Shown piece by piece: positions 1 through 64,000 of a stretch of 64,000 bases of DNA. A model generated the notes under the pieces. The model saw only the letters and a list, made by a program, of their open reading frames with translations, was not told the DNA's origin and made no database searches. The stretch is from Salinigranum halophilum. Its GTDB lineage: Archaea > Halobacteriota > Halobacteria > Halobacteriales > Haloferacaceae. Position 1 is the stretch's first letter, and each line of letters begins with the position of its first letter. A program made the translations under genes and the position numbers. The stretch lies in the NCBI RefSeq assembly GCF_007004735.1, contig NZ_ML660182.1:366130-430129 (forward strand). Direction: 5' to 3'.

Positions 1-546
1 ATCGAACCGGGCCGCGTCGAACGAGTCGTCTCGACGGCGTCGGGCTTCCGGGTCTCGACCGCCGCGGGCGACTCGTTCGACGCCCGGTACGTCGTCGCCG
101 CTTCGTGGAGCGATGCCTCGTATCTCCCCGAGGACGTCGCGGCGCGTGCACGAGGCTCGAAGACGTTCGTTGACGAGGACGGCGTCGGCCGAACCTCGGT
201 CGCGGGCCTCTACGCCACGGGTCGCCTCGCCGACACGTACCATCAGGCGGTCGTCGCCGCGGGTCACGGGGCGGCCGTGGGCATCACGCTCGTCCACGAC
301 TCGAACACGCCCTTCTACAACGACTGGGTCACGCCCGAGGGGTACTTCACCGACCGGGGAAGAGACGTTCCTCCCGGATGTGAGGAAATCGACGCCGAAG
401 AACAGGCGCGGCGGCAGGCCGAATCGAGAGCGGTTATGCGCGAACAGTTCGCCGAACCACACGAGCAGCGACAACGGACTCACCCCTCGCTCGTCGACGA
501 CGACCGGGGGCGCGTCGACCCGTCGTGGGACGTGACGGTCGACTGA
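1..546 (+). CDS. FAD/NAD(P)-dependent oxidoreductase, C-terminal part
   Basis: The reading frame is open from the left edge to a TGA at 544-546, so the N-terminus lies outside the window. The visible 181 residues include the segment GLYATGRLADTYHQAVVAAG (about residues 71-90 of this fragment). This resembles the C-terminal FAD-binding signature of thioredoxin-reductase-like flavoproteins, in which a G-(L/V)-(Y/F)-A-x-G stretch is followed by a helix and GxxAA. The tail is acidic and hydrophilic. The substrate cannot be told without the N-terminal dinucleotide folds. It is distinct from the canonical thioredoxin reductase near 63 kb. Confidence 0.7.
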   Translation: MEPGRVERVVSTASGFRVSTAAGDSFDARYVVAASWSDASYLPEDVAARARGSKTFVDEDGVGRTSVAGLYATGRLADTYHQAVVAAGHGAAVGITLVHDSNTPFYNDWVTPEGYFTDRGRDVPPGCEEIDAEEQARRQAESRAVMREQFAEPHEQRQRTHPSLVDDDRGRVDPSWDVTVD

Positions 547-642
547 TAGCTCTTCGTACGCGAGGGCGCAGGCGCGACCGTCGGGGGGTCCCCCTCGACC
601 GACCCGACGGTTTTTATCGGGGACCGACCCACTTCGTGGTAG

Positions 643-1827
643 ATGCTCGAAGGAGTCAACGTCGCGCTCGGCGTCTCGGGCTCGATTGCGGCCGTGAAGT
701 GCGTCGAACTCGCGCACGAACTCCGCCGCCACGGTGCCTCGGTTCGAGGCGTGATGACGCCCGCAGCCCGTGGCATCATCCACCCCTGGGCGCTGGAGTT
801 CGCCACCGAGCGCGACGTCGTCACCGAGATTACGGGACGCGTCGAGCACGTCGAGTTGTGCGGCAGAGAGGGCTGGGCCGACGTCCTCCTCCTCGCGCCG
901 GCCACCGCCAACACGGTCGGGAAGGTCGCCGGTGCGGTCGACGACACGCCGGTGACCACCTGTGCGACGACGGCTCTCGGGGCCGGCGTGCCGGTCGTCT
1001 GCGCGCCGGCGATGCACGAACCGATGTACGACCACCCGGGCGTGATGGACGCGCTGGGCCAGTTAGACGAGTGGGGCGTCGAGTTCGTCGACCCTCGTCT
1101 CGAAGAGGGGAAGGCGAAGATCGCGACCGAGGACGCCATCGTCACGGGCGTCGCCCGCGCGGTTTCGGAGCGACCCCTCGCTGGCCGGCACGTCGTCGTC
1201 ACGGCGGGAGCCACTGCCGAGTCGGTCGACCCGGTCCGCCTCTTGACGAACCGTTCCTCGGGGAAGATGGGCCGGGCGCTCGCCCGAGCGTGCCACGCTC
1301 GGGGTGCGACCGTCACCCTCGTCCACGGCACGGGGAGCACGAAACCCGACGTCGATACTCACTACGCCGACGTCGAGTGGGTCGAGTCGAGCGAGGAGAT
1401 GCTCGACGCGACGCTCGACGCCTGTGCGGGCGCGGACGTGCTGGCGTCGGCGGCGGCGATTTCGGACTTCACGGTCGAGATGGCGGACGAGAAGATTCGC
1501 TCGGGCGAAGCCCGCACGCTCGACCTCCACCCCGCGCCGAAGCTCATCGACACGGTCCGAGAGCGGTATCCTGACCTCGCCATCGTCGGCTTCAAAACCG
1601 AGACGTCGGGGGACGACGAGGCGATGGTCGAGGAAGCCCGGCGCATCATGGACCGGTCGGCCCTCGCGTTCGTCGTCGCCAACGACGCGAGCGTGATGGG
1701 GAGTGAGGAGACCCGGGCGCTCTTCGTCTCGCGCGACTCCTCGGACGCGTTCGTGGGGTCGAAGCTGGCGCTCGGTGTCGAGATTACCGACGAACTGGTC
1801 CGCGTGCTGGCGGACGGGACGCCGTGA
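643..1827 (+). CDS. coaBC: Bifunctional phosphopantothenoylcysteine decarboxylase / phosphopantothenate-cysteine ligase
   Basis: This 394-residue protein catalyses two consecutive coenzyme A steps: joining cysteine to 4'-phosphopantothenate and decarboxylating the product to 4'-phosphopantetheine. The N-terminal half is a CoaC flavodoxin-like domain (GVSGSIAAVK near residue 10, PATANTVGKVA near 87, APAMHEPMY near 124). The C-terminal half is the CoaB ligase domain (TAGATAESVDPVR near 188, then NRSSGKMG). Length is normal for the archaeal fusion. A TATA-like TTTTTAT at 611-617 lies about 26-32 nt before the ATG, so the transcript is probably leaderless. It stands as a single gene. Confidence 0.95.
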   Translation: MLEGVNVALGVSGSIAAVKCVELAHELRRHGASVRGVMTPAARGIIHPWALEFATERDVVTEITGRVEHVELCGREGWADVLLLAPATANTVGKVAGAVDDTPVTTCATTALGAGVPVVCAPAMHEPMYDHPGVMDALGQLDEWGVEFVDPRLEEGKAKIATEDAIVTGVARAVSERPLAGRHVVVTAGATAESVDPVRLLTNRSSGKMGRALARACHARGATVTLVHGTGSTKPDVDTHYADVEWVESSEEMLDATLDACAGADVLASAAAISDFTVEMADEKIRSGEARTLDLHPAPKLIDTVRERYPDLAIVGFKTETSGDDEAMVEEARRIMDRSALAFVVANDASVMGSEETRALFVSRDSSDAFVGSKLALGVEITDELVRVLADGTP

Positions 1828-1857
1828 CCGGCGACCACCCGTGAGGCCACGTGCGAC

Positions 1858-2262
1858 TCAGGACTCGACCGTCGCGTCTTCTTCGGCCGGGGGGTCGCCG
1901 GCGTCCGCCCCGGCTGACTCGCTCTCGCCGTCGGCTTCGCCCTCTTCGCTCTCGCCGTCGGCTTCGTCTTCACGCGGCCACCGGTAGAGGCCGTAGAGGG
2001 ACAGGATGCCGCCGGCGACGAGCAGCCGGCCGCCGGTCGTCCAGTCGTTGCGGAAGTAGATCAGCATCGCGCCGAGGCTCACGAGCAAGACGACGGCGTT
2101 CCAGACGAACACGTGCAGGACGAACAGTCGAGCGATCTCCGAGCGCTGGAAGACGTCACCCGTCGCGGACGGGACGTCGACGGACGGGGTCTTGACCCTC
2201 GGTCCGTCCATCCCCTCCGGATACAGGCTCTCGGAATCGTCGAACCAGTCATCGTCCATCAT
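1858..2262 (-). CDS. Small haloarchaeal two-TM membrane protein
   Basis: This is a 134-residue protein of unknown function. An acidic N-terminus (MMDDDWFDDSES) precedes two predicted membrane segments, about residues 43-65 (ARLFVLHVFVWNAVVLLVSL) and 78-92. A very acidic E/D/G/S tail follows, typical of halophile cytosolic extensions. The start could be either of the two adjacent ATGs (2262 or 2259). A TATA-like CCTGATTAGC reads on the minus strand at 2281-2290. It looks like one of the lineage-restricted haloarchaeal DUF families. Nothing in its neighbours (coaBC, Mrp operon) assigns a function. Confidence 0.75.
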   Translation of the reverse strand: MMDDDWFDDSESLYPEGMDGPRVKTPSVDVPSATGDVFQRSEIARLFVLHVFVWNAVVLLVSLGAMLIYFRNDWTTGGRLLVAGGILSLYGLYRWPREDEADGESEEGEADGESESAGADAGDPPAEEDATVES

Positions 2263-2365
2263 CGAGGGATGTGAGGCGGAGCTAATCAGGGTTCGGGTTC
2301 ACTCGTCGGGTCAGGGGCCGTGTCGGCGACCGTCGGTCCCGAGTGTCGTGAACGGTGCATTCGAA

Positions 2366-4132
2366 TCAGATGAGTAACACGGCGACGGTCACCGCGAGGA
2401 CGAGCGTCACGAGCACGATACTCGTCCCGATGTCGGCAGTCAGTCGGGTCGGCTCCCCGTCGCCGAGCCGTGCGAGCACCGACCGGGGGTCGGTGACCAC
2501 GGTGTGTGCGAGGCGCGTCGTCGCCACGGCCGCCCGGTCGACCGCCGCGTACAGCTCCGTCGTCCCGACGACGAGGGCGCGGCTCCCGTACAACACGGCC
2601 GGGTTGTAGAGGTCGTCGACGTCGGGCACCCGTTTCACTCGGGACAGCGGTTTCTTGACGAGGACGAAGCCCACGAGTCCAGCCACCGCGAGGGCCAGTC
2701 CCTCCACGATGTGGTCGACCGTGTACGTCGTGTACGCGTGCGAGACGACCGCCTCGGAGGTCACGTCGTACGGCAAGAGCCCGAACAGCGCCGAGTCGAC
2801 GACGCCGAAGAAGACACAGAGGACGGCCACGGTGACCATCGCGACCGACTGACCGATGTTGGCGTCGGCGACGCTGCCCTCGTACTCGCCGTGGAAGAAG
2901 GCGTAGTAGCCGAACTTGATGAACGACATGAACGTCCCGACGCCCCCGACGAGGAGAAGCCACTCGAGGGTGGTCCGCCCGCCCACGTAGAGCGGTCCCT
3001 TGGCGAAGTCGTAGTGGCTGGCCGCGATGACGATTCCCTTGCTGACGAAGCCGTTGAACAGGGGAAAGCCCGCGATGGAGAGCGCGGCGACGACGAACGC
3101 GACGGCGGTCAGCGGCATCTCGCGACCCAGCCCGCCGAGTTTCTTGAGGCTCTCGGTCCCGGTCCGGTAGACGACGACGCCGGCGGTCATGAACAACAGC
3201 CCCTTGTAGAGGATGTGGTTGAACACGTGCGCCATCGCACCCGCCTGTGCCAGCGTCGTCCCGATGCCGACGCCGGCGATCATGTAGCCGACCTGTGACT
3301 GGATGTGGTACGAGAGGAGCCGCCGCATGTCGTTCTGGAACAGCGCCATCGTCGCGCCGAAGACGGCCATGATGCCGCCCATGTACGCGATGGCGAGCTG
3401 TCCCTCGGGGAACGCCCGGTACATCCCGTAGACGCCGGTCTTGGTGGTGAACACACAGAGGAAGACGCTCGCGGCGATGTGCGGCCGCGGGTAGGTGTCG
3501 GGCAACCAGGCGTGCAGACCGACGAACCCGACGTTGACGCCGATGCCGACGGCCGCGAGAATCGGCGCGACGGGGCCCGCGATGCCGCCGTCGGTCGCGG
3601 TGAAGAGGAACGAGCCGACCTCGACGTAGTGCCAGATGACGGCTCCCAAGAGGAGCGTCCCGCCGATGCCGTGCAGTATCGCGTATCGGTAGCCCGCTCG
3701 CACCGCCCGGCCGCCGTAGTGCCAGACGAGCAGCGTGCTCGTGACCGCCATGAGCTCCCAGAAGAAGACGAGCGACAGCCAGTCGCCACCGAAGACGGCC
3801 CCGAGGCTCGTCCCGACGTACGAGAGCGCGAAGGCCGTCTGGAGCGAGTCGGCCTCCGAGTACCACGAGTAGAGCACGGCGACCGCGCCGATGAGGCCGA
3901 AGACGAGCCCCATCAGCGTCGAGAACGCGTCGACGTTGTACAGCACCGCGTCGAACCCGAACAGCGCGACGGGGAGGTGCTGTCCCGCCGGCGACAGCCA
4001 GACGTACGGGACGACGACGCCCGTCGCGACGATTCCGAGGACGTGGCCGGCTCGCCGACCGAGGAACGGGATGACGAGCGCCGCCAGCAGGACCGGCACG
4101 AACGGCGGGAGGAACGGTTCGACCGAGACCAT
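2366..4132 (-). CDS. mrpD: Mrp antiporter D-like subunit, third copy (proton-conducting membrane subunit)
   Basis: This 588-residue polytopic protein belongs to the NuoL/M/N-MrpA/D antiporter-like family and is last in the operon. The TM5 glutamate is present (FFWELMAVTS, E126) and so is the TM8-type lysine (TTKTGVYG, K231). The usual TM7 lysine before HxWLPD is asparagine here (GVNVGFVGLHAWLPD, N200). The GF-x-SK motif of TM12 is present (NGFVSKG). A long C-terminal soluble and TM extension follows about residue 470. The ATG shares one base with the upstream stop (TGATG at 4130-4134), so translation is likely coupled. It probably takes part in sodium or proton exchange coupled to the membrane potential. 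Confidence 0.9.
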   Translation of the reverse strand: MVSVEPFLPPFVPVLLAALVIPFLGRRAGHVLGIVATGVVVPYVWLSPAGQHLPVALFGFDAVLYNVDAFSTLMGLVFGLIGAVAVLYSWYSEADSLQTAFALSYVGTSLGAVFGGDWLSLVFFWELMAVTSTLLVWHYGGRAVRAGYRYAILHGIGGTLLLGAVIWHYVEVGSFLFTATDGGIAGPVAPILAAVGIGVNVGFVGLHAWLPDTYPRPHIAASVFLCVFTTKTGVYGMYRAFPEGQLAIAYMGGIMAVFGATMALFQNDMRRLLSYHIQSQVGYMIAGVGIGTTLAQAGAMAHVFNHILYKGLLFMTAGVVVYRTGTESLKKLGGLGREMPLTAVAFVVAALSIAGFPLFNGFVSKGIVIAASHYDFAKGPLYVGGRTTLEWLLLVGGVGTFMSFIKFGYYAFFHGEYEGSVADANIGQSVAMVTVAVLCVFFGVVDSALFGLLPYDVTSEAVVSHAYTTYTVDHIVEGLALAVAGLVGFVLVKKPLSRVKRVPDVDDLYNPAVLYGSRALVVGTTELYAAVDRAAVATTRLAHTVVTDPRSVLARLGDGEPTRLTADIGTSIVLVTLVLAVTVAVLLI

Positions 4133-5856
4133 CAGACGCTCACCCCCGTCGCGCCGGCGACGACGAGCCTGACGATTCGCAGGAAGACCGCGGTGTCGGG
4201 GACGATGCCGAGCACGAGCGAGCCGGTCGCCGCGAAGAGGATGGGGCCGAGCATGAACCAGGTCGACTCCGCCCCGTTCCACGCGCGGTGTTCCCACGCG
4301 AGGCCCGAGTCGTGACCGTGGTCGCGCTCGATCTGTGCTGCGGCCTCCGCGTCGTCGACAACCCCCTGGCCCTCGTGGTCTGCGGCGTAGCCGTGGTCGT
4401 CACGGACACCGTCGTCGTCCGGTGTCGAGCCACCGTCGGGTGCCGTCTCCGGTGCGCCGTACCGGCCGCCCAGCACGTTCTCGACGACGGGCTTCGGGTC
4501 GGCCTCGCCGGGTGACTCGAAGAACGCCGTGTACACGACCGGCCAGAAGTACGCGATGTTGAGGACGCCCGAGACGAGGAGTGCAACGGTGAACACGATG
4601 CCGCCGGACGACACCGTGCCGATGAGGAGGAAGTACTTGCTGACGAAGCCTGCGACCAGCGGGATGCCGGCCATCCCTAGCGCCGCCACGCCGAACGCGG
4701 CCATCGTCAACGGCATCCGCCGCCCGATGCCCGCCATGTTACTGATGTCGTCGGTGTGGGTCTCGACGTGGAGCGCGCCGGCACAGAAGAACAGCGTGAG
4801 CTTCATGAACGCGTGAGCGGGGATGTGGAGGAGTCCCCCGACGAGCGACAGGGGGTTGAGCACCGCGAGGCCGAGCACGATGTACGACAGCTGACTCACC
4901 GTCGAGAACGCCAGCCGGCGCTTGAGGTTGTCCTGTCGGAGCGCGATGACGCTCGAGACGACGAGCGTGAACGCCGCCACGGCCGCCAGGATGACGCCGA
5001 CGCCGAGGTCGGCGACGAGGTCGGGGCCGAACACGTCGAGCACCACGCGCGCGATGCCGAACACGCCGGACTTGACGACGGCCACCGCGTGTAGCAGTCC
5101 GGAGACGGGCGTCGGCGCGACCATCGCGTCCGGCAGCCACGAGTGCATGGGCATGAGCGCGGCCTTCACGCCGAAGCCGACGACCAGCAGCGCGAACGCG
5201 GCGCGGGCGAACACCGGGTCGGCAGCGGCCAACGCGGCGATGCCACCGGCGGAGAACGCCGTCGTCCCCGGCACGCCGGGCGCTCCCGTGAGCCAGAAGA
5301 CGAGGATCGCGCCGGAGAGGACCGCGACGCCGCCGCCGAACGTGTACGCGAGGTACTTCCGGCCGGCCGCCCGCGCCTCGTCGGTCTCGTCGTGGGTGAC
5401 GAGCGGGTAGGTCGCGACGGTGAGGAGTTCGTAGAAGACGAACAGCACGAGCAGGTTCGAGGCGAAGGCGATTCCGATTGCGGCCGAGAGGCTGCCGGCG
5501 AACGCCGCGAAGTACCGCGTCTGTGCGTGCTCGTCGAGGCCGCGCATGTAGCCGATGCTGTAGAAGCTCGTCACGAGCCACAGCATGCTCGCGAGCAGGC
5601 CGAAGAGGATGCCGAGCGGGTCGGCTCGGAGCGCGAACTCCACCCCGGGGACGAACGTCCCGAGGTTCGTCACGTACACGTCGCCGGCGAGGACGCCGGG
5701 GACCATGCTGGCGACGAGGCCGAACTTCGTCACGGCCGCGAGGACGGTCCAGGCCTCCCGCAGGTTCGGCCGTCCGCGCGACGCGAGAATCGGGACGATG
5801 ATCACTGCTGAGACGAGCACCGCGGCGAGTGGTCTGAGAGACGTGAGTTCAGTCAT
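4132..5856 (-). CDS. mrpD: Mrp antiporter D-like subunit, second copy
   Basis: This is a 574-residue member of the NuoM/MrpD family with about 14 membrane segments. All three expected channel residues are present: TM5 glutamate (FYELLTVATY, E143), TM7 lysine (GFGVKAALMPMHSWLPDA, K231) and TM8 lysine (VVKSGVFG, K262). It is therefore the most canonical of the three D-like subunits here. The TM12 motif AGFVSKY is present. A hydrophilic D/E/H-rich loop of about 60 residues (about 455-515) precedes the last two TMs and is unusual in length. It overlaps both neighbours by 1-4 nt in one transcription unit. Confidence 0.92.
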   Translation of the reverse strand: MTELTSLRPLAAVLVSAVIIVPILASRGRPNLREAWTVLAAVTKFGLVASMVPGVLAGDVYVTNLGTFVPGVEFALRADPLGILFGLLASMLWLVTSFYSIGYMRGLDEHAQTRYFAAFAGSLSAAIGIAFASNLLVLFVFYELLTVATYPLVTHDETDEARAAGRKYLAYTFGGGVAVLSGAILVFWLTGAPGVPGTTAFSAGGIAALAAADPVFARAAFALLVVGFGVKAALMPMHSWLPDAMVAPTPVSGLLHAVAVVKSGVFGIARVVLDVFGPDLVADLGVGVILAAVAAFTLVVSSVIALRQDNLKRRLAFSTVSQLSYIVLGLAVLNPLSLVGGLLHIPAHAFMKLTLFFCAGALHVETHTDDISNMAGIGRRMPLTMAAFGVAALGMAGIPLVAGFVSKYFLLIGTVSSGGIVFTVALLVSGVLNIAYFWPVVYTAFFESPGEADPKPVVENVLGGRYGAPETAPDGGSTPDDDGVRDDHGYAADHEGQGVVDDAEAAAQIERDHGHDSGLAWEHRAWNGAESTWFMLGPILFAATGSLVLGIVPDTAVFLRIVRLVVAGATGVSV

Positions 5857-7394
5857 GCGAGAAGCCGTTCGATGGTTGGTTCGAGGAGCTGTCCGTATTC
5901 GAACGCGGCGACGCCGAGGACGACGGCCAGAACGGCCGCCGCCAGCACCGTCGCCCGCATCCCGGTCGACACCCGCGCGGCCCGGGTGACGGTCTCAGTG
6001 CCGACCCCGTCGGTGACGACGGTCCGGGGCTGCCCGGTGTCGGTGTCCACGTCGGCGCTGGCCCCGTCGACTGTCGCCGACGCCGCGTCGCGGAAGTATA
6101 TCCGTTCGAGGACCCGCGCGAAGTACGCGAGCGTCAACAGCGTGCTCGCGAGGATGACGACCGCGAGCGGCCACGCGCGCCCCTCGACCGCGCCGAGCGC
6201 GATGTACCACTTGCCGACGAAGCCGACCGCGGGCGGGACGCCGACCATCCCGAGCGCGAGGACGCCGAACGCGGCCGCACCTATCGGCGTCCGCTCCGCG
6301 AGCCCCTCGTAGGCGTCGATGGTTCGCGCGTCGGTCTCGTCGGCGATGAGTCCGCTCGTCAGGAACAGCCCGCCCTTCATGATGGCGTGGCCGACCAGGT
6401 GGATCATCGCGCCCGTCAGCGCGGTCCCGTTGGCCACCGCGATCGCGCCGACGACGAGGCCGAACTGCGAGACCGACGAGTACGCCAGCATCCGTTTGAT
6501 CTCGCGCTGGGTGACCGCGAGGACGCTCCCGACGACGATGCTCACCACGGCCCCGGCCACGAGCACGGTCTGGGCGAACTCGTTCGCGGCGAGGAAGTCG
6601 ACGGTGAACACGGTGAAGACGATGCGGATGAGGGCGTACGCCGCGACGGTCGAGACGAGCGCCGAGATGAGCCCGCTCACCGAGTCGGGCGACCCGGCGT
6701 ACGCGGCCGGCTGCCAGGTGTGGACGGGGAAGACGGCGATTTTGACGAACAGACCGACGACCAGCAGGCCGAACGACGCCCGGACGAGCGGCGAGGTGTA
6801 GCCCACCGCCGCGAGTTGCGCCGAGAGGTCGGCCATGTTGAGCGTCCCCGTTGCCACGTACGCGTAGCCGATGCCGAGGAGGAACAGCGACGCACCCACG
6901 GTCCCGACGAGGAGGTACTTCAGCGCCGCGCGGGCGGAGCGTCCCCCATCGCCGCTCGCGACGAGTGCGTAGGCGGCGAGCCCCGTGATTTCGAGGAAGA
7001 CGTACATGTTGAACACGTCGCCGGTGATGCTCATTCCCGTCAGCCCGGCGACCAAGAGCAGATACGTCGCGTAGAAGGCGTTCGACCGCGGGCCGGCGCG
7101 CCGGGCGTATCCGAGCACGCCGAGGGCGACCACGGCGACGAGGACGGCCATCGTCGCGGAGAGTCCGTCGACGACGAGTTCGATGCCGAACGGCGCGGTG
7201 AAGCCGCCGACGACGTACGCGACCGGTTGGGAACCGAACGCGTCGACGGCGAGGGCGACCGCCGCGGCGGTCTGGACCGCCGACGCGACGACCGCGATGG
7301 GCCAGCCCGTCTCCGAGCGGACGAGCCCGCCGAGTAGCACCGCGATGGAGCCCAGAATCGGGAACGCGACGAGGAGGGCGGGGAGGTCACTCAT
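5853..7394 (-). CDS. mrpD: Mrp antiporter D-like subunit, first copy
   Basis: This is a 513-residue MrpD/NuoN-like antiporter subunit. It keeps the TM5 glutamate (MYVFLEITGLAAY, E135) and the TM7 lysine (LFVKIAVFPVHTW, K218). At the TM8 position, where relatives have LLxKVGxYA, it reads ALVSTVAAYALIR, so the lysine is replaced by threonine (T249). The usual WLPDAY is also altered to WQPAAY. The TM12 motif GFVGKWY is present. The start overlaps the mrpC stop by 8 nt and the stop overlaps the next gene by 4 nt. It is probably a structural or partly altered pump subunit. Confidence 0.92.
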   Translation of the reverse strand: MSDLPALLVAFPILGSIAVLLGGLVRSETGWPIAVVASAVQTAAAVALAVDAFGSQPVAYVVGGFTAPFGIELVVDGLSATMAVLVAVVALGVLGYARRAGPRSNAFYATYLLLVAGLTGMSITGDVFNMYVFLEITGLAAYALVASGDGGRSARAALKYLLVGTVGASLFLLGIGYAYVATGTLNMADLSAQLAAVGYTSPLVRASFGLLVVGLFVKIAVFPVHTWQPAAYAGSPDSVSGLISALVSTVAAYALIRIVFTVFTVDFLAANEFAQTVLVAGAVVSIVVGSVLAVTQREIKRMLAYSSVSQFGLVVGAIAVANGTALTGAMIHLVGHAIMKGGLFLTSGLIADETDARTIDAYEGLAERTPIGAAAFGVLALGMVGVPPAVGFVGKWYIALGAVEGRAWPLAVVILASTLLTLAYFARVLERIYFRDAASATVDGASADVDTDTGQPRTVVTDGVGTETVTRAARVSTGMRATVLAAAVLAVVLGVAAFEYGQLLEPTIERLLA

Positions 7395-7743
7395 CGGCGA
7401 TCACCTTCCGGATGCCTTCCTCGGTCAGCGTGCCGTACTCCTGGTAGATCCGGACGATTAGGCCGAGGGCGACGGCGGTGAGGCTCACGCCGACGACGAT
7501 GGCGGTGAGGATCAGCACGTGCGGGAGCGGGCTGACGTACGGCTCGGGCGCGGTCAACAGCGGGGGACTGCCGCCGTCGACGAACGCGGTCACGATGAAG
7601 AACAGGAAGATACCCGTCTGGAAGACGTTCATGCCGATGACCTTCTTGACGAGGTTCTGGCTGCCGATCATGGTGTACGTCCCGACGCCCAGGAGGAGGA
7701 AGGCGACGAGGTAGTAGAGGCGGTCGGCGAGGAGGTCGATCAC
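7387..7743 (-). CDS. mrpC: Mrp antiporter subunit C (NuoK-like)
   Basis: This 118-residue protein has three predicted membrane segments and matches the MrpC/MnhC family, which is homologous to NuoK of complex I. The typical core GxYTMIGSQNLVKKVIGMNVFQ lies in TM1-TM2, followed by VLILTAIVVGVSLTAVALGL in TM3. Its place directly upstream of the D subunits matches Mrp operon order. It overlaps mrpB by 4 nt (ATGA at 7740-7743). Confidence 0.92.
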   Translation of the reverse strand: MIDLLADRLYYLVAFLLLGVGTYTMIGSQNLVKKVIGMNVFQTGIFLFFIVTAFVDGGSPPLLTAPEPYVSPLPHVLILTAIVVGVSLTAVALGLIVRIYQEYGTLTEEGIRKVIADE

Positions 7744-8234
7744 GCCGCATCACCTCCGTTCTCGTCGCTCCGCGGCCCGGCGGCGATGACGAACAGGAGG
7801 CCGCTGACGACCCCCGCGACGATGAGCCCGATGGCGAGTTCGACGAGTTCGATGCCGTACTTCGAGGCGTCTTTGATGCCGTAGGTGGTGTACTGCAGGA
7901 AGTCCCCGCCGAGGAAGACGGACCCGAGGCCGATGAGTAAGAACGCGAGAACACCGAACCCGATGAACGCGACGGGGAGCGTCGGGCCGATCCACCGCCG
8001 AGTCGTCTCGATGCCGAACGCCAGTCCGAGCATGAGGACGACCGTCCCGACGATGACACCGCCCTGGAAGCCACCGCCGGAGGAGTCCGCGCCGTGGAAC
8101 ATCACGAACAGCCCGAAGGTGAAGACGAACGGCGTGATGACGCGGACGGTCGTCATGATGATGGGGCTCTCGACGTACGGACTGCCCGCTACGTTCCCGG
8201 GGAGGTCGCCGGCGGACCGGTCGGCGTCGCTCAT
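7740..8234 (-). CDS. mrpB: Mrp antiporter subunit B (MnhB family)
   Basis: This is a 164-residue membrane protein with four predicted TM segments. The MnhB signature is visible as TPFVFTFGLFVMFHGADSSG followed by GGFQGGVIVG, the conserved H-G-x-x-S-x-G-GGFQGG region. In Mrp systems MrpB packs beside the MrpA C-terminal/DUF4040 module, and here that module is encoded by the gene immediately upstream. ATGA overlaps exist with both neighbours. Confidence 0.92.
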   Translation of the reverse strand: MSDADRSAGDLPGNVAGSPYVESPIIMTTVRVITPFVFTFGLFVMFHGADSSGGGFQGGVIVGTVVLMLGLAFGIETTRRWIGPTLPVAFIGFGVLAFLLIGLGSVFLGGDFLQYTTYGIKDASKYGIELVELAIGLIVAGVVSGLLFVIAAGPRSDENGGDAA

Positions 8235-8767
8235 CCGAACACCTCCCTGTCGAGGACGAGCAGCAGGCCGACACCGGCCGCGTAGACGACGACCGCCTCC
8301 CCGAGCGTGTCGAACCCGCGGTACGCCGCGAGGACGGCAGTGACGGCGTTCTCGACGCCGGCCTCGGTGTAGGCGTTGGCGAGGTAGTAGTTCGTCACCT
8401 CGTCGGTCGCGACCGCCGAGTCGGCGGAGCCGACAGCCGGGAGCGCGAAGAGGGTCGTCGAGAGGACGGCGACGAGGGCGATGGCCACCCCCGCCGCGCG
8501 GAGGTCGACCCGTTCGAAGGTCCGCTCGCCGGCAGGGCGGACGGTCTTCGCGATGGTCAACAAGAAGAGAATCGTCATCACGCCGGCTCCGACGGCCGCT
8601 TCCGTGAGCCCCACGTCGGGCGCTCGCAGGAACACCCAGATAATGGCGATGCCGAGGCTGTACGCGCTGAACGCGATGATCGAGCCGAGGACGTCACGGA
8701 GGAGCGCGGCCGCGACCGCACAGCCGAGGACGAACACGAACAGCCCTGCTTCGAGTGCCGTGATCAC
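8231..8767 (-). CDS. DUF4040 / MbhD-like Mrp subunit (MrpA C-terminal equivalent)
   Basis: This 178-residue protein corresponds to the C-terminal MbhD-MbhE part of bacterial MrpA, encoded separately. Residues 1-90 carry the DUF4040 pattern (LRDVLGSIIAFSAYSLGIAI and DVGLTEAAVGAGV). The C-terminus has the MbhE-like GFDTLGEAVVVYAAGVGLL. I choose the GTG at 8767 because it overlaps the mrpG stop (GTGA) and begins directly at the first hydrophobic segment. A longer in-frame start lies inside mrpG and would add a non-membrane Arg-rich stretch. No MrpA N-terminal half is linked to it. Confidence 0.88.
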   Translation of the reverse strand: MITALEAGLFVFVLGCAVAAALLRDVLGSIIAFSAYSLGIAIIWVFLRAPDVGLTEAAVGAGVMTILFLLTIAKTVRPAGERTFERVDLRAAGVAIALVAVLSTTLFALPAVGSADSAVATDEVTNYYLANAYTEAGVENAVTAVLAAYRGFDTLGEAVVVYAAGVGLLLVLDREVFG

Positions 8768-9156
8768 GACTCGTCCACCTCCGTCGAGGGGGATGTCTCG
8801 GCGTCGGGCTCCGTCCCCGTCTCGGACTCGGACTTCGACTCCGACTCGGCGTCGGTCGTGACGGTCCACGGTTCGATACCCTGCTCGGCCGCGGCTCTGG
8901 TAATCGCGTGTGCGGCAGTCGGATTCGTGAGGAACATGAACAACAGTAACAGTCCGGCTTTCAGCGTCGACAACCCCGCGTCGACGACCAGCGCGACCGC
9001 CGCGAGCGTCAACACTGCGCCGAGCGTCTCGCTCTTCGAGGTCGCGTGGGCGCGGGTGTAGAGGTCAGGTAGTCGGACGAGGCCGACGGCCGCGACGGCG
9101 GCGAAGAAGACGCCGCCGGCGGCGAGCACCACGACGGCGATTTCGGTCGGCGTCAT
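8764..9156 (-). CDS. mrpG: Mrp antiporter subunit G
   Basis: This is a 130-residue MnhG/PhaG family protein. Three TM segments occupy about residues 1-88 and include the family core VGLVRLPDLYTRAHATSKSE. Haloarchaeal-style acidic residues (S/E/D repeats) form a 40-residue cytosolic tail absent from bacterial MrpG. It is separated from mrpF by 3 nt and overlaps the DUF4040 gene by 4 nt (GTGA). Confidence 0.92.
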   Translation of the reverse strand: MTPTEIAVVVLAAGGVFFAAVAAVGLVRLPDLYTRAHATSKSETLGAVLTLAAVALVVDAGLSTLKAGLLLLFMFLTNPTAAHAITRAAAEQGIEPWTVTTDAESESKSESETGTEPDAETSPSTEVDES

Positions 9157-9159
9157 CGC

Positions 9160-9435
9160 TCAGAGCACCCCCCCGCGCTCGACGGAGAACTTCGAGATGG
9201 CGATGCTCAACACGAAGTTCAACAGCGCGTAGACGAGCGCGATGTCGAGTGCGCCCGGTTCGCCGATGGCGGCCGCGAGCAGCGCGATGACGATGACGGT
9301 GTTCGAGCCGATGACGTTGACGGCGATGACTCGGTCGGGCATCGTGGGGCCGCGGACGATCCGGTAGACGCCGACCAGCGAGGTGAGGACGAACGCCGCC
9401 GCGGCGACGAGGAGGACGTCTTCGACGAGCGTCAT
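9160..9435 (-). CDS. mrpF: Mrp antiporter subunit F
   Basis: This 91-residue protein has three TM segments and the MnhF motif RIVRGPTMPDRVIAVNVIG, where the conserved P-D-R lies between TM1 and TM2. It ends GALDIALVYALLNFVLSIAISK, also typical of MrpF. It overlaps mrpE by 4 nt and precedes mrpG, the standard E-F-G order. Confidence 0.93.
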   Translation of the reverse strand: MTLVEDVLLVAAAAFVLTSLVGVYRIVRGPTMPDRVIAVNVIGSNTVIVIALLAAAIGEPGALDIALVYALLNFVLSIAISKFSVERGGVL

Positions 9436-10478
9436 GCGTCCTCCCGTTCCTCACGGCGTTCGAGCGGGCTCGGGATGCGGGCGACGTCACGGCCGTAAAA
9501 CACGAACCGGACGGCACGCTCTAACGAGCCGGAGAAGAGGTCCTCGCGCGAACTGCGGGTGAGCGTGTGGACGGTGAAGTGGCTCCGCGTGACGTCGACG
9601 GTCAGCGTTCCCGGCGTGAGCGTGATGCTGTTCGCGAGCGTCGTCACCGGCAGCGCCGACCAGACGGCGGCGTCGAACTCGACGACCTCCGGGTCGATCG
9701 GCAACGACGGGTGGAGGACGACGTAGGCGATAGCGAGGTTCGCCTTGGCGATCTCCCACAGGAGGTAGGGGATGTAGAGGGTGACCCGAGCGAGCCGCTT
9801 CACCGCCTGCGTCGGCCGGATGGGCGTGGTGAGCGAGACGCCCCAGAGCGCGACGGCGACGACGGTGGCGCTGATCGCTCCCGTCACCAGCTCGAACGGT
9901 ACGACCGACCCGGCCAAGAACAGATAGAAGAGAAACGAGACCGAGAAGAGCCCGAGGAACTGTGTGACGTTCCCGGAGCGGACGAGCAGCGGGTTCTGCC
10001 GTTCGCGGGTGGCCGGTGCCTCCCGTACCTCGAGACCGGCCCGCCGTACCTCGTTCTCGAGCGGCGGGAGCAGCGGCGTCGTGCCGAGCGGGGCGAACCC
10101 CGGGTCGAACACGGCGAGGTGGAGGTCGTTGTTCCGGGCGTATCGCGCGAGCACGTCGGCGTAGTCGCCGGGGCTGAAGAGGTACTCTCGCCCCCCGACC
10201 AGCGCGGTCTCTAACTCGACCGCGTCGGCGTTGTCACCGAGGTCCTCGCTGGCCCAGACCATGACCCGGTCGAGGAGGGACTGGGCCGTCTCGAACTCGG
10301 TCGTCTCCGTCTCTGACGGGAGCCGTTCGGAGGCCGGATAGACGAAGTGAACCGACGGCGTCTCGCCGGTCTCCTCGGCGCGGTCGAGCGCGTGTTGGAC
10401 GACGTACCCCACGGTGTTCCGGAGCGTGTTCGACTCGGAGACGGGAACGAGCAGTCGGGTGTCAGTCAGTGGGACCAC
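9432..10478 (-). CDS. mrpE: Mrp antiporter subunit E with an N-terminal Usp-like domain
   Basis: This is the first gene of the Mrp operon. At 348 residues it is about twice the usual MrpE length. Residues 1-155 resemble a universal-stress-protein fold (TRLLVPVSESNTLRNTVGYV start, alternating beta/alpha pattern, DLHLAVFDPGF). Residues 165-348 form the MnhE domain (LARVTLYIPYLLWEIAKANL; SITLTPGTLTVDV). The start is GTG at 10478, because an in-frame stop lies a few dozen nt upstream and no ATG intervenes; GTG at 10475 is an alternative. An AT-rich TTTAAT reads on the minus strand near 10553-10558, implying a leader of about 50 nt. Confidence 0.88.
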   Translation of the reverse strand: MVPLTDTRLLVPVSESNTLRNTVGYVVQHALDRAEETGETPSVHFVYPASERLPSETETTEFETAQSLLDRVMVWASEDLGDNADAVELETALVGGREYLFSPGDYADVLARYARNNDLHLAVFDPGFAPLGTTPLLPPLENEVRRAGLEVREAPATRERQNPLLVRSGNVTQFLGLFSVSFLFYLFLAGSVVPFELVTGAISATVVAVALWGVSLTTPIRPTQAVKRLARVTLYIPYLLWEIAKANLAIAYVVLHPSLPIDPEVVEFDAAVWSALPVTTLANSITLTPGTLTVDVTRSHFTVHTLTRSSREDLFSGSLERAVRFVFYGRDVARIPSPLERREEREDA

Positions 10479-10508
10479 CTCTGTCGTGAAGGGCGACAGT
10501 CCGAACGT

Positions 10509-10562
10509 GAACGCTTGACATCGATACCTAGCCTAGGCGTTCAGCCACACCGATTAAAGGGT
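10509..10562 (-). promoter_or_regulatory. Putative promoter region of the Mrp operon
   Basis: The sequence upstream of mrpE holds a TATA-like TTTAAT on the minus strand at about 10553-10558. A 6-bp inverted repeat (GAACGC at 10509-10514, GCGTTC at 10537-10542) flanks an almost palindromic CCTAGCCTAGG at 10527-10537. The repeat sits between the TATA-like element and the GTG start. This suits an operator or leader hairpin, but nothing proves either role. Confidence 0.35.
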
Positions 10563-10711
10563 TTCTTTTCCCCGTGTTTCGGGGGTTCCGTCACGAACGT
10601 CACCGACAATCGAGCGGGACCGAGCGCGCCTCCACGACCGACTCGCCGTCGCGGTTTCGTGGGGGAGCCCGGCACCGTCGCACCGCTCCGGTCTCCGACG
10701 TTCCGGTCGGT

Positions 10712-11404
10712 TCAGGCGCTCGGCGCGTCGAGGCCCAGCTCGTCGAGGAGCGTCAGCGCCGCTTCGTGCGAAGAGGGCGGGCCGCGTGCGGTCACCAGGT
10801 CGCCGTCGACGGTGACGGAGGTGTCCGCGTCGAGTTCGGCGTCCCAGTTCACGCCGACCGCCTTCACCTCGTCTTCGACCCAGTAGGGGAGTTTCCGCCC
10901 GTCGGGCATCCGGTCGAGGTCGTCGACGATGCCCTCCTCCCAGGCGTTCGGGAACCCGGTCACGTTCCGGCCGGTGGCGAGGAAGTCGCCCTCGGAGTCG
11001 CGGGTGAACGCGAGAATGCCGACGGCGTGGCAGACGACGAGCGCCTTGCCGTCACCCTCGACGGCCTCCCGCAGCGCGGCGCGGGCGTGGCGGTCCTGAT
11101 TGATGTCCCACTCGGTGCCGTGGCCACCGGGGAAAACGACGGCGTCGTACTCGCTCGCGTCGACGGACGCGAGCGGCTCGGGGTCGTTCAGTCGTTCGTC
11201 GTTCGCGTCGCACTCGGTGACGCGAGTGGCGAGCTCCTCGCCGACCTCGCCGGGGTCGACGGAGCGCTCGTCGACCACCGGCGGGTTGCCGGTCGGCGTC
11301 GCGACCGTACACTCGACGCCCGCGTCGGTGAGCGTCTGCAGCGGCTCGATGCACTCTTCTCCCCAGTAGCCTTCCTCCGTCACGACGAACAGTGCGCGTG
11401 TCAT
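10712..11404 (-). CDS. DJ-1/PfpI family protein (type 1 glutamine amidotransferase-like)
   Basis: This 230-residue protein has the DJ-1/PfpI fold. The nucleophile elbow is visible as VVCHAVG (Cys near residue 129 from this start), preceded by FPGGHGTEWD. The family includes glyoxalase III/deglycase, Hsp31 chaperone and protease-like members. The E-G-Y-W-G-E-E-C N-terminal segment resembles Hsp31/YhbO-like amidotransferase-domain proteins. I take the ATG at 11404; an upstream in-frame GTG would only add nine basic residues. A TATA-like CGCTTTTGCG lies at 11427-11436. Exact activity is unknown. Confidence 0.85.
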   Translation of the reverse strand: MTRALFVVTEEGYWGEECIEPLQTLTDAGVECTVATPTGNPPVVDERSVDPGEVGEELATRVTECDANDERLNDPEPLASVDASEYDAVVFPGGHGTEWDINQDRHARAALREAVEGDGKALVVCHAVGILAFTRDSEGDFLATGRNVTGFPNAWEEGIVDDLDRMPDGRKLPYWVEDEVKAVGVNWDAELDADTSVTVDGDLVTARGPPSSHEAALTLLDELGLDAPSA

Positions 11405-11472
11405 CGGTCTAACTCGGGCGGCGACGCGCAAAAGCGGCCGGTCCCCGGAAAGCCCAGCCTCCTCTCTGTCAC

Positions 11473-12786
11473 CTACTCGTCCGCGCCCGGCGCGGTCTCT
11501 TGTGTCCTCTCCCCGTCGACCGGGGCGCTCTCGTATCCGCGGTGGAGGTGACAGGCCGCCTCGTGGCCCGTGTCGGTCGGTTCGAGCGCCGGCCGGTCGC
11601 CCGCACAGACTGTCGGGAACGCCTCGGCGAGACGGTCGCGTGCCGCATCGTCGTCACCCGAGACGACGTCGTCGAGTGCGTCTCGGAGGACGCGCTCGGC
11701 GCTCGGGTCCGACAGAGTCTCGGGTAACTCGAACTCCGCGCGTACCGCCGCCGCGACCTCGTCGTCCAGACGCTCCCCCGACGCCTCACCCGTGACGAAC
11801 TCGCGGACGGCGTCAACGTCGATTCCCTCCCGTTCGAGCCGGATGCGGAGGTTCATCACCGCGCGCCACTCCGCCCGCGTGAACTCGTACCCCTCGGGCG
11901 GGACGAGCTCCGGACAGCGGGTGTGGAACCGACAGCCAGCCGGGGGGTTCGCGGGGCTCGGCACGTCGCCGGTGAGGACCGTCCCGAGGCCACGCGACCA
12001 CGGGTCGGGCTCCGGAATCGACGAGAGGAGGGCTCGCGTGTAGGGGTGTTGCGGGGAGTCGAAGACGTCGGCTGTCGGCCCGAGTTCGACGATTTCCCCG
12101 AGGTACATCACGGCGACGCGGTCGCACACCTCGCGAACGACGCCCATGTCGTGGCTGATGAAGACGATAGCAAGTCCGAACTCCGCCTGGACTCGTTCGA
12201 TGAGCGTGAGAATCTCGGCCTGCACGGAGACGTCGAGCGCGCTCGTCGGCTCGTCGGCGACGACGAGGTCGGGGTTGACGACGAGTGCCCGCGCGAGCGC
12301 GATGCGCTGGCGCTGTCCGCCCGAGAACTCGTGGGGGTAGCGGTCGATGTCCTCCGCGGAGAGCCCGACGCGTTCGAGGAGGTCCGCCACGATACGACGA
12401 CGGCGCTCGCGTCCTCCGACCCCGTGGATGACGAGCGGCTCCGCGACCGCCTCGCCGACGGCCATCCGCGGGTCGAAACTCGACGTCGGGTCCTGGAAGA
12501 TCATCTGCGCCCGTCGCCGGAACCGCTTCAGCTCCGCCGGGGTGTACGAGGTGATGTCCTCGCCGTCGAACAGCACCTGCCCACCGGTCGGCTCCTCCAG
12601 TCTGAGGAGCGAGGTCGCCGCCGTCGACTTCCCACAGCCGGACTCGCCGACGATGCCGAGGGTCTCGCCGCGCTCGACGGTGAACGAGACTCCGTCGACC
12701 GCGCGGACTCGACCGACCTCGGTCTTCAACAGCCCCTCCGTGACGGGGTAGTGTTTCTCGAGAGCACGCACCTCCAAGAGTGGCAT
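11473..12786 (-). CDS. dppF: Dipeptide/oligopeptide ABC transporter ATP-binding protein (DppF-like) with a C-terminal insert
   Basis: This 437-residue ATPase drives peptide import. Residues 1-270 are a standard ABC domain: Walker [11 protein letters not shown]-loop [12 protein letters not shown], signature [15 protein letters not shown], Walker [13 protein letters not shown], switch FISHD. The oligo_HPY-type cysteine module starts at CRFHTRCPE. About 100 acidic, helical residues then intervene before the module resumes (CAGDRPAL...ACHLH). Most relatives have 20-30 residues there. It is the last gene of the five-gene operon, sharing one base with dppD (TGATG). Confidence 0.92.
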
Positions 12787-13862
12787 CAGTCGTCACCTCC
12801 CGTTCCCGTCGCTGGGCCGTCCGACCCGGTCGTCTCCGCTCGCTCGCCGAGGACGACGCTCGGGTCCCCGCCGGGACCGAAGTGGACGCAGGAGACCTCG
12901 TGTGCGACGGCGTGCTCGTCACCCGTGCTCACCGCGTACTGCGGCGGCTGTTCCCCGTCGGTACAGGCGTCGACGGCGTGTGGGCACCGCGCGGCGAACC
13001 GACAGCCCGGCGGCGGGTCCGTCGGGTCCGGCAGCGTCCCGCCGATAGAGCGCATCCGCCCGCCGCGGCCGGGGAGACAGTCGAGGAGCGCCCGCGTGTA
13101 CGGGTGCGACGGCCGGTCGAAGAGGTCGTAGACGCCCGCCGTCTCCATCACCTTCCCCGCGTACAGCACGACCACCCGGTCGGCCACCTCGGCGACCACC
13201 CCCAGGTCGTGGGTGATGAGGAGGATGCTCATGTCGAACTCCTCTTGTAGCTCCACGAGGAGCCGGAGGATCTGTGCCTGGATGGTCACGTCGAGCGCCG
13301 TCGTCGGCTCGTCGGCGATGAGGAGTTTGGGGTTCGACGCCAGCGCCATCGCGATGACGACCCGCTGTTTCATCCCGCCCGAGAACTCGTGAGGGTAGTC
13401 GTCGAACCGGGTGGTCGCGTCGGGGATGCCCACCCGGTCGAGGAGTTCGAGCGCCCGGTCTCTCGCCTCCCGTCTGGTGACCTCGTCGTGGAGACGGACC
13501 GCCTCGACCAGTTGCCAGCCGACGGTGTAGACCGGGTTGAGCGCCCCCTGTGGGTTCTGGAAGACGTGGGCGATATCGCCGCCTCTGATCTCGGTGAGCT
13601 CCGCGTCGGAGAGTGTCGCGAGGTCGCGACCCTCGAACCGGACGGTCCCTCGAATCTCGCCCGGCGGCGTCCGAATCAGGCGGGTGATGGACTCGGAGGC
13701 GACCGTCTTGCCGGACCCCGACTCCCCGACGAGACAGACGGTCTCGCCCCGCCCGACGGAGAAGGAAACCCCGTCGACCGCGCGGACGACACCCTCGTCC
13801 GTCTTGAACCGCGTGCGGAGTTCCTCGACGTCGAGCAGTGGGTCCCGTCGCGTTCCGCTCAT
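12786..13862 (-). CDS. dppD: Dipeptide/oligopeptide ABC transporter ATP-binding protein (DppD-like)
   Basis: This is a 358-residue ABC ATPase. Walker A is GESGSGKTV, the Q-loop is [16 protein letters not shown], the signature is [15 protein letters not shown] and Walker B is [12 protein letters not shown]. The C-terminal cysteine motif [15 protein letters not shown]...VSCVHF fits oligopeptide-type ATPases, which bind a cluster or metal at this site in some members. The ATG at 13862 overlaps the dppC stop by ATGA; upstream in-frame codons belong to the out-of-frame shadow of dppC. It pairs with the DppF-like subunit as a heterodimer. Confidence 0.93.
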
Positions 13863-15094
13863 CTGTCTGCCCTCGGGTCGAGCGCGTCTCGAAGCGCGTC
13901 GCCCATGAAGTTGAACGCGAGGATGGTGAAAAAGAGGAAGAAGCCGGGGAACGTCGAAATCCACCACGCGCTGTCGAGGTCGGAGCGCCCGGCGGCGATG
14001 ACCTGCCCCCACGAGGGGATGGTCGGGTCGCCGAGCTGGAGGAACGACAGCGCCGCCTCCGCGAGGATGTACCCCGGAATGGCGAGGGTGGCGGCGGTGA
14101 TGACCGTCGAAGAGACGTTCGGGACGAGGTGTCGCCGGATGACGTAGGCGGCGTTCGCCCCGGCGCTCTTCGCCGCGAGGACGTACTCCTCTTCTCTGAG
14201 CTGGAGCGCCTCCGAACGGACGAGGCGGGCGATACCCCCCCACGACGTGAGGCCGAAGAGGACGATGAACATGAACAGCGAGCCGCCGAAGAGGAACACC
14301 AAGAGCAGATAGAGCAGGAAGGTCGGGAAGGTGAGCTGGATATCGACGTAGCGCATCAGCGCCTCGTCGACCATCCCACCCGAGTAGGCCGCGACGGTGC
14401 CGACGGCCGTCCCGATGGAGATGACGAGCAGCGTCGTGATGAGTCCGAGCTTCATGCTCACCTGCATCCCGTAGATGACGAGGACGAGGATGTCCTTGCC
14501 GTCGGACGTGGTCCCGAGCGGATGTGCGAGCGAGCCGTGACAGACGTCCCCCGTCACCTCGCCGACGCACTGGAGCGGCACGGACGAATCGACGGTCGTG
14601 AACAGCGGGGGCTGGTACTGCCGGGTGAGTTCGAGTTCGGGCGCGGGGATGAACACCGGCCCGACGATTCCGACGAGGAAGACGACGACGAGGTAGCCGA
14701 GGCTCACCACCGCGAGTCGGTTCTTCCGGAACTGTCGCCAGTAGTACGCCGTCAGCCGGCGGTTGTCGGACAGGGGGACCACGACGTAGAACACCATGAC
14801 GACGAGCGTGAGGAGGAACAGCCAGTCCAGTTGGGTGACGTCCCAGAGGAACGTGTCGCCGAACAGCGGCACCGACGGCGGGAGCGCGAACTCGACCGTC
14901 GGTGTGTTCGGCAAGACGACGGCGTAGTCGTAGGCGAAGACGGCCGCGAGAACGGCGACGACCGCCCCGACGCCGAGGTCCCGGCGCGAGAGGACCGTCC
15001 GCCCGCCCTCGTCGTCCCAGTCGATGTCCTCGAACGTCTCGTGCTGTGTTCCGTCACCGCCGTACCCCTGTCGGGAGTCGGTCTCCGTCGCCAT
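13859..15094 (-). CDS. dppC: Dipeptide/oligopeptide ABC transporter permease (DppC-like)
   Basis: This is a 411-residue permease of the OppBC family. A hydrophilic N-terminal stretch with a GYGGDG motif (about residues 10-16) is followed by several extra TMs. The BPD permease core includes HPLGTTSDGKDILV and a coupling helix near EYVLAAKSAGANAAYVIRRHLVPN. The archaeal-type N-terminal extension (about 130 residues, two to three TMs before the core) makes it longer than bacterial DppC (about 300 residues). It overlaps dppD (ATGA) and dppB (1 nt). Confidence 0.92.
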   Translation of the reverse strand: MATETDSRQGYGGDGTQHETFEDIDWDDEGGRTVLSRRDLGVGAVVAVLAAVFAYDYAVVLPNTPTVEFALPPSVPLFGDTFLWDVTQLDWLFLLTLVVMVFYVVVPLSDNRRLTAYYWRQFRKNRLAVVSLGYLVVVFLVGIVGPVFIPAPELELTRQYQPPLFTTVDSSVPLQCVGEVTGDVCHGSLAHPLGTTSDGKDILVLVIYGMQVSMKLGLITTLLVISIGTAVGTVAAYSGGMVDEALMRYVDIQLTFPTFLLYLLLVFLFGGSLFMFIVLFGLTSWGGIARLVRSEALQLREEEYVLAAKSAGANAAYVIRRHLVPNVSSTVITAATLAIPGYILAEAALSFLQLGDPTIPSWGQVIAAGRSDLDSAWWISTFPGFFLFFTILAFNFMGDALRDALDPRADR

Positions 15095-16068
15095 CAGCGG
15101 TCACCGTATTCGATGCGCGGGTCGAGAATGGTGTACGCGAGGTCCTGGAACAGGTTCCCCACGACGGCGATGAACACGCCGATGAGCACGGTTCCGAGGA
15201 CCAGGGCCGTGTCCTGTGCGACGATGGCGCGGAACGACAACTGGCCGAGACCGGGAATCCCGAAGACGACCTCCACGAGGTACGAGGCGGCGATGAAGAT
15301 GCCCAGGAGGTCCGAGATGAGGATGGTCACCAGAGGGGGTGAGGCGGGACGAAGGATGTGGTGTGTGAGGATGCGCCGCTCGCTGGCCCCCTTCGCCCGT
15401 GCGGTCTTGACGAAGTCCGCCTGGACGAACTCGAGGGTTCGTGCCCGTGAGTAGCGCATCAGGCCGGCGATGGTCCCGGTCGTGAGCACCACGACGGGTA
15501 ACACGAGTTGGCGGGCCATCTGCAGCGAGAAGAAGGGCACGTCGGGGTCGAAGACGACCGGGAACCACCCTAACTGGACGCCGAACACGAGCAGGAGGAT
15601 GATGGCGAACCAGAAGTTCGGAATCGCGAAGCCGAAGAAGGCGAAGAACGTCGCCGCGTAGTCGGCCTTCGTGTACTGGTGGGTCGCCGAGTACAGCCCG
15701 ATAGAGAGGCCGAGCAGGATGGAGAGGACGGTGGTTGGTACAGAGTAGATGGCCGTGTACGGCAGAGCGGCCCAGATGGCCTCAGTCACTGGCTGTGAGC
15801 GGCTGTCCGACCAGCCCCAGTTGAGCGTCACCATGTTCTGCATGTACGTGGTGTACCGCTCCCAGAGCGGTCGGTCGAGTCCCCTCGCCCGGCGGAACGC
15901 TTCGCCCGCGGTCTCAGCGCTTCCCCCGCTCTGGGCGACCTGAAACTGGAGTTCGGCGGCCTGCTGGTTCGGGGTGGCCGCGAGCAGGCCCCACGTCACC
16001 GAGAGGATGATGAACGTCGCCACGACGGTCCACAGGAGCCGTCGGACGACGTACCAGCGCATGCTCAT
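15094..16068 (-). CDS. dppB: Dipeptide/oligopeptide ABC transporter permease (DppB-like)
   Basis: This 324-residue permease begins MSMRWYVVRRLLWTVVATFII, the usual DppB amphipathic start and TM1. It carries the EAA-type coupling loop FVKTARAKGASERRILTHHILRPA. An R-G-L-D-R-P-L motif (RARGLDRPLWERY) precedes the second TM, as in other OppB/DppB proteins. It forms the translocation channel with DppC. The start at 16068 is favoured over a second ATG two codons later. Confidence 0.93.
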   Translation of the reverse strand: MSMRWYVVRRLLWTVVATFIILSVTWGLLAATPNQQAAELQFQVAQSGGSAETAGEAFRRARGLDRPLWERYTTYMQNMVTLNWGWSDSRSQPVTEAIWAALPYTAIYSVPTTVLSILLGLSIGLYSATHQYTKADYAATFFAFFGFAIPNFWFAIILLLVFGVQLGWFPVVFDPDVPFFSLQMARQLVLPVVVLTTGTIAGLMRYSRARTLEFVQADFVKTARAKGASERRILTHHILRPASPPLVTILISDLLGIFIAASYLVEVVFGIPGLGQLSFRAIVAQDTALVLGTVLIGVFIAVVGNLFQDLAYTILDPRIEYGDR

Positions 16069-16099
16069 CGGTGGTCCTCCGGCGCTGGCGTGAGAGCGG

Positions 16100-17992
16100 T
16101 CACTCGAAGTACCACGTCTGGCTGTCCCACCCGCTGGCGAAGTCCTCGATGGGGCCGACGACCTCGGACCGGTAGCCGCTGATGGCGGAGGTCATGGTGA
16201 CGAAGCCGAACGGCTGCTCCTCGTTGATGTAGCCGAACGCCTGCCCGAGCAACCGTCTCCGTTCCTCCTCGTCGACCGTCCGGGAGGCCTCCTCGTACAG
16301 GCCGACGATGTCGCGCTCGGGGACGTAGCCGTAGTAGTTGATCCCGCCACGCTCCTGGAAGAACGCGCTCGAGGAGGTCGGTGTGTACGGGTAGGTGTTG
16401 AACCCGAGGTTCACCGACATGTCCCACGGCTCGGGGCTCGTCGAGACGTCGCGGGGGCCACCGTTGAACTGACCGGCGGTCCACTCGGCTTCGGTCCCCT
16501 CGGGTGGGGAGTTGGTCGCGAACTTCTCGATGAACGACGAGGTGGGCCGTATCTCGACGCGGATGCCTGCGTTCTTCTGAAACTCCTGGGCGATGAACTC
16601 CGCCGTCGTCCGCTCGGTGTCCTGCCCCTGATCGAAGTACAGAGAGAGCGTCACCTGCTCGCCCGCCCCGTTCTTCAGCACGTCGCCGTCGTAGCTGTAC
16701 TCGGTGCCCGAGAGCGCCTCCGCGAGCAGTCGCCGCGTCACCTCGGGGCCGTAGTTCTCGCCGACGCCGTAGTTCGTGATCTGGTCGTCGACGTACCACT
16801 TCGTCCACTTCGGTTGCATGGTCTGAGCGACCTGTGCGTAGCCGCGATAGATGCTCTCGGCGATGGCCTGCTTGTCGACGGCGTGCCCCAGCGCCTGTCG
16901 AACCGCCTTGCGGCGGAACGGTCGCCACCCGTTGGCGCGCTGGTTGTACGCCAGCACGGAGACGAACGGCTGGGGTGTGACGTTGAGGTAGACGTCTTCG
17001 AGGTCCTGAAACTGGTTCGCCTTGTTCGGCGGGACGCCCGCCGTCGTCACGTCGCCGTTGCGGAGGGCTCCGAGGCGGGCGCTCTCCTCTTTGATGACGC
17101 GCACGATTCGGCGGTCGAAGGTGGGTGCCTCGGTCCACGCCTCGGCGAAGCTCTGGTCGACGCCGTCGATGCCAGCGAAGTCCAGGTCGCCGTTCTGTGC
17201 GAGTTCGCGCATGTAGTACTCGTCGTTCCGGGTGACGACGAACTGCGACTCGCGGTCCCACCGCTCGTAGGAGTACGGGCCGAGGTTGCCCGTGTACGCG
17301 AGGGTGTTCACCTCCTCGTCCTGCCGCAACCCCTCGACGTCCCCCGAGGGGGCGTACTTCTCGAGGATGCCCTGCGGCATGCAGTTCTGTCCCCACAGCA
17401 CCGGTTTGAACGGGAACGACGGGTCGACCTCCGGGAGCGAGAGCGTGAACGAGCGGTCACCGGTCTTCTCGACCGGGATGGGTTCGCCGTTGCGGACCCA
17501 GTCGTCGGCGTTCGGGTAGCCGGACCAGTTGTCGGGGTCCTGGAACACCTCCTGAATCATGTACACCCAGTCGTCGGCGGTCATCTGGCCGTAGCCGGCA
17601 CCCCATCGGAGGTTCTCCCGCAACTGGACCTCGTAGACGCGGCCGTCCTCGGTGGAGATGTCCGCCCAGAGTGGGAATATCTCCTGTTCGGGGGTGATGA
17701 CCCAGGTGGCGTCCATCGTGAGGCCGATAAAGCCGCCCGACGTCGCATCGGCGATAGAGATCCAGTTGAGCGAACTGGCGTCGACGGACGAAGCACTGAC
17801 GTAGTCGGTCGTCGACCCCCCGGAACGCGCTGTCGTCGTCGCCGACGCCCCCGCCTCCTCGCTCTGGTTCCCGCTGCTCGAACAGCCCGCGAGGCCCGCG
17901 GCCGCCCCCACGCCCAGTAACTTCAGAAGGTCTCTGCGACCCGGCCGGTAGAGCGCGTCCGGGTCGCCGTCGCCTCCGTAACCGGATGGCAT
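16100..17992 (-). CDS. dppA: Peptide ABC transporter substrate-binding lipoprotein (DppA-like), Tat-exported
   Basis: This 630-residue extracytoplasmic binding protein is the first gene of the transporter operon. The N-terminus carries a twin-arginine signal (RRDLLKLLGVGAAAGLAGC) whose lipobox cysteine is near residue 37, followed by a Ser/Gly/Thr-rich linker. The SBP_bac_5 fold is suggested by RQALGHAVDKQAIAESIYRG and FKPVLWGQNCMPQ. Before the signal stands a GYGGDGD motif, also found at the N-terminus of DppC. The ATG at 17992 has a TATA box ATATTTAC at 18016-18023 (minus strand), so the transcript is leaderless. Confidence 0.93.
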   Translation of the reverse strand: MPSGYGGDGDPDALYRPGRRDLLKLLGVGAAAGLAGCSSSGNQSEEAGASATTTARSGGSTTDYVSASSVDASSLNWISIADATSGGFIGLTMDATWVITPEQEIFPLWADISTEDGRVYEVQLRENLRWGAGYGQMTADDWVYMIQEVFQDPDNWSGYPNADDWVRNGEPIPVEKTGDRSFTLSLPEVDPSFPFKPVLWGQNCMPQGILEKYAPSGDVEGLRQDEEVNTLAYTGNLGPYSYERWDRESQFVVTRNDEYYMRELAQNGDLDFAGIDGVDQSFAEAWTEAPTFDRRIVRVIKEESARLGALRNGDVTTAGVPPNKANQFQDLEDVYLNVTPQPFVSVLAYNQRANGWRPFRRKAVRQALGHAVDKQAIAESIYRGYAQVAQTMQPKWTKWYVDDQITNYGVGENYGPEVTRRLLAEALSGTEYSYDGDVLKNGAGEQVTLSLYFDQGQDTERTTAEFIAQEFQKNAGIRVEIRPTSSFIEKFATNSPPEGTEAEWTAGQFNGGPRDVSTSPEPWDMSVNLGFNTYPYTPTSSSAFFQERGGINYYGYVPERDIVGLYEEASRTVDEEERRRLLGQAFGYINEEQPFGFVTMTSAISGYRSEVVGPIEDFASGWDSQTWYFE

Positions 17993-18015
17993 GGTGTGTG
18001 AAAACAGCCTCCAAA

Positions 18016-18023
18016 GTAAATAT
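18016..18023 (-). promoter_or_regulatory. TATA box of the dpp operon
   Basis: ATATTTAC on the minus strand sits 24-31 nt before the dppA ATG at 17992, the spacing of leaderless haloarchaeal promoters. Confidence 0.6.
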
Positions 18024-18133
18024 CCATCGGTGGGGGGCGTAATCAGTGCGCCATCGTTCGATTTACCTCCGGTCGAGGGGTGCGAGACGAGCGCGTCCCG
18101 AGAGCACACAACGTCGGCCGACCGCAGGTCCCG

Positions 18134-18700
18134 TCAGCCGTCGCCGAACTCGTCGACGATGACGACCTCGCCGTCCTCGACGGTGACGTTGATGAGGGTC
18201 TTGACCGAGTAGTCGGTGTCGTCGAGCTGGTTCGGCCCCGCCTTCTTGATGACGGCGACGACGTCGACGACGTCGGCACCGATGTGGCTCAGCGCGTCGA
18301 GGATGGCCGTGATGGTGCCGCCGGTGGAGAGCACGTCGTCGAGGACGAGCACCTTGTCGCCCTCGTACACGTCGTTGATGTACATCTCCGAGTCGGAGTA
18401 GCCCGTCGTCTGGTGGAGCGACACCTCGCCTGCGAGGCCGTACTGGCGCTTTCGGATGACGACGAGGGGGATGTCGGTCATGAGCGAGACCGCGGTGGAG
18501 ATGTGGATGCCCATCGCCGCGGGCGTCACGATCTTGTCGACGTCTTCGATCTCGGCCTTTCGGATGATGCGGATGACGATCTCGCGGAGGAGTTCCGGCT
18601 TCAGCATCGGGACGCCGTCGCTGATCGGGTGGACGAAGTACTCGTAATCGCCTTTCTCGATGATCGGTGCGTCGAGGAGCGACTGCCGCAACTGGTCCAT
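18134..18700 (-). CDS. hpt: Purine phosphoribosyltransferase (HGPRTase-like)
   Basis: This is a 188-residue type I phosphoribosyltransferase for purine salvage. The PRPP-binding motif [17 protein letters not shown] is at about residues 117-133 and the flexible-loop tyrosine/SLHQTTG region precedes it. The N-terminal [31 protein letters not shown] matches haloarchaeal HGPRTase-like proteins. Some members of the group prefer adenine, so base specificity is open. The start at 18700 is set by GTTTTATCC at 18722-18730 (minus strand), 22-30 nt upstream; the longer frame would run into that promoter. Confidence 0.88.
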
Positions 18701-18960
18701 GGCGTCGGTTCTGCCGGTGAGGGATAAAACGTGGCGGTTCACCGGCTGCATGCGAGTGGGTGTCTGTAACGGGGAGACGCGCCCACACTCCTGACGCGCA
18801 CTTAGCGGCTCCGTCCGCCAGGATGGGTGTGCGAGGGTGAGGCAGCCCACTGCACCCGTGTGTCGTGTGACTACCGACTGGTCGACCGCTCCCGACCAGC
18901 ACCCCGCCAGCGACGACTGTCGCCCCCTGCACTTTTTCCAGCGAGAGACGAGTGAGGTGT

Positions 18961-19806
18961 ATGAACCTCTCCGATCTCAGCCTCACTGTCGGCAGTCGGT
19001 TCTCTCGGTCTGACCTCGAAGCCGCGTTCGACCGTGGCATGACCGGGCGTGGGATCGAAATCTGCTACGACGAGGACGACCAGCGCTATCTTCGGCTGTT
19101 CTCGAAAGAGACTGGACCGTACGCTGACGACGTCACCGCCGGGCAGTTCACGTACATCGGCGAAGGACGGACGGGTGACCAGACACTGACAGCAGGCAAC
19201 CGTCTCCTCGCGAGTGCGAAAGACAGCCCTCTCCCGATTTTCTTCTTCTACCAATCCCCTGGGGACGATACGTGGGAGTATCAGGGACTCGTCGATGTCG
19301 TCGACTATCGGCAGGTACACTACGACCCCGAAGACCGACTCATATTCGAGTTTACACTACAGCGGCGGAGCGAAGCGCACGAACGAGTCGACGCCGAAGA
19401 GCACGCTCGGGACCTCGCCCAGCCCAGTCGCGTCGAAACCACACGAAGTCGCGTCGTCCGGAACACGACCACGAGTCGACAGTTGAAGCAACTGTACGGA
19501 CACCAGTGTCAACTGTGCGGTGACGTTCGACAGCGGACGCCCGAAGCGGCGTATGCCGAGGCTCACCATCTCCAACCGCTCGGCCGTCCGCACGATGGCC
19601 CGGACGTCACGGCGAACCTGCTTGTTCTCTGCCCGAACCACCACGCAGATTTCGACTACGGGATGGTCTCAGTCGACCCTGTGCACCTGACCGTCGCTCA
19701 CGCGTACGACCACTCACTGTCCGGGACGAAACTCAGTGTTGCCGCAGCGCATCCACTCGAAGACGAGTTTCTCGACTACCACAATCGAGAGATCGCCGAC
19801 TTCTGA
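18961..19806 (+). CDS. HNH endonuclease with an N-terminal SRA/YDG-like domain
   Basis: This 281-residue protein looks like a modification-sensing nuclease. Residues about 8-135 contain [23 protein letters not shown] and [15 protein letters not shown], a pattern I associate with PUA-superfamily SRA/YDG-like readers of modified DNA. Residues 180-240 are an HNH domain with zinc cysteines (CQLC at 183-186, CPNHH at 224-228) and catalytic His (AEAHHLQPL, 202-203), N219 and H228. The ATG at 18961 is favoured by CTTTTTCC at 18932-18939. No methyltransferase or helicase is nearby. Base use seems less GC-rich than its neighbours, compatible with horizontal transfer. The function is inferred. Confidence 0.8.
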
Positions 19807-19812
19807 CTGGCG

Positions 19813-20100
19813 CTACACCGCCTCGATCTTGAACACGGCCTCCTCGATTCCCTCGCTCCGACAGTCGGGGCATCTGGAGGGGTAGTTGACGGGGTCGTCG
19901 AACGCGCTGAACCCGCAGTTGCGACACTCCGGCGGGGCGACGAGGAACTGCTCGTCGCCGTCGAGCGAGCGAGCGACGTGCTGGAGGTGGTCGTACACCG
20001 TCGAGGCGGGGACGCCGACGCGGGTCGAGAGGTCGCTCGCCGTCTGGGGGTCCGCCCGAAGTTCGTCGGCGATTCGCTGGCGCGTCGTGTGCTCGGTCAT
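19813..20100 (-). CDS. Winged-helix regulator with a C-terminal zinc ribbon
   Basis: This is a 95-residue DNA-binding protein. Residues 1-50 form a helix-turn-helix (TRQRIADELRADPQTASDLSTRVGVPASTVYDHLQHVARSL). Residues 60-88 hold a rubredoxin-type CRNCGFSAFDDPVNYPSRCPDCRSEGIEE zinc ribbon with two CxxC pairs. Small HTH plus zinc-ribbon proteins of this kind are common in haloarchaea, and their targets are mostly unknown. The start at 20100 is supported by a TATA-like CATTATCG at 20120-20127. It is divergent from the nucleotidyltransferase gene and shares its promoter region. Confidence 0.85.
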   Translation of the reverse strand: MTEHTTRQRIADELRADPQTASDLSTRVGVPASTVYDHLQHVARSLDGDEQFLVAPPECRNCGFSAFDDPVNYPSRCPDCRSEGIEEAVFKIEAV

Positions 20101-20247
20101 AACAGGGGTAGCGACTCGACGATAATGCGTCTTGTTCTCCGCACCGTCGACGCCCGCGCTCGACCGGCCGGGCACCTCGACGCTGGTGAAGTATCAACGT
20201 AACATAGCAAAGACGAAATGACCCTGTGCTGAAATGGGGGATGGACT

Positions 20248-21213
20248 ATGAAAGCAGTTGTTCTGGCAGGCGGGTACGCGACACGACTCTGGCCCATCAC
20301 GAGACACCGTCCGAAGATGTTCCTCCCCATCGGCGACGGGACGGTCATCGACACCATCTTCGAGGAACTCGAGGCGGACGACCGCGTCGACGAGGTGTTC
20401 GTCAGCACGAACGAGTACTTCGCCGACGAGTTCGAGGCGTTCATCGAAGAGAGCGACTACGAGAAGCCGACCCTCTCCGTCGAGGAGACGGTCGAGGAGG
20501 ACGAGAAGTTCGGCGTCGTCGGCGCGATGGCGCAGCTCATCGACCGCGAGAACGTCGACGACGACCTGCTCATCGTCGCCGGTGACAACCTCATCAGCTT
20601 CGGGCTGTCCAACTTCATCGACTACTTCGAGGAGAAGCAGTCGCCCTCGCTCGTCGCTTACGACGTCGGCTCGCGCGAGAAGGCCAAGTCGTACGGCCTC
20701 GTCGAACTCGACGGTGACAAGGTCGTCAACTTCCAGGAGAAGCCCGAAGACCCCAACAGTACGCTCGTCTCCATCGCGTGTTACGTCTACCCGCAGGACA
20801 CGCTCCCGCTGTTCGACGAGTACCTCTCGAACGACAACAACCCCGACGAGCCCGGCTGGTTCGTCCAGTGGCTCCAAGAGCGCGAGGACGTGTTCGCGTT
20901 CACCTTCGACACCGCCTGGTACGACATCGGGACGGCCGCGTCGTACCTCGACGCCGTCGAGGGCTACCTCGAGGGAGACAACTACGTCAACGACGACGCC
21001 GTCGTCGAGAACTCCGAACTCGGAGAGAACGTCCACGTGATGGCCGGCGCGCACATCGAGAACTCGACGGTCGACCGCTCGGTCGTGTTCCCGAACGCGA
21101 CCATCGTCGACTCCGACATCCGCGCGTCCATCGTCGACGAGGAGGCACAGGTCGAACACCTCGACCTGACCGAATCGCTCGTCGGTGCGTACTCGAAGCT
21201 GAAGCCCGAGTAG
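20248..21213 (+). CDS. Sugar-phosphate nucleotidyltransferase
   Basis: This 321-residue enzyme activates a sugar-1-phosphate to an NDP-sugar. The N-terminal signature MKAVVLAGGYATRLWPITRHRPKMFLPIGDGT is the nucleotide-binding G-G-x-x-x-R loop, with the metal aspartate in IVAGDNL. The last about 80 residues read like a short left-handed beta-helix (ENSELGENVHVMAGAHIENSTV...), so it is closest to GlmU/RmlA-type proteins. The sugar is not identifiable; N-glycosylation or exopolysaccharide are possible. Unlike most neighbours it has a purine-rich GGGGGATGG about 6-14 nt before the ATG, suggesting a leadered mRNA. Confidence 0.88.
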   Translation: MKAVVLAGGYATRLWPITRHRPKMFLPIGDGTVIDTIFEELEADDRVDEVFVSTNEYFADEFEAFIEESDYEKPTLSVEETVEEDEKFGVVGAMAQLIDRENVDDDLLIVAGDNLISFGLSNFIDYFEEKQSPSLVAYDVGSREKAKSYGLVELDGDKVVNFQEKPEDPNSTLVSIACYVYPQDTLPLFDEYLSNDNNPDEPGWFVQWLQEREDVFAFTFDTAWYDIGTAASYLDAVEGYLEGDNYVNDDAVVENSELGENVHVMAGAHIENSTVDRSVVFPNATIVDSDIRASIVDEEAQVEHLDLTESLVGAYSKLKPE

Positions 21214-21381
21214 CCACCCCGACGGCCACTCCCGTCGCGGCCTCCGTGCTCACCCCTGCTTCGCTTCTGCACCGTCGCGCGCGGCGGTCGGCCCCGAACG
21301 GCGTGTGACAGTGGGTCACACAAAGAGCGTGTTGAGTCTTGAACAGGTTTTGATGCCCGGCCCGTGAAGAGGGGGACACGC

Positions 21382-21639
21382 ATGTACGAGTACGACAGTC
21401 TCGCTTCCCCGGTGGTCGAACAGTCACTGGGTCGGAGCATCGCCCTCCTGCGGTGGGTCGGGTTCTGGAGCGCCATCTGCCTCCCACTGGCTCACGTCCC
21501 GCTCCTCATGGCGCGCGGGCTCACCCCGTCGTCGACGCCGGTCCTCCTCGCGCTGTGGCTCGCGAACGTCCTCGCGCTGGTCCTCGGGCGGGAGCACTCG
21601 CCACGAGCGACCGTCGACACCAGAGGTGGTCGACCGTGA
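21382..21639 (+). CDS. Small two-TM haloarchaeal protein
   Basis: This 85-residue protein of unknown function has two predicted membrane segments (about residues 24-44 and 53-70) and a short basic C-terminus. The ATG at 21382 begins MYEYDS; an upstream GTG at 21364 would add only six residues. Its last codons overlap the next small ORF by GTGA (21636-21639), so the two are probably translated together. It lies upstream of coxC, but a separate coxC promoter argues against an obligatory link. Confidence 0.65.
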   Translation: MYEYDSLASPVVEQSLGRSIALLRWVGFWSAICLPLAHVPLLMARGLTPSSTPVLLALWLANVLALVLGREHSPRATVDTRGGRP

Positions 21640-21875
21640 GCGCGGGGTCGGCGTCCCGGCGGAAGCGCGACCGACTCGAACGGTACCTCCGCCGTCGCGC
21701 CGAGGGCGGCGAGTTCTACTTCAAGAGCAAGTACATCGCCGACGCGGTCGGCCTCTCGACGAAGGAAATCGGCGCGTTGCTCCCGGGACTCTGTCAGTCG
21801 GCGACCGGCTTCGACCTCGAAGAGTGGGGCTACGCGAACGCCACGACGTGGCGGGTCGTCCCGACGACAGAGTGA
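21636..21875 (+). CDS. Small conserved haloarchaeal protein, winged-helix-like
   Basis: This 79-residue basic protein starts at a GTG overlapping the previous stop. The sequence RDRLERYLRRRAEGGEFYFKSKYIADAVGLSTKEIGALLPGL resembles a helix-turn-helix domain found in a haloarchaeal DUF family (possibly DUF7123, from memory). It ends with a beta-strand-like ATTWRVV. A small DNA-binding role is plausible but unproven. Confidence 0.7.
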   Translation: MSAGSASRRKRDRLERYLRRRAEGGEFYFKSKYIADAVGLSTKEIGALLPGLCQSATGFDLEEWGYANATTWRVVPTTE

Positions 21876-21930
21876 GACGAGTGCGGCGCGTGCGCGATGG
21901 CTATTTGTCACGTGAGCCAGACGAGAACGT

Positions 21931-22752
21931 ATGGACGGCACCGACGTGGCGACTCACGGCGAGCACGACGCGGGCGGAGGACAGCACCAACACCGGAGTC
22001 GCTGGCCCATCGTCGCCGCTGTCGGTGCCGCTGCGCTGTACGGTGGCGTCGGACTCCTGCTCGGTGGGGGGTCGCTCGTCCCTCGACTCCCGCTCGGTGC
22101 GCTCGCCGCCGTCGGCGGCGTGGTGCTGGCCGTCGGACTCGTCGGGTGGGCGTACGAGGCGTTCGTAGCCGACTACTGGGCGACGCAGGTCGACCGGTCC
22201 GACCTCTACGTCGGTGGGATGGTCCTCTTTCTCATCTCCGACGTGGCGACGTTCGCAGCGGGCTTCGTCTACTACGCTTTCGTCCGCGTCGGACCGTGGC
22301 CCCCGAGCGAACTCCCGCCGCTCGTCGGCTCACTCGTCCTCGTCAACACCCTCATCCTCGTCGTGAGCAGCGCCACGATTCACCGCAGCCACGGCGCGCT
22401 CGAGGCGGGCGACCGGACGACGTTCATCCGCTGGCTCGCTGTGACCGTCGGCCTCGGTGTGGTCTTCGTCGGGGGACAGGTGTACGAGTATTACGAGTTC
22501 GTCACCCACGAGGCGTTCACGCTCTCGGGCGGCGTCTTCGCCTCGGCGTTCTACGGCCTCACGGGTCTGCACGGCCTGCACGTCTCGCTCGGCGTCGTCT
22601 TACTCGGGTCTGTGCTCGTCCGGGCGCTCCGCGGTCAGTACACCGACGGGCGCGACGCGGGCGTCCGCACCGTCGCCCTCTACTGGCACTTCGTCGACGT
22701 CGTCTGGCTCTTCTTGGTCGTCGTGCTCTACGTCGGCGCTGTCGTCGGCTGA
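21931..22752 (+). CDS. coxC: Cytochrome c oxidase subunit III
   Basis: This is a 273-residue heme-copper oxidase subunit III with seven predicted TM segments. Family features include GMVLFLISDVATFAAGFVYYAF (TM3), a conserved glutamate in VYEYYEFVTHEAF, and YGLTGLHGLHVSLGVVLL, then YWHFVDVVWLFLVVVLYV near the C-terminus. A histidine-rich N-terminal tail (about 25 residues) is unusual. A TATA-like CTATTTGT at 21901-21908 supports a leaderless start at 21931. The catalytic subunits coxA and coxB lie 1-4 kb downstream. Confidence 0.93.
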   Translation: MDGTDVATHGEHDAGGGQHQHRSRWPIVAAVGAAALYGGVGLLLGGGSLVPRLPLGALAAVGGVVLAVGLVGWAYEAFVADYWATQVDRSDLYVGGMVLFLISDVATFAAGFVYYAFVRVGPWPPSELPPLVGSLVLVNTLILVVSSATIHRSHGALEAGDRTTFIRWLAVTVGLGVVFVGGQVYEYYEFVTHEAFTLSGGVFASAFYGLTGLHGLHVSLGVVLLGSVLVRALRGQYTDGRDAGVRTVALYWHFVDVVWLFLVVVLYVGAVVG

Positions 22753-22788
22753 GGCGTGGACGCGGCGGACGCGCCGGAGAGCGCGACT

Positions 22789-23316
22789 TCACTCGCGCCG
22801 CCGACTGGCCCGCTCGTCTAACTCGACCAGTTTGCGGTACACCGGCGGGATGAGCACGGCGACGGTTCCGAGGCCGATGGCGAACACCCCGAGCGGGAAG
22901 CCGAGCGCCGGTGCCCGGAAGCACGTGTTCTCGGCGACGATGGTCGAGTAGTATCGTTCGCCCTGGTAGGTGACGATGACACCCGATTCGAAGGCGGCTC
23001 GATTCGCGAAGGAGCCGTGGATGTGCGCCTCGCGTCGTGGCGCGTCGAGCGCCTCGACGAACGCCTCCTGCTCGGCGTCGGTCAGGTCCGCGAAGGCGAG
23101 CCGCTGGAGCTGTGGCCCGTCGTTCTCGACGAGTTCCGTCGCGCGCTCGGGCGGTTCGACCACGATGGTCGGCGAGTCGCAGTCGCGGAGTTCGTCCTGG
23201 ATGAGCGCGTACCCACCCGGCACGGCCCCGCCGATACCGATGGCGATGAGCAAGACACCGACGAACGGCGTCACGTAGGTGAACAACAGTGAGGTGTCCT
23301 CGCCGTCGTCGGCCAT
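22789..23316 (-). CDS. Membrane-anchored haloarchaeal protein downstream of coxA
   Basis: This 175-residue protein has one TM near the N-terminus (about 10-35, FTYVTPFVGVLLIAIGIGGAVPGG), an extracytoplasmic domain of about 95 residues and a second TM (about 135-160). The domain has two cysteines (DCDSP and ENTCFRAP) that could form a disulfide. The start lies 2 nt after the coxA stop, so it is co-transcribed. Its function is unknown. An assembly or accessory role for the oxidase is a guess from position alone. Confidence 0.75.
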   Translation of the reverse strand: MADDGEDTSLLFTYVTPFVGVLLIAIGIGGAVPGGYALIQDELRDCDSPTIVVEPPERATELVENDGPQLQRLAFADLTDAEQEAFVEALDAPRREAHIHGSFANRAAFESGVIVTYQGERYYSTIVAENTCFRAPALGFPLGVFAIGLGTVAVLIPPVYRKLVELDERASRRRE

Positions 23317-23318
23317 CG

Positions 23319-25595
23319 TCAGCCCCCTCCCCAGAAGCGCTCACGGCGCTTCGCCTGGAGGAACTGGAACGTCACGGCCAGACCGATGCCGTACGCCCAG
23401 TGGGCGACGAGGACGAACCCGACGTAGCCGACGAGCGCCAGCCCCGACTGTCCCGAGTAGAAGGCGATGAGGAAGCCCGACGAGATGATGGTCGCGAACA
23501 CCAGCCCGGTCTCGAACAGCAGCCGCCCGGGGAGGTAGTCGGAGAACGCGAGGAACAGGAGCGGCCACGTGACGGTCCCGCCGGCCAAGAAGAGCGCCGC
23601 CCCGACCGCGGGGGTCTGTGGGAGGCCGACGAGTTCGCCGAGTTCGGCGAGCGCGGCGAGGTCGAAGACGCCGACGAGCGCCGCGGTGCCGAGTCCGCCG
23701 GCCATGAGGAGGGTCCCGACGAAGCCGCCGATGGCCGCGAAGGACGCGTTCGACGCCACGACCTGCCACGTCGAGCCCACGGCCCCGGCGGTGAGCGAAC
23801 TGGTCGCCTCCGCCTCGGGGGCGTACGAAGGCCGGGTCGTCTCCGGTTCGTGCGGCGTCACGTCGTACTTATCGACCATCCGTGACTCGAACCACTGCCA
23901 CTCGTTGGTGAACTGGTTCGTCCGCTTGAGGTCCCAGGGGTCCGTCGTCTCCACCTGGTCGCCGGTCCAGTACGACGCGAGCATGTTGTAGAGCCACAGG
24001 AGAGCGCTGATGCCGACGACGTACGAGCCCACCGTCGCGATCTGCTGGGCGAGTTGGTACTCGGCCGGGTAGATCGCCTGCCGGCGCGGGAGGCCGAGGC
24101 CGCCGATGACGAGGAGCGTCATGAACGCGACGGTCCCGCCGAACACGAGGAGGATGGCCTGAAAACGCGCGAGGCGACGGTCGTACCATCGTCCGGTGAT
24201 GAGCGGATACCAGTAGTAGCTCGCGGCGATCATCATGAACGGGATGATGCCGACGACGATGAGGTGGAAGTGGCCGACGACGTAGTAGGTGCCGTGGTAC
24301 AGGATGTCGATGGGGATGACGGCCAGGAAGACGCCGGTGACGCCGCCGATGATGAACGTGCCGATGCCGCCCGCACAGAGGATGAGCGGCGCGGTCATCC
24401 GGATATCGCCGTCCCACATCGTCGTGAGCCAGTTGAACACCTTGATGGCACTGGGCACGGCGATGGCGATGGAGACGGCCATGAACGACGCGCGGATTCG
24501 CGGGTCGACGCCGGTGGTGAACATGTGGTGCGCCCAGACGCCGAACGAGAGGACGCTCAGCCCGAGCGTCGAGTAGACGACAGCGCGGAACCCGAACAGC
24601 TTCCGCCCGACGAACTTGGGGAGGATGAGGCTCATCAGCCCCGTCGCCGGTAAGAAGAGGATGTACACCTCGGGGTGGCCCCAGAACCAGAAGAGGTGTT
24701 GCCAGAGGATGGCACCCCCGCCGTCGGCGGTGAAGAACGTCGTCCCGAAGTTCCGGTCGAGCAGCAGCATGATGATGGCGCTGCCGAGCAGCGGGAACGC
24801 GAACAGGGCGATGCCGCTCGTCACGAGCATGTTCCACGAGAAGATGTCGAGTTCGGCCCAGGTGACGCCCTCGCCCCGCTCGTAGAAGACGGTCGCGATG
24901 AAGTTGATGGCACCGACGGTGGTGGCGATGCCGCTCAGGTGCAGGCCCAAGAGCAACAGGTCGAGCTGGGGGTTCGGCGACTGAATCGAGAGGGGCGCGT
25001 ACAGCGTCCACCCGACACCGACCTCCCGGACGGTGAGGAGAAAGCGGATGGCGTCGGCCTCGACGAACGTGTTCAGCACCTGCCCTCCGACCTGGATGAA
25101 CAGGCCCGCGCGGGCGAACAGCAACGCCGGCGGGAGGAGCCAGAAGCCGATGGCGTTGACCCGGGGGAAGGCCATGTCGTCGGCCCCGAGCAGCAGGGGA
25201 AGAAAGTAGTTCCCGATGCCGAAGAAGACGGGGGCGACGAAGAAGATGAGCATCGTCAACCCGTGGGTCGTAAAGAGCGCGTTGTACGTCTCCGGCGTCC
25301 AGATGTCCGCCGCGGGGGTCAGAAGCTCCGTCCGCATCATCATGGCGTCGACGCCGCCCCACAGGCCTGCGACGGTACCGAACGCGATGTACAGCAGTCC
25401 GACGTCCTTGTGGTCCGTCGTGGTGAGCCACCGGACCGCCTCGTTTTGGAGCCGACTGAACTCGGAGATGACCGCGTCGCGCTGGACGGTGCCGCCGTCG
25501 CTCAGCACGCCCCGTCCGCGTGCGCGCCACCAGACGGCTGCCACGCCGGCGAAGAGCACACAGAGCGCGACCAGTTCGACGACGACTGGGTTCAT
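23319..25595 (-). CDS. coxA: Heme-copper oxidase subunit I with a C-terminal membrane extension
   Basis: This 758-residue catalytic subunit reduces O2 to water and pumps protons. Ligand and channel motifs are present: TTHGLTMLIF (low-spin heme His), WGHPEVYILFLP (CuB His and the cross-linked Tyr of the K channel), WAHHMFTTG (CuB His pair) and GHFHLIVVG (heme ligands). Residues from about 600 add roughly five TM segments beyond the usual 12, perhaps from fusion with a subunit-III- or IV-like module. The ATG at 25595 overlaps a 17-codon ORF (ATGA). Promoter TATA lies at 25671-25678. Confidence 0.95.
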   Translation of the reverse strand: MNPVVVELVALCVLFAGVAAVWWRARGRGVLSDGGTVQRDAVISEFSRLQNEAVRWLTTTDHKDVGLLYIAFGTVAGLWGGVDAMMMRTELLTPAADIWTPETYNALFTTHGLTMLIFFVAPVFFGIGNYFLPLLLGADDMAFPRVNAIGFWLLPPALLFARAGLFIQVGGQVLNTFVEADAIRFLLTVREVGVGWTLYAPLSIQSPNPQLDLLLLGLHLSGIATTVGAINFIATVFYERGEGVTWAELDIFSWNMLVTSGIALFAFPLLGSAIIMLLLDRNFGTTFFTADGGGAILWQHLFWFWGHPEVYILFLPATGLMSLILPKFVGRKLFGFRAVVYSTLGLSVLSFGVWAHHMFTTGVDPRIRASFMAVSIAIAVPSAIKVFNWLTTMWDGDIRMTAPLILCAGGIGTFIIGGVTGVFLAVIPIDILYHGTYYVVGHFHLIVVGIIPFMMIAASYYWYPLITGRWYDRRLARFQAILLVFGGTVAFMTLLVIGGLGLPRRQAIYPAEYQLAQQIATVGSYVVGISALLWLYNMLASYWTGDQVETTDPWDLKRTNQFTNEWQWFESRMVDKYDVTPHEPETTRPSYAPEAEATSSLTAGAVGSTWQVVASNASFAAIGGFVGTLLMAGGLGTAALVGVFDLAALAELGELVGLPQTPAVGAALFLAGGTVTWPLLFLAFSDYLPGRLLFETGLVFATIISSGFLIAFYSGQSGLALVGYVGFVLVAHWAYGIGLAVTFQFLQAKRRERFWGGG

Positions 25596-25645
25596 GCGTG
25601 TCCGCGCTCCGGGTAGATGGCTCGCGCCGCACTGTCTCCTTGCAT
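25592..25645 (-). CDS. 17-codon leaderless ORF coupled to coxA
   Basis: The codons from the ATG at 25645 read MQGDSAARAIYPERGHA and then TGA. The TGA overlaps the coxA ATG as ATGA. The only clear TATA box here (GTTTTATA, minus strand, 25671-25678) lies 26-33 nt before this ATG and about 80 nt before the coxA ATG. A leaderless transcript would therefore start here, and ribosomes would reach coxA by termination-reinitiation. The peptide may be a mere regulatory leader. No homology is recognisable. Confidence 0.5.
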   Translation of the reverse strand: MQGDSAARAIYPERGHA

Positions 25646-25670
25646 TGACACGACGTGACAAGCCGAGGCG

Positions 25671-25747
25671 TATAAAACCATACGTCGGAGCAGCCCCCTG
25701 TCGCTCGGTTCTCACGCTCCCGGCGCGCACTCATGCTAACTTATAAC
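25671..25747. promoter_or_regulatory. Divergent coxA/coxB promoter pair
   Basis: Two TATA boxes point outward: GTTTTATA (25671-25678, minus strand) for the coxA unit and CTTATAAC (25740-25747, plus strand) for coxB. The coxB box lies 26-33 nt before its ATG. The 61 bp between the boxes could host shared regulators. Confidence 0.7.
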
Positions 25748-25772
25748 ACAAGCGGGGCCGAACCGGCTGTCG

Positions 25773-26504
25773 ATGGGTCGCGTTCGTGTCACGCGGGTTG
25801 CACAGTTCGTCGTCGTCGCGCTCGGCATCGCGCTGATTGCGGGACTCCTCGCGAGCCCGGCCGCCGCGCAGTCGGTCAACCGGAACGCGATCGACGACCT
25901 CAACGAGCAGTTGCTCTACGTCGCGCTCCCCCTGGTGCTGTTCGTCGAGGTCACGCTCGTCTACGCCCTCTACCGGTTCCGGAACAACGAGAACCCGAAA
26001 CCGACGGCGAAGGACTCCGCGCTCGAGATCACGTGGACGGCCGCGACGGGCGTCATCTTGTTGTTCGTCGGCATCTCGGCGTTCTTCGTGCTCGCGAACC
26101 CCTACATCTCCCCGGCCGCCGCCAGCCAACCGGCCGCCGAGACGGCCGGGGACCCGGTCGAGATCGAGGTCGTCGCCTACCAGTGGGGCTGGGAGTTCCG
26201 CTATCAGGGTGAGAACGTCACCACGCAGAAACAGCTGGTGCTCCCGGTGGACCGCGACGTGCGCGTCTCACTCACGACGCGCGACGTCATCCACTCGTTC
26301 TACGTCCCTCAGTTGGGGCTGAAACAGGACGTCATCCCCGGCCAGACGACGGAACTGCGGACGCGAGCGACGGAGACTGGCGAGTACACGCTGTACTGTG
26401 CGGAGCTCTGTGGAGTCGGCCACACGCGGATGCACGGGACCGTCGTCGTGCTGTCGCAGGACGACTATTCGGCGTGGCTCGACGACCAGCGGACCGACAC
26501 CTGA
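25773..26504 (+). CDS. coxB: Cytochrome c oxidase subunit II
   Basis: This 243-residue subunit accepts electrons at the CuA centre. A cleavable-like signal or first TM (about 9-32, ending PAAAQS) and two TMs (about 47-66 and 87-109) precede a cupredoxin domain. The binuclear CuA site is intact: H174, then C209-A-E-L-C213-G-V-G-H217-T-R-M220. The aromatic electron-entry patch is QWGWEF near residue 137-142. Transcription is leaderless from the box at 25740-25747, divergent from coxA. Confidence 0.95.
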   Translation: MGRVRVTRVAQFVVVALGIALIAGLLASPAAAQSVNRNAIDDLNEQLLYVALPLVLFVEVTLVYALYRFRNNENPKPTAKDSALEITWTAATGVILLFVGISAFFVLANPYISPAAASQPAAETAGDPVEIEVVAYQWGWEFRYQGENVTTQKQLVLPVDRDVRVSLTTRDVIHSFYVPQLGLKQDVIPGQTTELRTRATETGEYTLYCAELCGVGHTRMHGTVVVLSQDDYSAWLDDQRTDT

Positions 26505-26550
26505 GTCGCCGCTTCCCTCTTCACCGGCCCTCGCGGACGACGTCCCCCAC

Positions 26551-27267
26551 TCAGCCGAGATGCGCGTCGGTCACGCGGATCCGCCCGCGCGTCCCGCTCC
26601 ACTCCGTCTCGTACGTCAACTCGATGGGCCGAGACATGTGTGGGCCGTCGGTGACGAGCGTCTCGAACTCGCCGCCCTCGCCGAGGACGTGGACGCCGTA
26701 CTCCTCGTTGAGCGCGCGGAGTTCGTCGACGGCCTCGGCGTCGAGCGTCCGCCCGAGCCACGATTCGTCGAGGCCGTGGGCGGCGACCTGCACGATGAGT
26801 ATCTCGAACCTGGCGTCGAGCATCTCCTGCGCCAACTCCTCGGGGTCGCGCTGCCAGAGGGGGGCGAACAGGTCGACGCCGAGGCGGTCACACATCGCTC
26901 GGATGCGCGACGTCTGGAACTCACTCTCGATGGCCCCGGCGGTGACGCCGACGAGGTCGACCTCCTCCCGAAGCTCTCGGAGGGCGGTTTCGAGGGGTTC
27001 GACCTCTCTGTCGCCCTGGGCGGCCGAGTCGGTCGCGTCCGTCGCTTCGAAGTTCCCGGGGTCGACCTCGACGAGGTCGATTCCGATGCTCTCGGCCGCC
27101 AGGCTCGCCAGCTTCGTCTCGGGCACGTGGTACATGTACGACCCCGAGTCCTCACCCGGGTGGACCGTGAGGAGTCGCGTGACGTTCAACCCCGCTTCGA
27201 GCGCTCGGTACAGCGCCCACGAGGAGTCCTTACCGCCGGAGAAGAGACTGACCCAGTCGTCCGTCAT
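26551..27267 (-). CDS. dph6: Diphthine-ammonia ligase (Dph6-like PP-loop ATPase)
   Basis: This 238-residue PP-loop enzyme probably performs the last step of diphthamide formation on elongation factor 2, using ATP and ammonium. The pyrophosphate loop is SLFSGGKDSSWAL at residues 7-19. The family signature EFQTSRIRAMCDRLGVDLFAPLWQRDPEELAQEM and the closing GEGGEFETLV are present. Length is typical for archaeal MJ0570-type proteins. The ATG at 27267 is supported by GTTTAC at 27291-27296. It is the first of three PP-loop genes within 3.2 kb. Confidence 0.92.
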   Translation of the reverse strand: MTDDWVSLFSGGKDSSWALYRALEAGLNVTRLLTVHPGEDSGSYMYHVPETKLASLAAESIGIDLVEVDPGNFEATDATDSAAQGDREVEPLETALRELREEVDLVGVTAGAIESEFQTSRIRAMCDRLGVDLFAPLWQRDPEELAQEMLDARFEILIVQVAAHGLDESWLGRTLDAEAVDELRALNEEYGVHVLGEGGEFETLVTDGPHMSRPIELTYETEWSGTRGRIRVTDAHLG

Positions 27268-27308
27268 CGGCGGAGATAGATGCGAGGCGGGTAAACGCTC
27301 GTCGGTTC

Positions 27309-27449
27309 TTACTCCCGTTCCCTGCCGCCGTCCGCTCGGGGGTCGGCCTCGTACAGTTCGGCGTACACGGACGCCCACGCGTTGGCGCGACAGCGACGCG
27401 GGACACGACGGAGGCGCAGACGCGACAGGAGGGACGCGATTCGAGACAT
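27309..27449 (-). CDS. 46-residue Arg-rich ORF under a DtxR-like palindrome
   Basis: The codons from ATG at 27449 to TAA at 27309-27311 encode 46 residues. They begin MSRIASLLSRLRLRRVPRRC, are strongly basic for the first half, continue ANAWASVYAELYEADP and end acidic/hydrophilic. A TATA-like CCGTTTTGTCC (27475-27485) lies about 27-36 nt before the ATG. A perfect 16-nt inverted repeat (27451-27466) occupies positions -2 to -17. The promoter-operator geometry is better evidence for a gene than the protein, which I do not recognise. Confidence 0.5.
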   Translation of the reverse strand: MSRIASLLSRLRLRRVPRRCRANAWASVYAELYEADPRADGGRERE

Positions 27450-27450
27450 C

Positions 27451-27466
27451 TTTAGGCCCGCCTAAA
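27451..27466 (-). promoter_or_regulatory. DtxR/IdeR-like operator
   Basis: TTTAGGCCCGCCTAAA is a perfect inverted repeat (7-bp arms, 2-nt centre). Its core TTAGG-N4-CCTAA has the spacing of the DtxR/IdeR consensus core. It covers the presumed start point of the 46-codon ORF, as expected for an iron- or manganese-dependent repressor site. Confidence 0.55.
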
Positions 27467-27535
27467 ACGTCGGGGGACAAAACGGTGTCGGTCAGTCACA
27501 CGGCCGGCGAGCGCCGGTGGTCGGGCGCGGACGTG

Positions 27536-27553
27536 TGTGACGTCGACGTCACA
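27536..27553. repeat. 18-bp perfect palindrome over the stop codon of the first CysD-like gene
   Basis: TGTGACGTCGACGTCACA equals its own reverse complement and spans the TGA at 27549-27551. As RNA it could fold into a hairpin at the gene end. The paralogue has a related repeat at the same place. Confidence 0.75.
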
Positions 27554-28496
27554 TGTAGCCCAGGTCGCGGAGGCGCTCCATGAGGTTCTCCTTGTCCTGG
27601 GCGCGGCCGGCGCGTTCGGTGGTGTGCTCGAGGTCCTGCACCCACGCGGGGCGGTCGTCGGACCGCTCCGAGCCGGTCTCGGTGCCGAGCGACCGGAAGC
27701 CCTCGAAGTACTTCTCGGGCACTGGGATGTCGTCGAGGGCGACCCCGTCCGGGAGGTCCGTCCGCGACTGTGGGGCGTGGCCGGCGGGGAACTCGTCAAC
27801 CGAATCGGGGACGACGAAGTGCCAGAACGCCTCCCAGAGGTCGGCCTCCGTGAACTGGAGGATGGGGTTGACGCGGTCGTGTGGCGGGTACTTCTCGGCG
27901 TCGTGCCGGGGGGAGAAGAACGTCTCTTTCGCGCGGGAGGCCTGCTCGTCCCAGCGGACGCCCGAGAACACGCCGTCGAAGTCGTACTCGACGATGGCGT
28001 TGTTGAGCGCGATGGTCTTCAGCAGGTGGTTACCCTCGAACGAGTCGGGATCGACGACCATCGTCTCTCCCTCAAACTCGATGCGGTCGAGTTCGCGGCG
28101 GTTCTGCTCGTTCAGTTCGTCGACTCGAACCTCGTCGCCGAACGCCCAGCCGTGCTCGAAGAAGTCCTCGTTGCGGGCGACGACGAGGTCGAGGTCCCAC
28201 TCGTCGACCCAGTGGTCGACGAAGTCCCGGACGTCGTCGAGACCCTCGAAGTGCTCGATGTAGACGACCGGCGGCACCGGAACACCGAGGTCGGCGGCCA
28301 CCTCGCGGACGACGTAGAGCACGAGCGTCGAGTCCTTCCCACCGGTCCACATGACCGCGGGGCGTTCGTACTGTTCGAGCGCCGTGCGAGTGACGTCGGC
28401 GGCGACCTCGAGTTTCTCCTCGAGGGTCGGATAGTCCGCAGCCGTCTGGCCAGCACCGAACTCGTAATCCACGGCGACGTGGTCTAAGGAGGTCAT
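27549..28496 (-). CDS. CysD-like PP-loop ATPase (annotated family: PAPS reductase), paralogue 1
   Basis: This is a 315-residue PP-loop protein. The loop MWTGGKDSTLVLY is at about residues 58-70. A second signature GVRWDEQASRAKETFFSPRHD resembles the RRDE-x-x-SRAKE-R-x-x-S-x-R segment of sulfate adenylyltransferase subunit CysD. It contains no cysteine at all, so a thiol-dependent PAPS reductase mechanism is excluded. No CysN GTPase gene lies nearby. The start at 28496 follows from TATAGCTATG at 28521-28530. It is about 60-65 percent identical by eye to the next gene, including the last 25 residues. Confidence 0.82.
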   Translation of the reverse strand: MTSLDHVAVDYEFGAGQTAADYPTLEEKLEVAADVTRTALEQYERPAVMWTGGKDSTLVLYVVREVAADLGVPVPPVVYIEHFEGLDDVRDFVDHWVDEWDLDLVVARNEDFFEHGWAFGDEVRVDELNEQNRRELDRIEFEGETMVVDPDSFEGNHLLKTIALNNAIVEYDFDGVFSGVRWDEQASRAKETFFSPRHDAEKYPPHDRVNPILQFTEADLWEAFWHFVVPDSVDEFPAGHAPQSRTDLPDGVALDDIPVPEKYFEGFRSLGTETGSERSDDRPAWVQDLEHTTERAGRAQDKENLMERLRDLGYM

Positions 28497-28766
28497 CGAC
28501 TGACGGTGGCGGTGAGGGGGCATAGCTATAGGTGGGCTATCCCTCCCGGTAGGTCCGTCCTACGCCCGCTCGACGCAGGTCTCGGCACGGTAGGAACGCC
28601 ATACCGCAGCACGGGTAGTCGATTCCGTGCGAACTGCTGTAACCGTGATACTGGATGTGTCTCTGCCCGCGACTCGACAGTGGATGTTTCGAAACCACAC
28701 GGCGAAAGAGGAAACGTCGGTTGCAGTCAGGCCGAGGTGTCCGCGTCCGTCAGCTCCGTCGCAGCG

Positions 28767-28783
28767 TGTGACCCGTCGTCACA
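28767..28783. repeat. Inverted repeat over the stop codon of the second CysD-like gene
   Basis: TGTGAC (28767-28772) and GTCACA (28778-28783) are separated by five nt and overlap the TGA of the gene that ends at 28779. It occupies the same position as the perfect palindrome at 27536-27553. Confidence 0.65.
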
Positions 28784-29744
28784 TGTAGCCCAGGTCGCGG
28801 AGGCGCTCCATGAGGTCCTCCTTGTCCTGGGCGCGACCGGCGCGCTCGGTGGTGTTCTCCATGTCCTGCAGCCACGCCGGTTCCTCGGCGGACTTGTCGG
28901 TGGAGACCTCGCTGCCGAGCGAGCGGAAGCCGGCGAAGTACTTCGGCGAGACCGGGATGTCCGCCATCTCCAGCCCCTCGGGGAGGTCCTCGTCGCTCTG
29001 GGGGACGTGCCCGGCGGGGTACCCCTCGACCGTCTCGGGCACGACGAAGTTCCAGAAGGCGTCCCAGACGTCGGGCTCGGCGAACTGGAGGATGGGTTGG
29101 ACGCGGTCGTGCGGCGGGTAGATGTCCGGGTCGTGCCGCGGCGAGAAGAACGTCTCGTCGGCGCGGGCTTCCTGTTCGTCCCAGCGAACCCCGGAGATGA
29201 CGCCGTCGACGTCGTACTCCTCGAGCGCGTCGTTCAGCGCCACCGTCTTCAGCAGGTGGTTGCCGACGTAGGTGTCGAGCAGGAAGGGGAAGGTGTCCTC
29301 CTCGTACTCCAGCAGGTTGCGGATGTGGTGCTGATTGTGCTCGGAGAGCCCACTGACCTCGATGTCGTCGCCGGGGCTGAGGCCGTGTTCGTCGACGTAG
29401 TCGCCGACGTCCTCGTTACGCGCCCAGATGACGTCGAGGTCCCACTCGTCGGCCCAGTGCTTGCAGAAGTCGATGAGTTCGTCGAAGTGCTGGTAGTGGT
29501 CGATGAACACGACAGGCGGCACGTCGAGGTCGAAGCGGTCGGCGACCTCTTTGACGAAGTACAGCGTCAGCGTCGAGTCCTTCCCACCGGTCCACATGAC
29601 CGCGGGGTTCTCGTACTGCTCGAGACCCACCTTCGTGACTTCGATGGCCTTCTCGATCTTGTGCTCGATACTCGGGTAATCCTCGGGACTCTCGCCCTCG
29701 CCGTCGGCGTAGTCGACGTCGATGTAGTCGGGGAACGCTGACAT
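28779..29744 (-). CDS. CysD-like PP-loop ATPase, paralogue 2
   Basis: This 321-residue tandem paralogue has the same PP-loop (MWTGGKDSTLTLY, about residues 54-66), the same GVRWDEQEARADETFFSPRHD block (SRAKE changed to ARADE) and an almost identical C-terminus (TTERAGRAQDKEDLMERLRDLGYM). It has a single cysteine (IDFCKHW). Loss of the Ser-Arg-Ala-Lys pattern suggests divergence of substrate handling between the copies. The upstream region has no clear TATA at -27 but contains palindromes. The substrate is unknown; sulfate or another oxyanion is possible. Confidence 0.82.
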   Translation of the reverse strand: MSAFPDYIDVDYADGEGESPEDYPSIEHKIEKAIEVTKVGLEQYENPAVMWTGGKDSTLTLYFVKEVADRFDLDVPPVVFIDHYQHFDELIDFCKHWADEWDLDVIWARNEDVGDYVDEHGLSPGDDIEVSGLSEHNQHHIRNLLEYEEDTFPFLLDTYVGNHLLKTVALNDALEEYDVDGVISGVRWDEQEARADETFFSPRHDPDIYPPHDRVQPILQFAEPDVWDAFWNFVVPETVEGYPAGHVPQSDEDLPEGLEMADIPVSPKYFAGFRSLGSEVSTDKSAEEPAWLQDMENTTERAGRAQDKEDLMERLRDLGYM

Positions 29745-29817
29745 CGTATAATGAGATGTAATTACGATGCTTCAAAGGCTTTGTGACTGACCAGTGGTGT
29801 GGGTATCGATACCACAC
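29743..29817 (-). promoter_or_regulatory. Palindrome-rich upstream region of CysD-like paralogue 2
   Basis: Three symmetric elements lie here: an inverted repeat ATCGTA/TACGAT (29743-29748, 29763-29768), the 8-bp palindrome GTAATTAC (29758-29765) and the 12-bp palindrome GGTATCGATACC (29802-29813), which extends as GTGTG/CACAC with a one-base bulge. They are candidate operators, unproven. Confidence 0.4.
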
Positions 29818-29989
29818 GACGCTTCCGACCCGTCCGAGCCCGCGAGACTGGGCGAGCCTGAGACTCACCGCCGGCCCGGATGCCCCAGGGGGCCACGGTA
29901 GGACGTTGGCCGTCGGGTGCAGTTATATAAATACAATAACATTTATGAGCTGACATCGATACCGAGGAGTCGGGTGGTCGAGAGCGCGC

Positions 29990-31681
29990 ATGATACGGGA
30001 TTCACTGACGTATCTGACCCGGAGCGACGACGCGCTCAAGGTCGTCCTCATCGGCGCGTTACTCAGCTACTTCGGCGCACTCGTCGTCCCGGTCGTTCTC
30101 GTCGCCGGCTACAACCTGCTGGTGCTTCGCCGGACGGTGACGGCGGTTCGGTCGGACGCGGACGCGGAGCACCCGGCTGAGAGGGCCGAGACGCCCCCGA
30201 CGTTCGAGAACTGGACGAACTTGGCCGTCCTCGGGGTGAAAGCCGGCGTCGTCAAGCTCGTCTTCACGACGATTCCCGTCGTCGTCCTCTACCTGCTCGG
30301 CCAGGGTGCGCTCGACCCGGGGGAGGCGACGGGGCAGTTGCTCGGGTTTCTCGTCACCGGCGGCCTCGCGTCGGAGTATCTCGCGTATCTGAGTCGCCTC
30401 TCCGGGGTGTCGGAGGTCGCGTCGGTCTACGCGAGCTTCGAACCGCTCGTCCTGTTCGCCATCGTCTCCTACGTGTTCCCCGCCGCACTCACGTCGCTCG
30501 CCGAAGAGAACGAACTCCGGGCGGCGTTCGACCCCGACCAGTGGCGACAGAAGCTCACGACCCCTGGGTACGCGGTGGGGTGGGCGCTGTACCTCGTCTA
30601 CGTCTCGGCCGGGTGGCTCTTCGTCGCCGAACTCGTTCCGCGTGGGTACGACCTCCTCGTCGCGTTCTCACACGTTCGCCTCGTCGACCAGTTCCGCCCT
30701 TTCCTCGGAATGGCCCTCCAAATCGGGGGCTACGCGGTCAACTTCGCCCTCCTCGTCGCGGGATACCGCGCCATCGGGGTGGCGTCGGTGCGCGGCGTTC
30801 CGGCGTTCGGCGTCGACTTCGACAGGCAGTCGCTCCTGTTCGGGACGATACTGCTCGCCGCGTGGGTCCTCGTCGTCCCCGCCGTCCTCGTGGTCGGGTA
30901 TTTCGTTCGGTCGATCCGGACCGCACACGACGGACAGGCCGCCCCGCCCCCCTTCGAGCACCTGCGTCGGCTGTTCGTCACCGGGCTCAAGGGGTCGGCT
31001 CTCTGGCTCGGGTACGCCCTGGTCCCGTACGCCGTCTTCCACCTGTTCGACGTGGGGGCGACCCTGAACAGGCCGGGGGGCTTCGCGGGCGGGTCGAGCG
31101 AGGCAGTGGGTAACTTCCTGTGGCTGTCGCTCGGGGCCACGGTCGGTCCACCACTCATGCTCTGGGTTCGCTACGCGCTGACCGGTGTCGTCGACAGCGT
31201 GCTGTTTCTCGTCTTCACCGGCCTCGTCCCGGCGTCCGGCGCGCGGGTGCTCTTCGAACGCTGGGACGTGTTCGCGGTGGTCTATCTGCTCTTACTCGCC
31301 GCGGTCACGTACCTCGTCCCGATTGCTCTCGCCTCGCTCGCGAAGACCGACAGCCTCCGCGCGGCGCTCGTCCTCGCCGACACCCGTCACCTCCTCCGGG
31401 AGCGGACGTGGTTCGTGAAGACGCTCCCCTACTGGGCCGCGAGTGCCGCAGTCACGGTTACCCAGTTGACGATCACGACCCGATATCTGCCTGCCGAGAC
31501 GGAGCCCACCCTCATCCCTGGCCCACCGTTCGGCGTCGTTGAGAACGTCCCGTTGAACGTCGTGTCGGCCAGCCAGCCGCTCTACGCGGCGCTGCAGATC
31601 GTTCCGTCCCTGCTCGTGTTCTACCTACTGACGAGAGCGTATCTGGTCGTCGGCAGGCACGCGCGGGACGAGGTGGAGTGA
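29990..31681 (+). CDS. DUF4013-type polytopic membrane protein with internal duplication
   Basis: This is a 563-residue protein with about 12-14 TM segments. The N-terminal half has VVPVVLVAGYNLLVLRRTV, then PPTFENW...LGVKAGVVKL. The second half repeats VVPAVLVVGYFVRSIRTA, then PPPFEHL...TGLKGSALWL. Two DUF4013-like units in tandem are therefore likely. EENELRAAFDPDQWRQKL and KTDSLRAALVLADTRHLL close each half similarly. A strong AT-rich TTATATAAATAC at 29923-29934 is about 56 nt upstream, implying a leader of about 30 nt. The function is unknown; transport or membrane remodelling are only guesses. Confidence 0.8.
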   Translation: MIRDSLTYLTRSDDALKVVLIGALLSYFGALVVPVVLVAGYNLLVLRRTVTAVRSDADAEHPAERAETPPTFENWTNLAVLGVKAGVVKLVFTTIPVVVLYLLGQGALDPGEATGQLLGFLVTGGLASEYLAYLSRLSGVSEVASVYASFEPLVLFAIVSYVFPAALTSLAEENELRAAFDPDQWRQKLTTPGYAVGWALYLVYVSAGWLFVAELVPRGYDLLVAFSHVRLVDQFRPFLGMALQIGGYAVNFALLVAGYRAIGVASVRGVPAFGVDFDRQSLLFGTILLAAWVLVVPAVLVVGYFVRSIRTAHDGQAAPPPFEHLRRLFVTGLKGSALWLGYALVPYAVFHLFDVGATLNRPGGFAGGSSEAVGNFLWLSLGATVGPPLMLWVRYALTGVVDSVLFLVFTGLVPASGARVLFERWDVFAVVYLLLLAAVTYLVPIALASLAKTDSLRAALVLADTRHLLRERTWFVKTLPYWAASAAVTVTQLTITTRYLPAETEPTLIPGPPFGVVENVPLNVVSASQPLYAALQIVPSLLVFYLLTRAYLVVGRHARDEVE

Positions 31682-31687
31682 ACGGGA

Positions 31688-32251
31688 TTACGAGATGAAC
31701 TTGTTGTCGCGCCAGTTCACCGTGTTGCCGCCGCCGTTGTTCTGCTGGGGGTTCTCGACGACTTCCACCGACGCGGCCCGTTCGTCGCCCTCGACGATAC
31801 GGGTCGCGTGCAGGTCGCCGTCTTCCTCCGTGACGGCCGTCAGCGTCCCCTTCTCGGCGAGTCGAGCGAGGTCGCGCAGGACGAGGAACATCGGGTACTG
31901 CAGCGCCGTGTTCTGCAGGACGGTCTCGCGGTCGCCCTTGAAGCAGGCGAACTCGACGAGTTCGGAGGGAATCTCCTCTTCTTCCTCGCCCCAGCGGGGC
32001 GCGCCGGCGCGGGGGGGCTCTTCCTCGTAGACGCGGTTCTCGGTGACGCTCGCTTTCAACTGGGCCGTCGGCGTGTACTTGCTGAGCGATTCGTCGGTGG
32101 CGACGGCTTTGATGATGAGCGTGTTGTTCCGGCGGGTGATGTCGATGTCTGCGATTTCGGGCGGGAGTTCGGGGTCTCCCTCGAAGTAGTCAGTGACTGT
32201 TTCGAGCGGCAGTTCCAGTGTCGAGTGAAGTCGGAATACGCGGCCTGACAT
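31688..32251 (-). CDS. Conserved haloarchaeal hypothetical protein
   Basis: This 187-residue soluble acidic protein starts MSGRVFRLHSTLELPLETVTDYFEGDPELPPEI. It contains an alternating strand/helix segment (DIDITRRNNTLIIKAVATDESLSKYTPTAQLKASV), an EEPPRAGAPRWGEEEEE linker and an N-rich C-terminus (NPQQNNGGGNTVNWRDN). I recognise it as a haloarchaeal DUF without a known activity. ATATAAACCC at 32321-32330 (minus strand) is 70 nt upstream, so the mRNA may have a leader of about 45 nt. It is convergent with the DUF4013 gene. Confidence 0.8.
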   Translation of the reverse strand: MSGRVFRLHSTLELPLETVTDYFEGDPELPPEIADIDITRRNNTLIIKAVATDESLSKYTPTAQLKASVTENRVYEEEPPRAGAPRWGEEEEEIPSELVEFACFKGDRETVLQNTALQYPMFLVLRDLARLAEKGTLTAVTEEDGDLHATRIVEGDERAASVEVVENPQQNNGGGNTVNWRDNKFIS

Positions 32252-32411
32252 TGTTTGACGATGAGGGGTGACAGCGGGCGGGGCGCACTGCAGTCGTACT
32301 CGTGTTGCTCTAGGGTACGTGGGTTTATATGGACTGTCCTTTGCGCGTCGACAGGTCACGGAGATCACGCGGGTCCCGTCCCGAGTCTCGTCTCGGGCCG
32401 GGGGAGGACGC

Positions 32412-32753
32412 TCAGGCGGTGAGCGTCGCCTCGAGCTCGCCGCGCTCGTCGAGTTCAGCGAGGATGTCCGACCCGCCGATGAACTCGCCGTCGACGTACG
32501 TCTGGGGGGTGGTCTCCCAGCCCGAGTGTGATTCGAGCGCCGCACGGAACTCCGGAAGCGCGGGGAGAACGTCGACCGTCTCGAACTCGTCGACGTACTT
32601 CCCCACGAGTTCGACCGCGCGCTTCGAGTAACCGCACTGCGGCATCAGACGGTTCCCCTTCATGAACACGACGATGTCGTTGTTCTCGATGGCCTCGTCG
32701 ACGCGTGTCTGGACCTCTTCCGCGGAGAGTTCCGACTCGGGACTGAACGTCAT
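32412..32753 (-). CDS. Monothiol glutaredoxin (Grx4/GrxD type)
   Basis: This is a 113-residue glutaredoxin of the class that carries or transfers iron-sulfur clusters. The active site reads MKGNRLMPQCGYSKRAVELV, i.e. CGYS in place of the usual CGFS, with the conserved K before the loop. Downstream are the TPQTYVDGEFIGGSDI glutathione-binding elements. Without the second active-site cysteine it is monothiol. A CCTTTGAA element at about 32777-32784 (minus strand) occupies the TATA position. It sits next to gfcR with no evident functional link. Confidence 0.9.
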   Translation of the reverse strand: MTFSPESELSAEEVQTRVDEAIENNDIVVFMKGNRLMPQCGYSKRAVELVGKYVDEFETVDVLPALPEFRAALESHSGWETTPQTYVDGEFIGGSDILAELDERGELEATLTA

Positions 32754-32848
32754 ACGCGAAACTAAAGCGAGCCGCGTTCAAAGGCGTTGCGCCCCGGGCT
32801 GCTGGACGGCCGGACGGGCGGTCGTCCGCCGTCGGTGTCCGACGTGGT

Positions 32849-33499
32849 TCAGGCGTCCTCGCCGACGCGGACGACGTTGATGAGCGAGTAGACGGGGACG
32901 TCGACCATCTCCTCGACACCCTGCTTGTCGACGAGGACGACGCAGCCGACTGGGTTGCCGCCCTCGGCGCGGACGGCCTCGATCGTCTCTTGCATCGTCG
33001 TCCCGGAGGTGATGGTGTCGTCGACGATGTAGCAGTCACGCCCGCGGATGGTCGCGAAGTTGCGCGAGAACGACCCTCCGAGTTCCTCGATGTCGCCCTC
33101 GTCCCACTGGTGTTTCGCGGGCGCGTACGCGCCGAGGTCGGTGTCGAGTTCGCGCGAGACGACCGTCGCGAGGGGGACGCCGGCCTTCTCGATGCCGATG
33201 GTCAGGTCGACCTCCTCGCCCTCCTTCGAGAGGAGGTCGGCCATCGCCTGCCCCGCGTACGTCAGGCGCGCGCTGTCGCGCCCGAACGCGCTCCAGTCGA
33301 CGTGGATGTCGTGTGGACCGCCGTTGTCTCGCGGCTCGGCCGCCGTGCCCGCGCCGCTCTCGCTCTTGGCCCCGCTCTTTTCGACCAGCCAGGAGGCCGT
33401 CTCCCGCGAGACGTTGAGTTCGTCGGCGATTTCGCCCTTCGAGAGGCCGCGCTTCGCCAGTTCCTCGGCGCTCTCGATGAGGTCGTTAACGTTCTTCAT
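32849..33499 (-). CDS. gfcR: Transcriptional regulator GfcR (PRTase-like)
   Basis: This 216-residue regulator has an N-terminal helix-turn-helix (NDLIESAEELAKRGLSKGEIADELNVSRETASWLVEK, residues 4-41). A phosphoribosyltransferase-like ligand domain follows (CYIVDDTITSGTTMQETIEAV, the PRPP motif, about residues 156-176). In haloarchaea GfcR controls sugar catabolic and gluconeogenic genes and senses a pathway metabolite through the PRTase fold. Its start overlaps the glucose dehydrogenase gene by 14 nt, so it is translated from the same mRNA as an enzyme of that pathway. Confidence 0.9.
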   Translation of the reverse strand: MKNVNDLIESAEELAKRGLSKGEIADELNVSRETASWLVEKSGAKSESGAGTAAEPRDNGGPHDIHVDWSAFGRDSARLTYAGQAMADLLSKEGEEVDLTIGIEKAGVPLATVVSRELDTDLGAYAPAKHQWDEGDIEELGGSFSRNFATIRGRDCYIVDDTITSGTTMQETIEAVRAEGGNPVGCVVLVDKQGVEEMVDVPVYSLINVVRVGEDA

Positions 33500-34556
33500 A
33501 CGCGCTGAATTCGACGGCCGTTTTTATAACGGTGTTGTCGTCTACGAACGCTTTCCGGAAGTCGTCGACGCCGTAGATACCGGTGACGAGGTCGTCGAGC
33601 AGCCAGTCGGGAAGCGCGTCGAGGCTGTCGGTCGCCGCCTCGAAGTGCCGCACGTTGGAGTTGACGCTGCCGACCATCGCCTTGTTGTGCAGGACGAGTT
33701 CGCCGTGCATCGCGCCGACGTCGAACTCGTACTCCTGTGAGCCGGGCACGCCGAGGAGCGCGACGACGCCGTTCGGCGCGAGCGCGTGGACCGACTGGAC
33801 GGCGTGGGGCGCGTAGCCCGTCGCCTCGAAGACGAAGTCCATCGGTTCGAACGCCTCACCGACCTCGTCGACCGGTGTCTGCCGGGAGTCGACGTAGGTC
33901 GCGCCGAGTTCGTCCATGATGTCGATGGTCGGATCGGGCCGGTCACGGCGGCCGAGACAGTAGACGCGGTCGTACACCTGGTCGAGCATCCCCAGCGTGA
34001 GCAGGCCCAGGGAGCCGTTGCCGAGGACGAGCGCCGAGTCGGGCGTCCACTCGAACGACGAGCGCGAGGCGTACGCGAGTTCGAGCGCCTTCTCGGTGAT
34101 GGAGATGGGTTCGATGAGGAAGCCAAGCGGGGCCTGGTGGTCGGGGATAGGGACGAGGTCCTCGGCGGGCGAGGTGAAGTACTCGGCCATGTAGCCGTGC
34201 GCGCCGACGATGCCGCGCTCGTGGTACTCCCCCTCCGGGGCCATGTCGGCCTCGCCCCGCTCGAAGTACGGGTTCGTCCCGTTCGGCGGCCGCCGCACCG
34301 TCGGGACGACCACGTCGCCCGCCTCGAACTCGGTTCCGTTGGGCTCTTCGACGACGCCGACGGCCTCGTGACCGAGCACGAGGTGGTCTTCTCCCTCGGG
34401 GAAGCCGCCGTGACCGCCCGAGATGACCTCGTGGTCCGTCCCGTCCACGCCCACGCGGAGCGTCCGAACGAGGGCCTCACCGGGGTCGGGGGCCGGCCGT
34501 GGCTTCTCGATGACGACGGGTTCGTCGCTCCCCCGTCGAACTGCGATTGCTTTCAT
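33486..34556 (-). CDS. gdh: Glucose 1-dehydrogenase
   Basis: This is a 356-residue zinc medium-chain dehydrogenase that oxidises glucose to gluconolactone with NAD(P), the first step of the semi-phosphorylative Entner-Doudoroff route. The catalytic zinc residues match halophilic glucose dehydrogenase: D38 (GVDGTDHE), H63-E64 (LGHEAVG) and E149 (FLIEPIS). The zinc-loop cysteine of other MDRs is absent, as expected for this group. The nucleotide fold is VLGNGSLGLLTLG. AATAAATG-like sequence at 34588-34597 supports the ATG at 34556. Confidence 0.93.
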   Translation of the reverse strand: MKAIAVRRGSDEPVVIEKPRPAPDPGEALVRTLRVGVDGTDHEVISGGHGGFPEGEDHLVLGHEAVGVVEEPNGTEFEAGDVVVPTVRRPPNGTNPYFERGEADMAPEGEYHERGIVGAHGYMAEYFTSPAEDLVPIPDHQAPLGFLIEPISITEKALELAYASRSSFEWTPDSALVLGNGSLGLLTLGMLDQVYDRVYCLGRRDRPDPTIDIMDELGATYVDSRQTPVDEVGEAFEPMDFVFEATGYAPHAVQSVHALAPNGVVALLGVPGSQEYEFDVGAMHGELVLHNKAMVGSVNSNVRHFEAATDSLDALPDWLLDDLVTGIYGVDDFRKAFVDDNTVIKTAVEFSAYEER

Positions 34557-34640
34557 ACTCTCACCGTTCGATCCGGAGCACCAAAACATTTATTCTATGT
34601 CGAGTAAACACTATCAGTAGGTGAGCAGCCGGCCGCGTCA

Positions 34641-34738
34641 TCCAGCCCAGACGCGCCACACCAGTGGATTCCAGCCCAACGCAGTCCAACCCAGCCATGC
34701 CAGTCGGCGCTCACCGTTCTCTCTCTCTCTCTCTCTCT
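34641..34738. repeat. CCAGCCCA repeats and a (TC)n tract in the gdh-purB gap
   Basis: Copies of TCCAGCCCA or close variants occur at 34641-34649, 34670-34678 and 34685-34696. A 21-nt TC dinucleotide run follows at 34718-34738. There is no gene in 34557-34810. Confidence 0.8.
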
Positions 34739-34810
34739 TCGGAGCGATAGTTCACTGACGCGACTGTCGCCACCAGCCACACACGAGCCGACGCCGAACG
34801 GCCCCGCGCT

Positions 34811-36226
34811 CTACTCGACGTCGTCGGCGAGCGCTGCGGCCACGCCCGTGTACCCTGTCGGAGTGAGGGCGATGAGCTCGTCGCGAACCGCCTCACTCAC
34901 GTCGAGGTCCGCGAAGAGGTCGTGGAGGTCCGAGAGGGTCACGCGCTGTCCTCGCGTGAGCGCTTTCACCCGCTCGTACGCGTCGGTGTCGCCTTCGCGG
35001 CGAAGGATGGTCTGGACGGCTTCGCCGAGGATTTCCGGCGTCGACTCCAGTTCCTCGCGCATCACCTGCTCGTTCGGGACGACCTTCGACAGCCCCGTGG
35101 CGGTCTTCTCGTACCCGATGAGGCTGTGTGCGAACGCCGCGCCGACGTTCCGTTTCACCGTCGAGTCCGAGAGGTCGCGCTGGAGCCGCGAGGTGGTGAC
35201 GTAGTCGGCGAGGAAGGTGAGGTCCGAGTTGGCCTTCGAGAGGTTCCCCTCGCTGTTCTCGAAGTCGATGGGGTTGACCTTGTGGGGCATGGTCGACGAC
35301 CCCGTTTCCCCCTCGACGGTCTCCTGCCCGAGATACCGGTCGGAGACGTACAGCCACACGTCGCGGTCGAGGTCGACGAGTGCGTTGTTCGCGCCGCGAA
35401 CCGCGTCGAACAGTTCCGCGAGGTCGTCACAGGGGTTGACCTGGGTCGAGAGCGCCTGGTGCTCGAGGCCCAGGTCGCGGACGAACGACTCGGAGAAGGC
35501 ACGCCAGTCGACGTCCGGGTACGCCGCGACGTGGGCCGCGTAGACGCCCGACGCGCCCGCGAGCTTGCCCGAGAGACTGTCGGTCGCGCGCCGAATCCGC
35601 CCCATGGTCCGGCCGAGTCGGGCGGCGTAGACGGCCATCTCCTTCCCGAACGTCGTCGGCGTCGCCGGCTGGCCGTGCGTCCGAGCCAGCATCGGGAGGG
35701 CGCGGTGCTCGTGGGCCATCTCGACGAGTGCGTCTCTGACCTCACCGAGCGCGGGGAGCAGTACCTCTTCGGTCGCGCCCTCGACGAGGAGCCGCTGAGC
35801 GAGGTTGTTGACGTCCTCGCTGGTGAGCCCGAAGTGGATCCACGGGAAGAGCCGTTCGGCGTCGGCGACGCGTTCGGAGAGCCGGACGCGCAGGAAGTAC
35901 TCGACCGCCTTCACGTCGTGGTTGGTCGCCGCGTACTCGTCGGTCCCCTCGCGTTCGATCTGTTTGACGAGGCGCGCGTCGTCGGCGTCGAACGACTCGG
36001 GCAGTGAGCGGAGGACCGCCCGGGTGTCGTCGGCGAGTGCGACGTCGGTCGCGTCGAGGTCGGCGAGTGCGATGAGGTACTCCACTTCGACGCGAACGCG
36101 CGCACGCATGAGCGCTGACTCGCTCGCGTACGGCACGAGCGGCTCCGTGCGCGCGGCGTAGCGGCCATCCAGCGGCGACACCGCCGCGAGGGGGTCCGTC
36201 CGGGGGAGCTTCGAAGGCTCGGTCAT
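34811..36226 (-). CDS. purB: Adenylosuccinate lyase
   Basis: This 471-residue fumarase-superfamily enzyme acts twice in purine synthesis, forming AICAR from SAICAR and AMP from adenylosuccinate. The signature loop GSSTMPHKVNPIDFENSEGN is at about residues 293-312. The catalytic TSEDVNNLAQ and RTHGQPATPTT segments are present. The start at 36226 is supported by CCCTTTTG at 36251-36258 (minus strand). It is divergent from purHN, which uses the AICAR it makes. Confidence 0.95.
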   Translation of the reverse strand: MTEPSKLPRTDPLAAVSPLDGRYAARTEPLVPYASESALMRARVRVEVEYLIALADLDATDVALADDTRAVLRSLPESFDADDARLVKQIEREGTDEYAATNHDVKAVEYFLRVRLSERVADAERLFPWIHFGLTSEDVNNLAQRLLVEGATEEVLLPALGEVRDALVEMAHEHRALPMLARTHGQPATPTTFGKEMAVYAARLGRTMGRIRRATDSLSGKLAGASGVYAAHVAAYPDVDWRAFSESFVRDLGLEHQALSTQVNPCDDLAELFDAVRGANNALVDLDRDVWLYVSDRYLGQETVEGETGSSTMPHKVNPIDFENSEGNLSKANSDLTFLADYVTTSRLQRDLSDSTVKRNVGAAFAHSLIGYEKTATGLSKVVPNEQVMREELESTPEILGEAVQTILRREGDTDAYERVKALTRGQRVTLSDLHDLFADLDVSEAVRDELIALTPTGYTGVAAALADDVE

Positions 36227-36394
36227 GGCGGGAACTGCCCGTGGCGCCAGCAAAAGGGTGTCGATGGCGGGAGGCACTTTCGTGCATACTCGAAGCCGAG
36301 CCGACGGTTCGAACCGGGGCCGATACCCACTTTCGTGTACACACCCCGTCCCGGGACCGCAACTGTTTTTCCGTCTGCACGAGGCCTCACAGGT

Positions 36395-37969
36395 ATGCTC
36401 AAGATCGCTGGTCTGGCGAGCAACCGCGGCCGGAACCTCCTGCACATCGCCGACAGGGCACCCGGCGGTGCCGAGCTCTCGGTCGTCCTGACGAACCGCG
36501 AGGGGGCACCAGTCCTCGAAGACGCCTCCGAACGTGGGATTCCGACGGAGGTCGTCGAACGTGGCGACGACACGAGAAAAGACCACGAGCGACGCGTCCT
36601 CTCACGACTGTCTGGGTACGACTTCGACATCGTCTGTCTCGACGGCTACATGCGCGTCCTGACCGACGCGTTCCTCGACGAGGCACCGACGACGCTGAAC
36701 GTCCACCCCTCGCTGCTCCCTTCCTTCCCGGGCATGGACGCCCACGAGCAGGTGCTCGAGTCGGGCGTCCGGATGACGGGCTGTACGGTCCACGTCGTCA
36801 CCGAGGCGGTCGACGCAGGCCCCATCGTCACCCAGGAGGCGGTCCCCGTCTACGAGGACGACGACGAGACGAGCCTGAAGGCGCGCGTCCTCCGCGAGGC
36901 GGAGTTCACGGCGTATCCCCGGGCAGTCCGGTGGTTCGCCGAAGGCCGCGTCGAGGTGACCGACGACGGCGTGCGCGTCGACGGCGACGAGGGCGGCGAC
37001 TTCCCCGACCGCCGGCTCGTCTCCGACGACCGCGTCTCGGGGCTCCGGTACGGCGAGAACCCCCACCAGGAGGCTGCGGTGTACGCCGACGACTCCTGCG
37101 CGGAGGCGAACGTCGTCCACGCGACGCAGTTGAACGAGGGCGCGAAGGCGCTGTCGTACAACAACTACAACGACGCCGACGCCGCGCTCTCGCTCGTCAA
37201 GGAGTTCGACGAGCCCGCGGCGGCGGTCATCAAACACACCAACCCCGCCGGCTGTGCGACCGCCGACTCCCTCGCCGAGGCGTACGACCGCGCGCTGTCG
37301 ACGGACCCGATGAGCGCCTTCGGCGGCATCGTCGCCCTGAACCGCGAGTGCGACGCCGCCACCGCCGAGTCCATCGTCGAGTCGTTCAAGGAGGTCGTCG
37401 TCGCACCGGCGTACTCCGACGCCGCCCTGGACGTCCTCACCGAGAAGCAGAACCTCCGCGTCCTCGACGTCGGCCCGCTGGGCGACGTGACAGACCATCT
37501 CACGGAGAAGCGCCTCGTCGGCGGGCGACTGGTGCAAGAACGCGACACGTGGGCCCCCTACCGCGAGGACCTCGAGGTCGTCACCGAGCGCGAACCCACC
37601 GACGACGAGGTCGAGTCGATGCTGTTCGCCTGGCGCGTGCTCAAGCACGTCAAGTCGAACGGCATCCTCTTCGCCTCGGGTACCGAGACGGTCGGCGTCG
37701 GGATGGGGCAGGTCTCCCGTGTCGACGCCGTCCGCCTGGCGGCGATGAAGGCCGACGAGCACGCCGAGGGCAAGTCGGCCGAGGGGGCCGTGATGGCGAG
37801 CGACGCGTTCTTCCCGTTCCCCGACGGCATCGAGGAGGCCGCCGAAGCCGGCATCGAAGCCGTCATCCAGCCCGGCGGGAGTGTGAACGACGAGGACGTC
37901 GTCGAAGCCGCCGACGACCACGGCATCGCGATGGTGTTCACCGGTCGGCGGTGTTTCCGGCACGATTAA
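36395..37969 (+). CDS. purHN: Fused GAR formyltransferase (PurN) / AICAR formyltransferase (PurH C-terminal domain)
   Basis: This 524-residue protein joins two folate-dependent purine formyltransferases. Residues 1-190 are PurN-like ([10 protein letters not shown] start, [18 protein letters not shown] with catalytic N/H, and [17 protein letters not shown]). Residues about 215-524 are the PurH AICAR transformylase domain ([43 protein letters not shown], ending GRRCFRH). The IMP cyclohydrolase (MGS-like) half of bacterial PurH is missing, so an archaeal PurO would finish the pathway. CTGTTTTT at 36363-36370 supports a leaderless start at 36395. Confidence 0.95.
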
Positions 37970-38045
37970 TGACGGAACTCGTCACGAGTAGTAGTGGAAA
38001 CTCGCCACGAGCGAGTGAAACGAGTGAAGTGACGGTGTTTCCGGC
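37949..38045. repeat. Direct repeat CGGTGTTTCCGGC flanking the purHN 3' end
   Basis: The same 13 nt occur at 37949-37961 (inside the last purHN codons) and 38033-38045, 84 nt apart. The spacer is rich in imperfect CGAGTGAA/ACGAG units. The rest of the gap to 38266 contains no supported gene. Confidence 0.75.
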
Positions 38046-38266
38046 CCGACCGAGACCCGTGAAAGCCCAGTAAACGCTCGAACGGGAACGGGGGTCGGTG
38101 TCTCCGTCACGGCGGACCGACTGCCGACCACGTCTGTCACACCCTCCCACTGATAAGTTATACGCCAGTTTCGAACCGAGTTTTATCCTCGAAAGCGACT
38201 GAATCAAGGCTCGAAGCCGGTGAATCCCGTTTTGGGGTTGAAGTGCCCCGGGTGTAACTACGAGGT

Positions 38267-38806
38267 ATGTACGATACGATTCTCGTACCCGTCGACGAAA
38301 CCGCGGAGACGACACGGCTCACGATGCACGCAATCGGACTCGCCGACATGTGGGGTGCGACCCTCCACACGGTCGGCATCGTCGACGGACCGACGGCGCT
38401 GAACGCCGAGGCGACCGACCGAGGCGACCGTGTGAGCGGGGCTCGCGAACGAGCGCGACGAGCGTCGATGCGCGCCGCAGAGCGGGCACAGCGGGCCGGT
38501 GTCGACGCACGGACCGCCGTTCGACGCGGCGTCCCGCACGCCGAAATCGTCGACGAAGCCCGGCGGATCGAAGCCGACCTCGTCCTCCTCGGGTCGCCGG
38601 GTCGTGAGACGACGCAGGGGGCTGTCTGCGTCGGGCAAGTCACCCGCCGTGTCGTGGAGCGCGCCGACTGTGCGGTCCTCGTCGAACAGTCCGGCGAGGA
38701 GCCCGACCGAGACTCGGCGGCAGCCGAGTCAGTGGCTGACAGCGCTCTCTCGGTCACACGTGAGGCGTCGACGGACGAGCGGCCGCTGCTGGTCGGCCCG
38801 CAGTAA
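38267..38806 (+). CDS. Universal stress protein, divergent
   Basis: This is a 179-residue Usp-family protein: MYDTILVPVDETAETTRLTMHAIGLA is the first strand and helix, and VLLGSPGRE occupies the ATP-loop position, where active members have G-x2-G-x9-G-S. A Ser/Glu-rich C-terminal tail of about 40 residues is extra. The phosphate loop is degenerate (GSPGRETTQGAVCVGQVTRRV), so nucleotide binding may be weak. A second Usp gene follows 153 nt downstream. Confidence 0.85.
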   Translation: MYDTILVPVDETAETTRLTMHAIGLADMWGATLHTVGIVDGPTALNAEATDRGDRVSGARERARRASMRAAERAQRAGVDARTAVRRGVPHAEIVDEARRIEADLVLLGSPGRETTQGAVCVGQVTRRVVERADCAVLVEQSGEEPDRDSAAAESVADSALSVTREASTDERPLLVGPQ

Positions 38807-38959
38807 CGGCGGGCGTCTGGCCGCTCCCGCGGCGTGGCTCCTCCGTCGCGGTTCGTCCCCGTTCTGGTCGCTGGCCTGACGTCGCCGACCAGGGTCGGCC
38901 CACCGGTGTCGATTCGACACCGCCCATTATTACAACCGCGCACGAGAGTCTCGGACGAG

Positions 38960-39397
38960 ATGTACGACGACATCCTCGTTCCGACCGACGGGAGCGGTGG
39001 CACGGACGACACACTGACACACGCGCTCGACATCGCGACGCGGCGAGGCGCGCGCGTGCACGCGCTGTCGGTGGTCGACCGTCGGATCTACCTCTCTGCG
39101 GCTCGCGACCAGCAGGACGACATCCTCGAGAGTCTGACCGAGAGCGCCGAATCGGCCGTCGACGCCGTCGAGACGCGAGCCGCGGGGGAGGACGTCGAGA
39201 CGGTGGGTGCGGTCCGAGACGGCGTCCCCCACTCCGAGATATTGAAGTACGCTGACGAAGCGGGAATCGACCTCATCGTCATCGGGACTCACGGACGGAC
39301 GGGGCGTGACAAGCTCGTCAACATGGGGAGCGTGACCGAACGGGTCGTCGAGAACGCCACACAGCCCGTCCTCGTCGTCCACATCGGCGACGACTGA
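38960..39397 (+). CDS. Universal stress protein, canonical ATP-binding type
   Basis: This 145-residue Usp begins MYDDILVPTDGSGGTDDTLTHALDIA and keeps the full ATP motif IVIGTHGRTGRDKLVNMGSVTERVV (G-x2-G-x9-G-S-x-T). The fold probably forms dimers and participates in stress responses. The ATG at 38960 is supported by CATTATTAC at 38925-38933. Upstream in-frame codons before it lack coding character. Confidence 0.92.
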   Translation: MYDDILVPTDGSGGTDDTLTHALDIATRRGARVHALSVVDRRIYLSAARDQQDDILESLTESAESAVDAVETRAAGEDVETVGAVRDGVPHSEILKYADEAGIDLIVIGTHGRTGRDKLVNMGSVTERVVENATQPVLVVHIGDD

Positions 39398-39507
39398 CGC
39401 CGGTTCACTCGATCCGTCGACACATCGCCCGACATCGCGGGTCCACGCCGCCCGACTGAACCGACCGAAGAAGAAGCATTAACGGAGGGGCACCGCGTGG
39501 GCGAGAT

Positions 39508-42003
39508 ATGGAGTATCACGAGGCGGTGAACTTCCTCTTCGACCTGCGCCGCTTCCGGATGAAGCCCGGTACCGAGGCGGTTCGGGGCCTCCTCAACCAC
39601 CTGGACGACCCGCACGAGGACGTCGCGTTCGTCCAGGTCGCCGGATCGAACGGGAAGGGCAGCACCTCCCGGATGGTCGCGTCCCTCCTCCGGGAGTCGG
39701 ACCTCTCGGTCGGCCTGTACACTTCTCCGCATCTCGATAGCCTCCGCGAACGCGTCACCGTCGACGGCCGTCAGATACCGAAGCGAGCCGTTTGCGAGTT
39801 CGTCGAGCAGGCGAAGCCGTATCTCGTCGATCGGGCCGCCGCGGGGGAGCCACTCACGTTCTTCGAGACCGTGACCGCGCTCGCGCTCTGGCAGTTCGGC
39901 CGCGCCGACACCGACGTCGCCGTCCTCGAGGTCGGGATGGGCGGCGAACTCGATGCGACGAGCGTCGTCGACCCGGTCGCGGCGGCCGTCACGAACGTGA
40001 CGCTGGAACACACCGACGTCCTGGGGGACACCGTCGAGGAGATCGCCGCGACGAAAGCGGCCGTCGCTCCGTCGGACGGCCCGCTCGTGACCGCCGCGAC
40101 CGGAGCCGCGCTCGCGACCATCCACGACCGAGTCGAGGACGTCGTCCGTGTCGGCGACGCCGACGCGGCCGGTGCCGAGGAGTCGGCGGGTACCCCCGAC
40201 GTGCGGGTGACGTATCACGGTCACGGCGGACCGACGCTCGAGGGACGCGTCACGCTCGAGGGAGACGGCTGGCACGTCGAATCGCCGCTTGCACTCTTGG
40301 GTGCACACCAGGCCCAGAACGCGGGGGTCGCCGTCGTGTTGGCTCGACAGGTGGCGGCCCGGTTCGGCGTCGAACTCACCGAGTCGATGGTCGTCCGGGG
40401 CCTCAGAGGGGCCCACTGGCCGGGGCGATTCGAGGTGCTGTCTCGAGACCCTCTCGTCGTGCTCGATGGCGCGCACAACCCAGGTGCGTGCGAACAGGTC
40501 GCGGCCGTCCTCGAAGCGTTCGACTACGACCACCTACATCTGGTGTTCGCCGCGATGCACGACAAGGACCACGAGGGGATGGCGGAGGCGCTCCCGTCGC
40601 CAGACAGCGTGGTGACCTGCCGTCCGAACATCGACCGGGCGGAGACGTCCGAGATTCTCGCTCGCGTCTTCGAAGCCCACGGCGTCGACGACGTCACTGC
40701 CGGCGACACCGTCGCATCGGCAGTCGAATCCGCTCGTCGTCGAGCCGACCCCGACGACTGCGTGCTCGTCACCGGGTCGCTCTTCTGTGTCGGCGAGGCG
40801 CGGACCACGTGGACTCGACGGGTGGTGCCCAAGCGCGTTCGGGACCTCGACGAGGCGGCGTCGACGTTCGCACACGCGTCCGTCCCCGACGAGCGAGCGC
40901 ACGATGCACGGGCGGACGCCGTCCACCGCGTGATCGAAACGCGAGTCGACCGCCGTCAGGCAGCGGTGCTCCAGCGCGAGATGGTTCGGGTGGGCGGGAA
41001 CTGCGTCGTCTCCGGCCACGAGAACGACGGCGAACTCGTCTCGGTCGTGGTGATGGGGACGCTCGCGCAGTTCTCGGCGCTCGTCGACGCGCTCGCGTCA
41101 GTCCCGTACGGACTCGACGACGTTCGGGCGCGCCTCCGACGTCGACTCGGCCTCGACACGTCGTCGACGGCGTCCGAGTCGGCCACGACGTACCCGTGGT
41201 CCGACGGGACGGCCGTCATGGGTATCCTCAACGTCACCCCCGACTCGTTCCACGACGGGGGCGCGTACTACGACCTCGACGACGCCGTCGAACGGGCGAC
41301 GGCGATGGTCGAAGCCGGTGCCGATATCGTCGACGTCGGCGGCGAGTCGACCCGGCCGGGAGCCGAACCGGTCCCCGCCGCCGAGGAGATCGACCGAATC
41401 GTCCCCGTCGTCGAAGCGGTCGCCTCACTCGACACGCTCGTCTCCGTCGACACCCGGAAGGCGGCCGTCGCCGAAGCGGCGCTCGACGCGGGTGCCGACA
41501 TCATCAACGACGTGACCGGACTGGACGACCCCGAGATGCGCTTTCTCGTCGCCGAGCGGGACGTCCCCGTCGTCGTGATGCACTCTATCGACGCCCCGGT
41601 CGACCCCGACAACGTCGTCGAGTACGACGACGTCGTCAGCGACGTCATCGCCGAACTCACCGAGACGGTCCTCCGGGCCGAGGCGGCCGGCATCCCCCGA
41701 GAGAACGTCATCGTCGACCCCGGCATCGGCTTCGGCAAGCGCGCCGCGGAGAGCTTCGAACTCATCGACCGCGTCGACGAGTTCCACGCGCTGGGCTGTC
41801 CGGTCCTCGTCGGCCACTCTCACAAGTCGATGTTCGGCCTCGTCGGACGCGACGCCGACGAGCGCGGCCCCGCGACCGTCGCGGCGACCGCCCTCGCCGC
41901 CGACCGCGGTGCCGACATCGTCCGCGTCCACGACGTCCCCGAGAACGTCGCGGCCGTCGGTGTCGCCCGGGCCACGCGCGGAACTGACGACTGGTCAGCG
42001 TAG
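39508..42003 (+). CDS. folCP: FolC-FolP fusion: folylpolyglutamate synthase and dihydropteroate synthase
   Basis: This is an 831-residue folate enzyme. Residues 1-430 are FolC/Mur-ligase-like (P-loop VAGSNGKGSTSRM near 47, GLYTSPHL, VLDGAHNPGA). Residues about 440-550 match an extension seen on some long dihydropteroate synthases (LQREMVRVGGNCVVSGHE, VMGTLAQFSALVDAL). Residues about 560-831 are DHPS (GILNVTPDSFHDGG, GGESTRPGAEPVP, DPGIGFGKR, GHSHKSMFG). The fusion is known in haloarchaea. GCATTAACG at 39476-39484 supports the start at 39508. Confidence 0.95.
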   Translation: MEYHEAVNFLFDLRRFRMKPGTEAVRGLLNHLDDPHEDVAFVQVAGSNGKGSTSRMVASLLRESDLSVGLYTSPHLDSLRERVTVDGRQIPKRAVCEFVEQAKPYLVDRAAAGEPLTFFETVTALALWQFGRADTDVAVLEVGMGGELDATSVVDPVAAAVTNVTLEHTDVLGDTVEEIAATKAAVAPSDGPLVTAATGAALATIHDRVEDVVRVGDADAAGAEESAGTPDVRVTYHGHGGPTLEGRVTLEGDGWHVESPLALLGAHQAQNAGVAVVLARQVAARFGVELTESMVVRGLRGAHWPGRFEVLSRDPLVVLDGAHNPGACEQVAAVLEAFDYDHLHLVFAAMHDKDHEGMAEALPSPDSVVTCRPNIDRAETSEILARVFEAHGVDDVTAGDTVASAVESARRRADPDDCVLVTGSLFCVGEARTTWTRRVVPKRVRDLDEAASTFAHASVPDERAHDARADAVHRVIETRVDRRQAAVLQREMVRVGGNCVVSGHENDGELVSVVVMGTLAQFSALVDALASVPYGLDDVRARLRRRLGLDTSSTASESATTYPWSDGTAVMGILNVTPDSFHDGGAYYDLDDAVERATAMVEAGADIVDVGGESTRPGAEPVPAAEEIDRIVPVVEAVASLDTLVSVDTRKAAVAEAALDAGADIINDVTGLDDPEMRFLVAERDVPVVVMHSIDAPVDPDNVVEYDDVVSDVIAELTETVLRAEAAGIPRENVIVDPGIGFGKRAAESFELIDRVDEFHALGCPVLVGHSHKSMFGLVGRDADERGPATVAATALAADRGADIVRVHDVPENVAAVGVARATRGTDDWSA

Positions 42004-42042
42004 TCACTCCGGTCGAACAGGCTGACAGGCGACACGCTCGCT

Positions 42043-42082
42043 CGGACGGACAGTGTGTCACCGTTTCGCGGTTGTCCGTCCG
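42043..42082 (+). terminator. Long inverted repeat after folCP
   Basis: CGGACGGACA (42043-42052) and TGTCCGTCCG (42073-42082) are perfectly complementary 10-mers around a 20-nt loop, 40 nt after the folCP stop. No T-run follows. It may be a hairpin terminator or mRNA-end stabiliser. Confidence 0.5.
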
Positions 42083-42198
42083 CGTGTGCTACGTCACGGC
42101 TCTCGCGTCGGTGGCCGCGGCATCGTCCTTGAACCTCGTGGCGCGTCCCACCGGCCGCCGAGCGGACGCTTATACCTCTCGCCGTCTTATTCCGCCGC

Positions 42199-42987
42199 GT
42201 GTGCACTCTCACCCTCGCGTGGCAAGCGTTCACCGACGCACCGGTGGTCGTCGCGGCGAACCGCGACGAGGCGCTGGACCGCCCCTCTGAACCGCCCGGA
42301 CGGCACCACGGGTCGCTCGGGTTCGTCGCGCCGCGCGACCTCGATGCGGGCGGCACGTGGGTCGGAGTGAACGATGCCGGCGTCTTCGTCGGCATCACGA
42401 ACCGCTGGGTGGACGTCGAGGAGGGAGGCGAACGCTCGCGGGGCCTGCTCGTCCGCGACGCGCTGAACACGACGTCGGCCGAGGAGGCGGCACGCCTCGT
42501 CGAGCGCGCGGTACGCGAACACCAGTACGACGGCTTCAACCTCGTCCTCGCCGACGAGGCCGCGGCGGTGCTCGTCGAGTGGGACGGACGGCTCCGCGTC
42601 CGGAACCTCTCGCCCGGCGTCCACGTCGTCGTCAACGTCGGCGCAGACGGGGAGTTTTTCGAACCGGAGCGTCGTCCCGAGATGGGTCCCGAGCAGGGCG
42701 ACAACGCCGCCCGTATCCAGGAGACGCTCTGGCCGGACCCCGGTGAGGGACACGAGGCGTGGCTCGACCGTGCCACGGCCGTCCTCGCAGACCACGAGTA
42801 CGGCGTCTGCGTCCACAGCGACGGGCCCGAGGGACGCTACGGCACTCGCTCGTCGTCGCTCGTGACGGTGTTCGACGACGGGCGTGTCGACTACCAGTTC
42901 GCCCCTGGACCGCCGTGTGAGACCGCCTACGAGCCGGTCGACACGGACGCGGAGACCTCGGCCGAGGCGGACGAAGGTCAAGTTTAA
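42199..42987 (+). CDS. NRDE (TANGO2-like) family protein
   Basis: This 262-residue protein starts with GTG and opens MCTLTLAWQAF...VVVAANRDEALDRP. The Asn-Arg-Asp-Glu motif that names the family is at about residues 21-24. The N-terminal cysteine after the initiator Met is a candidate Ntn-type nucleophile if Met is removed. Related TANGO2/NRDE proteins affect secretion or haem/lipid handling in eukaryotes, but the archaeal role is unknown. CTTATACC at 42169-42176 fixes the start. Confidence 0.85.
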   Translation: MCTLTLAWQAFTDAPVVVAANRDEALDRPSEPPGRHHGSLGFVAPRDLDAGGTWVGVNDAGVFVGITNRWVDVEEGGERSRGLLVRDALNTTSAEEAARLVERAVREHQYDGFNLVLADEAAAVLVEWDGRLRVRNLSPGVHVVVNVGADGEFFEPERRPEMGPEQGDNAARIQETLWPDPGEGHEAWLDRATAVLADHEYGVCVHSDGPEGRYGTRSSSLVTVFDDGRVDYQFAPGPPCETAYEPVDTDAETSAEADEGQV

Positions 42988-43012
42988 ACCACCCGCGGGC
43001 CGTCTTGGCTGT

Positions 43013-43372
43013 ATGAGCGCGGCCGAAGCCGAGGCGGAACTCGCTGACGACGAGCGCCAGGCACTCGAACTCATCCGCGACGAGGGTGGGATTCACCAGA
43101 GTGACTTCTGGAAGGCGCTGGATATCTCCTCGCGCAAGGGGAGCCGAATCGCGGAGAAGCTCGAGGGACTCGGGCTCATCCAGCGTTCGAGCACCGTCTA
43201 CGACGGACACAACACGTACTATCTCGAACCCGCTGCGCGCGACCTCGAGTTCTCGCTGTTGATGGCGGGTGACCTGCTCTCACCGTTCATCGGCGAGGAG
43301 GAGGTCAACGCCAACAGCGACGCGTTCTCGCAGTGGCTGATGAACCTCGCGTACGAGGAGTACGACATCTGA
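43013..43372 (+). CDS. Winged helix-turn-helix transcriptional regulator
   Basis: This is a 119-residue acidic HTH protein. The wHTH is DERQALELIRDEGGIHQSDFWKALDISSRKGSRIAEKLEGLGLIQRSSTVYDGHNTYYLEP (residues 12-72), with a beta-wing at the end. An alpha-helical C-terminus follows (PFIGEEEVNANSDAFSQWLMNLAYEEY). It is probably an MarR-like or Lrp-like single-domain regulator conserved in haloarchaea. GTTTAAAC at 42982-42989, itself a palindrome, is 24-31 nt upstream. Confidence 0.85.
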   Translation: MSAAEAEAELADDERQALELIRDEGGIHQSDFWKALDISSRKGSRIAEKLEGLGLIQRSSTVYDGHNTYYLEPAARDLEFSLLMAGDLLSPFIGEEEVNANSDAFSQWLMNLAYEEYDI

Positions 43373-43476
43373 GCGCCCGCTCCGGAACGTCCCTCTGACG
43401 TCCGGTGCTGGGTGAGAAGACCGAAACGGACCCGGGTTCTGTTCTCTCTGCACGTCCCGTGACGCGAGTCGCCGGC

Positions 43477-44241
43477 TCAGGCGGACTCGTCCTCGCCCTT
43501 GTCCTCCTCACTGGGGAGCAGGTCGAGTTCGGCGAGGTGGCTCTCGACGTGGTCGTTCGAGAGCTCCTCGAACATGGGCTCGTCGACGGGAACCTTCGCG
43601 ACGTCGACGCCCTCGGGCGCGAGTTCGTCGTCGTTCGTGGAGGCGATGGCCTTCAGCGCGAGTTCGACCCCGTCGTCGAGCGAGAGGTCGTCCGCGTACG
43701 ACTCCTCGAGGTACTCCTGGAGGTCGCCGCGGTTCGCGCCGATGGAGACGGCCTTCCACTCGTAGGGCGTCCCGGAAGGGTCGGTCTCGTACAGCCGGGG
43801 CGTGCCGTTCTCGACGCCGGCGATGAGGAGCGCGACGCCGAACGGGCGGGCGCCGCCGACCTGCGTGTACTGCTGGATGTGGTCGGTGATCTCCTTCGTG
43901 AGCGTCTCGATACCGATGGGCTCGCCGTAGCGGAGCTGGTTGATCTGTGCCTGTCGGCGCGCGAAGTCGATGAGCTGGCGTGCGTCCGCGACGTGACCGG
44001 CCGAGGCGATTCCGATGTGGTCGTCGGCCTTGTGGATCTTCTCGACGCTCGTCGGCTCCATCAGCGGCGAGCGCGAGCGCTTGTCGGCGGCGAGGACGAC
44101 CCCTTCAGGGGTCCGGATACCGATGCTCGCTGTCCCCCGCTTGACGGCTTCACGGGCGTACTCGACCTGATACAGACGGCCGTCAGGTGAGAAGATCGTG
44201 ATTCCGCGGTCGTACGCCTGCTGTTGGGCTTGTCCCTGCAT
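43477..44241 (-). CDS. psmA: Proteasome alpha subunit
   Basis: This 254-residue subunit forms the outer rings of the 20S proteasome. The alpha-type N-terminal signature YDRGITIFSPDGRLYQVEYAREAVKRG is at residues 10-36, and the HbYX-pocket lysine region SPLMEPTSVEKI follows. An acidic tail (DLLPSEEDKGEDESA) is typical of haloarchaeal PsmA. It lies 16 nt after rnp2, in the archaeal RNase P/proteasome/exosome-type gene string. Confidence 0.96.
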   Translation of the reverse strand: MQGQAQQQAYDRGITIFSPDGRLYQVEYAREAVKRGTASIGIRTPEGVVLAADKRSRSPLMEPTSVEKIHKADDHIGIASAGHVADARQLIDFARRQAQINQLRYGEPIGIETLTKEITDHIQQYTQVGGARPFGVALLIAGVENGTPRLYETDPSGTPYEWKAVSIGANRGDLQEYLEESYADDLSLDDGVELALKAIASTNDDELAPEGVDVAKVPVDEPMFEELSNDHVESHLAELDLLPSEEDKGEDESA

Positions 44242-44257
44242 GATGTGATGTTACGGA

Positions 44258-44737
44258 TTACTCGAAATCGAGTTCGGTCGCACCCGTGAAGCCGCCCGGG
44301 CCGGCCACGTCGACGACGGGTGGACGGGCGACGGCCGACCGGGCGTCTTCATCGACCACGACGGTTCTCTCCTCGGGATTTCCGGGTCCGCGATTTAAAT
44401 ACCTTTCCTCAGCGGCACGCACTGTGCCCGACACGCCGCGGACCCGGACGCCGAGCGGGTGGCCGTCGACCGACGCGACACACGCGAGCACCGCCCGCGC
44501 GACACCGACCTCGCCCCGGCGGGCGCGCACCAGCGTCTCCCCGCGCCCGCGGTCGAACTCGAAGCCGAGCACGGTGAGGTCGACGTCCGCGCTCGCGACG
44601 TCGCCGACGAGGTTCTGTGCCGCGTACCACACCTCACGCTGGAACGCGCCCCGGGACAGCGAGGCGTCGGGCCACCCTTCCAGTTCGACGGCCAGATAAC
44701 GCCACCGCGGTCTGAGATGTTTCGGGAGGTGTCTCAT
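44258..44737 (-). CDS. rnp2: Ribonuclease P protein component 2 (Pop5/Rpp14)
   Basis: This is a 159-residue Pop5 homologue, a protein partner of RNase P RNA in 5' tRNA processing. It starts MRHLPKHLRPRWRYLAVELEGWP, the conserved L-P-x-x-L-R-x-R-x-R-Y-L start. Strands around RGRGETLVRARRGEVGVARAVLA and the closing VRAAEERYLN are present. A Gly/Pro-rich and acidic tail extends beyond the usual 120 residues. It pairs with Rpp30 (rnp3), encoded two genes upstream. Confidence 0.9.
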   Translation of the reverse strand: MRHLPKHLRPRWRYLAVELEGWPDASLSRGAFQREVWYAAQNLVGDVASADVDLTVLGFEFDRGRGETLVRARRGEVGVARAVLACVASVDGHPLGVRVRGVSGTVRAAEERYLNRGPGNPEERTVVVDEDARSAVARPPVVDVAGPGGFTGATELDFE

Positions 44738-44744
44738 GGCGGCG

Positions 44745-45371
44745 TCACTCCGCGCCCGCCGTGGACTCGCCGGCGCGTTCCCCCACCAGGACGCCCACCT
44801 GGTCGTGGACGCGTTCGACGGCCGTCAGCGCGAACCCGCAGTCGGTGAAGATGTCGGCGAGCGTCCCGACCGTCGCGGGGTCGTCGACCTCGGGGGAGTA
44901 GAACGGCTCGTCGGGGTCGGCCTCGCCGAAGAACATCACGTCGCCCAGCACCAGCCGACGCGGCCCGAGGGCGGCGATGACCGCCACCGCCTCACGCTTC
45001 TCCGCGTCAGAGAGGTGGTGCAGCGCGAAGTTCGAGGTGACGACGTCGACCGGCCCGTCGTACTCGGGCGCGCGGAACTCGCCGTAGCCGAACTCGACGT
45101 TTGCGGCCCCCTGTTCGTGGGCCTTCTGCCGCGCACGGTCGAGCATCCCCTCGCTGATGTCTCGCCCGACGACACGCTTCGCCCGTGGAGCGAGCGCGAG
45201 TGCGATGGCACCGGTTCCGGTCCCTAGGTCGAGGACGACGTCTTCGGAACCGGGCGCGGCGTGGTCGACGACGAGGTCACAGCAGGCGAGATACTCCTCT
45301 GAGGCGGTATCGTCGTATTCCCCCGCGAGGTCCGAAAAGCGCGTGGCGTGTTCCTCAAGCGTCTTCTTCAT
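44745..45371 (-). CDS. SAM-dependent class I methyltransferase
   Basis: This 208-residue methyltransferase has motif I VLDLGTGTGAIALALA (about residues 43-58), followed by a helix and GRDISEGML, and motif IV-like VDVVTSNFALHHL. It is inserted between the two RNase P protein genes. The ATG at 45371 overlaps the rnp3 stop by 17 nt. The substrate is not identifiable; a tRNA or translation-factor target is suggested by context only. Confidence 0.85.
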   Translation of the reverse strand: MKKTLEEHATRFSDLAGEYDDTASEEYLACCDLVVDHAAPGSEDVVLDLGTGTGAIALALAPRAKRVVGRDISEGMLDRARQKAHEQGAANVEFGYGEFRAPEYDGPVDVVTSNFALHHLSDAEKREAVAVIAALGPRRLVLGDVMFFGEADPDEPFYSPEVDDPATVGTLADIFTDCGFALTAVERVHDQVGVLVGERAGESTAGAE

Positions 45372-46053
45372 ATCTGCCACGTTCGACACCGGGAGCAATG
45401 AACGACTCGGACAGCCGCTCCCTGTTCCGCTCGGCGAGCCGACCCCACTCGCGCAGGCCCGCCCTCATCGCCCCGGCCTCGAACCCGAGCGTCTCCCCCA
45501 GCGCGTCGAGTTCGCGCGGCGCTCGCAGCTGGAGGTGCGAGCGGGGCGTCGCGCTGACGACGTACGGTGCGTCGTACGCGCCGACGAGTTCGCGGAGCTT
45601 CCGGAGCTTCCGGAGGGCCTGCACCCGTCGTCCGCCGTCGAGTCGGAGCACCGGACCGAGGTCGAACTCGATGCGGACACCGTTGTCACGGGCGGCCTTC
45701 ACGAGGACGTGGTTCACGTCACCACCGTCGTCGAACGGCCGGGTGAGCACGTCGACCCGCGCTTGCTCGACCGCGAACCGGTTCAGCGTGTCCGTCCCCC
45801 CGCGGACGAGAAGCAGCGTCCGCGACCCCCGGTGTGCACCGACGGCTCCCGCCGCCGACTCGGGGTTGTCGGCGACGACTTCGACGCCGTCGACGACGTC
45901 GACCCCGAACCGGTCCCGAATCCGGTCGTACTCGTCGTCGGGCGTGCTCGTCGCGCGAACGACGACGCCGTCGTAGCCGTAGCGGTCGGCAGCGTGAGCG
46001 AACCGCGCGACGGTGGTCTCACCGTCGGGCGTCGCGGAGACGGCTTCGTACAT
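45355..46053 (-). CDS. rnp3: Ribonuclease P protein component 3 (Rpp30)
   Basis: This is a 232-residue TIM-barrel-like Rpp30 homologue. It begins MYEAVSATPDGETTVARFAHAADRYGYDGVVVR. The characteristic R-x-x-V-D-x-L-x-x-P (ARVDVLTRPF), HVLVKAARDNGVRIEFDLGPVLR and later SATPRSHLQLRAPRELDALGE blocks are visible. With Pop5 it activates RNase P RNA. It lies 32 nt downstream of dapE, so the translation genes follow the lysine genes on one strand. Confidence 0.92.
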   Translation of the reverse strand: MYEAVSATPDGETTVARFAHAADRYGYDGVVVRATSTPDDEYDRIRDRFGVDVVDGVEVVADNPESAAGAVGAHRGSRTLLLVRGGTDTLNRFAVEQARVDVLTRPFDDGGDVNHVLVKAARDNGVRIEFDLGPVLRLDGGRRVQALRKLRKLRELVGAYDAPYVVSATPRSHLQLRAPRELDALGETLGFEAGAMRAGLREWGRLAERNRERLSESFIAPGVERGRYEEDA

Positions 46054-46085
46054 GCCCCGGAGAACGACACCGGTCGGTATCGGGT

Positions 46086-47186
46086 TTACGCTTCCGCGAC
46101 GAGGGTCGAGAGCGCGGCGGTCAGCGCCTCGGCCGCCCGTTCGACCGACTCGACGGAGACGTACTCCCGCTCGGCGTGCGCCACGGCACCCTCGTCGTCC
46201 GCGAGGACGCCCGGCCCGAAGACGACGGTCGGCGCGGGCGCGAAGTACGACGCCTCCGTCGCGGCCGTGAACGGTCGGACCGCCCCGCGTCCACCGGCGT
46301 CTCTCGCTGCCGCCGCGAGCGTCCGGGCCAGTTCGTGGTCGGGGTCGGTCGCGAACGCCTCGAGGAAGGGCGTCGGTCGCTCCGTGAGAGAGAACTCGAC
46401 GCCGACCCCGTCGGGGACGGCTTCGCGGACACGCGCTTCCAGTTCGTTTCTGAAGCCGTCCGCGCGCTCCGGCGGGACGCTCCGCCGGTCGAGAACGAGC
46501 GAACACGCGGCGGGCACCTGATTGGTCGCCGCGCCCCCCTCGACGACCGTCGGCGTGAGCGTCGCCGGCCCCAGTTCGGGGTGTGGGTCGCGGTCGGCGT
46601 CGAACTCGCGAACGATTCGCAGCACCGGTTCGAGCGCGGCGACCGCGTTCGCGCCGGTGTCGGGCTCGGCCGCGTGGGCCGCGACGCCCGAGAGCGACAG
46701 CGTCCCCTGGAAGCGACCCTTCGCCGCGGTGCAGACGTCGAGACCGGTCGGTTCACCCACGATGTACAGGTCGCCGTCGAGGTCGAGCGCCGCCGCGCCC
46801 GTCGACAGGACCTCCTCGTCGGGGGTCACCGCGAGAGTGACACGGGCGTCGCCGGGGTCAACGGCGAAGAAGGCGGCCAGGAGCGCCGCGAGCGGCCCTT
46901 TGGCGTCACAGGAGCCGCGGCCGTGTATCGTCTCCCCGTCACGTCCGTACGGGACGTGTGGGGGGACGGTGTCGATGTGGGTGTTCAGGACGACGTGGCG
47001 GGTACACTCGTCGGGCGAAGCACCGCTCGACGCGAGCGTGTTGCCGGCGTCGTCGACAGTCGCCTCGACGCCTCCCTGTTCCAGGGTCTCCACGAGGAAC
47101 GAACGCATCTCCGCGACGTCCTCGTCGGTGGAGTCGATTCGAACCGCGCTCGCGAGGAACTCGACAGGGTCGAACGTCGCCGACAC
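46086..47186 (-). CDS. dapE: Succinyl-diaminopimelate desuccinylase (M20 peptidase family)
   Basis: This 366-residue zinc hydrolase removes succinate from N-succinyl-LL-DAP. Zinc-binding motifs are NTHIDTVPPH (H and D), GRGSCDAKGPLAALL, TPDEEVLS (catalytic Glu pair) and IVGEPTGLD. The dimerisation domain is seen at GRFQGTLSLSGVAAHAAEPDTGANAV. M20 enzymes also include ArgE and LysK, but the position right after dapF argues for DapE. The gap to dapF is 2 nt. Confidence 0.92.
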   Translation of the reverse strand: MSATFDPVEFLASAVRIDSTDEDVAEMRSFLVETLEQGGVEATVDDAGNTLASSGASPDECTRHVVLNTHIDTVPPHVPYGRDGETIHGRGSCDAKGPLAALLAAFFAVDPGDARVTLAVTPDEEVLSTGAAALDLDGDLYIVGEPTGLDVCTAAKGRFQGTLSLSGVAAHAAEPDTGANAVAALEPVLRIVREFDADRDPHPELGPATLTPTVVEGGAATNQVPAACSLVLDRRSVPPERADGFRNELEARVREAVPDGVGVEFSLTERPTPFLEAFATDPDHELARTLAAAARDAGGRGAVRPFTAATEASYFAPAPTVVFGPGVLADDEGAVAHAEREYVSVESVERAAEALTAALSTLVAEA

Positions 47187-47188
47187 GG

Positions 47189-48052
47189 TCAGGGTTCGGG
47201 CGTCGGTACCGTCTCGAGTTCGCCCGCGAAGTCCCGGACGACGGGACCGCGGAGCGTCGCCTCGTCGGCCTCGGGCACACGAATCATCAGGTCGCCGCCC
47301 GGCGGCGACACCCGAACTTCCTCGTCACCGGCGAGACCGAGACGCTTCGCCGCGGCGACGACGGCGACCGCGCCCGTCCCACACGAGCGGGTCTCGCCCT
47401 CGACGCCGCGCTCGAACGTCCGCTGGCGGAAGCCGCCGTCCGCCTGCGCGGCGACAGTGACGTTCGTCCCGCGCGGGAACAGGTCGGCGTGTCTGATGGG
47501 GGGTGCGAGGACGTCGAGGTCGACGTCGTCCACGTCGTCGACGAAGGCGACGGCGTGGGGGACACCCGTGTTCACCGCGGTGACGGTGAGGCCCTCGACG
47601 TCCTCCTCGACGAGCGGGTCGTCCCGGGCGAGGGGGACGTCGCGCGGTTCGAACGACGGGACGCCCATCTCGACGGTCACCTCGTCGTCGTCGAGCACGG
47701 CGCGACGGGTACCCGCCGGGGTGTCTATCATCACGACGTCGGCACCGGTTCGGTTGCGTGCCCACGCGGCCGCACAGCGCGCGCCGTTCCCGCACATGGC
47801 GGCCACGGAGCCGTCGGGCTGGACGAGCGTCATGACGACGCGCGGCGGGTCGTAGCTCGACTCCAGCGCGAGAAAGAGCACGCCGTCGGCGCCGACGGTG
47901 TCCGAGTCGGCGTCGGTGACGCCGGTGGTCCGGTCGCAGTGGGCGGTGGCGAATGCGGGTCGGTTCGGAACGGGGTGGTCGGCGTCGACGACGACGAAGT
48001 CGTTGCCGGTCCCGTGGTACTTCTCGAAGGGGATGGTGTGTTGTTGCGTCAT
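47189..48052 (-). CDS. dapF: Diaminopimelate epimerase
   Basis: This is a 287-residue cofactor-free racemase converting LL-DAP to meso-DAP. Both catalytic cysteines are present, in AAMCGNGARCAAA and TRSCGTGAVAVV. The N-terminal KYHGTGNDFVVVDA signature is intact. It overlaps lysA by 4 nt, and the two act in sequence. Confidence 0.95.
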   Translation of the reverse strand: MTQQHTIPFEKYHGTGNDFVVVDADHPVPNRPAFATAHCDRTTGVTDADSDTVGADGVLFLALESSYDPPRVVMTLVQPDGSVAAMCGNGARCAAAWARNRTGADVVMIDTPAGTRRAVLDDDEVTVEMGVPSFEPRDVPLARDDPLVEEDVEGLTVTAVNTGVPHAVAFVDDVDDVDLDVLAPPIRHADLFPRGTNVTVAAQADGGFRQRTFERGVEGETRSCGTGAVAVVAAAKRLGLAGDEEVRVSPPGGDLMIRVPEADEATLRGPVVRDFAGELETVPTPEP

Positions 48053-49317
48053 TGTTCCAGCTCGGTCAGCGCCGCGAGCGATTCACGTCGGCGGGCGAGA
48101 CGGGGCTCCGGGTCGAGGACGACCTCCGCAGGCCGCGGACGGGAGTTGTACGTCGATGCCATCTCGTAGCCGTACGCGCCCGCGTTCCCGACGGCGAGGA
48201 CGTCGCCCCGTGTCGGTGCAGCGAGCGGTCTGTGCTCACACAGCACGTCGCTGGTCTCGCATATAGGTCCAGCGACGGTGACCGGTATTGCGCTCCTGTC
48301 GTCTCCTGCCGACAGGTTCCGAATCGCGTGGTAGGCGTCGTACATCGCCGGTCTGAGCAGGGTCGTCATGCCGGCGTCGATACCGACGACGGTTTCGTAC
48401 TCCGCGGACGTCTTCACGGTGTTCACGGTCGTGAGCACGACGCCCGCGTCGGCGACGACGTACCGGCCGGGCTCGACGGCGAGCTGGGCGTCGACCTCGC
48501 CGAGGGCCTCGCGGGTCGCCTCGGCCACGGCAGAGAGGTCCAGCGGCGGTTCCTCCTCGCGGTAGGGGACACCGAAGCCGCCGCCGACGTCGACGAACTC
48601 CAGGTCCACGTGGGCGGCGACGTCCCGGGCGAGGTCGCCCATCCGCCGCACCACTTCGCGGTGTGCGGAGAGGTCGTCACCCGAGATACCCGACCCCGCG
48701 TGAGCGTGGATGCCGACGACGTCGAAGTCGTCGCGGGCGTCGCGGACGACGGCTTCCGCCTCGGAGGAGGGGACGCCGAACTTGGCGTGTCCCCCTGTCG
48801 TCACCTTCTCGTGGTGGCCCGCGCCGACGCCGGGGTTGACGCGGACGCAGAGTCGGCCGTCGAAGCCGCGTTCGCGGAGTCGGTCGACGGTGTCGCGCGC
48901 GCCGACGGTGACGGTCAGTTCCGGTTCCGACAGCCACCGGTCGACGACGACGTCGAGGTCTCTGTCCGGCGGGTTGACCGCAGTGTACTGCACCTCCTTT
49001 CCCGCGGCACCGGCAGCGAACGCACGTTCGACCTCGCCGGCGGAGGCACACTCGATACCGAGGCCCGCCTCGCGGACGGCTTCGAGGACCGCCCGCCCGG
49101 TGTGGGCCTTCGCGGCGTATCGAACGTCGGCGTCGGGGAACGCCGCCCGGAGACGCTGGCAGTTCTCCCGGACGCGGCCGAGGTCCATCACGTACAGCGG
49201 CGTCTCGTACGCGGCGGCGAGGTCCCGCAGTTCGTCGCCGTCCCACGCCGACAGCCGCCTGACGGGCGGGTTCTCGGCCGCGTGCTCGGACTGCTCTGCT
49301 CCCTCGCCCGCGTTCAT
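48049..49317 (-). CDS. lysA: Diaminopimelate decarboxylase
   Basis: This 422-residue PLP enzyme makes lysine from meso-DAP. The PLP lysine is in VRYAAKAHTG, the phosphate-binding glycines in FVDVGGGFGVPY and the substrate Cys/Asp-Glu pair in GPICETSDVLCEHR. HAHAGSGI (related decarboxylases read H-x-GS) is present. The acidic N-terminal leader of about 15 residues is halophilic. The start at 49317 overlaps the dapD stop by ATGA. Confidence 0.95.
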   Translation of the reverse strand: MNAGEGAEQSEHAAENPPVRRLSAWDGDELRDLAAAYETPLYVMDLGRVRENCQRLRAAFPDADVRYAAKAHTGRAVLEAVREAGLGIECASAGEVERAFAAGAAGKEVQYTAVNPPDRDLDVVVDRWLSEPELTVTVGARDTVDRLRERGFDGRLCVRVNPGVGAGHHEKVTTGGHAKFGVPSSEAEAVVRDARDDFDVVGIHAHAGSGISGDDLSAHREVVRRMGDLARDVAAHVDLEFVDVGGGFGVPYREEEPPLDLSAVAEATREALGEVDAQLAVEPGRYVVADAGVVLTTVNTVKTSAEYETVVGIDAGMTTLLRPAMYDAYHAIRNLSAGDDRSAIPVTVAGPICETSDVLCEHRPLAAPTRGDVLAVGNAGAYGYEMASTYNSRPRPAEVVLDPEPRLARRRESLAALTELEQ

Positions 49318-50156
49318 TCCCGCAGGGCCTCCTCCCGCCGCGTGGCGTCGCGGGTGTCGTCCTCGATGTCGAGGGCGACCACGGCGGGTTTGTACGCGCT
49401 CCCGGCGAAGAGGTCGTGGTCGCCGATGGACGACTCGACCATCCGGGTGAACGCGCGGCGCTCCGAGGGGAGGTGGCCGTAGACGACCTCCTCCGCGACG
49501 AGGTCGTAGACGGGAATGCGCGGCGTGAGCAGCGTGTTCTCGCCGACGATGGTGTTCTCGCCGACTCTGAAGCCGGAGGTGACGCGACACCCCGCCCCAA
49601 GTGAGACGCCGTCTTCGAGGACGACGGGTGCGTCCTCGACGGGCTCGAGGACGCCACCGACGAGCGTGTTCGCGCCGAGTTTGACACCCTCGCCGATCTG
49701 CGCGCAGGAGCCGACGGTGTCACAGGAGTCCACGAGGGTGCCGTCGCCGACGTACGCGCCGACGTTGACGAACGACGGCGACATCATGATGCAGTCCTCG
49801 CCCAGGTAGGCACCGCGGCGGATAGCCGTCCCGTCAGGGGTGTTGCGCGTCCCCTTCTCGGCGAGGTCGTCCGTCTCTCTGAGCGGCAGGACGTCGTGGT
49901 AGGTGACGTCGCCGTACTCGCGCGGGTGGGTCTCGCGGAGCCCGAAGTTCAGCAGGATACCCTGCTTGACCCACGCGTTCGCCTCCCACGATTCGACCGT
50001 GTCACCGGTCTTCTCCGCGGCGCGGACCTCGCCCGCCTCCAGCGCGTCGAGGAACGCGTCGAGTGTCGCTAACTCCGTCGCCGTCGTCGACTGCGCGTCG
50101 ATCTCGTCTGCCTGATACTGTTCCCACAGGGCCTCGACGTCGGTCTGCAGCGTCAT
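49314..50156 (-). CDS. dapD: 2,3,4,5-tetrahydropyridine-2,6-dicarboxylate N-succinyltransferase
   Basis: This is a 280-residue left-handed beta-helix acyltransferase that succinylates tetrahydrodipicolinate. The N-terminal helical domain (MTLQTDVEALWEQY) is followed by hexapeptide repeats (IRRGAYLGEDCIMMSPSFVNVGAYVGDGTLVDSCDTVGSCAQIGEGVKLGAN, partly shown in motif order). Its presence with dapE shows the succinylase branch, not the aminotransferase or dehydrogenase branch. It lies 9 nt after dapB. Confidence 0.94.
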   Translation of the reverse strand: MTLQTDVEALWEQYQADEIDAQSTTATELATLDAFLDALEAGEVRAAEKTGDTVESWEANAWVKQGILLNFGLRETHPREYGDVTYHDVLPLRETDDLAEKGTRNTPDGTAIRRGAYLGEDCIMMSPSFVNVGAYVGDGTLVDSCDTVGSCAQIGEGVKLGANTLVGGVLEPVEDAPVVLEDGVSLGAGCRVTSGFRVGENTIVGENTLLTPRIPVYDLVAEEVVYGHLPSERRAFTRMVESSIGDHDLFAGSAYKPAVVALDIEDDTRDATRREEALRE

Positions 50157-50165
50157 GCGTGTGAG

Positions 50166-50942
50166 TCACTCCTCATCGTTGATTACGGCTCCGAAGTCGT
50201 ACCAGCCCGCACCCCGTCCCGAGAGCCACACGGCCGCGTCGAGCGCGCCGTCGGCGAAGACGCCCCGGTCGAGTGCGGTGTGTGAGAGCGAGAGGTACTC
50301 GTGGTCGCCCCCCAGGAGCACGTCGTGTTCGCCCGGAACCCCTCCGGCCCGTCGGGCGTGAACGCCGATTTCGCCGTCCTCGCGGGGCTGGTCGCCCTCG
50401 CGGCCGTGGACGCGCGGGTGGTCGCCGCGGAGTTCGTCGATATCCTCCAGGAGTGTGTTGGCCGTCCCCGACGGCGCGTCGCGCTTGCCGTTGTGGTGTG
50501 TCTCGGTCACCTCGACGTCGAAGTCGGGCAGGGCCGCGACCGCCTCCCGGACGGCCCGCCGCAGGGCGGCGATACCTCGCGAGAAGTTCGACGCCTTCAG
50601 GACCGGCACCGACTCGCTGGCCTGGGTGAGCGCCGCCTCCTGTTCGACGTCGAAGCCGGTGGTTCCGACGACGGCGGCGACGCCGGCGTCGGCGCAGGCC
50701 GCGACGTACTCGGCGCTGGCGGCTGGCGCGGTGAAGTCGACGAGGGCGTCGACCTCGTTCTCGACGAGGAGTCGCGGGAGCGCCTCGGCGTCGGCGACGC
50801 GAACGCCGTCGACCTCGTCTTCGGCGGAGCCGCTCACCGCGAGCACGAGGTCGAGGTCTTCCCGTTCGGACGCGAGCGCGAGCAGTTCGCGCCCCATCCG
50901 ACCGGTCGCCCCGGTCACCGCGATTCGAGGAACCTCGCTCAC
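50166..50942 (-). CDS. dapB: 4-hydroxy-tetrahydrodipicolinate reductase
   Basis: This 258-residue NAD(P)H reductase has the dinucleotide motif VTGATGRMGRELL at residues 9-21. The substrate signature ETHHNGKRDAPSGTA includes the catalytic HH-x-x-K. The GTTGF loop is present. It overlaps dapA by 4 nt and uses its product. Confidence 0.95.
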   Translation of the reverse strand: MSEVPRIAVTGATGRMGRELLALASEREDLDLVLAVSGSAEDEVDGVRVADAEALPRLLVENEVDALVDFTAPAASAEYVAACADAGVAAVVGTTGFDVEQEAALTQASESVPVLKASNFSRGIAALRRAVREAVAALPDFDVEVTETHHNGKRDAPSGTANTLLEDIDELRGDHPRVHGREGDQPREDGEIGVHARRAGGVPGEHDVLLGGDHEYLSLSHTALDRGVFADGALDAAVWLSGRGAGWYDFGAVINDEE

Positions 50943-51856
50943 CGGTCGGCCTCCGCGGCGACCGGTTCCCGCTCCAGGTCGTCGAGGATGTGCCCGAGTT
51001 CCGTGGCGTGCTCATCGGACAGCCGGGTCAGCGGCAGCCGGAGGTGCGGCGCGCTGTAGCCGCGGATGCCCATCGCCTCCTTCACGGGGATGGGGTTGGT
51101 CTCGACGAACAGCTGACGGACGAGCGGCGCGAGGCGGTGGTGGAGCTCACGCGCCCGTTCGTAGTCGCCGTCGAGCGCGGCGTGGACCATCTCGACCGTC
51201 CGCTCGGGTTCGATGTTGGCCACGACGCTGATGGTTCCCGCTCCGCCGACCGAGACGACGGGCAGGGTGAGGCCGTCGTCACCGGAGAGGACCTGGAAGT
51301 CCTCGTCGCGCGTGCGCTCGATGACCTCGGATATCTGGTTGAGGTCGCCGCTTGCGGCCTTGTACGCCCGGATGTTCGGGTGTGAGGCGAGTTCGACGGC
51401 CGTGTCGGGGAGGATGTTCCGGCCCGTGCGCGAGGGGACGTTGTAGACGATCTGCGGGAGGTCGACCGCGTCCGCGATGGTCCGGTAATGTTCGATGAAG
51501 CCGGCGGGTTCGGGCTTATTGTAGTACGGCGAGATGAGGAGCAGGGCGTCGGCACCCGCTGCTGCCGAGCGCTGTGAGAGGTCGAGCGCCTCGCGGGTGT
51601 TGTTCGAGCCGGAGCCGGCGATGACCGGTACCTCGTCGCCGACCTCGCTCACGACACACTTGACGACCTCGATGTGTTCGTCGTGGGTGAGCGTCGCCGA
51701 CTCGCCGGTCGAACCGACCGGGACGACGCCGTCGACGCCGGCGTCGACGAGGCGTCGGGCGTCCGCGCGAAGGGTCTCGAAGTCGATGCTGTCGTCCTCG
51801 TGGAACGGCGTGCACATCGCCGGGTACACGCCGCGGAATTCGTCGATTGCTGTCAT
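50939..51856 (-). CDS. dapA: 4-hydroxy-tetrahydrodipicolinate synthase
   Basis: This is a 305-residue Schiff-base aldolase condensing pyruvate and aspartate semialdehyde, the committed lysine step and first gene of the operon. The VPVGSTGES hydroxyl loop, YNVPSRTGRN tyrosine motif and catalytic lysine (RAYKAASGDLNQ) are visible. No clear TATA stands at -27. Two TGTGGATGG direct repeats (51860-51868 and 51879-51887) lie just upstream, and a TATA-like element near 52080 would give a leader of about 195 nt. Confidence 0.95.
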   Translation of the reverse strand: MTAIDEFRGVYPAMCTPFHEDDSIDFETLRADARRLVDAGVDGVVPVGSTGESATLTHDEHIEVVKCVVSEVGDEVPVIAGSGSNNTREALDLSQRSAAAGADALLLISPYYNKPEPAGFIEHYRTIADAVDLPQIVYNVPSRTGRNILPDTAVELASHPNIRAYKAASGDLNQISEVIERTRDEDFQVLSGDDGLTLPVVSVGGAGTISVVANIEPERTVEMVHAALDGDYERARELHHRLAPLVRQLFVETNPIPVKEAMGIRGYSAPHLRLPLTRLSDEHATELGHILDDLEREPVAAEADR

Positions 51857-52409
51857 TGGTTGTGGATGGGTGTCGTCTGTGGATGGTTGTGAGTGTTCTC
51901 GGACCAGTCACTGCTGACCGTCGAAGGTCGCCCGAAACGGGGTCGCCACTCCCGCCACGAGCGTCAGAAAACGCGTTTTTTCGGTTTCGGCGGCGTCGAC
52001 CCACGCGGCGCTCCCCACGGGCGAGCAGCGGCGTGCGCAGGTCGGTTCACGTTTGCACACACGTCAGCTTTCCCCCTTATACCTTGCGGGCGCAGTCGAC
52101 ACACGTCAACACGACCCACATTCTATCGCATCCCGCGCTCACGCGCGCGCGCTCCAGCGCGGCGCGCACTGCTTGAGTGCGTGGCGTTCCGGTCTCGCTC
52201 GTACGAACGAGGCCTGGATTCTCCACCTCCGGGGACCTCCCGCTCTTGCCGGTCGTCTCCGTGGCTCACTCCGCCGGGACGGTTGGGGGCCGCGTCGACC
52301 CACCGAGCGCTTCCGGATGACCCTGAAGACGGCCTGACCGGACCACCCTCGTCGGCGGCCCGTCGCCGGGACCGACAATCGTTAGTCCGTGCGCCCGCGT
52401 CGTTGGGCA
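51857..52409. other. Long intergenic region between dapA and the NYN gene
   Basis: No convincing protein gene lies in these 553 nt. Visible elements are two TGTGGATGG repeats next to dapA, the 12-bp palindrome AAAACGCGTTTT (51968-51979), and a TATA-like CCTTATACC (52075-52083) usable on either strand. A GC-alternating stretch (about 52138-52168) and a hairpin CGCACT-GCTTG-AGTGCG (about 52166-52182) follow. CAATCGTTAG (52376-52385) is the likely NYN gene promoter. A structured RNA or a dapA leader are possible explanations. Confidence 0.6.
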
Positions 52410-52907
52410 ATGACCGAGATTCACCCCCACCAGCGGGTTGCCGTACTGGTCGACGCACAGAACCTCTACCACTCCGCTCACAGCCTCTACTCGCGGAACA
52501 TCGACTACTCTTCGTTGCTCGAGAAGGCCGTCTCCGGGCGTGAGCTCGTGCGTGCGATCTCCTACGTCATCCGCGCGGACTCGCCCGACGAGGAGCGCTT
52601 CTTCGAAGCGCTCGTCGACATCGGCTTCGAGACCAAGATCAAGGACATCAAGACGTTCGGCGATGGGTCGAAGAAGGCCGACTGGGACGTCGGGATGAGT
52701 CTCGACGCCGTCACGCTCGCCTCCCACGTCGACACTGTCGTCCTCTGTACGGGCGACGGCGACTTCTCGCGACTCTGCTCGCATCTCCGCCACGAGGGCG
52801 TCCGCGTGGAGGTGATGGCGTTCAAAGAGTCCACCGCGGACGAGCTCGTCGAGGCGACAGACGCCTTCTTAGACCTCTCGGAGCGACAGGACACGTTCTT
52901 GTTGTAA
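52410..52907 (+). CDS. NYN domain (LabA/DUF88-type) putative RNase
   Basis: This 165-residue PIN-like protein carries the NYN aspartates: AVLVDAQNLYHS (first Asp and Asn), KADWDVGMSLDAV and VLCTGDGDFSRLC, with VRVEVMAFKESTADEL at the end. This arrangement fits a metal-dependent endoribonuclease. Its substrate in haloarchaea is unknown. The start at 52410 is supported by CAATCGTTAG at 52376-52385. Confidence 0.88.
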   Translation: MTEIHPHQRVAVLVDAQNLYHSAHSLYSRNIDYSSLLEKAVSGRELVRAISYVIRADSPDEERFFEALVDIGFETKIKDIKTFGDGSKKADWDVGMSLDAVTLASHVDTVVLCTGDGDFSRLCSHLRHEGVRVEVMAFKESTADELVEATDAFLDLSERQDTFLL

Positions 52908-52931
52908 GGCGGCCGGAGAACGAACGTCGAT

Positions 52932-53102
52932 TCAGCGGGTCGCGTCGCGGTCGGTTCCGAGGCGCGCAACGGCGGCGGTCGCACCGACGACGGCGGCCGC
53001 GGCGAGGACGACGGGAACGCCCTGGGGCGCGTTGCCCGCGGCGAAGAGGCCGCTACTCGCCAGCAGGAGGCAGACGCCGGCGAGGGCGAGTCTGAGGTTC
53101 AT
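52932..53102 (-). CDS. 56-residue two-TM membrane protein
   Basis: The codons from ATG at 53102 to TGA at 52932-52934 encode 56 residues. They start MNLRLALAGVCLLLASSGLF, continue with a short PQGVP turn and a second alanine/valine-rich TM (VVLAAAAVVGATAAVAR), and end LGTDRDATR. A strong TATA box CATATATAAG (53123-53132, minus strand) is 21-30 nt upstream. The codons favour G/C at position three, as in neighbouring genes. The function is unknown. Confidence 0.72.
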   Translation of the reverse strand: MNLRLALAGVCLLLASSGLFAAGNAPQGVPVVLAAAAVVGATAAVARLGTDRDATR

Positions 53103-53218
53103 GTCCGTTCAACGGCAAGTCGCTTATATATGAGTTTCTCTCTCGAACGAGCGTGTCAGCAGGCGACACACGGTGACGAAGCCGAAGCGTTTTGTCCCGA
53201 CCCCGGCGAGAAAAGGGC

Positions 53219-53701
53219 ATGACCGACGCGGACACGCGCGACCGCCGTCAACTCCGGACGGTCGCCGACTACCAGTTCGGCCGCGGCGCGGGGGCCGCGC
53301 TCTTTCCCGCGGAGGAGGACCTCCGCATCGACCGGACGTCGAGCGGACGGCCCAGTCAGGTCCACGCCGACGGCGGTCGAATCGTCACCTACGCCGTCGA
53401 TGGGCGATTCACGCTCGGCGTCGAGGGAGGACGGCGACTGCTCTCGGCGCTCGACGCACCCGCTTACCGCGTCGTCGTCGGCGACGAGTCCGAACCGTTC
53501 GTCCGCGACGGCAAGAACGCCTTCGCGAAGTTCGTCCGCGACGCCGACCCGGGAATCCGGCCCGGCGACGAGGTCGCCGTCGTCGACGAGACCGACGCCC
53601 TGCTCGCTGTCGGCCGCGCGGAGTTGTCGGCCGACGCGATGGCGGACTTCAACACCGGGATGGCGGTGAAGGTCCGCGCGGGCCACGCAGACCCGGCCTG
53701 A
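53219..53701 (+). CDS. PUA-domain protein, archaeosine-transglycosylase-like
   Basis: This is a 160-residue protein. Residues about 15-75 (TVADYQFGRGAGAALFPAEEDLRIDRTSSGRPSQVHADGGRIVTYAVDGRFTLG, given in order) resemble the domain preceding PUA in archaeal tRNA-guanine transglycosylase relatives. Residues 85-160 are a PUA domain (VVVGDESEPFVRDGKNAFAKFVRDADPGIRPGDEVAVVDE). A role in tRNA modification is likely. CGTTTTGTCC at 53189-53198 supports the start at 53219. Confidence 0.82.
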   Translation: MTDADTRDRRQLRTVADYQFGRGAGAALFPAEEDLRIDRTSSGRPSQVHADGGRIVTYAVDGRFTLGVEGGRRLLSALDAPAYRVVVGDESEPFVRDGKNAFAKFVRDADPGIRPGDEVAVVDETDALLAVGRAELSADAMADFNTGMAVKVRAGHADPA

Positions 53702-53861
53702 CCGAGACGTCCGACAGCGGTCGCGCCGTCCGAACGTTCTTAGCCGAGGCCGCGGCCACCCGTCCCCGTGACCCAGTAGGTGCAGTGACGGGACGTCCGC
53801 GAGTGTACGGCACGCCGTCCCGTCCGTCCCCCCGAGCGTGCCGTCTGTCCGCGACAGCCAG

Positions 53862-54881
53862 TCACAGGTACCGGGCCAGTCCGAGCGCTTCGACAAGGGG
53901 GACGCCCGCGACGAGCGAGCCGAGCAGGTAGCCACCGACGGCGCCGCCGTTGAGCAAGGGGAGCCCGGCGTGTGCCCGACCTTTCATGACCGCCCACATG
54001 AGGACGAAGAAGCCGAGGAACGTCCCGACCATCGCCGTCAGGGCCGGGAGGTTCAACGACGGGAGGGCGGAGAGGCCAAGCGACGCGGCCGGTGAGAAGA
54101 ACGCCCCGCTGGCGACCATCACCGTCGGCATGACGGCGTCACCCAGCCCGATGAAGAAGGCGTCGCGGACCGACTCTTCCTCCGTCTCCCGGTCGGTCGG
54201 CTCCGTCTCCCCGCGCTCACGCCCGTCGGCTTCGACGCCGCCACCGTCTGCCGTCGCCTCGGCTGCTTCGTCACCCTCGTGGACGTCGTTCGCGCCCGAG
54301 AAGTCGGTGTCGAGGAGCGAGTACGACAGCGTGGTCGGGATGACGAGCACGACGGGGATGCGCAGGTCCATCACCCCCTCGGCGAGTTCGAGCATGTGCT
54401 CGGTTCCGTAGACGGAGATGGCGTCGTAGACGGCGAGCACGGAGAGCAGAACGACCGCCGGCAGGACGCCGAAGCTGATGCCGAAGAGGGCAGCCGCACC
54501 CGCCCCCATCAGGACGCCGGCGGCGTCGATGACGTACCACTCGGGATGTGCCAGAAGTGCGACCGCCACCGCGGCCGCGAGGACGACGGGCACCAGTCCG
54601 GACAGGACGGCGCTGAAGACGTACCACGAGAGGAGCCCGGAGGTGAAGACGACGACGCCTCTCACCGCCCAGTCGAAGTCGTACTTGAACGCCGCGAGCA
54701 TCAACGCCGTGGCGACGAGGATCGCGCCGATGTACAGGAGGCTGTTCGTCGGGTCTGTCGGGTCTTCGACCTGCTGATACCCCTCCGCGTAGAAGGTGGG
54801 AACGAGCGCCAGCGCCCCCAACTGCACGAGGAGAAAGAGGAGGGCGGCGAAGGCAACCCCACCGTAGACGCGTGGTTTCAT
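53862..54881 (-). CDS. Presenilin/signal-peptide-peptidase-like intramembrane aspartyl protease
   Basis: This 339-residue protein has about nine TM segments. The two catalytic aspartates are in VYDAISVYG (D153) and FFIGLGDAV (D248). The third family motif is GLPLLNGG (about 307-314), in place of the usual PAL. A 45-residue acidic loop (about 196-240) separates the halves, as in other archaeal presenilin homologues. It follows gar1 by 71 nt on the same strand. Confidence 0.88.
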   Translation of the reverse strand: MKPRVYGGVAFAALLFLLVQLGALALVPTFYAEGYQQVEDPTDPTNSLLYIGAILVATALMLAAFKYDFDWAVRGVVVFTSGLLSWYVFSAVLSGLVPVVLAAAVAVALLAHPEWYVIDAAGVLMGAGAAALFGISFGVLPAVVLLSVLAVYDAISVYGTEHMLELAEGVMDLRIPVVLVIPTTLSYSLLDTDFSGANDVHEGDEAAEATADGGGVEADGRERGETEPTDRETEEESVRDAFFIGLGDAVMPTVMVASGAFFSPAASLGLSALPSLNLPALTAMVGTFLGFFVLMWAVMKGRAHAGLPLLNGGAVGGYLLGSLVAGVPLVEALGLARYL

Positions 54882-54952
54882 GCCCCGACGTTGCGAGGGG
54901 GAGGGCTTGGGCCTTTTCGTTGCGAGGGGCGCAACCGCGTGGGATGGAGCGG

Positions 54953-55183
54953 CTACCGCGCGTACAGCTTCGACCCGACGAGTGACGCCGGCGAAGCGCC
55001 ACCCGAGGGCGCGATGGCCACGTACGGCCCGTCGACCGGGCCGAAGACGTCGACGACGCGGCCGACCTTCGACAGGGAATCGTCGACGACGACGGTGCCG
55101 ATGTCCGGCGGGTCGTCGTCGAGGCGGACGATGGCGACGCCCTGGGCGGTTCGCGAGACGGTTCCGACGCGTTTCATCGGCAT
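54953..55183 (-). CDS. gar1: H/ACA RNA-protein component Gar1
   Basis: This 76-residue protein is a small beta-barrel partner of Cbf5 in H/ACA pseudouridylation complexes. The sequence MKRVGTVSRTAQGVAIVR begins the barrel and DDSLSKVGRVVDVFGPVDGPYVAI is the conserved Gar1 core. Either ATG at 55183 (MPMKRVG) or at 55177 (MKRVG) is possible. It lies 7 nt after srp19. Confidence 0.88.
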   Translation of the reverse strand: MPMKRVGTVSRTAQGVAIVRLDDDPPDIGTVVVDDSLSKVGRVVDVFGPVDGPYVAIAPSGGASPASLVGSKLYAR

Positions 55184-55190
55184 CGTGTGT

Positions 55191-55469
55191 TCAGTCCCGG
55201 AGGATGTTGACGTAGGCGGCGACGGCCTGGACGAGGTCGTTCTTCGAGGCGTCGTCGGCCCCCTGCACGAGTACTCTGCCGCGCTGTTCGTACTCCCGCG
55301 CGTAGGTCTTGTCGCGCTCGATGACCGCGTCGTATCCGACCTGCTGGACGGCCTTCGCGAGTTCGTCGACGGTCGGCTCTTCGACCGCCTGGTCCAGGGG
55401 GACCCGTCGTCCCTCCGACCGGGTCCGGGCGGCGTCGAAGTACGCGGGCCAGATGACGTTCTCGACCAT
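55191..55469 (-). CDS. srp19: Signal recognition particle 19 kDa protein
   Basis: This is a 92-residue SRP19 that binds the SRP RNA before SRP54 joins. It starts [24 protein letters not shown], the usual W-P-x-Y-x-D-x-x-x-x-R-x-E-G-R-R signature, and ends with [34 protein letters not shown] at 55491-55500 (minus strand) supports the start. Confidence 0.94.
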
Positions 55470-55623
55470 ACCCGAGTGAGAGAGACCCCGCCGTAATACG
55501 GTTGTGGTCCGGCCGTGCCGGCGAGAGACCGAGCCGCGACCGACGGCTGGGGGCCGAGAGGCGAGTCGAGACCGCGTGTACAACACGTATTTATGTATTG
55601 CAACTACGGTTGTGTTCACACCG

Positions 55624-56643
55624 ATGTCTCGCGACGTACGCGTTCGGGCAGTGGGCTGGTCGGCTGGTCTCGCAGCGGCGTGTGCCGTCGTGATGGTGCT
55701 CAGCGCCGGCATCGGCCCCATCCGCGTCCCCCCGACGACCGTCGCACAGGTCGTGCTGGACGCCCTCCCGGGGGTCGCCTTTGACGTCCCCCGGGAGGCG
55801 GCGATCATCGTCCAGCGGGTCCGGATGCCGCGAATCGCGCTCGCCGCCGTCGTCGGGTTCGCGCTCGCGACCGCCGGCGTGGTGATGCAGGGCTTTTTCA
55901 GGAACCCGATGGCGGACCCCTCCATCGTGGGCGTCTCCTCGGGGGCCGCCGTCGGCGCTGTCGCCTCGATTGCCCTCCCGGCGCTGCCGTTCGGGCTCGG
56001 CCTGCAAGCGGCGGCGTTCGTCGGTGCAATCGTCGCCGCCTTCGGCGTCTACCTCATCGCCACCGAGGGCGGTCGGACACCCGTCGCGACCCTCCTCCTC
56101 GCGGGCGTCGCCGTCCAGACGTTCCTCGGCGCGGTCATCTCCTTTCTGCTCTTGCAGTCGGGGCAGAGCCTCAACCGCGCGGTGTTCTGGCTCATGGGTC
56201 ACCTCCACGACGCCTCGTGGGGTGACGTCCGGACGACGCTCCTCGTTCTGCCGCCGACGTTCGTCATCCTCCTCGTGTACGCACAGGACCTCAACGTCCT
56301 CCTCCTCGGCGAGGACGACGCCCACTCGCTCGGTATCGAAGTGGAGCGGACGAAGCGTACCCTCCTGGCACTGGCGAGTCTCGTCACGGCCGCGGCCGTC
56401 GCCGTCTCCGGCGTCATCGGCTTCGTCGGCCTCGTCGTCCCGCACATGATGCGGCTCCTCGTCGGGCCCGACCACCGCGTCCTCCTCCCGGCGTCCGCGT
56501 TCGGCGGTGCCGCGTTCCTCGTCCTCACCGACACCGTCGCCCGCTCGGGGCCCGCAGAACTTCCTGTCGGTATCGTCACCGCCGCGGTCGGTGCCCCCTT
56601 CTTCATCTACCTGCTCCGGTCACGGGAGGTGCGGCGGCTATGA
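55624..56643 (+). CDS. btuC: FecCD/BtuC-type ABC transporter permease
   Basis: This 339-residue permease takes up cobalamin, haem or a siderophore. About ten TM segments include [37 protein letters not shown], the conserved family start. The coupling helix region [17 protein letters not shown] and [22 protein letters not shown] follow. GTATTTATG at 55587-55595 supports the start at 55624. GTGT-ACAC type repeats flank that box. No binding-protein gene is in the window. Confidence 0.9.
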
Positions 56644-57977
56644 TTTCCGTCGATGCCCTCGCCGTCGACCTCGGGGACGAACGGGTGCTCGACGGCGTCT
56701 CGCTCACCGTCAACGAGGGCGACTTCGTCGGGCTCATCGGCCCGAACGGGGCCGGCAAGACGACGCTCTTGCGGACGATGAACGGCGGACTCACGCCGCG
56801 GCAGGGGACCGTCGAGATCGACGGGAGGGACGTCCATCAGCTCTCCTCGCGGGGAGCGAGCCGGCTCGTCGCGACCGTCCCGCAGACGACACAGCTCTCG
56901 TTCGACTTCAGCGTCAGAGAAGCCGTCGAGATGGGTCGGACGCCACACCGGTCGCGCTTCGACACCTGGAGCGCCACGGACCGAGAGGCCGTCGACGCCG
57001 CGCTGGCACGGACCGCGGTCACCGACCTCGCGGACCGACCGGTGACGGACATCTCCGGCGGCGAACGGCAGCGCGTCCTCATCGCGCGAGCGCTCGCGCA
57101 GACCACCCCCGTGATGTTGCTCGACGAGCCGACGGCGAGTCTCGACATCAACCACCAGGTCCGGACGCTCGAACTCGTCCGCGACCTCGTCGAGGAGGGG
57201 AAGACCGCGCTCGCGGCCATCCACGACCTCAACCTCGCCGCTCACTACTGCGACCGGCTGGTGTTGCTGTCGGACTGCCGGGTGCTCGCCGCGGGGCGTC
57301 CCGCGGCCGTGTTGACCGAGCCCAACCTCCAGGCCGCGTTCGACACTAACGCCGTGGTCTCCCGACACCCCGTGACGGGCTCGGTCTACGTCACCGCGCT
57401 CCCCGACGTCGGCGTCACCCCCGGCGAGGACGTGGCGGGCCGAATCCACGTCGTCGGCGGCGGCGGGAGCGCGGCCCGCGTCCTCTACTTGCTCTCTGCG
57501 GCCGGCTACACCGTGTCGGCGGGCGCGCTCAACGAGGGTGACACCGACGCCGAGACGGCCAGACACCTCGGACTCGACCTCGTCACCGTTCCGCCGTACG
57601 CCGGCGTCGACGAGTCCACACGCGCGGCCGTCGAGTCGAAGGTCGCAGCCGCGGACGCCGTCGTCGTCACCGACATCGAGGTCGGGGAGGGGAACCTCCC
57701 GAACCTGGACGTGGCGGCGGCGGCCGACCACGTCGTCCTCGTCGAGGAACGCCCGTTCGAAGAACGCAACTTCGCGGGCGCGGCGGGGACGAACGCGTAC
57801 GAACGGCTCCGACGCGACGCGACGGTCGTCGACACCCGCGACGTGGTCGGCGCGGTACAGGCGGCGCTCGGCGAGGCTGACCCGGTCGACGGAGCCGAGA
57901 CGCCGGTCGATGGCGGAGCGAGCAGTCCGCGCCGCACGCCCTCGTTCCCTCACTCGCCGTCGTCGAACGAGTCGTAG
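56640..57977 (+). CDS. btuD: BtuD-like ABC transporter ATP-binding protein with an extra C-terminal domain
   Basis: This is a 445-residue ATPase. Residues 1-255 form the ABC domain: Walker [15 protein letters not shown]-loop [11 protein letters not shown], signature [15 protein letters not shown], Walker [13 protein letters not shown], switch [15 protein letters not shown] further about 190 residues (from about 260) form a Rossmann-like domain beginning [22 protein letters not shown]. This resembles a precorrin/cobalamin-related domain seen on some archaeal BtuD proteins. It overlaps btuC by 4 nt. Confidence 0.9.
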
Positions 57978-58231
57978 ACTCGATCCCCGACCAGCGTCCC
58001 GACGACGCCGGGGAGGACGAGAAACGAGACGAGGAGCACGGTCACGAGCCCGAACCAGCGCGAGAACGGCTCCGTCGGCGGCCACAGGAGCGGGAGCAGG
58101 CCGGTCACGACGTCGCGGAAGACGACCAGCGAGCAGAGTGCCGCGACCGCCGTGCAGCCGAGGCGGACGGCGAGTCGCTCCCGGCAGGGGCCGGGCTGTG
58201 GCTGTGGAAACGGGTCGAACGAGTCGGTCAC
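57950..58231 (-). CDS. Small two-TM haloarchaeal protein
   Basis: This 93-residue protein has a proline-rich N-terminus (TDSFDPFPQPQPGP) and two TM segments (about 25-45 and 58-80). It ends [13 protein letters not shown]. Its 3' end overlaps btuD by 28 nt on the opposite strand. It is unrecognised beyond being a small conserved-looking membrane protein. Confidence 0.65.
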   Translation of the reverse strand: MTDSFDPFPQPQPGPCRERLAVRLGCTAVAALCSLVVFRDVVTGLLPLLWPPTEPFSRWFGLVTVLLVSFLVLPGVVGTLVGDRVYDSFDDGE

Positions 58232-58327
58232 AGCGTCCCTTCCGTCCCTGCCGGCTAAACGGCTCTGTTCGTCCCCGCCACCGCTGCGTTCATTACCGTG
58301 CGAATCATAATTCGTACGACATATTTC

Positions 58328-59488
58328 ATGAAACTCGCACTCATCGGGGTCGGCCAGGCCGGCGGCAAGGTGGTCGACGCCCTCATCCGATACGACCGGT
58401 CGGCCCGGGCGGACTTCGTCACCGCCGCCCTCGCCGTGAACACCGCGCGCGCGGACCTCGCGGGGCTGGAGCTCGTCCCGCCGGCAAAGCGTATCCTCGT
58501 CGGGCAGTCACGGGTCAAAGGCCACGGCGTCGGCGCGGACAACGAACTCGGCGCCGAGGTGATGGCCGAGGACGTCGGCGAAGTTCTCGCCGCCCTGGAC
58601 GACGTCGCGTCGCACGAGATCGACGCGTTCCTCGTCGTCGCCGGACTGGGCGGCGGGACCGGTTCGGGCGGCGCACCGGTCCTCGCCCACGAACTGAAGC
58701 GGCTCTACACCGAGCCGGTGTACGGGCTCGGACTGCTCCCCGGGCGCGACGAGGGCGGTATCTACACCCTCAACGCCGCGCGGTCGTTCCAGACCTTCGT
58801 TCGCGAGGTGGACAACCTCATCGTCTTCGACAACGACGCCTGGCGGCACACCGGCGAGTCGGTCAAGGCGGGCTTCGCCAGTCTCAACGAGGAACTCGCG
58901 CGACGGCTCGGCGTCATCTTCTCCGCGGGGGAGGTGACGGACGGACAGGTCGCCGAGAGCGTCGTCGACTCCTCGGAGGTCATCAACACGCTCGCCGGTG
59001 GCGGCGTCTCCACCGTCGGCTACGCGGCCGCGCAACGAGAGCGTCGGCGCGGCGGACTCCTCTCTCGGTTCCGGTCGGCTCCACCCGAGGTCGACGACGG
59101 TGGGGCGATGAACCGGGTGTCGAGTCTCGTCCGTCGGGCGACGCTCGGCCGACTCACCCTCCCCTGTGACGTCAACGGCACCGAACGCGCGCTGGTGGTG
59201 GTCAGCGGCCCGCCCGAGGCGCTCTCCCGACGCGGCATCGAGCGCGGGCGGAAGTGGCTCGAAGAGGAGACCGGGACGATGGAGATTCGCGGCGGCGACG
59301 CGCCCGTCGACTCTGACTTCGTCGCCGTCGCCGTGCTCCTCTCGGGCGTGACGTCGGTCCCGCGCATCAAGGAACTACAGGCGGTCGCCATCGAAGCCCA
59401 GCGCGAGGGCTTCGAACGCGACGCGGTGAGCGCCGACAACCTCGCGTCCCTGCTCGACACCGACGAGGAACTCGACGCGCTGTTCTGA
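58328..59488 (+). CDS. cetZ: CetZ, archaeal tubulin/FtsZ-family cytoskeletal GTPase
   Basis: This is a 386-residue tubulin-superfamily protein. The start MKLALIGVGQAGGKVVDALI, the GTP signature VAGLGGGTGSGGAP (residues 108-114 GGGTGSG), and NLIVFDNDAW match CetZ rather than FtsZ. The C-terminal domain runs to 386 without a long tail. CetZ proteins control cell shape and motility in haloarchaea. I start at 58328; an in-frame start at 58298 would add ten residues inside a CGAAT-ATTCG repeat that may be part of the promoter. Confidence 0.92.
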   Translation: MKLALIGVGQAGGKVVDALIRYDRSARADFVTAALAVNTARADLAGLELVPPAKRILVGQSRVKGHGVGADNELGAEVMAEDVGEVLAALDDVASHEIDAFLVVAGLGGGTGSGGAPVLAHELKRLYTEPVYGLGLLPGRDEGGIYTLNAARSFQTFVREVDNLIVFDNDAWRHTGESVKAGFASLNEELARRLGVIFSAGEVTDGQVAESVVDSSEVINTLAGGGVSTVGYAAAQRERRRGGLLSRFRSAPPEVDDGGAMNRVSSLVRRATLGRLTLPCDVNGTERALVVVSGPPEALSRRGIERGRKWLEEETGTMEIRGGDAPVDSDFVAVAVLLSGVTSVPRIKELQAVAIEAQREGFERDAVSADNLASLLDTDEELDALF

Positions 59489-59520
59489 CCACTTCCCCTG
59501 GTCCCGGACGCCGGCCACGG

Positions 59521-59564
59521 TTTAGGTCTCCCAAAACTTATCGGGGAAATGATAATACTTATCG
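59521..59564 (+). promoter_or_regulatory. Candidate metal-responsive operator of the ZIP gene
   Basis: The direct repeat ACTTATCG occurs at 59536-59543 and 59557-59564, exactly 21 bp apart. GATAA-TAC-TTATC (59551-59563) is an inverted repeat over the TATA-like AATACTTA (59554-59561). TTAGG-TCTC-CCAAA (59522-59535) is one base from the TTAGG-N4-CCTAA motif near 27.46 kb. Confidence 0.5.
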
Positions 59565-59588
59565 ACGTCCTGGTGGTACCGTCGACCG

Positions 59589-60431
59589 ATGGTCGAACTC
59601 GCGAACCTCACGTTCGTCTTTCTCGCGGGACTCGTCACCGCTCTCGCGACGGGAATCGGCGCGTTCCCGTTCTTCTTCGTCGACGACGTCGGCGACCGCT
59701 GGAACGTGGCGCTGTGGGGTCTCGCCTCCGGCATTATGGTCTCGGCATCGGTGTTCGGGCTCGTCCTCGAGGCGTTCGGGTCGTCCGTGACGCTCTCGCT
59801 CGCGGGGTTCTCTGTCGGGAGGGTACCCCCTCGTCTCGTCGGCCTCCTCGTGGCGGGCTTGCTGACGGGTATCGTCCTCGTCGTCGCGGCACATCGCGTC
59901 ATCGACGATTACGAAGTGTCGCCGAAGAGATACGAAGAGGCGGACTTCAAGAAGCTCCTACTCATCCTCGGCATTCTCACCGTCCACTCGTTCCCCGAGG
60001 GGGTCGCCGTCGGCGTCGCGTTCGCGGACCTCGGCTTCTCCGGGCCGACCCTGTTCGGGTTCGTCGTTCCGGTGTTAGGGGTCTTCATGACCGTCGCCAT
60101 CTCCATTCACAACGTCCCCGAGGGCCTCGCCATCTCCATCCCGCTGCGGGCGATGGGCGTCTCCGAGTGGCGGATGGTCTGGTGGGCCGTCTTCTCCTCA
60201 CTGCCGCAGCCGGTCGGCGCGGTCATCGCCTTCTACTTCGTCCGCATCGCCCGCGAGTTCCTCCCGTTCGGTTTCGGCTTCGCCGCGGGCGCGATGATCT
60301 ACCTCGTCCTCACCGAGTTCATCCCCGAGGCGCTCGAACTCGGCCAGGGTCTACCAGGGGGCGGCAAGCGGGAACTCCTCGCGGGGCTCACCGCCGGCTT
60401 CGCGGTGATGGTGCCGCTGGCGTTCGTCTGA
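59589..60431 (+). CDS. ZIP family divalent metal transporter
   Basis: This is a 280-residue ZIP importer with eight predicted TM segments. Metal-path motifs are HSFPEGVAVG (about residues 134-143) and HNVPEGLAISIPL (about 176-188), typical of zinc-type ZIPs. LTEFIPEALELG follows near the end. AATACTTA at 59554-59561 gives a leader of at most a few bases. It is a single gene, followed by a convergent dioxygenase. Confidence 0.92.
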   Translation: MVELANLTFVFLAGLVTALATGIGAFPFFFVDDVGDRWNVALWGLASGIMVSASVFGLVLEAFGSSVTLSLAGFSVGRVPPRLVGLLVAGLLTGIVLVVAAHRVIDDYEVSPKRYEEADFKKLLLILGILTVHSFPEGVAVGVAFADLGFSGPTLFGFVVPVLGVFMTVAISIHNVPEGLAISIPLRAMGVSEWRMVWWAVFSSLPQPVGAVIAFYFVRIAREFLPFGFGFAAGAMIYLVLTEFIPEALELGQGLPGGGKRELLAGLTAGFAVMVPLAFV

Positions 60432-60503
60432 CGCCGGCCCTCGTCGGGGCGCTCGCTCGTTCGCGCCTCGGTGGCCACCAGTGAGAGCGGACGGGAGCGG
60501 TTC

Positions 60504-61493
60504 TCAGTCGTCGGCTTCGACCGGTCGCGCCCGCGGAACCGTCACGTCCGCCAGTCCGGCCTCTATCTGGTCACGGCGGGAGTCGAACTGCCCGGGGAGG
60601 ACGAGGCGCTCGCCGAGTTCGTCGAGCGGTTCGTCGCTGTCGTACCCCGGGTCGCTCGTGGCGAGTTCGAAGAGCACGCCGCCGAACTCACGGAAGTACA
60701 CCGAACGGAACCAGTGACGGTTGATCTGCGACGTGGGATTCAGCCCCTTCGAGCGCACCGCGGCACGCATCGCCTCCTGGTCCGCGTCGGTCGGCGTCTG
60801 GAAGGCGACGTGGTGGACCGTCCCGTGACCCTGTCGCCCGCCCTGGATGGTGGGGAGGACGTCGACGTATCTGCCGACCGAACCGCTCGCGGCGAAGCGC
60901 GTCCGCTCGTCGCCGGGGGTGTCGCCCTGTGTCTGTTCGGTGCCGACCTCCTCGAACCCCATCGTGCGCAGCAGGTCCATCGTGGGCTCGGGGTCGGCCT
61001 CCCACAGCGTCACCGAGTGGAAGCCGCGAATCGCCGCGTCCTCCGGGACGAACTCGGTCCACGGGACGGTCGGGTCGTCCGCGGGTATCTCGACCGCGAC
61101 CAGTTCGACGGGGAGGCCGTCCGGGTCGCGGAACGGGAGGACGGTCTCGCCGAACCGCTCGACGCGCTCGTCGTAGTCGACGCCGTACTCGTCGAACCGG
61201 TCCTCCCAGTAGTCGAGACTCCCCTCCGGGACTCGGAACGCCGTCCGGGAGACCTGTCCGGAGCCGACCTTTCCCTGCGGGAGGTCCTCCCACGGGAAGA
61301 AGGTCATGCTCGTCCCGGGCGTGCCCTCGGCGTCGGCGAAGAAGAAGTGGTGGGTGCCGGGGTCGTCCTGGTTGATGGAGCGTTTGACGAGGCGGAGTCC
61401 CAGCGTCTCGACCCAGAAGTCGAGGTTCCGCTGGGGGTCGCCCGCGATACACGTGACGTGGTGGATGCCGGGTGTCGGGGTGGGTTCGGGCAT
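60504..61493 (-). CDS. VOC-superfamily ring-cleaving dioxygenase-like protein
   Basis: This 329-residue protein has two glyoxalase/dioxygenase modules. The first opens GIHHVTCIAGDPQRNLDFWVETLGLRLVKRSINQDDPGTHHFFFADA, the second FHSVTLWEADPEPTMDLLRTMGFEEV. Metal ligands would be H11 or H12, a later His (VHHVAFQTPTD) and a Glu (GGVLFELATSDPG). It resembles PhnO/MhqO-type hydroquinone dioxygenases in architecture. The substrate is unknown. No clear TATA is seen upstream. Confidence 0.85.
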   Translation of the reverse strand: MPEPTPTPGIHHVTCIAGDPQRNLDFWVETLGLRLVKRSINQDDPGTHHFFFADAEGTPGTSMTFFPWEDLPQGKVGSGQVSRTAFRVPEGSLDYWEDRFDEYGVDYDERVERFGETVLPFRDPDGLPVELVAVEIPADDPTVPWTEFVPEDAAIRGFHSVTLWEADPEPTMDLLRTMGFEEVGTEQTQGDTPGDERTRFAASGSVGRYVDVLPTIQGGRQGHGTVHHVAFQTPTDADQEAMRAAVRSKGLNPTSQINRHWFRSVYFREFGGVLFELATSDPGYDSDEPLDELGERLVLPGQFDSRRDQIEAGLADVTVPRARPVEADD

Positions 61494-61637
61494 GCTCTCC
61501 GGTAGGGACTGGAAGGACTTGAGTTCGCGCTGACGTGAGTGTTACCGGGTCACGACGGGGATATCGGCCTCCTGGCAGACCGAACGAGGCGCGCCGTGGT
61601 GTCGGTTGTCCGAAAGGTTGTCGTGTGTCGAGCGACT

Positions 61638-61817
61638 ATGTGTCTGTGTACCATGTGTCACCACATCGACGTTCGTCGGTGGGACGAGCGAACGGACGAC
61701 AGCGCGACCGACCGAGAAGCGGAGGACGCCGAGCGGGACGACGAGATGCCGGAGTTCCTCGACGAGGAACGGGCGACCGAGGTCGACCTGCTGACCGACG
61801 GCGGCGACGAGGAGTGA
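61638..61817 (+). CDS. Small acidic protein with a Cys/His N-terminus
   Basis: This 59-residue ORF begins MCLCTMCHHIDVRRWDERTD, with C-x-C-x-x-C-H-H spacing that could bind a metal. It continues as an acidic, probably unstructured chain (DEMPEFLDEERATEVDLLTDGGDEE). The ATG at 61653 is an alternative start. No strong promoter motif is visible, so it is less certain. Confidence 0.45.
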   Translation: MCLCTMCHHIDVRRWDERTDDSATDREAEDAERDDEMPEFLDEERATEVDLLTDGGDEE

Positions 61818-62000
61818 CGCGCTGCTGACGGGTCGTTCGACCTCGTACACGTCGCTTCTTTCAGTGTGATTTGCGCCCCGAAGAGGAGTCGCTCGGCAAC
61901 CTCGTGAGACCGGCCCGCTCGGATGTGACTACGACGCGGCGCGGTACCTGAATGCCGGCCTCGTGTGCGCCGGACAGTCGGGGCTTCGCCGTCGGTGCGG

Positions 62001-62008
62001 GAAAAAAC
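62001..62008 (-). terminator. Poly-T tract after the gene at 62014
   Basis: On the minus strand a CGTTTTTTC run falls within 15 nt after the TAG/TGA end of the 94-residue gene, fitting an archaeal T-tract terminator. Confidence 0.5.
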
Positions 62009-62013
62009 GGAAC

Positions 62014-62298
62014 TTAGTGTGAGTGACCCATCGCGTCGGCGAGCGAGACGCCGAAGCGCTCCTCGAAGATGTTCTCCATCTCGTCGTTCAGTTCCTCGAG
62101 GTCGCCGGGGACTTCGCCCTCGGCGTGGTGGACGACGACGTGTGCCTGCTGTGCGAACGCCTGGACGACGATGTCGCCGACGACGTCCGTCGGTTCCTCG
62201 CCTTGCTCGGCGAAGATGTCGACGAGGCCGCTCGGGAGCTGAATCTCTTCGACGTCGCCGTCGGGTCCTTCGATGGTGTACGTCTCGGTTTCGACCAT
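62014..62298 (-). CDS. Small conserved acidic haloarchaeal protein
   Basis: This is a 94-residue protein. It begins MVETETYTIEGPDGDVEEIQLPSGLVDIFAEQGEEPTDVVGDIVVQAFAQQAHVVVHHAEG and ends NIFEERFGVSLADAMGHSH. It is a soluble alpha/beta domain of a haloarchaeal DUF type. Several histidines (HHAEG, GHSH) may bind metal. CCTTTAGTGG at 62317-62326 (minus strand) is in the TATA position. Confidence 0.78.
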   Translation of the reverse strand: MVETETYTIEGPDGDVEEIQLPSGLVDIFAEQGEEPTDVVGDIVVQAFAQQAHVVVHHAEGEVPGDLEELNDEMENIFEERFGVSLADAMGHSH

Positions 62299-62436
62299 AC
62301 CCCCTCTGGGAGGTCACCACTAAAGGGTCTGTGGGAATCGGACGCCGTGAGCGTGAGGCGACCCGCCCGAGTCGAACGCTCACGGCGGTCCGCGCACGCC
62401 GTTCGCGGCACGGCAGCGAAGGGCCAGCGGCGCAGT

Positions 62437-63504
62437 TCAGTCGTCGGACTCGGCCGCGGCGGCCTCTTTGGGCTTCGCCGCCGTCCGGTCGAGGTCTTCG
62501 AGGTAGTCGTCGGCGTCGAGGGCGGCCTTCGAGCCCATGCCGCCGGCGGTGACCGCCTGCTGGTAATGGTAGTCGACGACGTCGCCGGCGCCGAACAGGC
62601 CCTCGACGTCCGTCGCGGTCTGGCCGCCGCCGGAGCCCCCCTTCGTCTTCAGGTAGCCCTCGTCGTCCATCCGTGCGTCCGTCCCTTCGAGATACGCGGT
62701 GTTCGGCGTGTGACCGATGGCGTAGAAGACCGCGCCGACGTCGAAGTCGAACTCCTCCGTCTGGGGGTCGTCGAGCCTGTCGGTCGGGTGGCCCTCCGGG
62801 TGGCGCACGAGCGTGACGTGGTCGACGCCCTCCTCGGGTGTACCGTGCAGTTCGGTCACCTCGGTGTTACGCATGATCTCGATCTCTCCCTCGTCGACCT
62901 TCTCCATCGTCCGGTCGATCCAGTAATCCTCGGCGCGGAACTCCTCGCGGCGGTGTACGAGATACACCTTCGAGGCGAACTTGGTCAGGAAGTTCGCCTC
63001 CTCCATCGCGGCGTCGCCGCCGCCGACGACCATGATCTTCTCGTCGCGGAAGAACGCGCCGTCACACGTCGCACACGTCGACAGCCCGTAGCCCATCAGG
63101 TCGTCCTCGCCGGGGATACCGAGCGTCCGTGCCGACGCACCCGAGGCGGCGATGACCGCGTCCGCGGTGTAGACGTCGCCGTTCTTCAGTTCGACTCTGA
63201 ACGGGCGCGAAGAGTCGTCGAGCGAGGTGAGGATACCGTGTTTCACCTCGGCACCGAAGCGCTTCGCCTGCGTTTTCATGTTGTTCACCAGTTCCGGCCC
63301 GGAGATGCCCTCGGGGAAGCCGGGGTAGTTGTCCACCTCGGTGGTGAGCGTCAACTGTCCACCCGGTTCGTCGCCCTCGAAGACGAGCGGGTCGTTGTTC
63401 GACCGCGCCGCGTAGATGGCCGCGGTGAGCCCTGCGATACCCGAACCGGCGATGATGAGCCGACGGTGTTCGACCACGTCGGCGTCCTGCGACGTCCCTG
63501 TCAT
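62437..63504 (-). CDS. trxB: Thioredoxin-disulfide reductase
   Basis: This 355-residue flavoprotein reduces thioredoxin with NADPH. FAD motif IAGSGIAGLTAAIYAARS is at residues 17-34, the redox pair is CATC in LSTCATCDGAFF (about residues 142-145), and the NADPH motif VVGGGDAAMEEANFL follows. The C-terminal FAD signature GLFGAGDVVDYHYQQAVTAGG is present. The A/E/D tail is haloarchaeal. GCGTAATACC at 63528-63537 (minus strand) supports the start at 63504. Confidence 0.95.
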   Translation of the reverse strand: MTGTSQDADVVEHRRLIIAGSGIAGLTAAIYAARSNNDPLVFEGDEPGGQLTLTTEVDNYPGFPEGISGPELVNNMKTQAKRFGAEVKHGILTSLDDSSRPFRVELKNGDVYTADAVIAASGASARTLGIPGEDDLMGYGLSTCATCDGAFFRDEKIMVVGGGDAAMEEANFLTKFASKVYLVHRREEFRAEDYWIDRTMEKVDEGEIEIMRNTEVTELHGTPEEGVDHVTLVRHPEGHPTDRLDDPQTEEFDFDVGAVFYAIGHTPNTAYLEGTDARMDDEGYLKTKGGSGGGQTATDVEGLFGAGDVVDYHYQQAVTAGGMGSKAALDADDYLEDLDRTAAKPKEAAAAESDD

Positions 63505-63656
63505 TAGCGTTGAGTACTCCGTGGCGGGGTATTACGCTTGTGCTGTCGTGCAGCAATCGGCGTCCACGCGGTTCGTGATACCACACCACAGTCTGCGAGG
63601 CGGGGCTGCCTCGACACGCCGAAGCGCTCTTGTCGTCTCTCCCGGGTGTGTCGCAC

Positions 63657-63938
63657 ATGGCCGACCTACAGGAGAAGACCGACCGCTACGAGCGGATGCT
63701 CGCCGACGCCCTCTCGGCGGCCACTGTCGCCGTCCCGCCGGATACGCCACTCGGTGCGGCCGCCGGGGAGTGTGAAGAGATGGCTCGCTCGTACCTCGAG
63801 GACGGCCGGCACTTCCGAGCCGACGACGACCTCGTGAACGCGCTCGCCTCGTTCTCGTACGGCTACGGCTGGCTCGACGCCGGCGTCCGCATGGGGCTGT
63901 TCGCGGTCCCCGACGACTCACACCTGTTCACGATGTGA
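63657..63938 (+). CDS. DUF357 family protein
   Basis: This 93-residue all-helical protein belongs to the archaeal DUF357 family: DLQEKTDRYERMLADAL at the start, GECEEMARSYLEDGRHFRADDDLVNALASFSYGYGWLDAGVRMGLF in the middle. The family is widely conserved in archaea, without a settled function. The ATG at 63657 follows MSSLPGVSH codons that are probably upstream sequence. The gene ends 62 nt before the window edge. Confidence 0.88.
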   Translation: MADLQEKTDRYERMLADALSAATVAVPPDTPLGAAAGECEEMARSYLEDGRHFRADDDLVNALASFSYGYGWLDAGVRMGLFAVPDDSHLFTM

Positions 63939-64000
63939 GAGACGGCACCCGGGCGACGGCCGGCGGTCGTGACTGTCCTCTGTCGATGACCTTACGTATC

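Follow-up and report, generated by a model that had tools for sequence, protein, structure and literature searches.

The locus lies within a window of 64,000 nucleotides (the whole stretch of DNA analysed), and the genome around it, of 4.2 Mb, is haloarchaeal and belongs to the genus Salinigranum. A small ORF and its upstream elements are situated between two larger genes:

26551-27267, minus strand: downstream gene, diphthamide synthase family (Dph6-like; Pfam PF01902, E 1.6e-58)
27309-27449, minus strand: small ORF of 46 codons plus stop, encoding the 46-aa protein MSRIASLLSRLRLRRVPRRCRANAWASVYAELYEADPRADGGRERE
27451-27466, no strand: predicted DtxR/IdeR-type operator TTTAGGCCCGCCTAAA, 1 nt 5' of the ATG
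27475-27485, minus strand: TATA-like element CCGTTTTGTCC, with GGTTTTGT or GGCTTTATG at the aligned position in congeners
27486-27504, minus strand: GTGTNAC..ACCGACAC-like inverted element directly 5' of the TATA-like box, conserved in four of four Salinigranum genomes as judged by eye
27549-28523, minus strand: upstream gene, PAPS-reductase-domain protein (Pfam)

A preliminary description of this DNA had proposed an ORF of 46 codons with its ATG at 27449, and both coordinates and frame are correct. The DtxR-like site that it placed at 27451-27466, with a TTAGG-N4-CCTAA core, was confirmed in the sequence: the forward strand reads TTTAGGC-CC-GCCTAAA and the minus strand TTTAGGC-GG-GCCTAAA (27466-27451). 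The site had been called a perfect palindrome; its 7-bp arms are indeed perfect, but the 2-bp centre is not self-complementary, so the term does not strictly apply. A TATA-like element had also been assigned to 27475-27485 and is found there on the minus strand. With regard to the upstream side, two PAPS-reductase-domain paralogues lie next to each other (27549-28523 and 28779-29744, minus strand) and share the C-terminal sequence ERLRDLGYM. This tail is kept directly 5' of the small ORF in only one of the congeners checked (G003).

Each of the three other Salinigranum genomes searched has an orthologue of the small ORF, with identities of 66-75% and E-values from 4e-16 to 6e-18. Across the four genomes, 27 residues are invariant, including the core VPRRCRANAWASVYAE, pairwise dN/dS values range from 0.10 to 0.40, and the core codons show synonymous differences only. 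These sequence comparisons indicate that the small ORF is a genuine small protein gene under purifying selection. Its start is well defined: a TAG within the TTTAGG of the operator closes the frame on the upstream side, so that the ATG at 27449 is the only ATG, GTG or TTG start 5' of the conserved sequence. The protein has a basic N-terminal part, a conserved RRxRAxAWAxVY core and a charged C-terminal tail. In the AlphaFold model it forms two helices (residues 3-13 and 18-32), with a pLDDT of about 90 only around residues 21-30, and the model does not decide among the possible functions of such a small protein. Profile searches with the window protein returned zero matches in Pfam, NCBIfam and PHROGs.

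The operator is conserved along with the protein. All four Salinigranum genomes carry identical arms, TTTAGG and CCTAAA, whereas the four central bases vary (CGGG, TACA, CATA and TAGG), a pattern resembling that of an operator. The gap between palindrome and ATG is 1 nt in each of the four. Conservation of frame and palindrome in relatives, which had been suggested as a check, was thus observed in three of three congeners with identical spacing. Within the 64-kb window, TTTAGGN4CCTAAA occurs once, against a mean of 0.00 and a maximum of 0 in 100 dinucleotide shuffles. An operator followed by a single nucleotide and an ATG was matched 14 times in 167 genomes of the family, while the control pattern gave 0 matches; in each of the three congeners, no place other than the small ORF fits. 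A chance palindrome was ruled out by the shuffles together with the genome-wide excess over a control pattern described below.

The TATA-like position of the congeners (GTTTTGT or CTTTATG) keeps an identical spacing to the operator. In archaea, the usual distance between the TATA box and the transcription start is 25-28 nt. Counted from the TATA-like element, this distance would place the start within the operator, 2-7 nt 5' of the ATG. The inverted element directly 5' of the TATA-like box may be a BRE/activator site or a site for a second regulator.

Ten TTAGGN4CCTAA sites are present in the host genome, compared to two for a reversed control pattern; the counts in the four Salinigranum genomes are 10, 7, 16 and 10, against 2, 2, 3 and 0 for the control. 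Several sites lie directly before genes, namely those for an ABC solute-binding protein with its permease (SBP_bac_6/8 and BPD_transp_1 in Pfam, a metal-type importer), an RGP-type glycosyltransferase-like protein, a NifU-domain protein, a DUF5059/plastocyanin-domain lipoprotein and a DUF7552/DUF7551 protein. A tandem pair precedes DUF7260, which is followed by a DtxR-family gene bearing both DtxR Pfam domains, and a gene for a FecB-type binding protein has tandem near-match sites. As judged from the Pfam domains of the neighbours, the site is common to several metal genes and one DtxR-family gene, as expected of a DtxR/IdeR-type operator. This gene content would be that expected of an iron regulon, and it points to iron rather than manganese as the signal.

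Tandem DtxR-type operators 36-37 bp apart are common elsewhere in these sequences (L052:7615 and 7652; L053:9548 and 9585), which suggests cooperative binding by two repressor dimers. Unlike the tandem-site loci, the small ORF has a single operator site. The large lipoprotein with DUF5059 and plastocyanin-like domains (L053:7069-9543) carries two close-set operators and a third one 88 bp further upstream, and a link between blue copper and iron limitation is possible.

The small ORF proved to belong to a wider haloarchaeal family of about 33-64 aa with the core RRxRAxAWAxVYxxLFG. A profile built from the four Salinigranum proteins retrieved ORFs of 51-52 aa with the pattern MxxGPRRQRANAWAWVYxALFG in other genera. 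The same Salinigranum-only profile detected the small ORFs of DtxR operons in the expected operon slot, at E 1.5e-4 and 3.2e-4 per genome. The reverse search recovered the window ORF at 1.1e-12, although the window ORF was itself among the 31 rows of that model. Iterated profiles found members in 58, and then in 73, of 392 haloarchaeal genomes, and profile searches placed the family in at least 28 of the 96 haloarchaeal genera sampled. In unrelated genera, searches using the protein alone found members beside DtxR, DUF7260 or DUF7551. The window ORF shares both the RRxRAxAWAxVY core, which defines the family by homology, and the location, in a DtxR operon or under its operator, with its site 1 nt 5' of the ATG. 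For the shortest solo members (33-39 aa), profile scores are modest, and their assignment to the family also relies in part on operator context. Weak first-pass protein matches in relatives (E 0.008-1) were mostly noise and were reused as control loci.

The other members tested gave no family-database match apart from one at an insignificant E of 0.32, and the family profile gave no matches in the PDB. The family is absent from Pfam, NCBIfam, PHROGs and the PDB. Given the operators and DtxR operons with which its members are associated, the 46-aa protein is probably a small component of archaeal iron control that has been overlooked. On plasmids, a tblastn search with one member gave no matches, whereas the use of the DtxR gene as bait succeeded. 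A member on Haloferax mediterranei pHME505 (L184:~3320-3501) lies just before the DtxR gene and is not listed in the PLSDB gene table, whose coverage is known to have gaps.

The genomic context was scored for 53 distinct members, an operator being counted within about 400 nt upstream. An operator was found upstream of 33 of them, against none of 24 control loci, and the remaining 20 stand in a DUF7551/DUF7260/DtxR operon context. A scripted check gave DtxR downstream, DUF7260 upstream or an operator at most 400 nt upstream for 50 of the 53; with the start correctly assigned, the operator precedes the ATG by a few bases in L170 and L172, and the last member has DUF7551 upstream. The operon order is DUF7551-DUF7260-smORF-DtxR, and in 17 of 24 operon cases the stop of the small ORF overlaps the DtxR start as ATGA. 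Among the first four loci outside Salinigranum, three small ORFs follow DUF7551 and DUF7260, with DtxR next in two of these, and the fourth is preceded by no more than a short DUF7260-like fragment. Solitary copies, 33-53 aa long, occur in several genera and, as in the window, follow an operator, which lies 6-75 nt before their start. Two members annotated as hypothetical proteins, WP_160113943.1 of Halobellus limi and WP_227379146.1 of Haladaptatus halobius, are encoded beside iron ABC transporter genes; the former ends an iron-transport operon, with DtxR not directly behind it.

In the host itself, the DUF7260-DtxR operon (L052:7843-9366) has a gap at the slot of the small ORF, where profile searches found no copy or relic. 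A close orthologue of the DtxR of this operon is present in one of three congeners, and the two others still keep the small ORF and its operator. Other DtxR-family genes are present in all Salinigranum genomes compared. Given this gap and the lack of a close orthologue of the operon DtxR in two congeners, a different DtxR paralogue may act as the cognate repressor, and the pairing of the small ORF with the operon's DtxR appears not to be obligatory.

Taken together, the window very probably contains a gene for a small protein with a DtxR-family operator lying across its promoter, and this gene would be induced upon iron starvation. The suggestion that a DtxR-type operator places a small protein under metal regulation is thus supported by the conservation in congeners, by the occurrence of the operator at metal-related genes and by a family tied to DtxR operators and operons. 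In cells replete with metal (most likely iron), a DtxR-type repressor in its metal-loaded form would occupy TTTAGG-N4-CCTAAA, which spans the predicted transcription start, and prevent synthesis of an mRNA with little or no leader. Iron limitation would release the repressor, and the 46-aa protein would then be made along with the products of the other operator-marked genes. The regulation is well supported by sequence, through conservation, operator, candidate regulon and operon linkage; from these we infer the transcription start, the iron signal, repression, the partner and the molecular action.

As to that action, the overlap of reading frames seen in many genera implies joint synthesis of the small protein and the repressor, which favours a partner or modulator. 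Through its conserved basic-aromatic helix, the protein would bind the DtxR-type repressor, or else DUF7260/DUF7551, and modulate its target as a feedback or metal-handling partner. We tentatively regard this as the most likely action, and it is favoured over a role as an iron-sparing effector or as a transporter accessory. A broader proposal is more speculative: the haloarchaea-wide family of 33-64 aa might form a DtxR partner set with DUF7551 and DUF7260, in which the peptide from the overlapping ORF directly tunes how the repressor is loaded with metal or binds DNA; in several lineages it would have become detached and stand alone under the operator of the repressor as a feedback peptide.

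An iron-sparing effector, similar in role to FbpA, FbpB and FbpC of Bacillus subtilis, would be a basic peptide acting on RNA or on a second protein to shut down iron-using pathways; such a role is rather doubtful. The arginine-rich core, the induction class suggested by the operator and the solo operator-borne copies outside operons in several genera are consistent with such an effector, but in many genera the small ORF is strongly coupled in translation to DtxR and DUF7260, which argues for an operon partner. It is unlikely that the protein is a membrane-peripheral accessory of metal uptake (ABC or siderophore import) that adjusts transporter activity, in the manner of MntS in the manganese balance of Escherichia coli. 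The location of the Halobellus limi and Haladaptatus halobius copies, the solute-binding protein gene under the same kind of operator and the predicted helices would fit this role; however, the protein lacks a hydrophobic transmembrane stretch, and no conserved transporter gene is adjacent in Salinigranum. With regard to the signal, DtxR-family repressors include both iron and manganese types, and the best NCBIfam relatives of the operon DtxR are MntR models, albeit far below the cut-off. An MntR-like response to manganese is nevertheless quite improbable, as the sites precede the NifU protein gene and, in relatives, iron ABC transporter genes. Finally, the small ORF is adjacent to the dph6-like gene in all four Salinigranum genomes, where the sequence downstream of it is also conserved, but a leader peptide through which the operator would control dph6 is very improbable and was rejected on the codon conservation of its amino-acid core, which is under strong purifying selection, and on the separate conserved TTTA box 28 nt before the dph6 ATG, while solo relatives elsewhere keep operator and ORF amid other surroundings.

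The small-protein family offers archaeal iron control a concrete and easily tested component, and it may be relevant to the way in which one network is shared among three DtxR paralogues. An operator-guided search can also recover genes that are too short for annotation.

The locus resembles the known DtxR/IdeR/MntR regulons, including those of the published Haloferax regulators Idr, SirR and TroR (PMC11349517), in that the interrupted palindrome TTAGG-N4-CCTAA marks the promoters of genes linked to metals as well as that of a DtxR-family gene. It differs in that the target is an undescribed small protein and that the putative regulator of the site is assigned to the DtxR type from the motif. 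The DUF7551-DUF7260-DtxR operon of haloarchaea (PF24420 and PF23921 for the two DUFs) holds family members immediately before DtxR, whereas the Salinigranum small ORF stands alone before dph6 under its own operator. In Escherichia coli, the small protein MntS is repressed by MntR and acts in manganese balance (PMC4361602). It is likewise very small, and its gene is directly controlled by a metal-uptake repressor of the DtxR family; in contrast, the family described here is archaeal, is often co-translated with the repressor gene and probably responds to iron, and no sequence relation is claimed. The Fur-regulated small proteins FbpA, FbpB and FbpC of Bacillus subtilis (PMC7430163) are also small and arginine-rich, and the protein described here is, like them, expected to be induced by iron starvation; the likeness is one of size, composition and expected induction, but control in Bacillus is by Fur instead of a DtxR-type repressor. 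While bacterial small proteins under metal repressors are known, the family described here is conserved, is spread throughout haloarchaea in step with the DtxR iron regulon and has no entry in the family databases searched.
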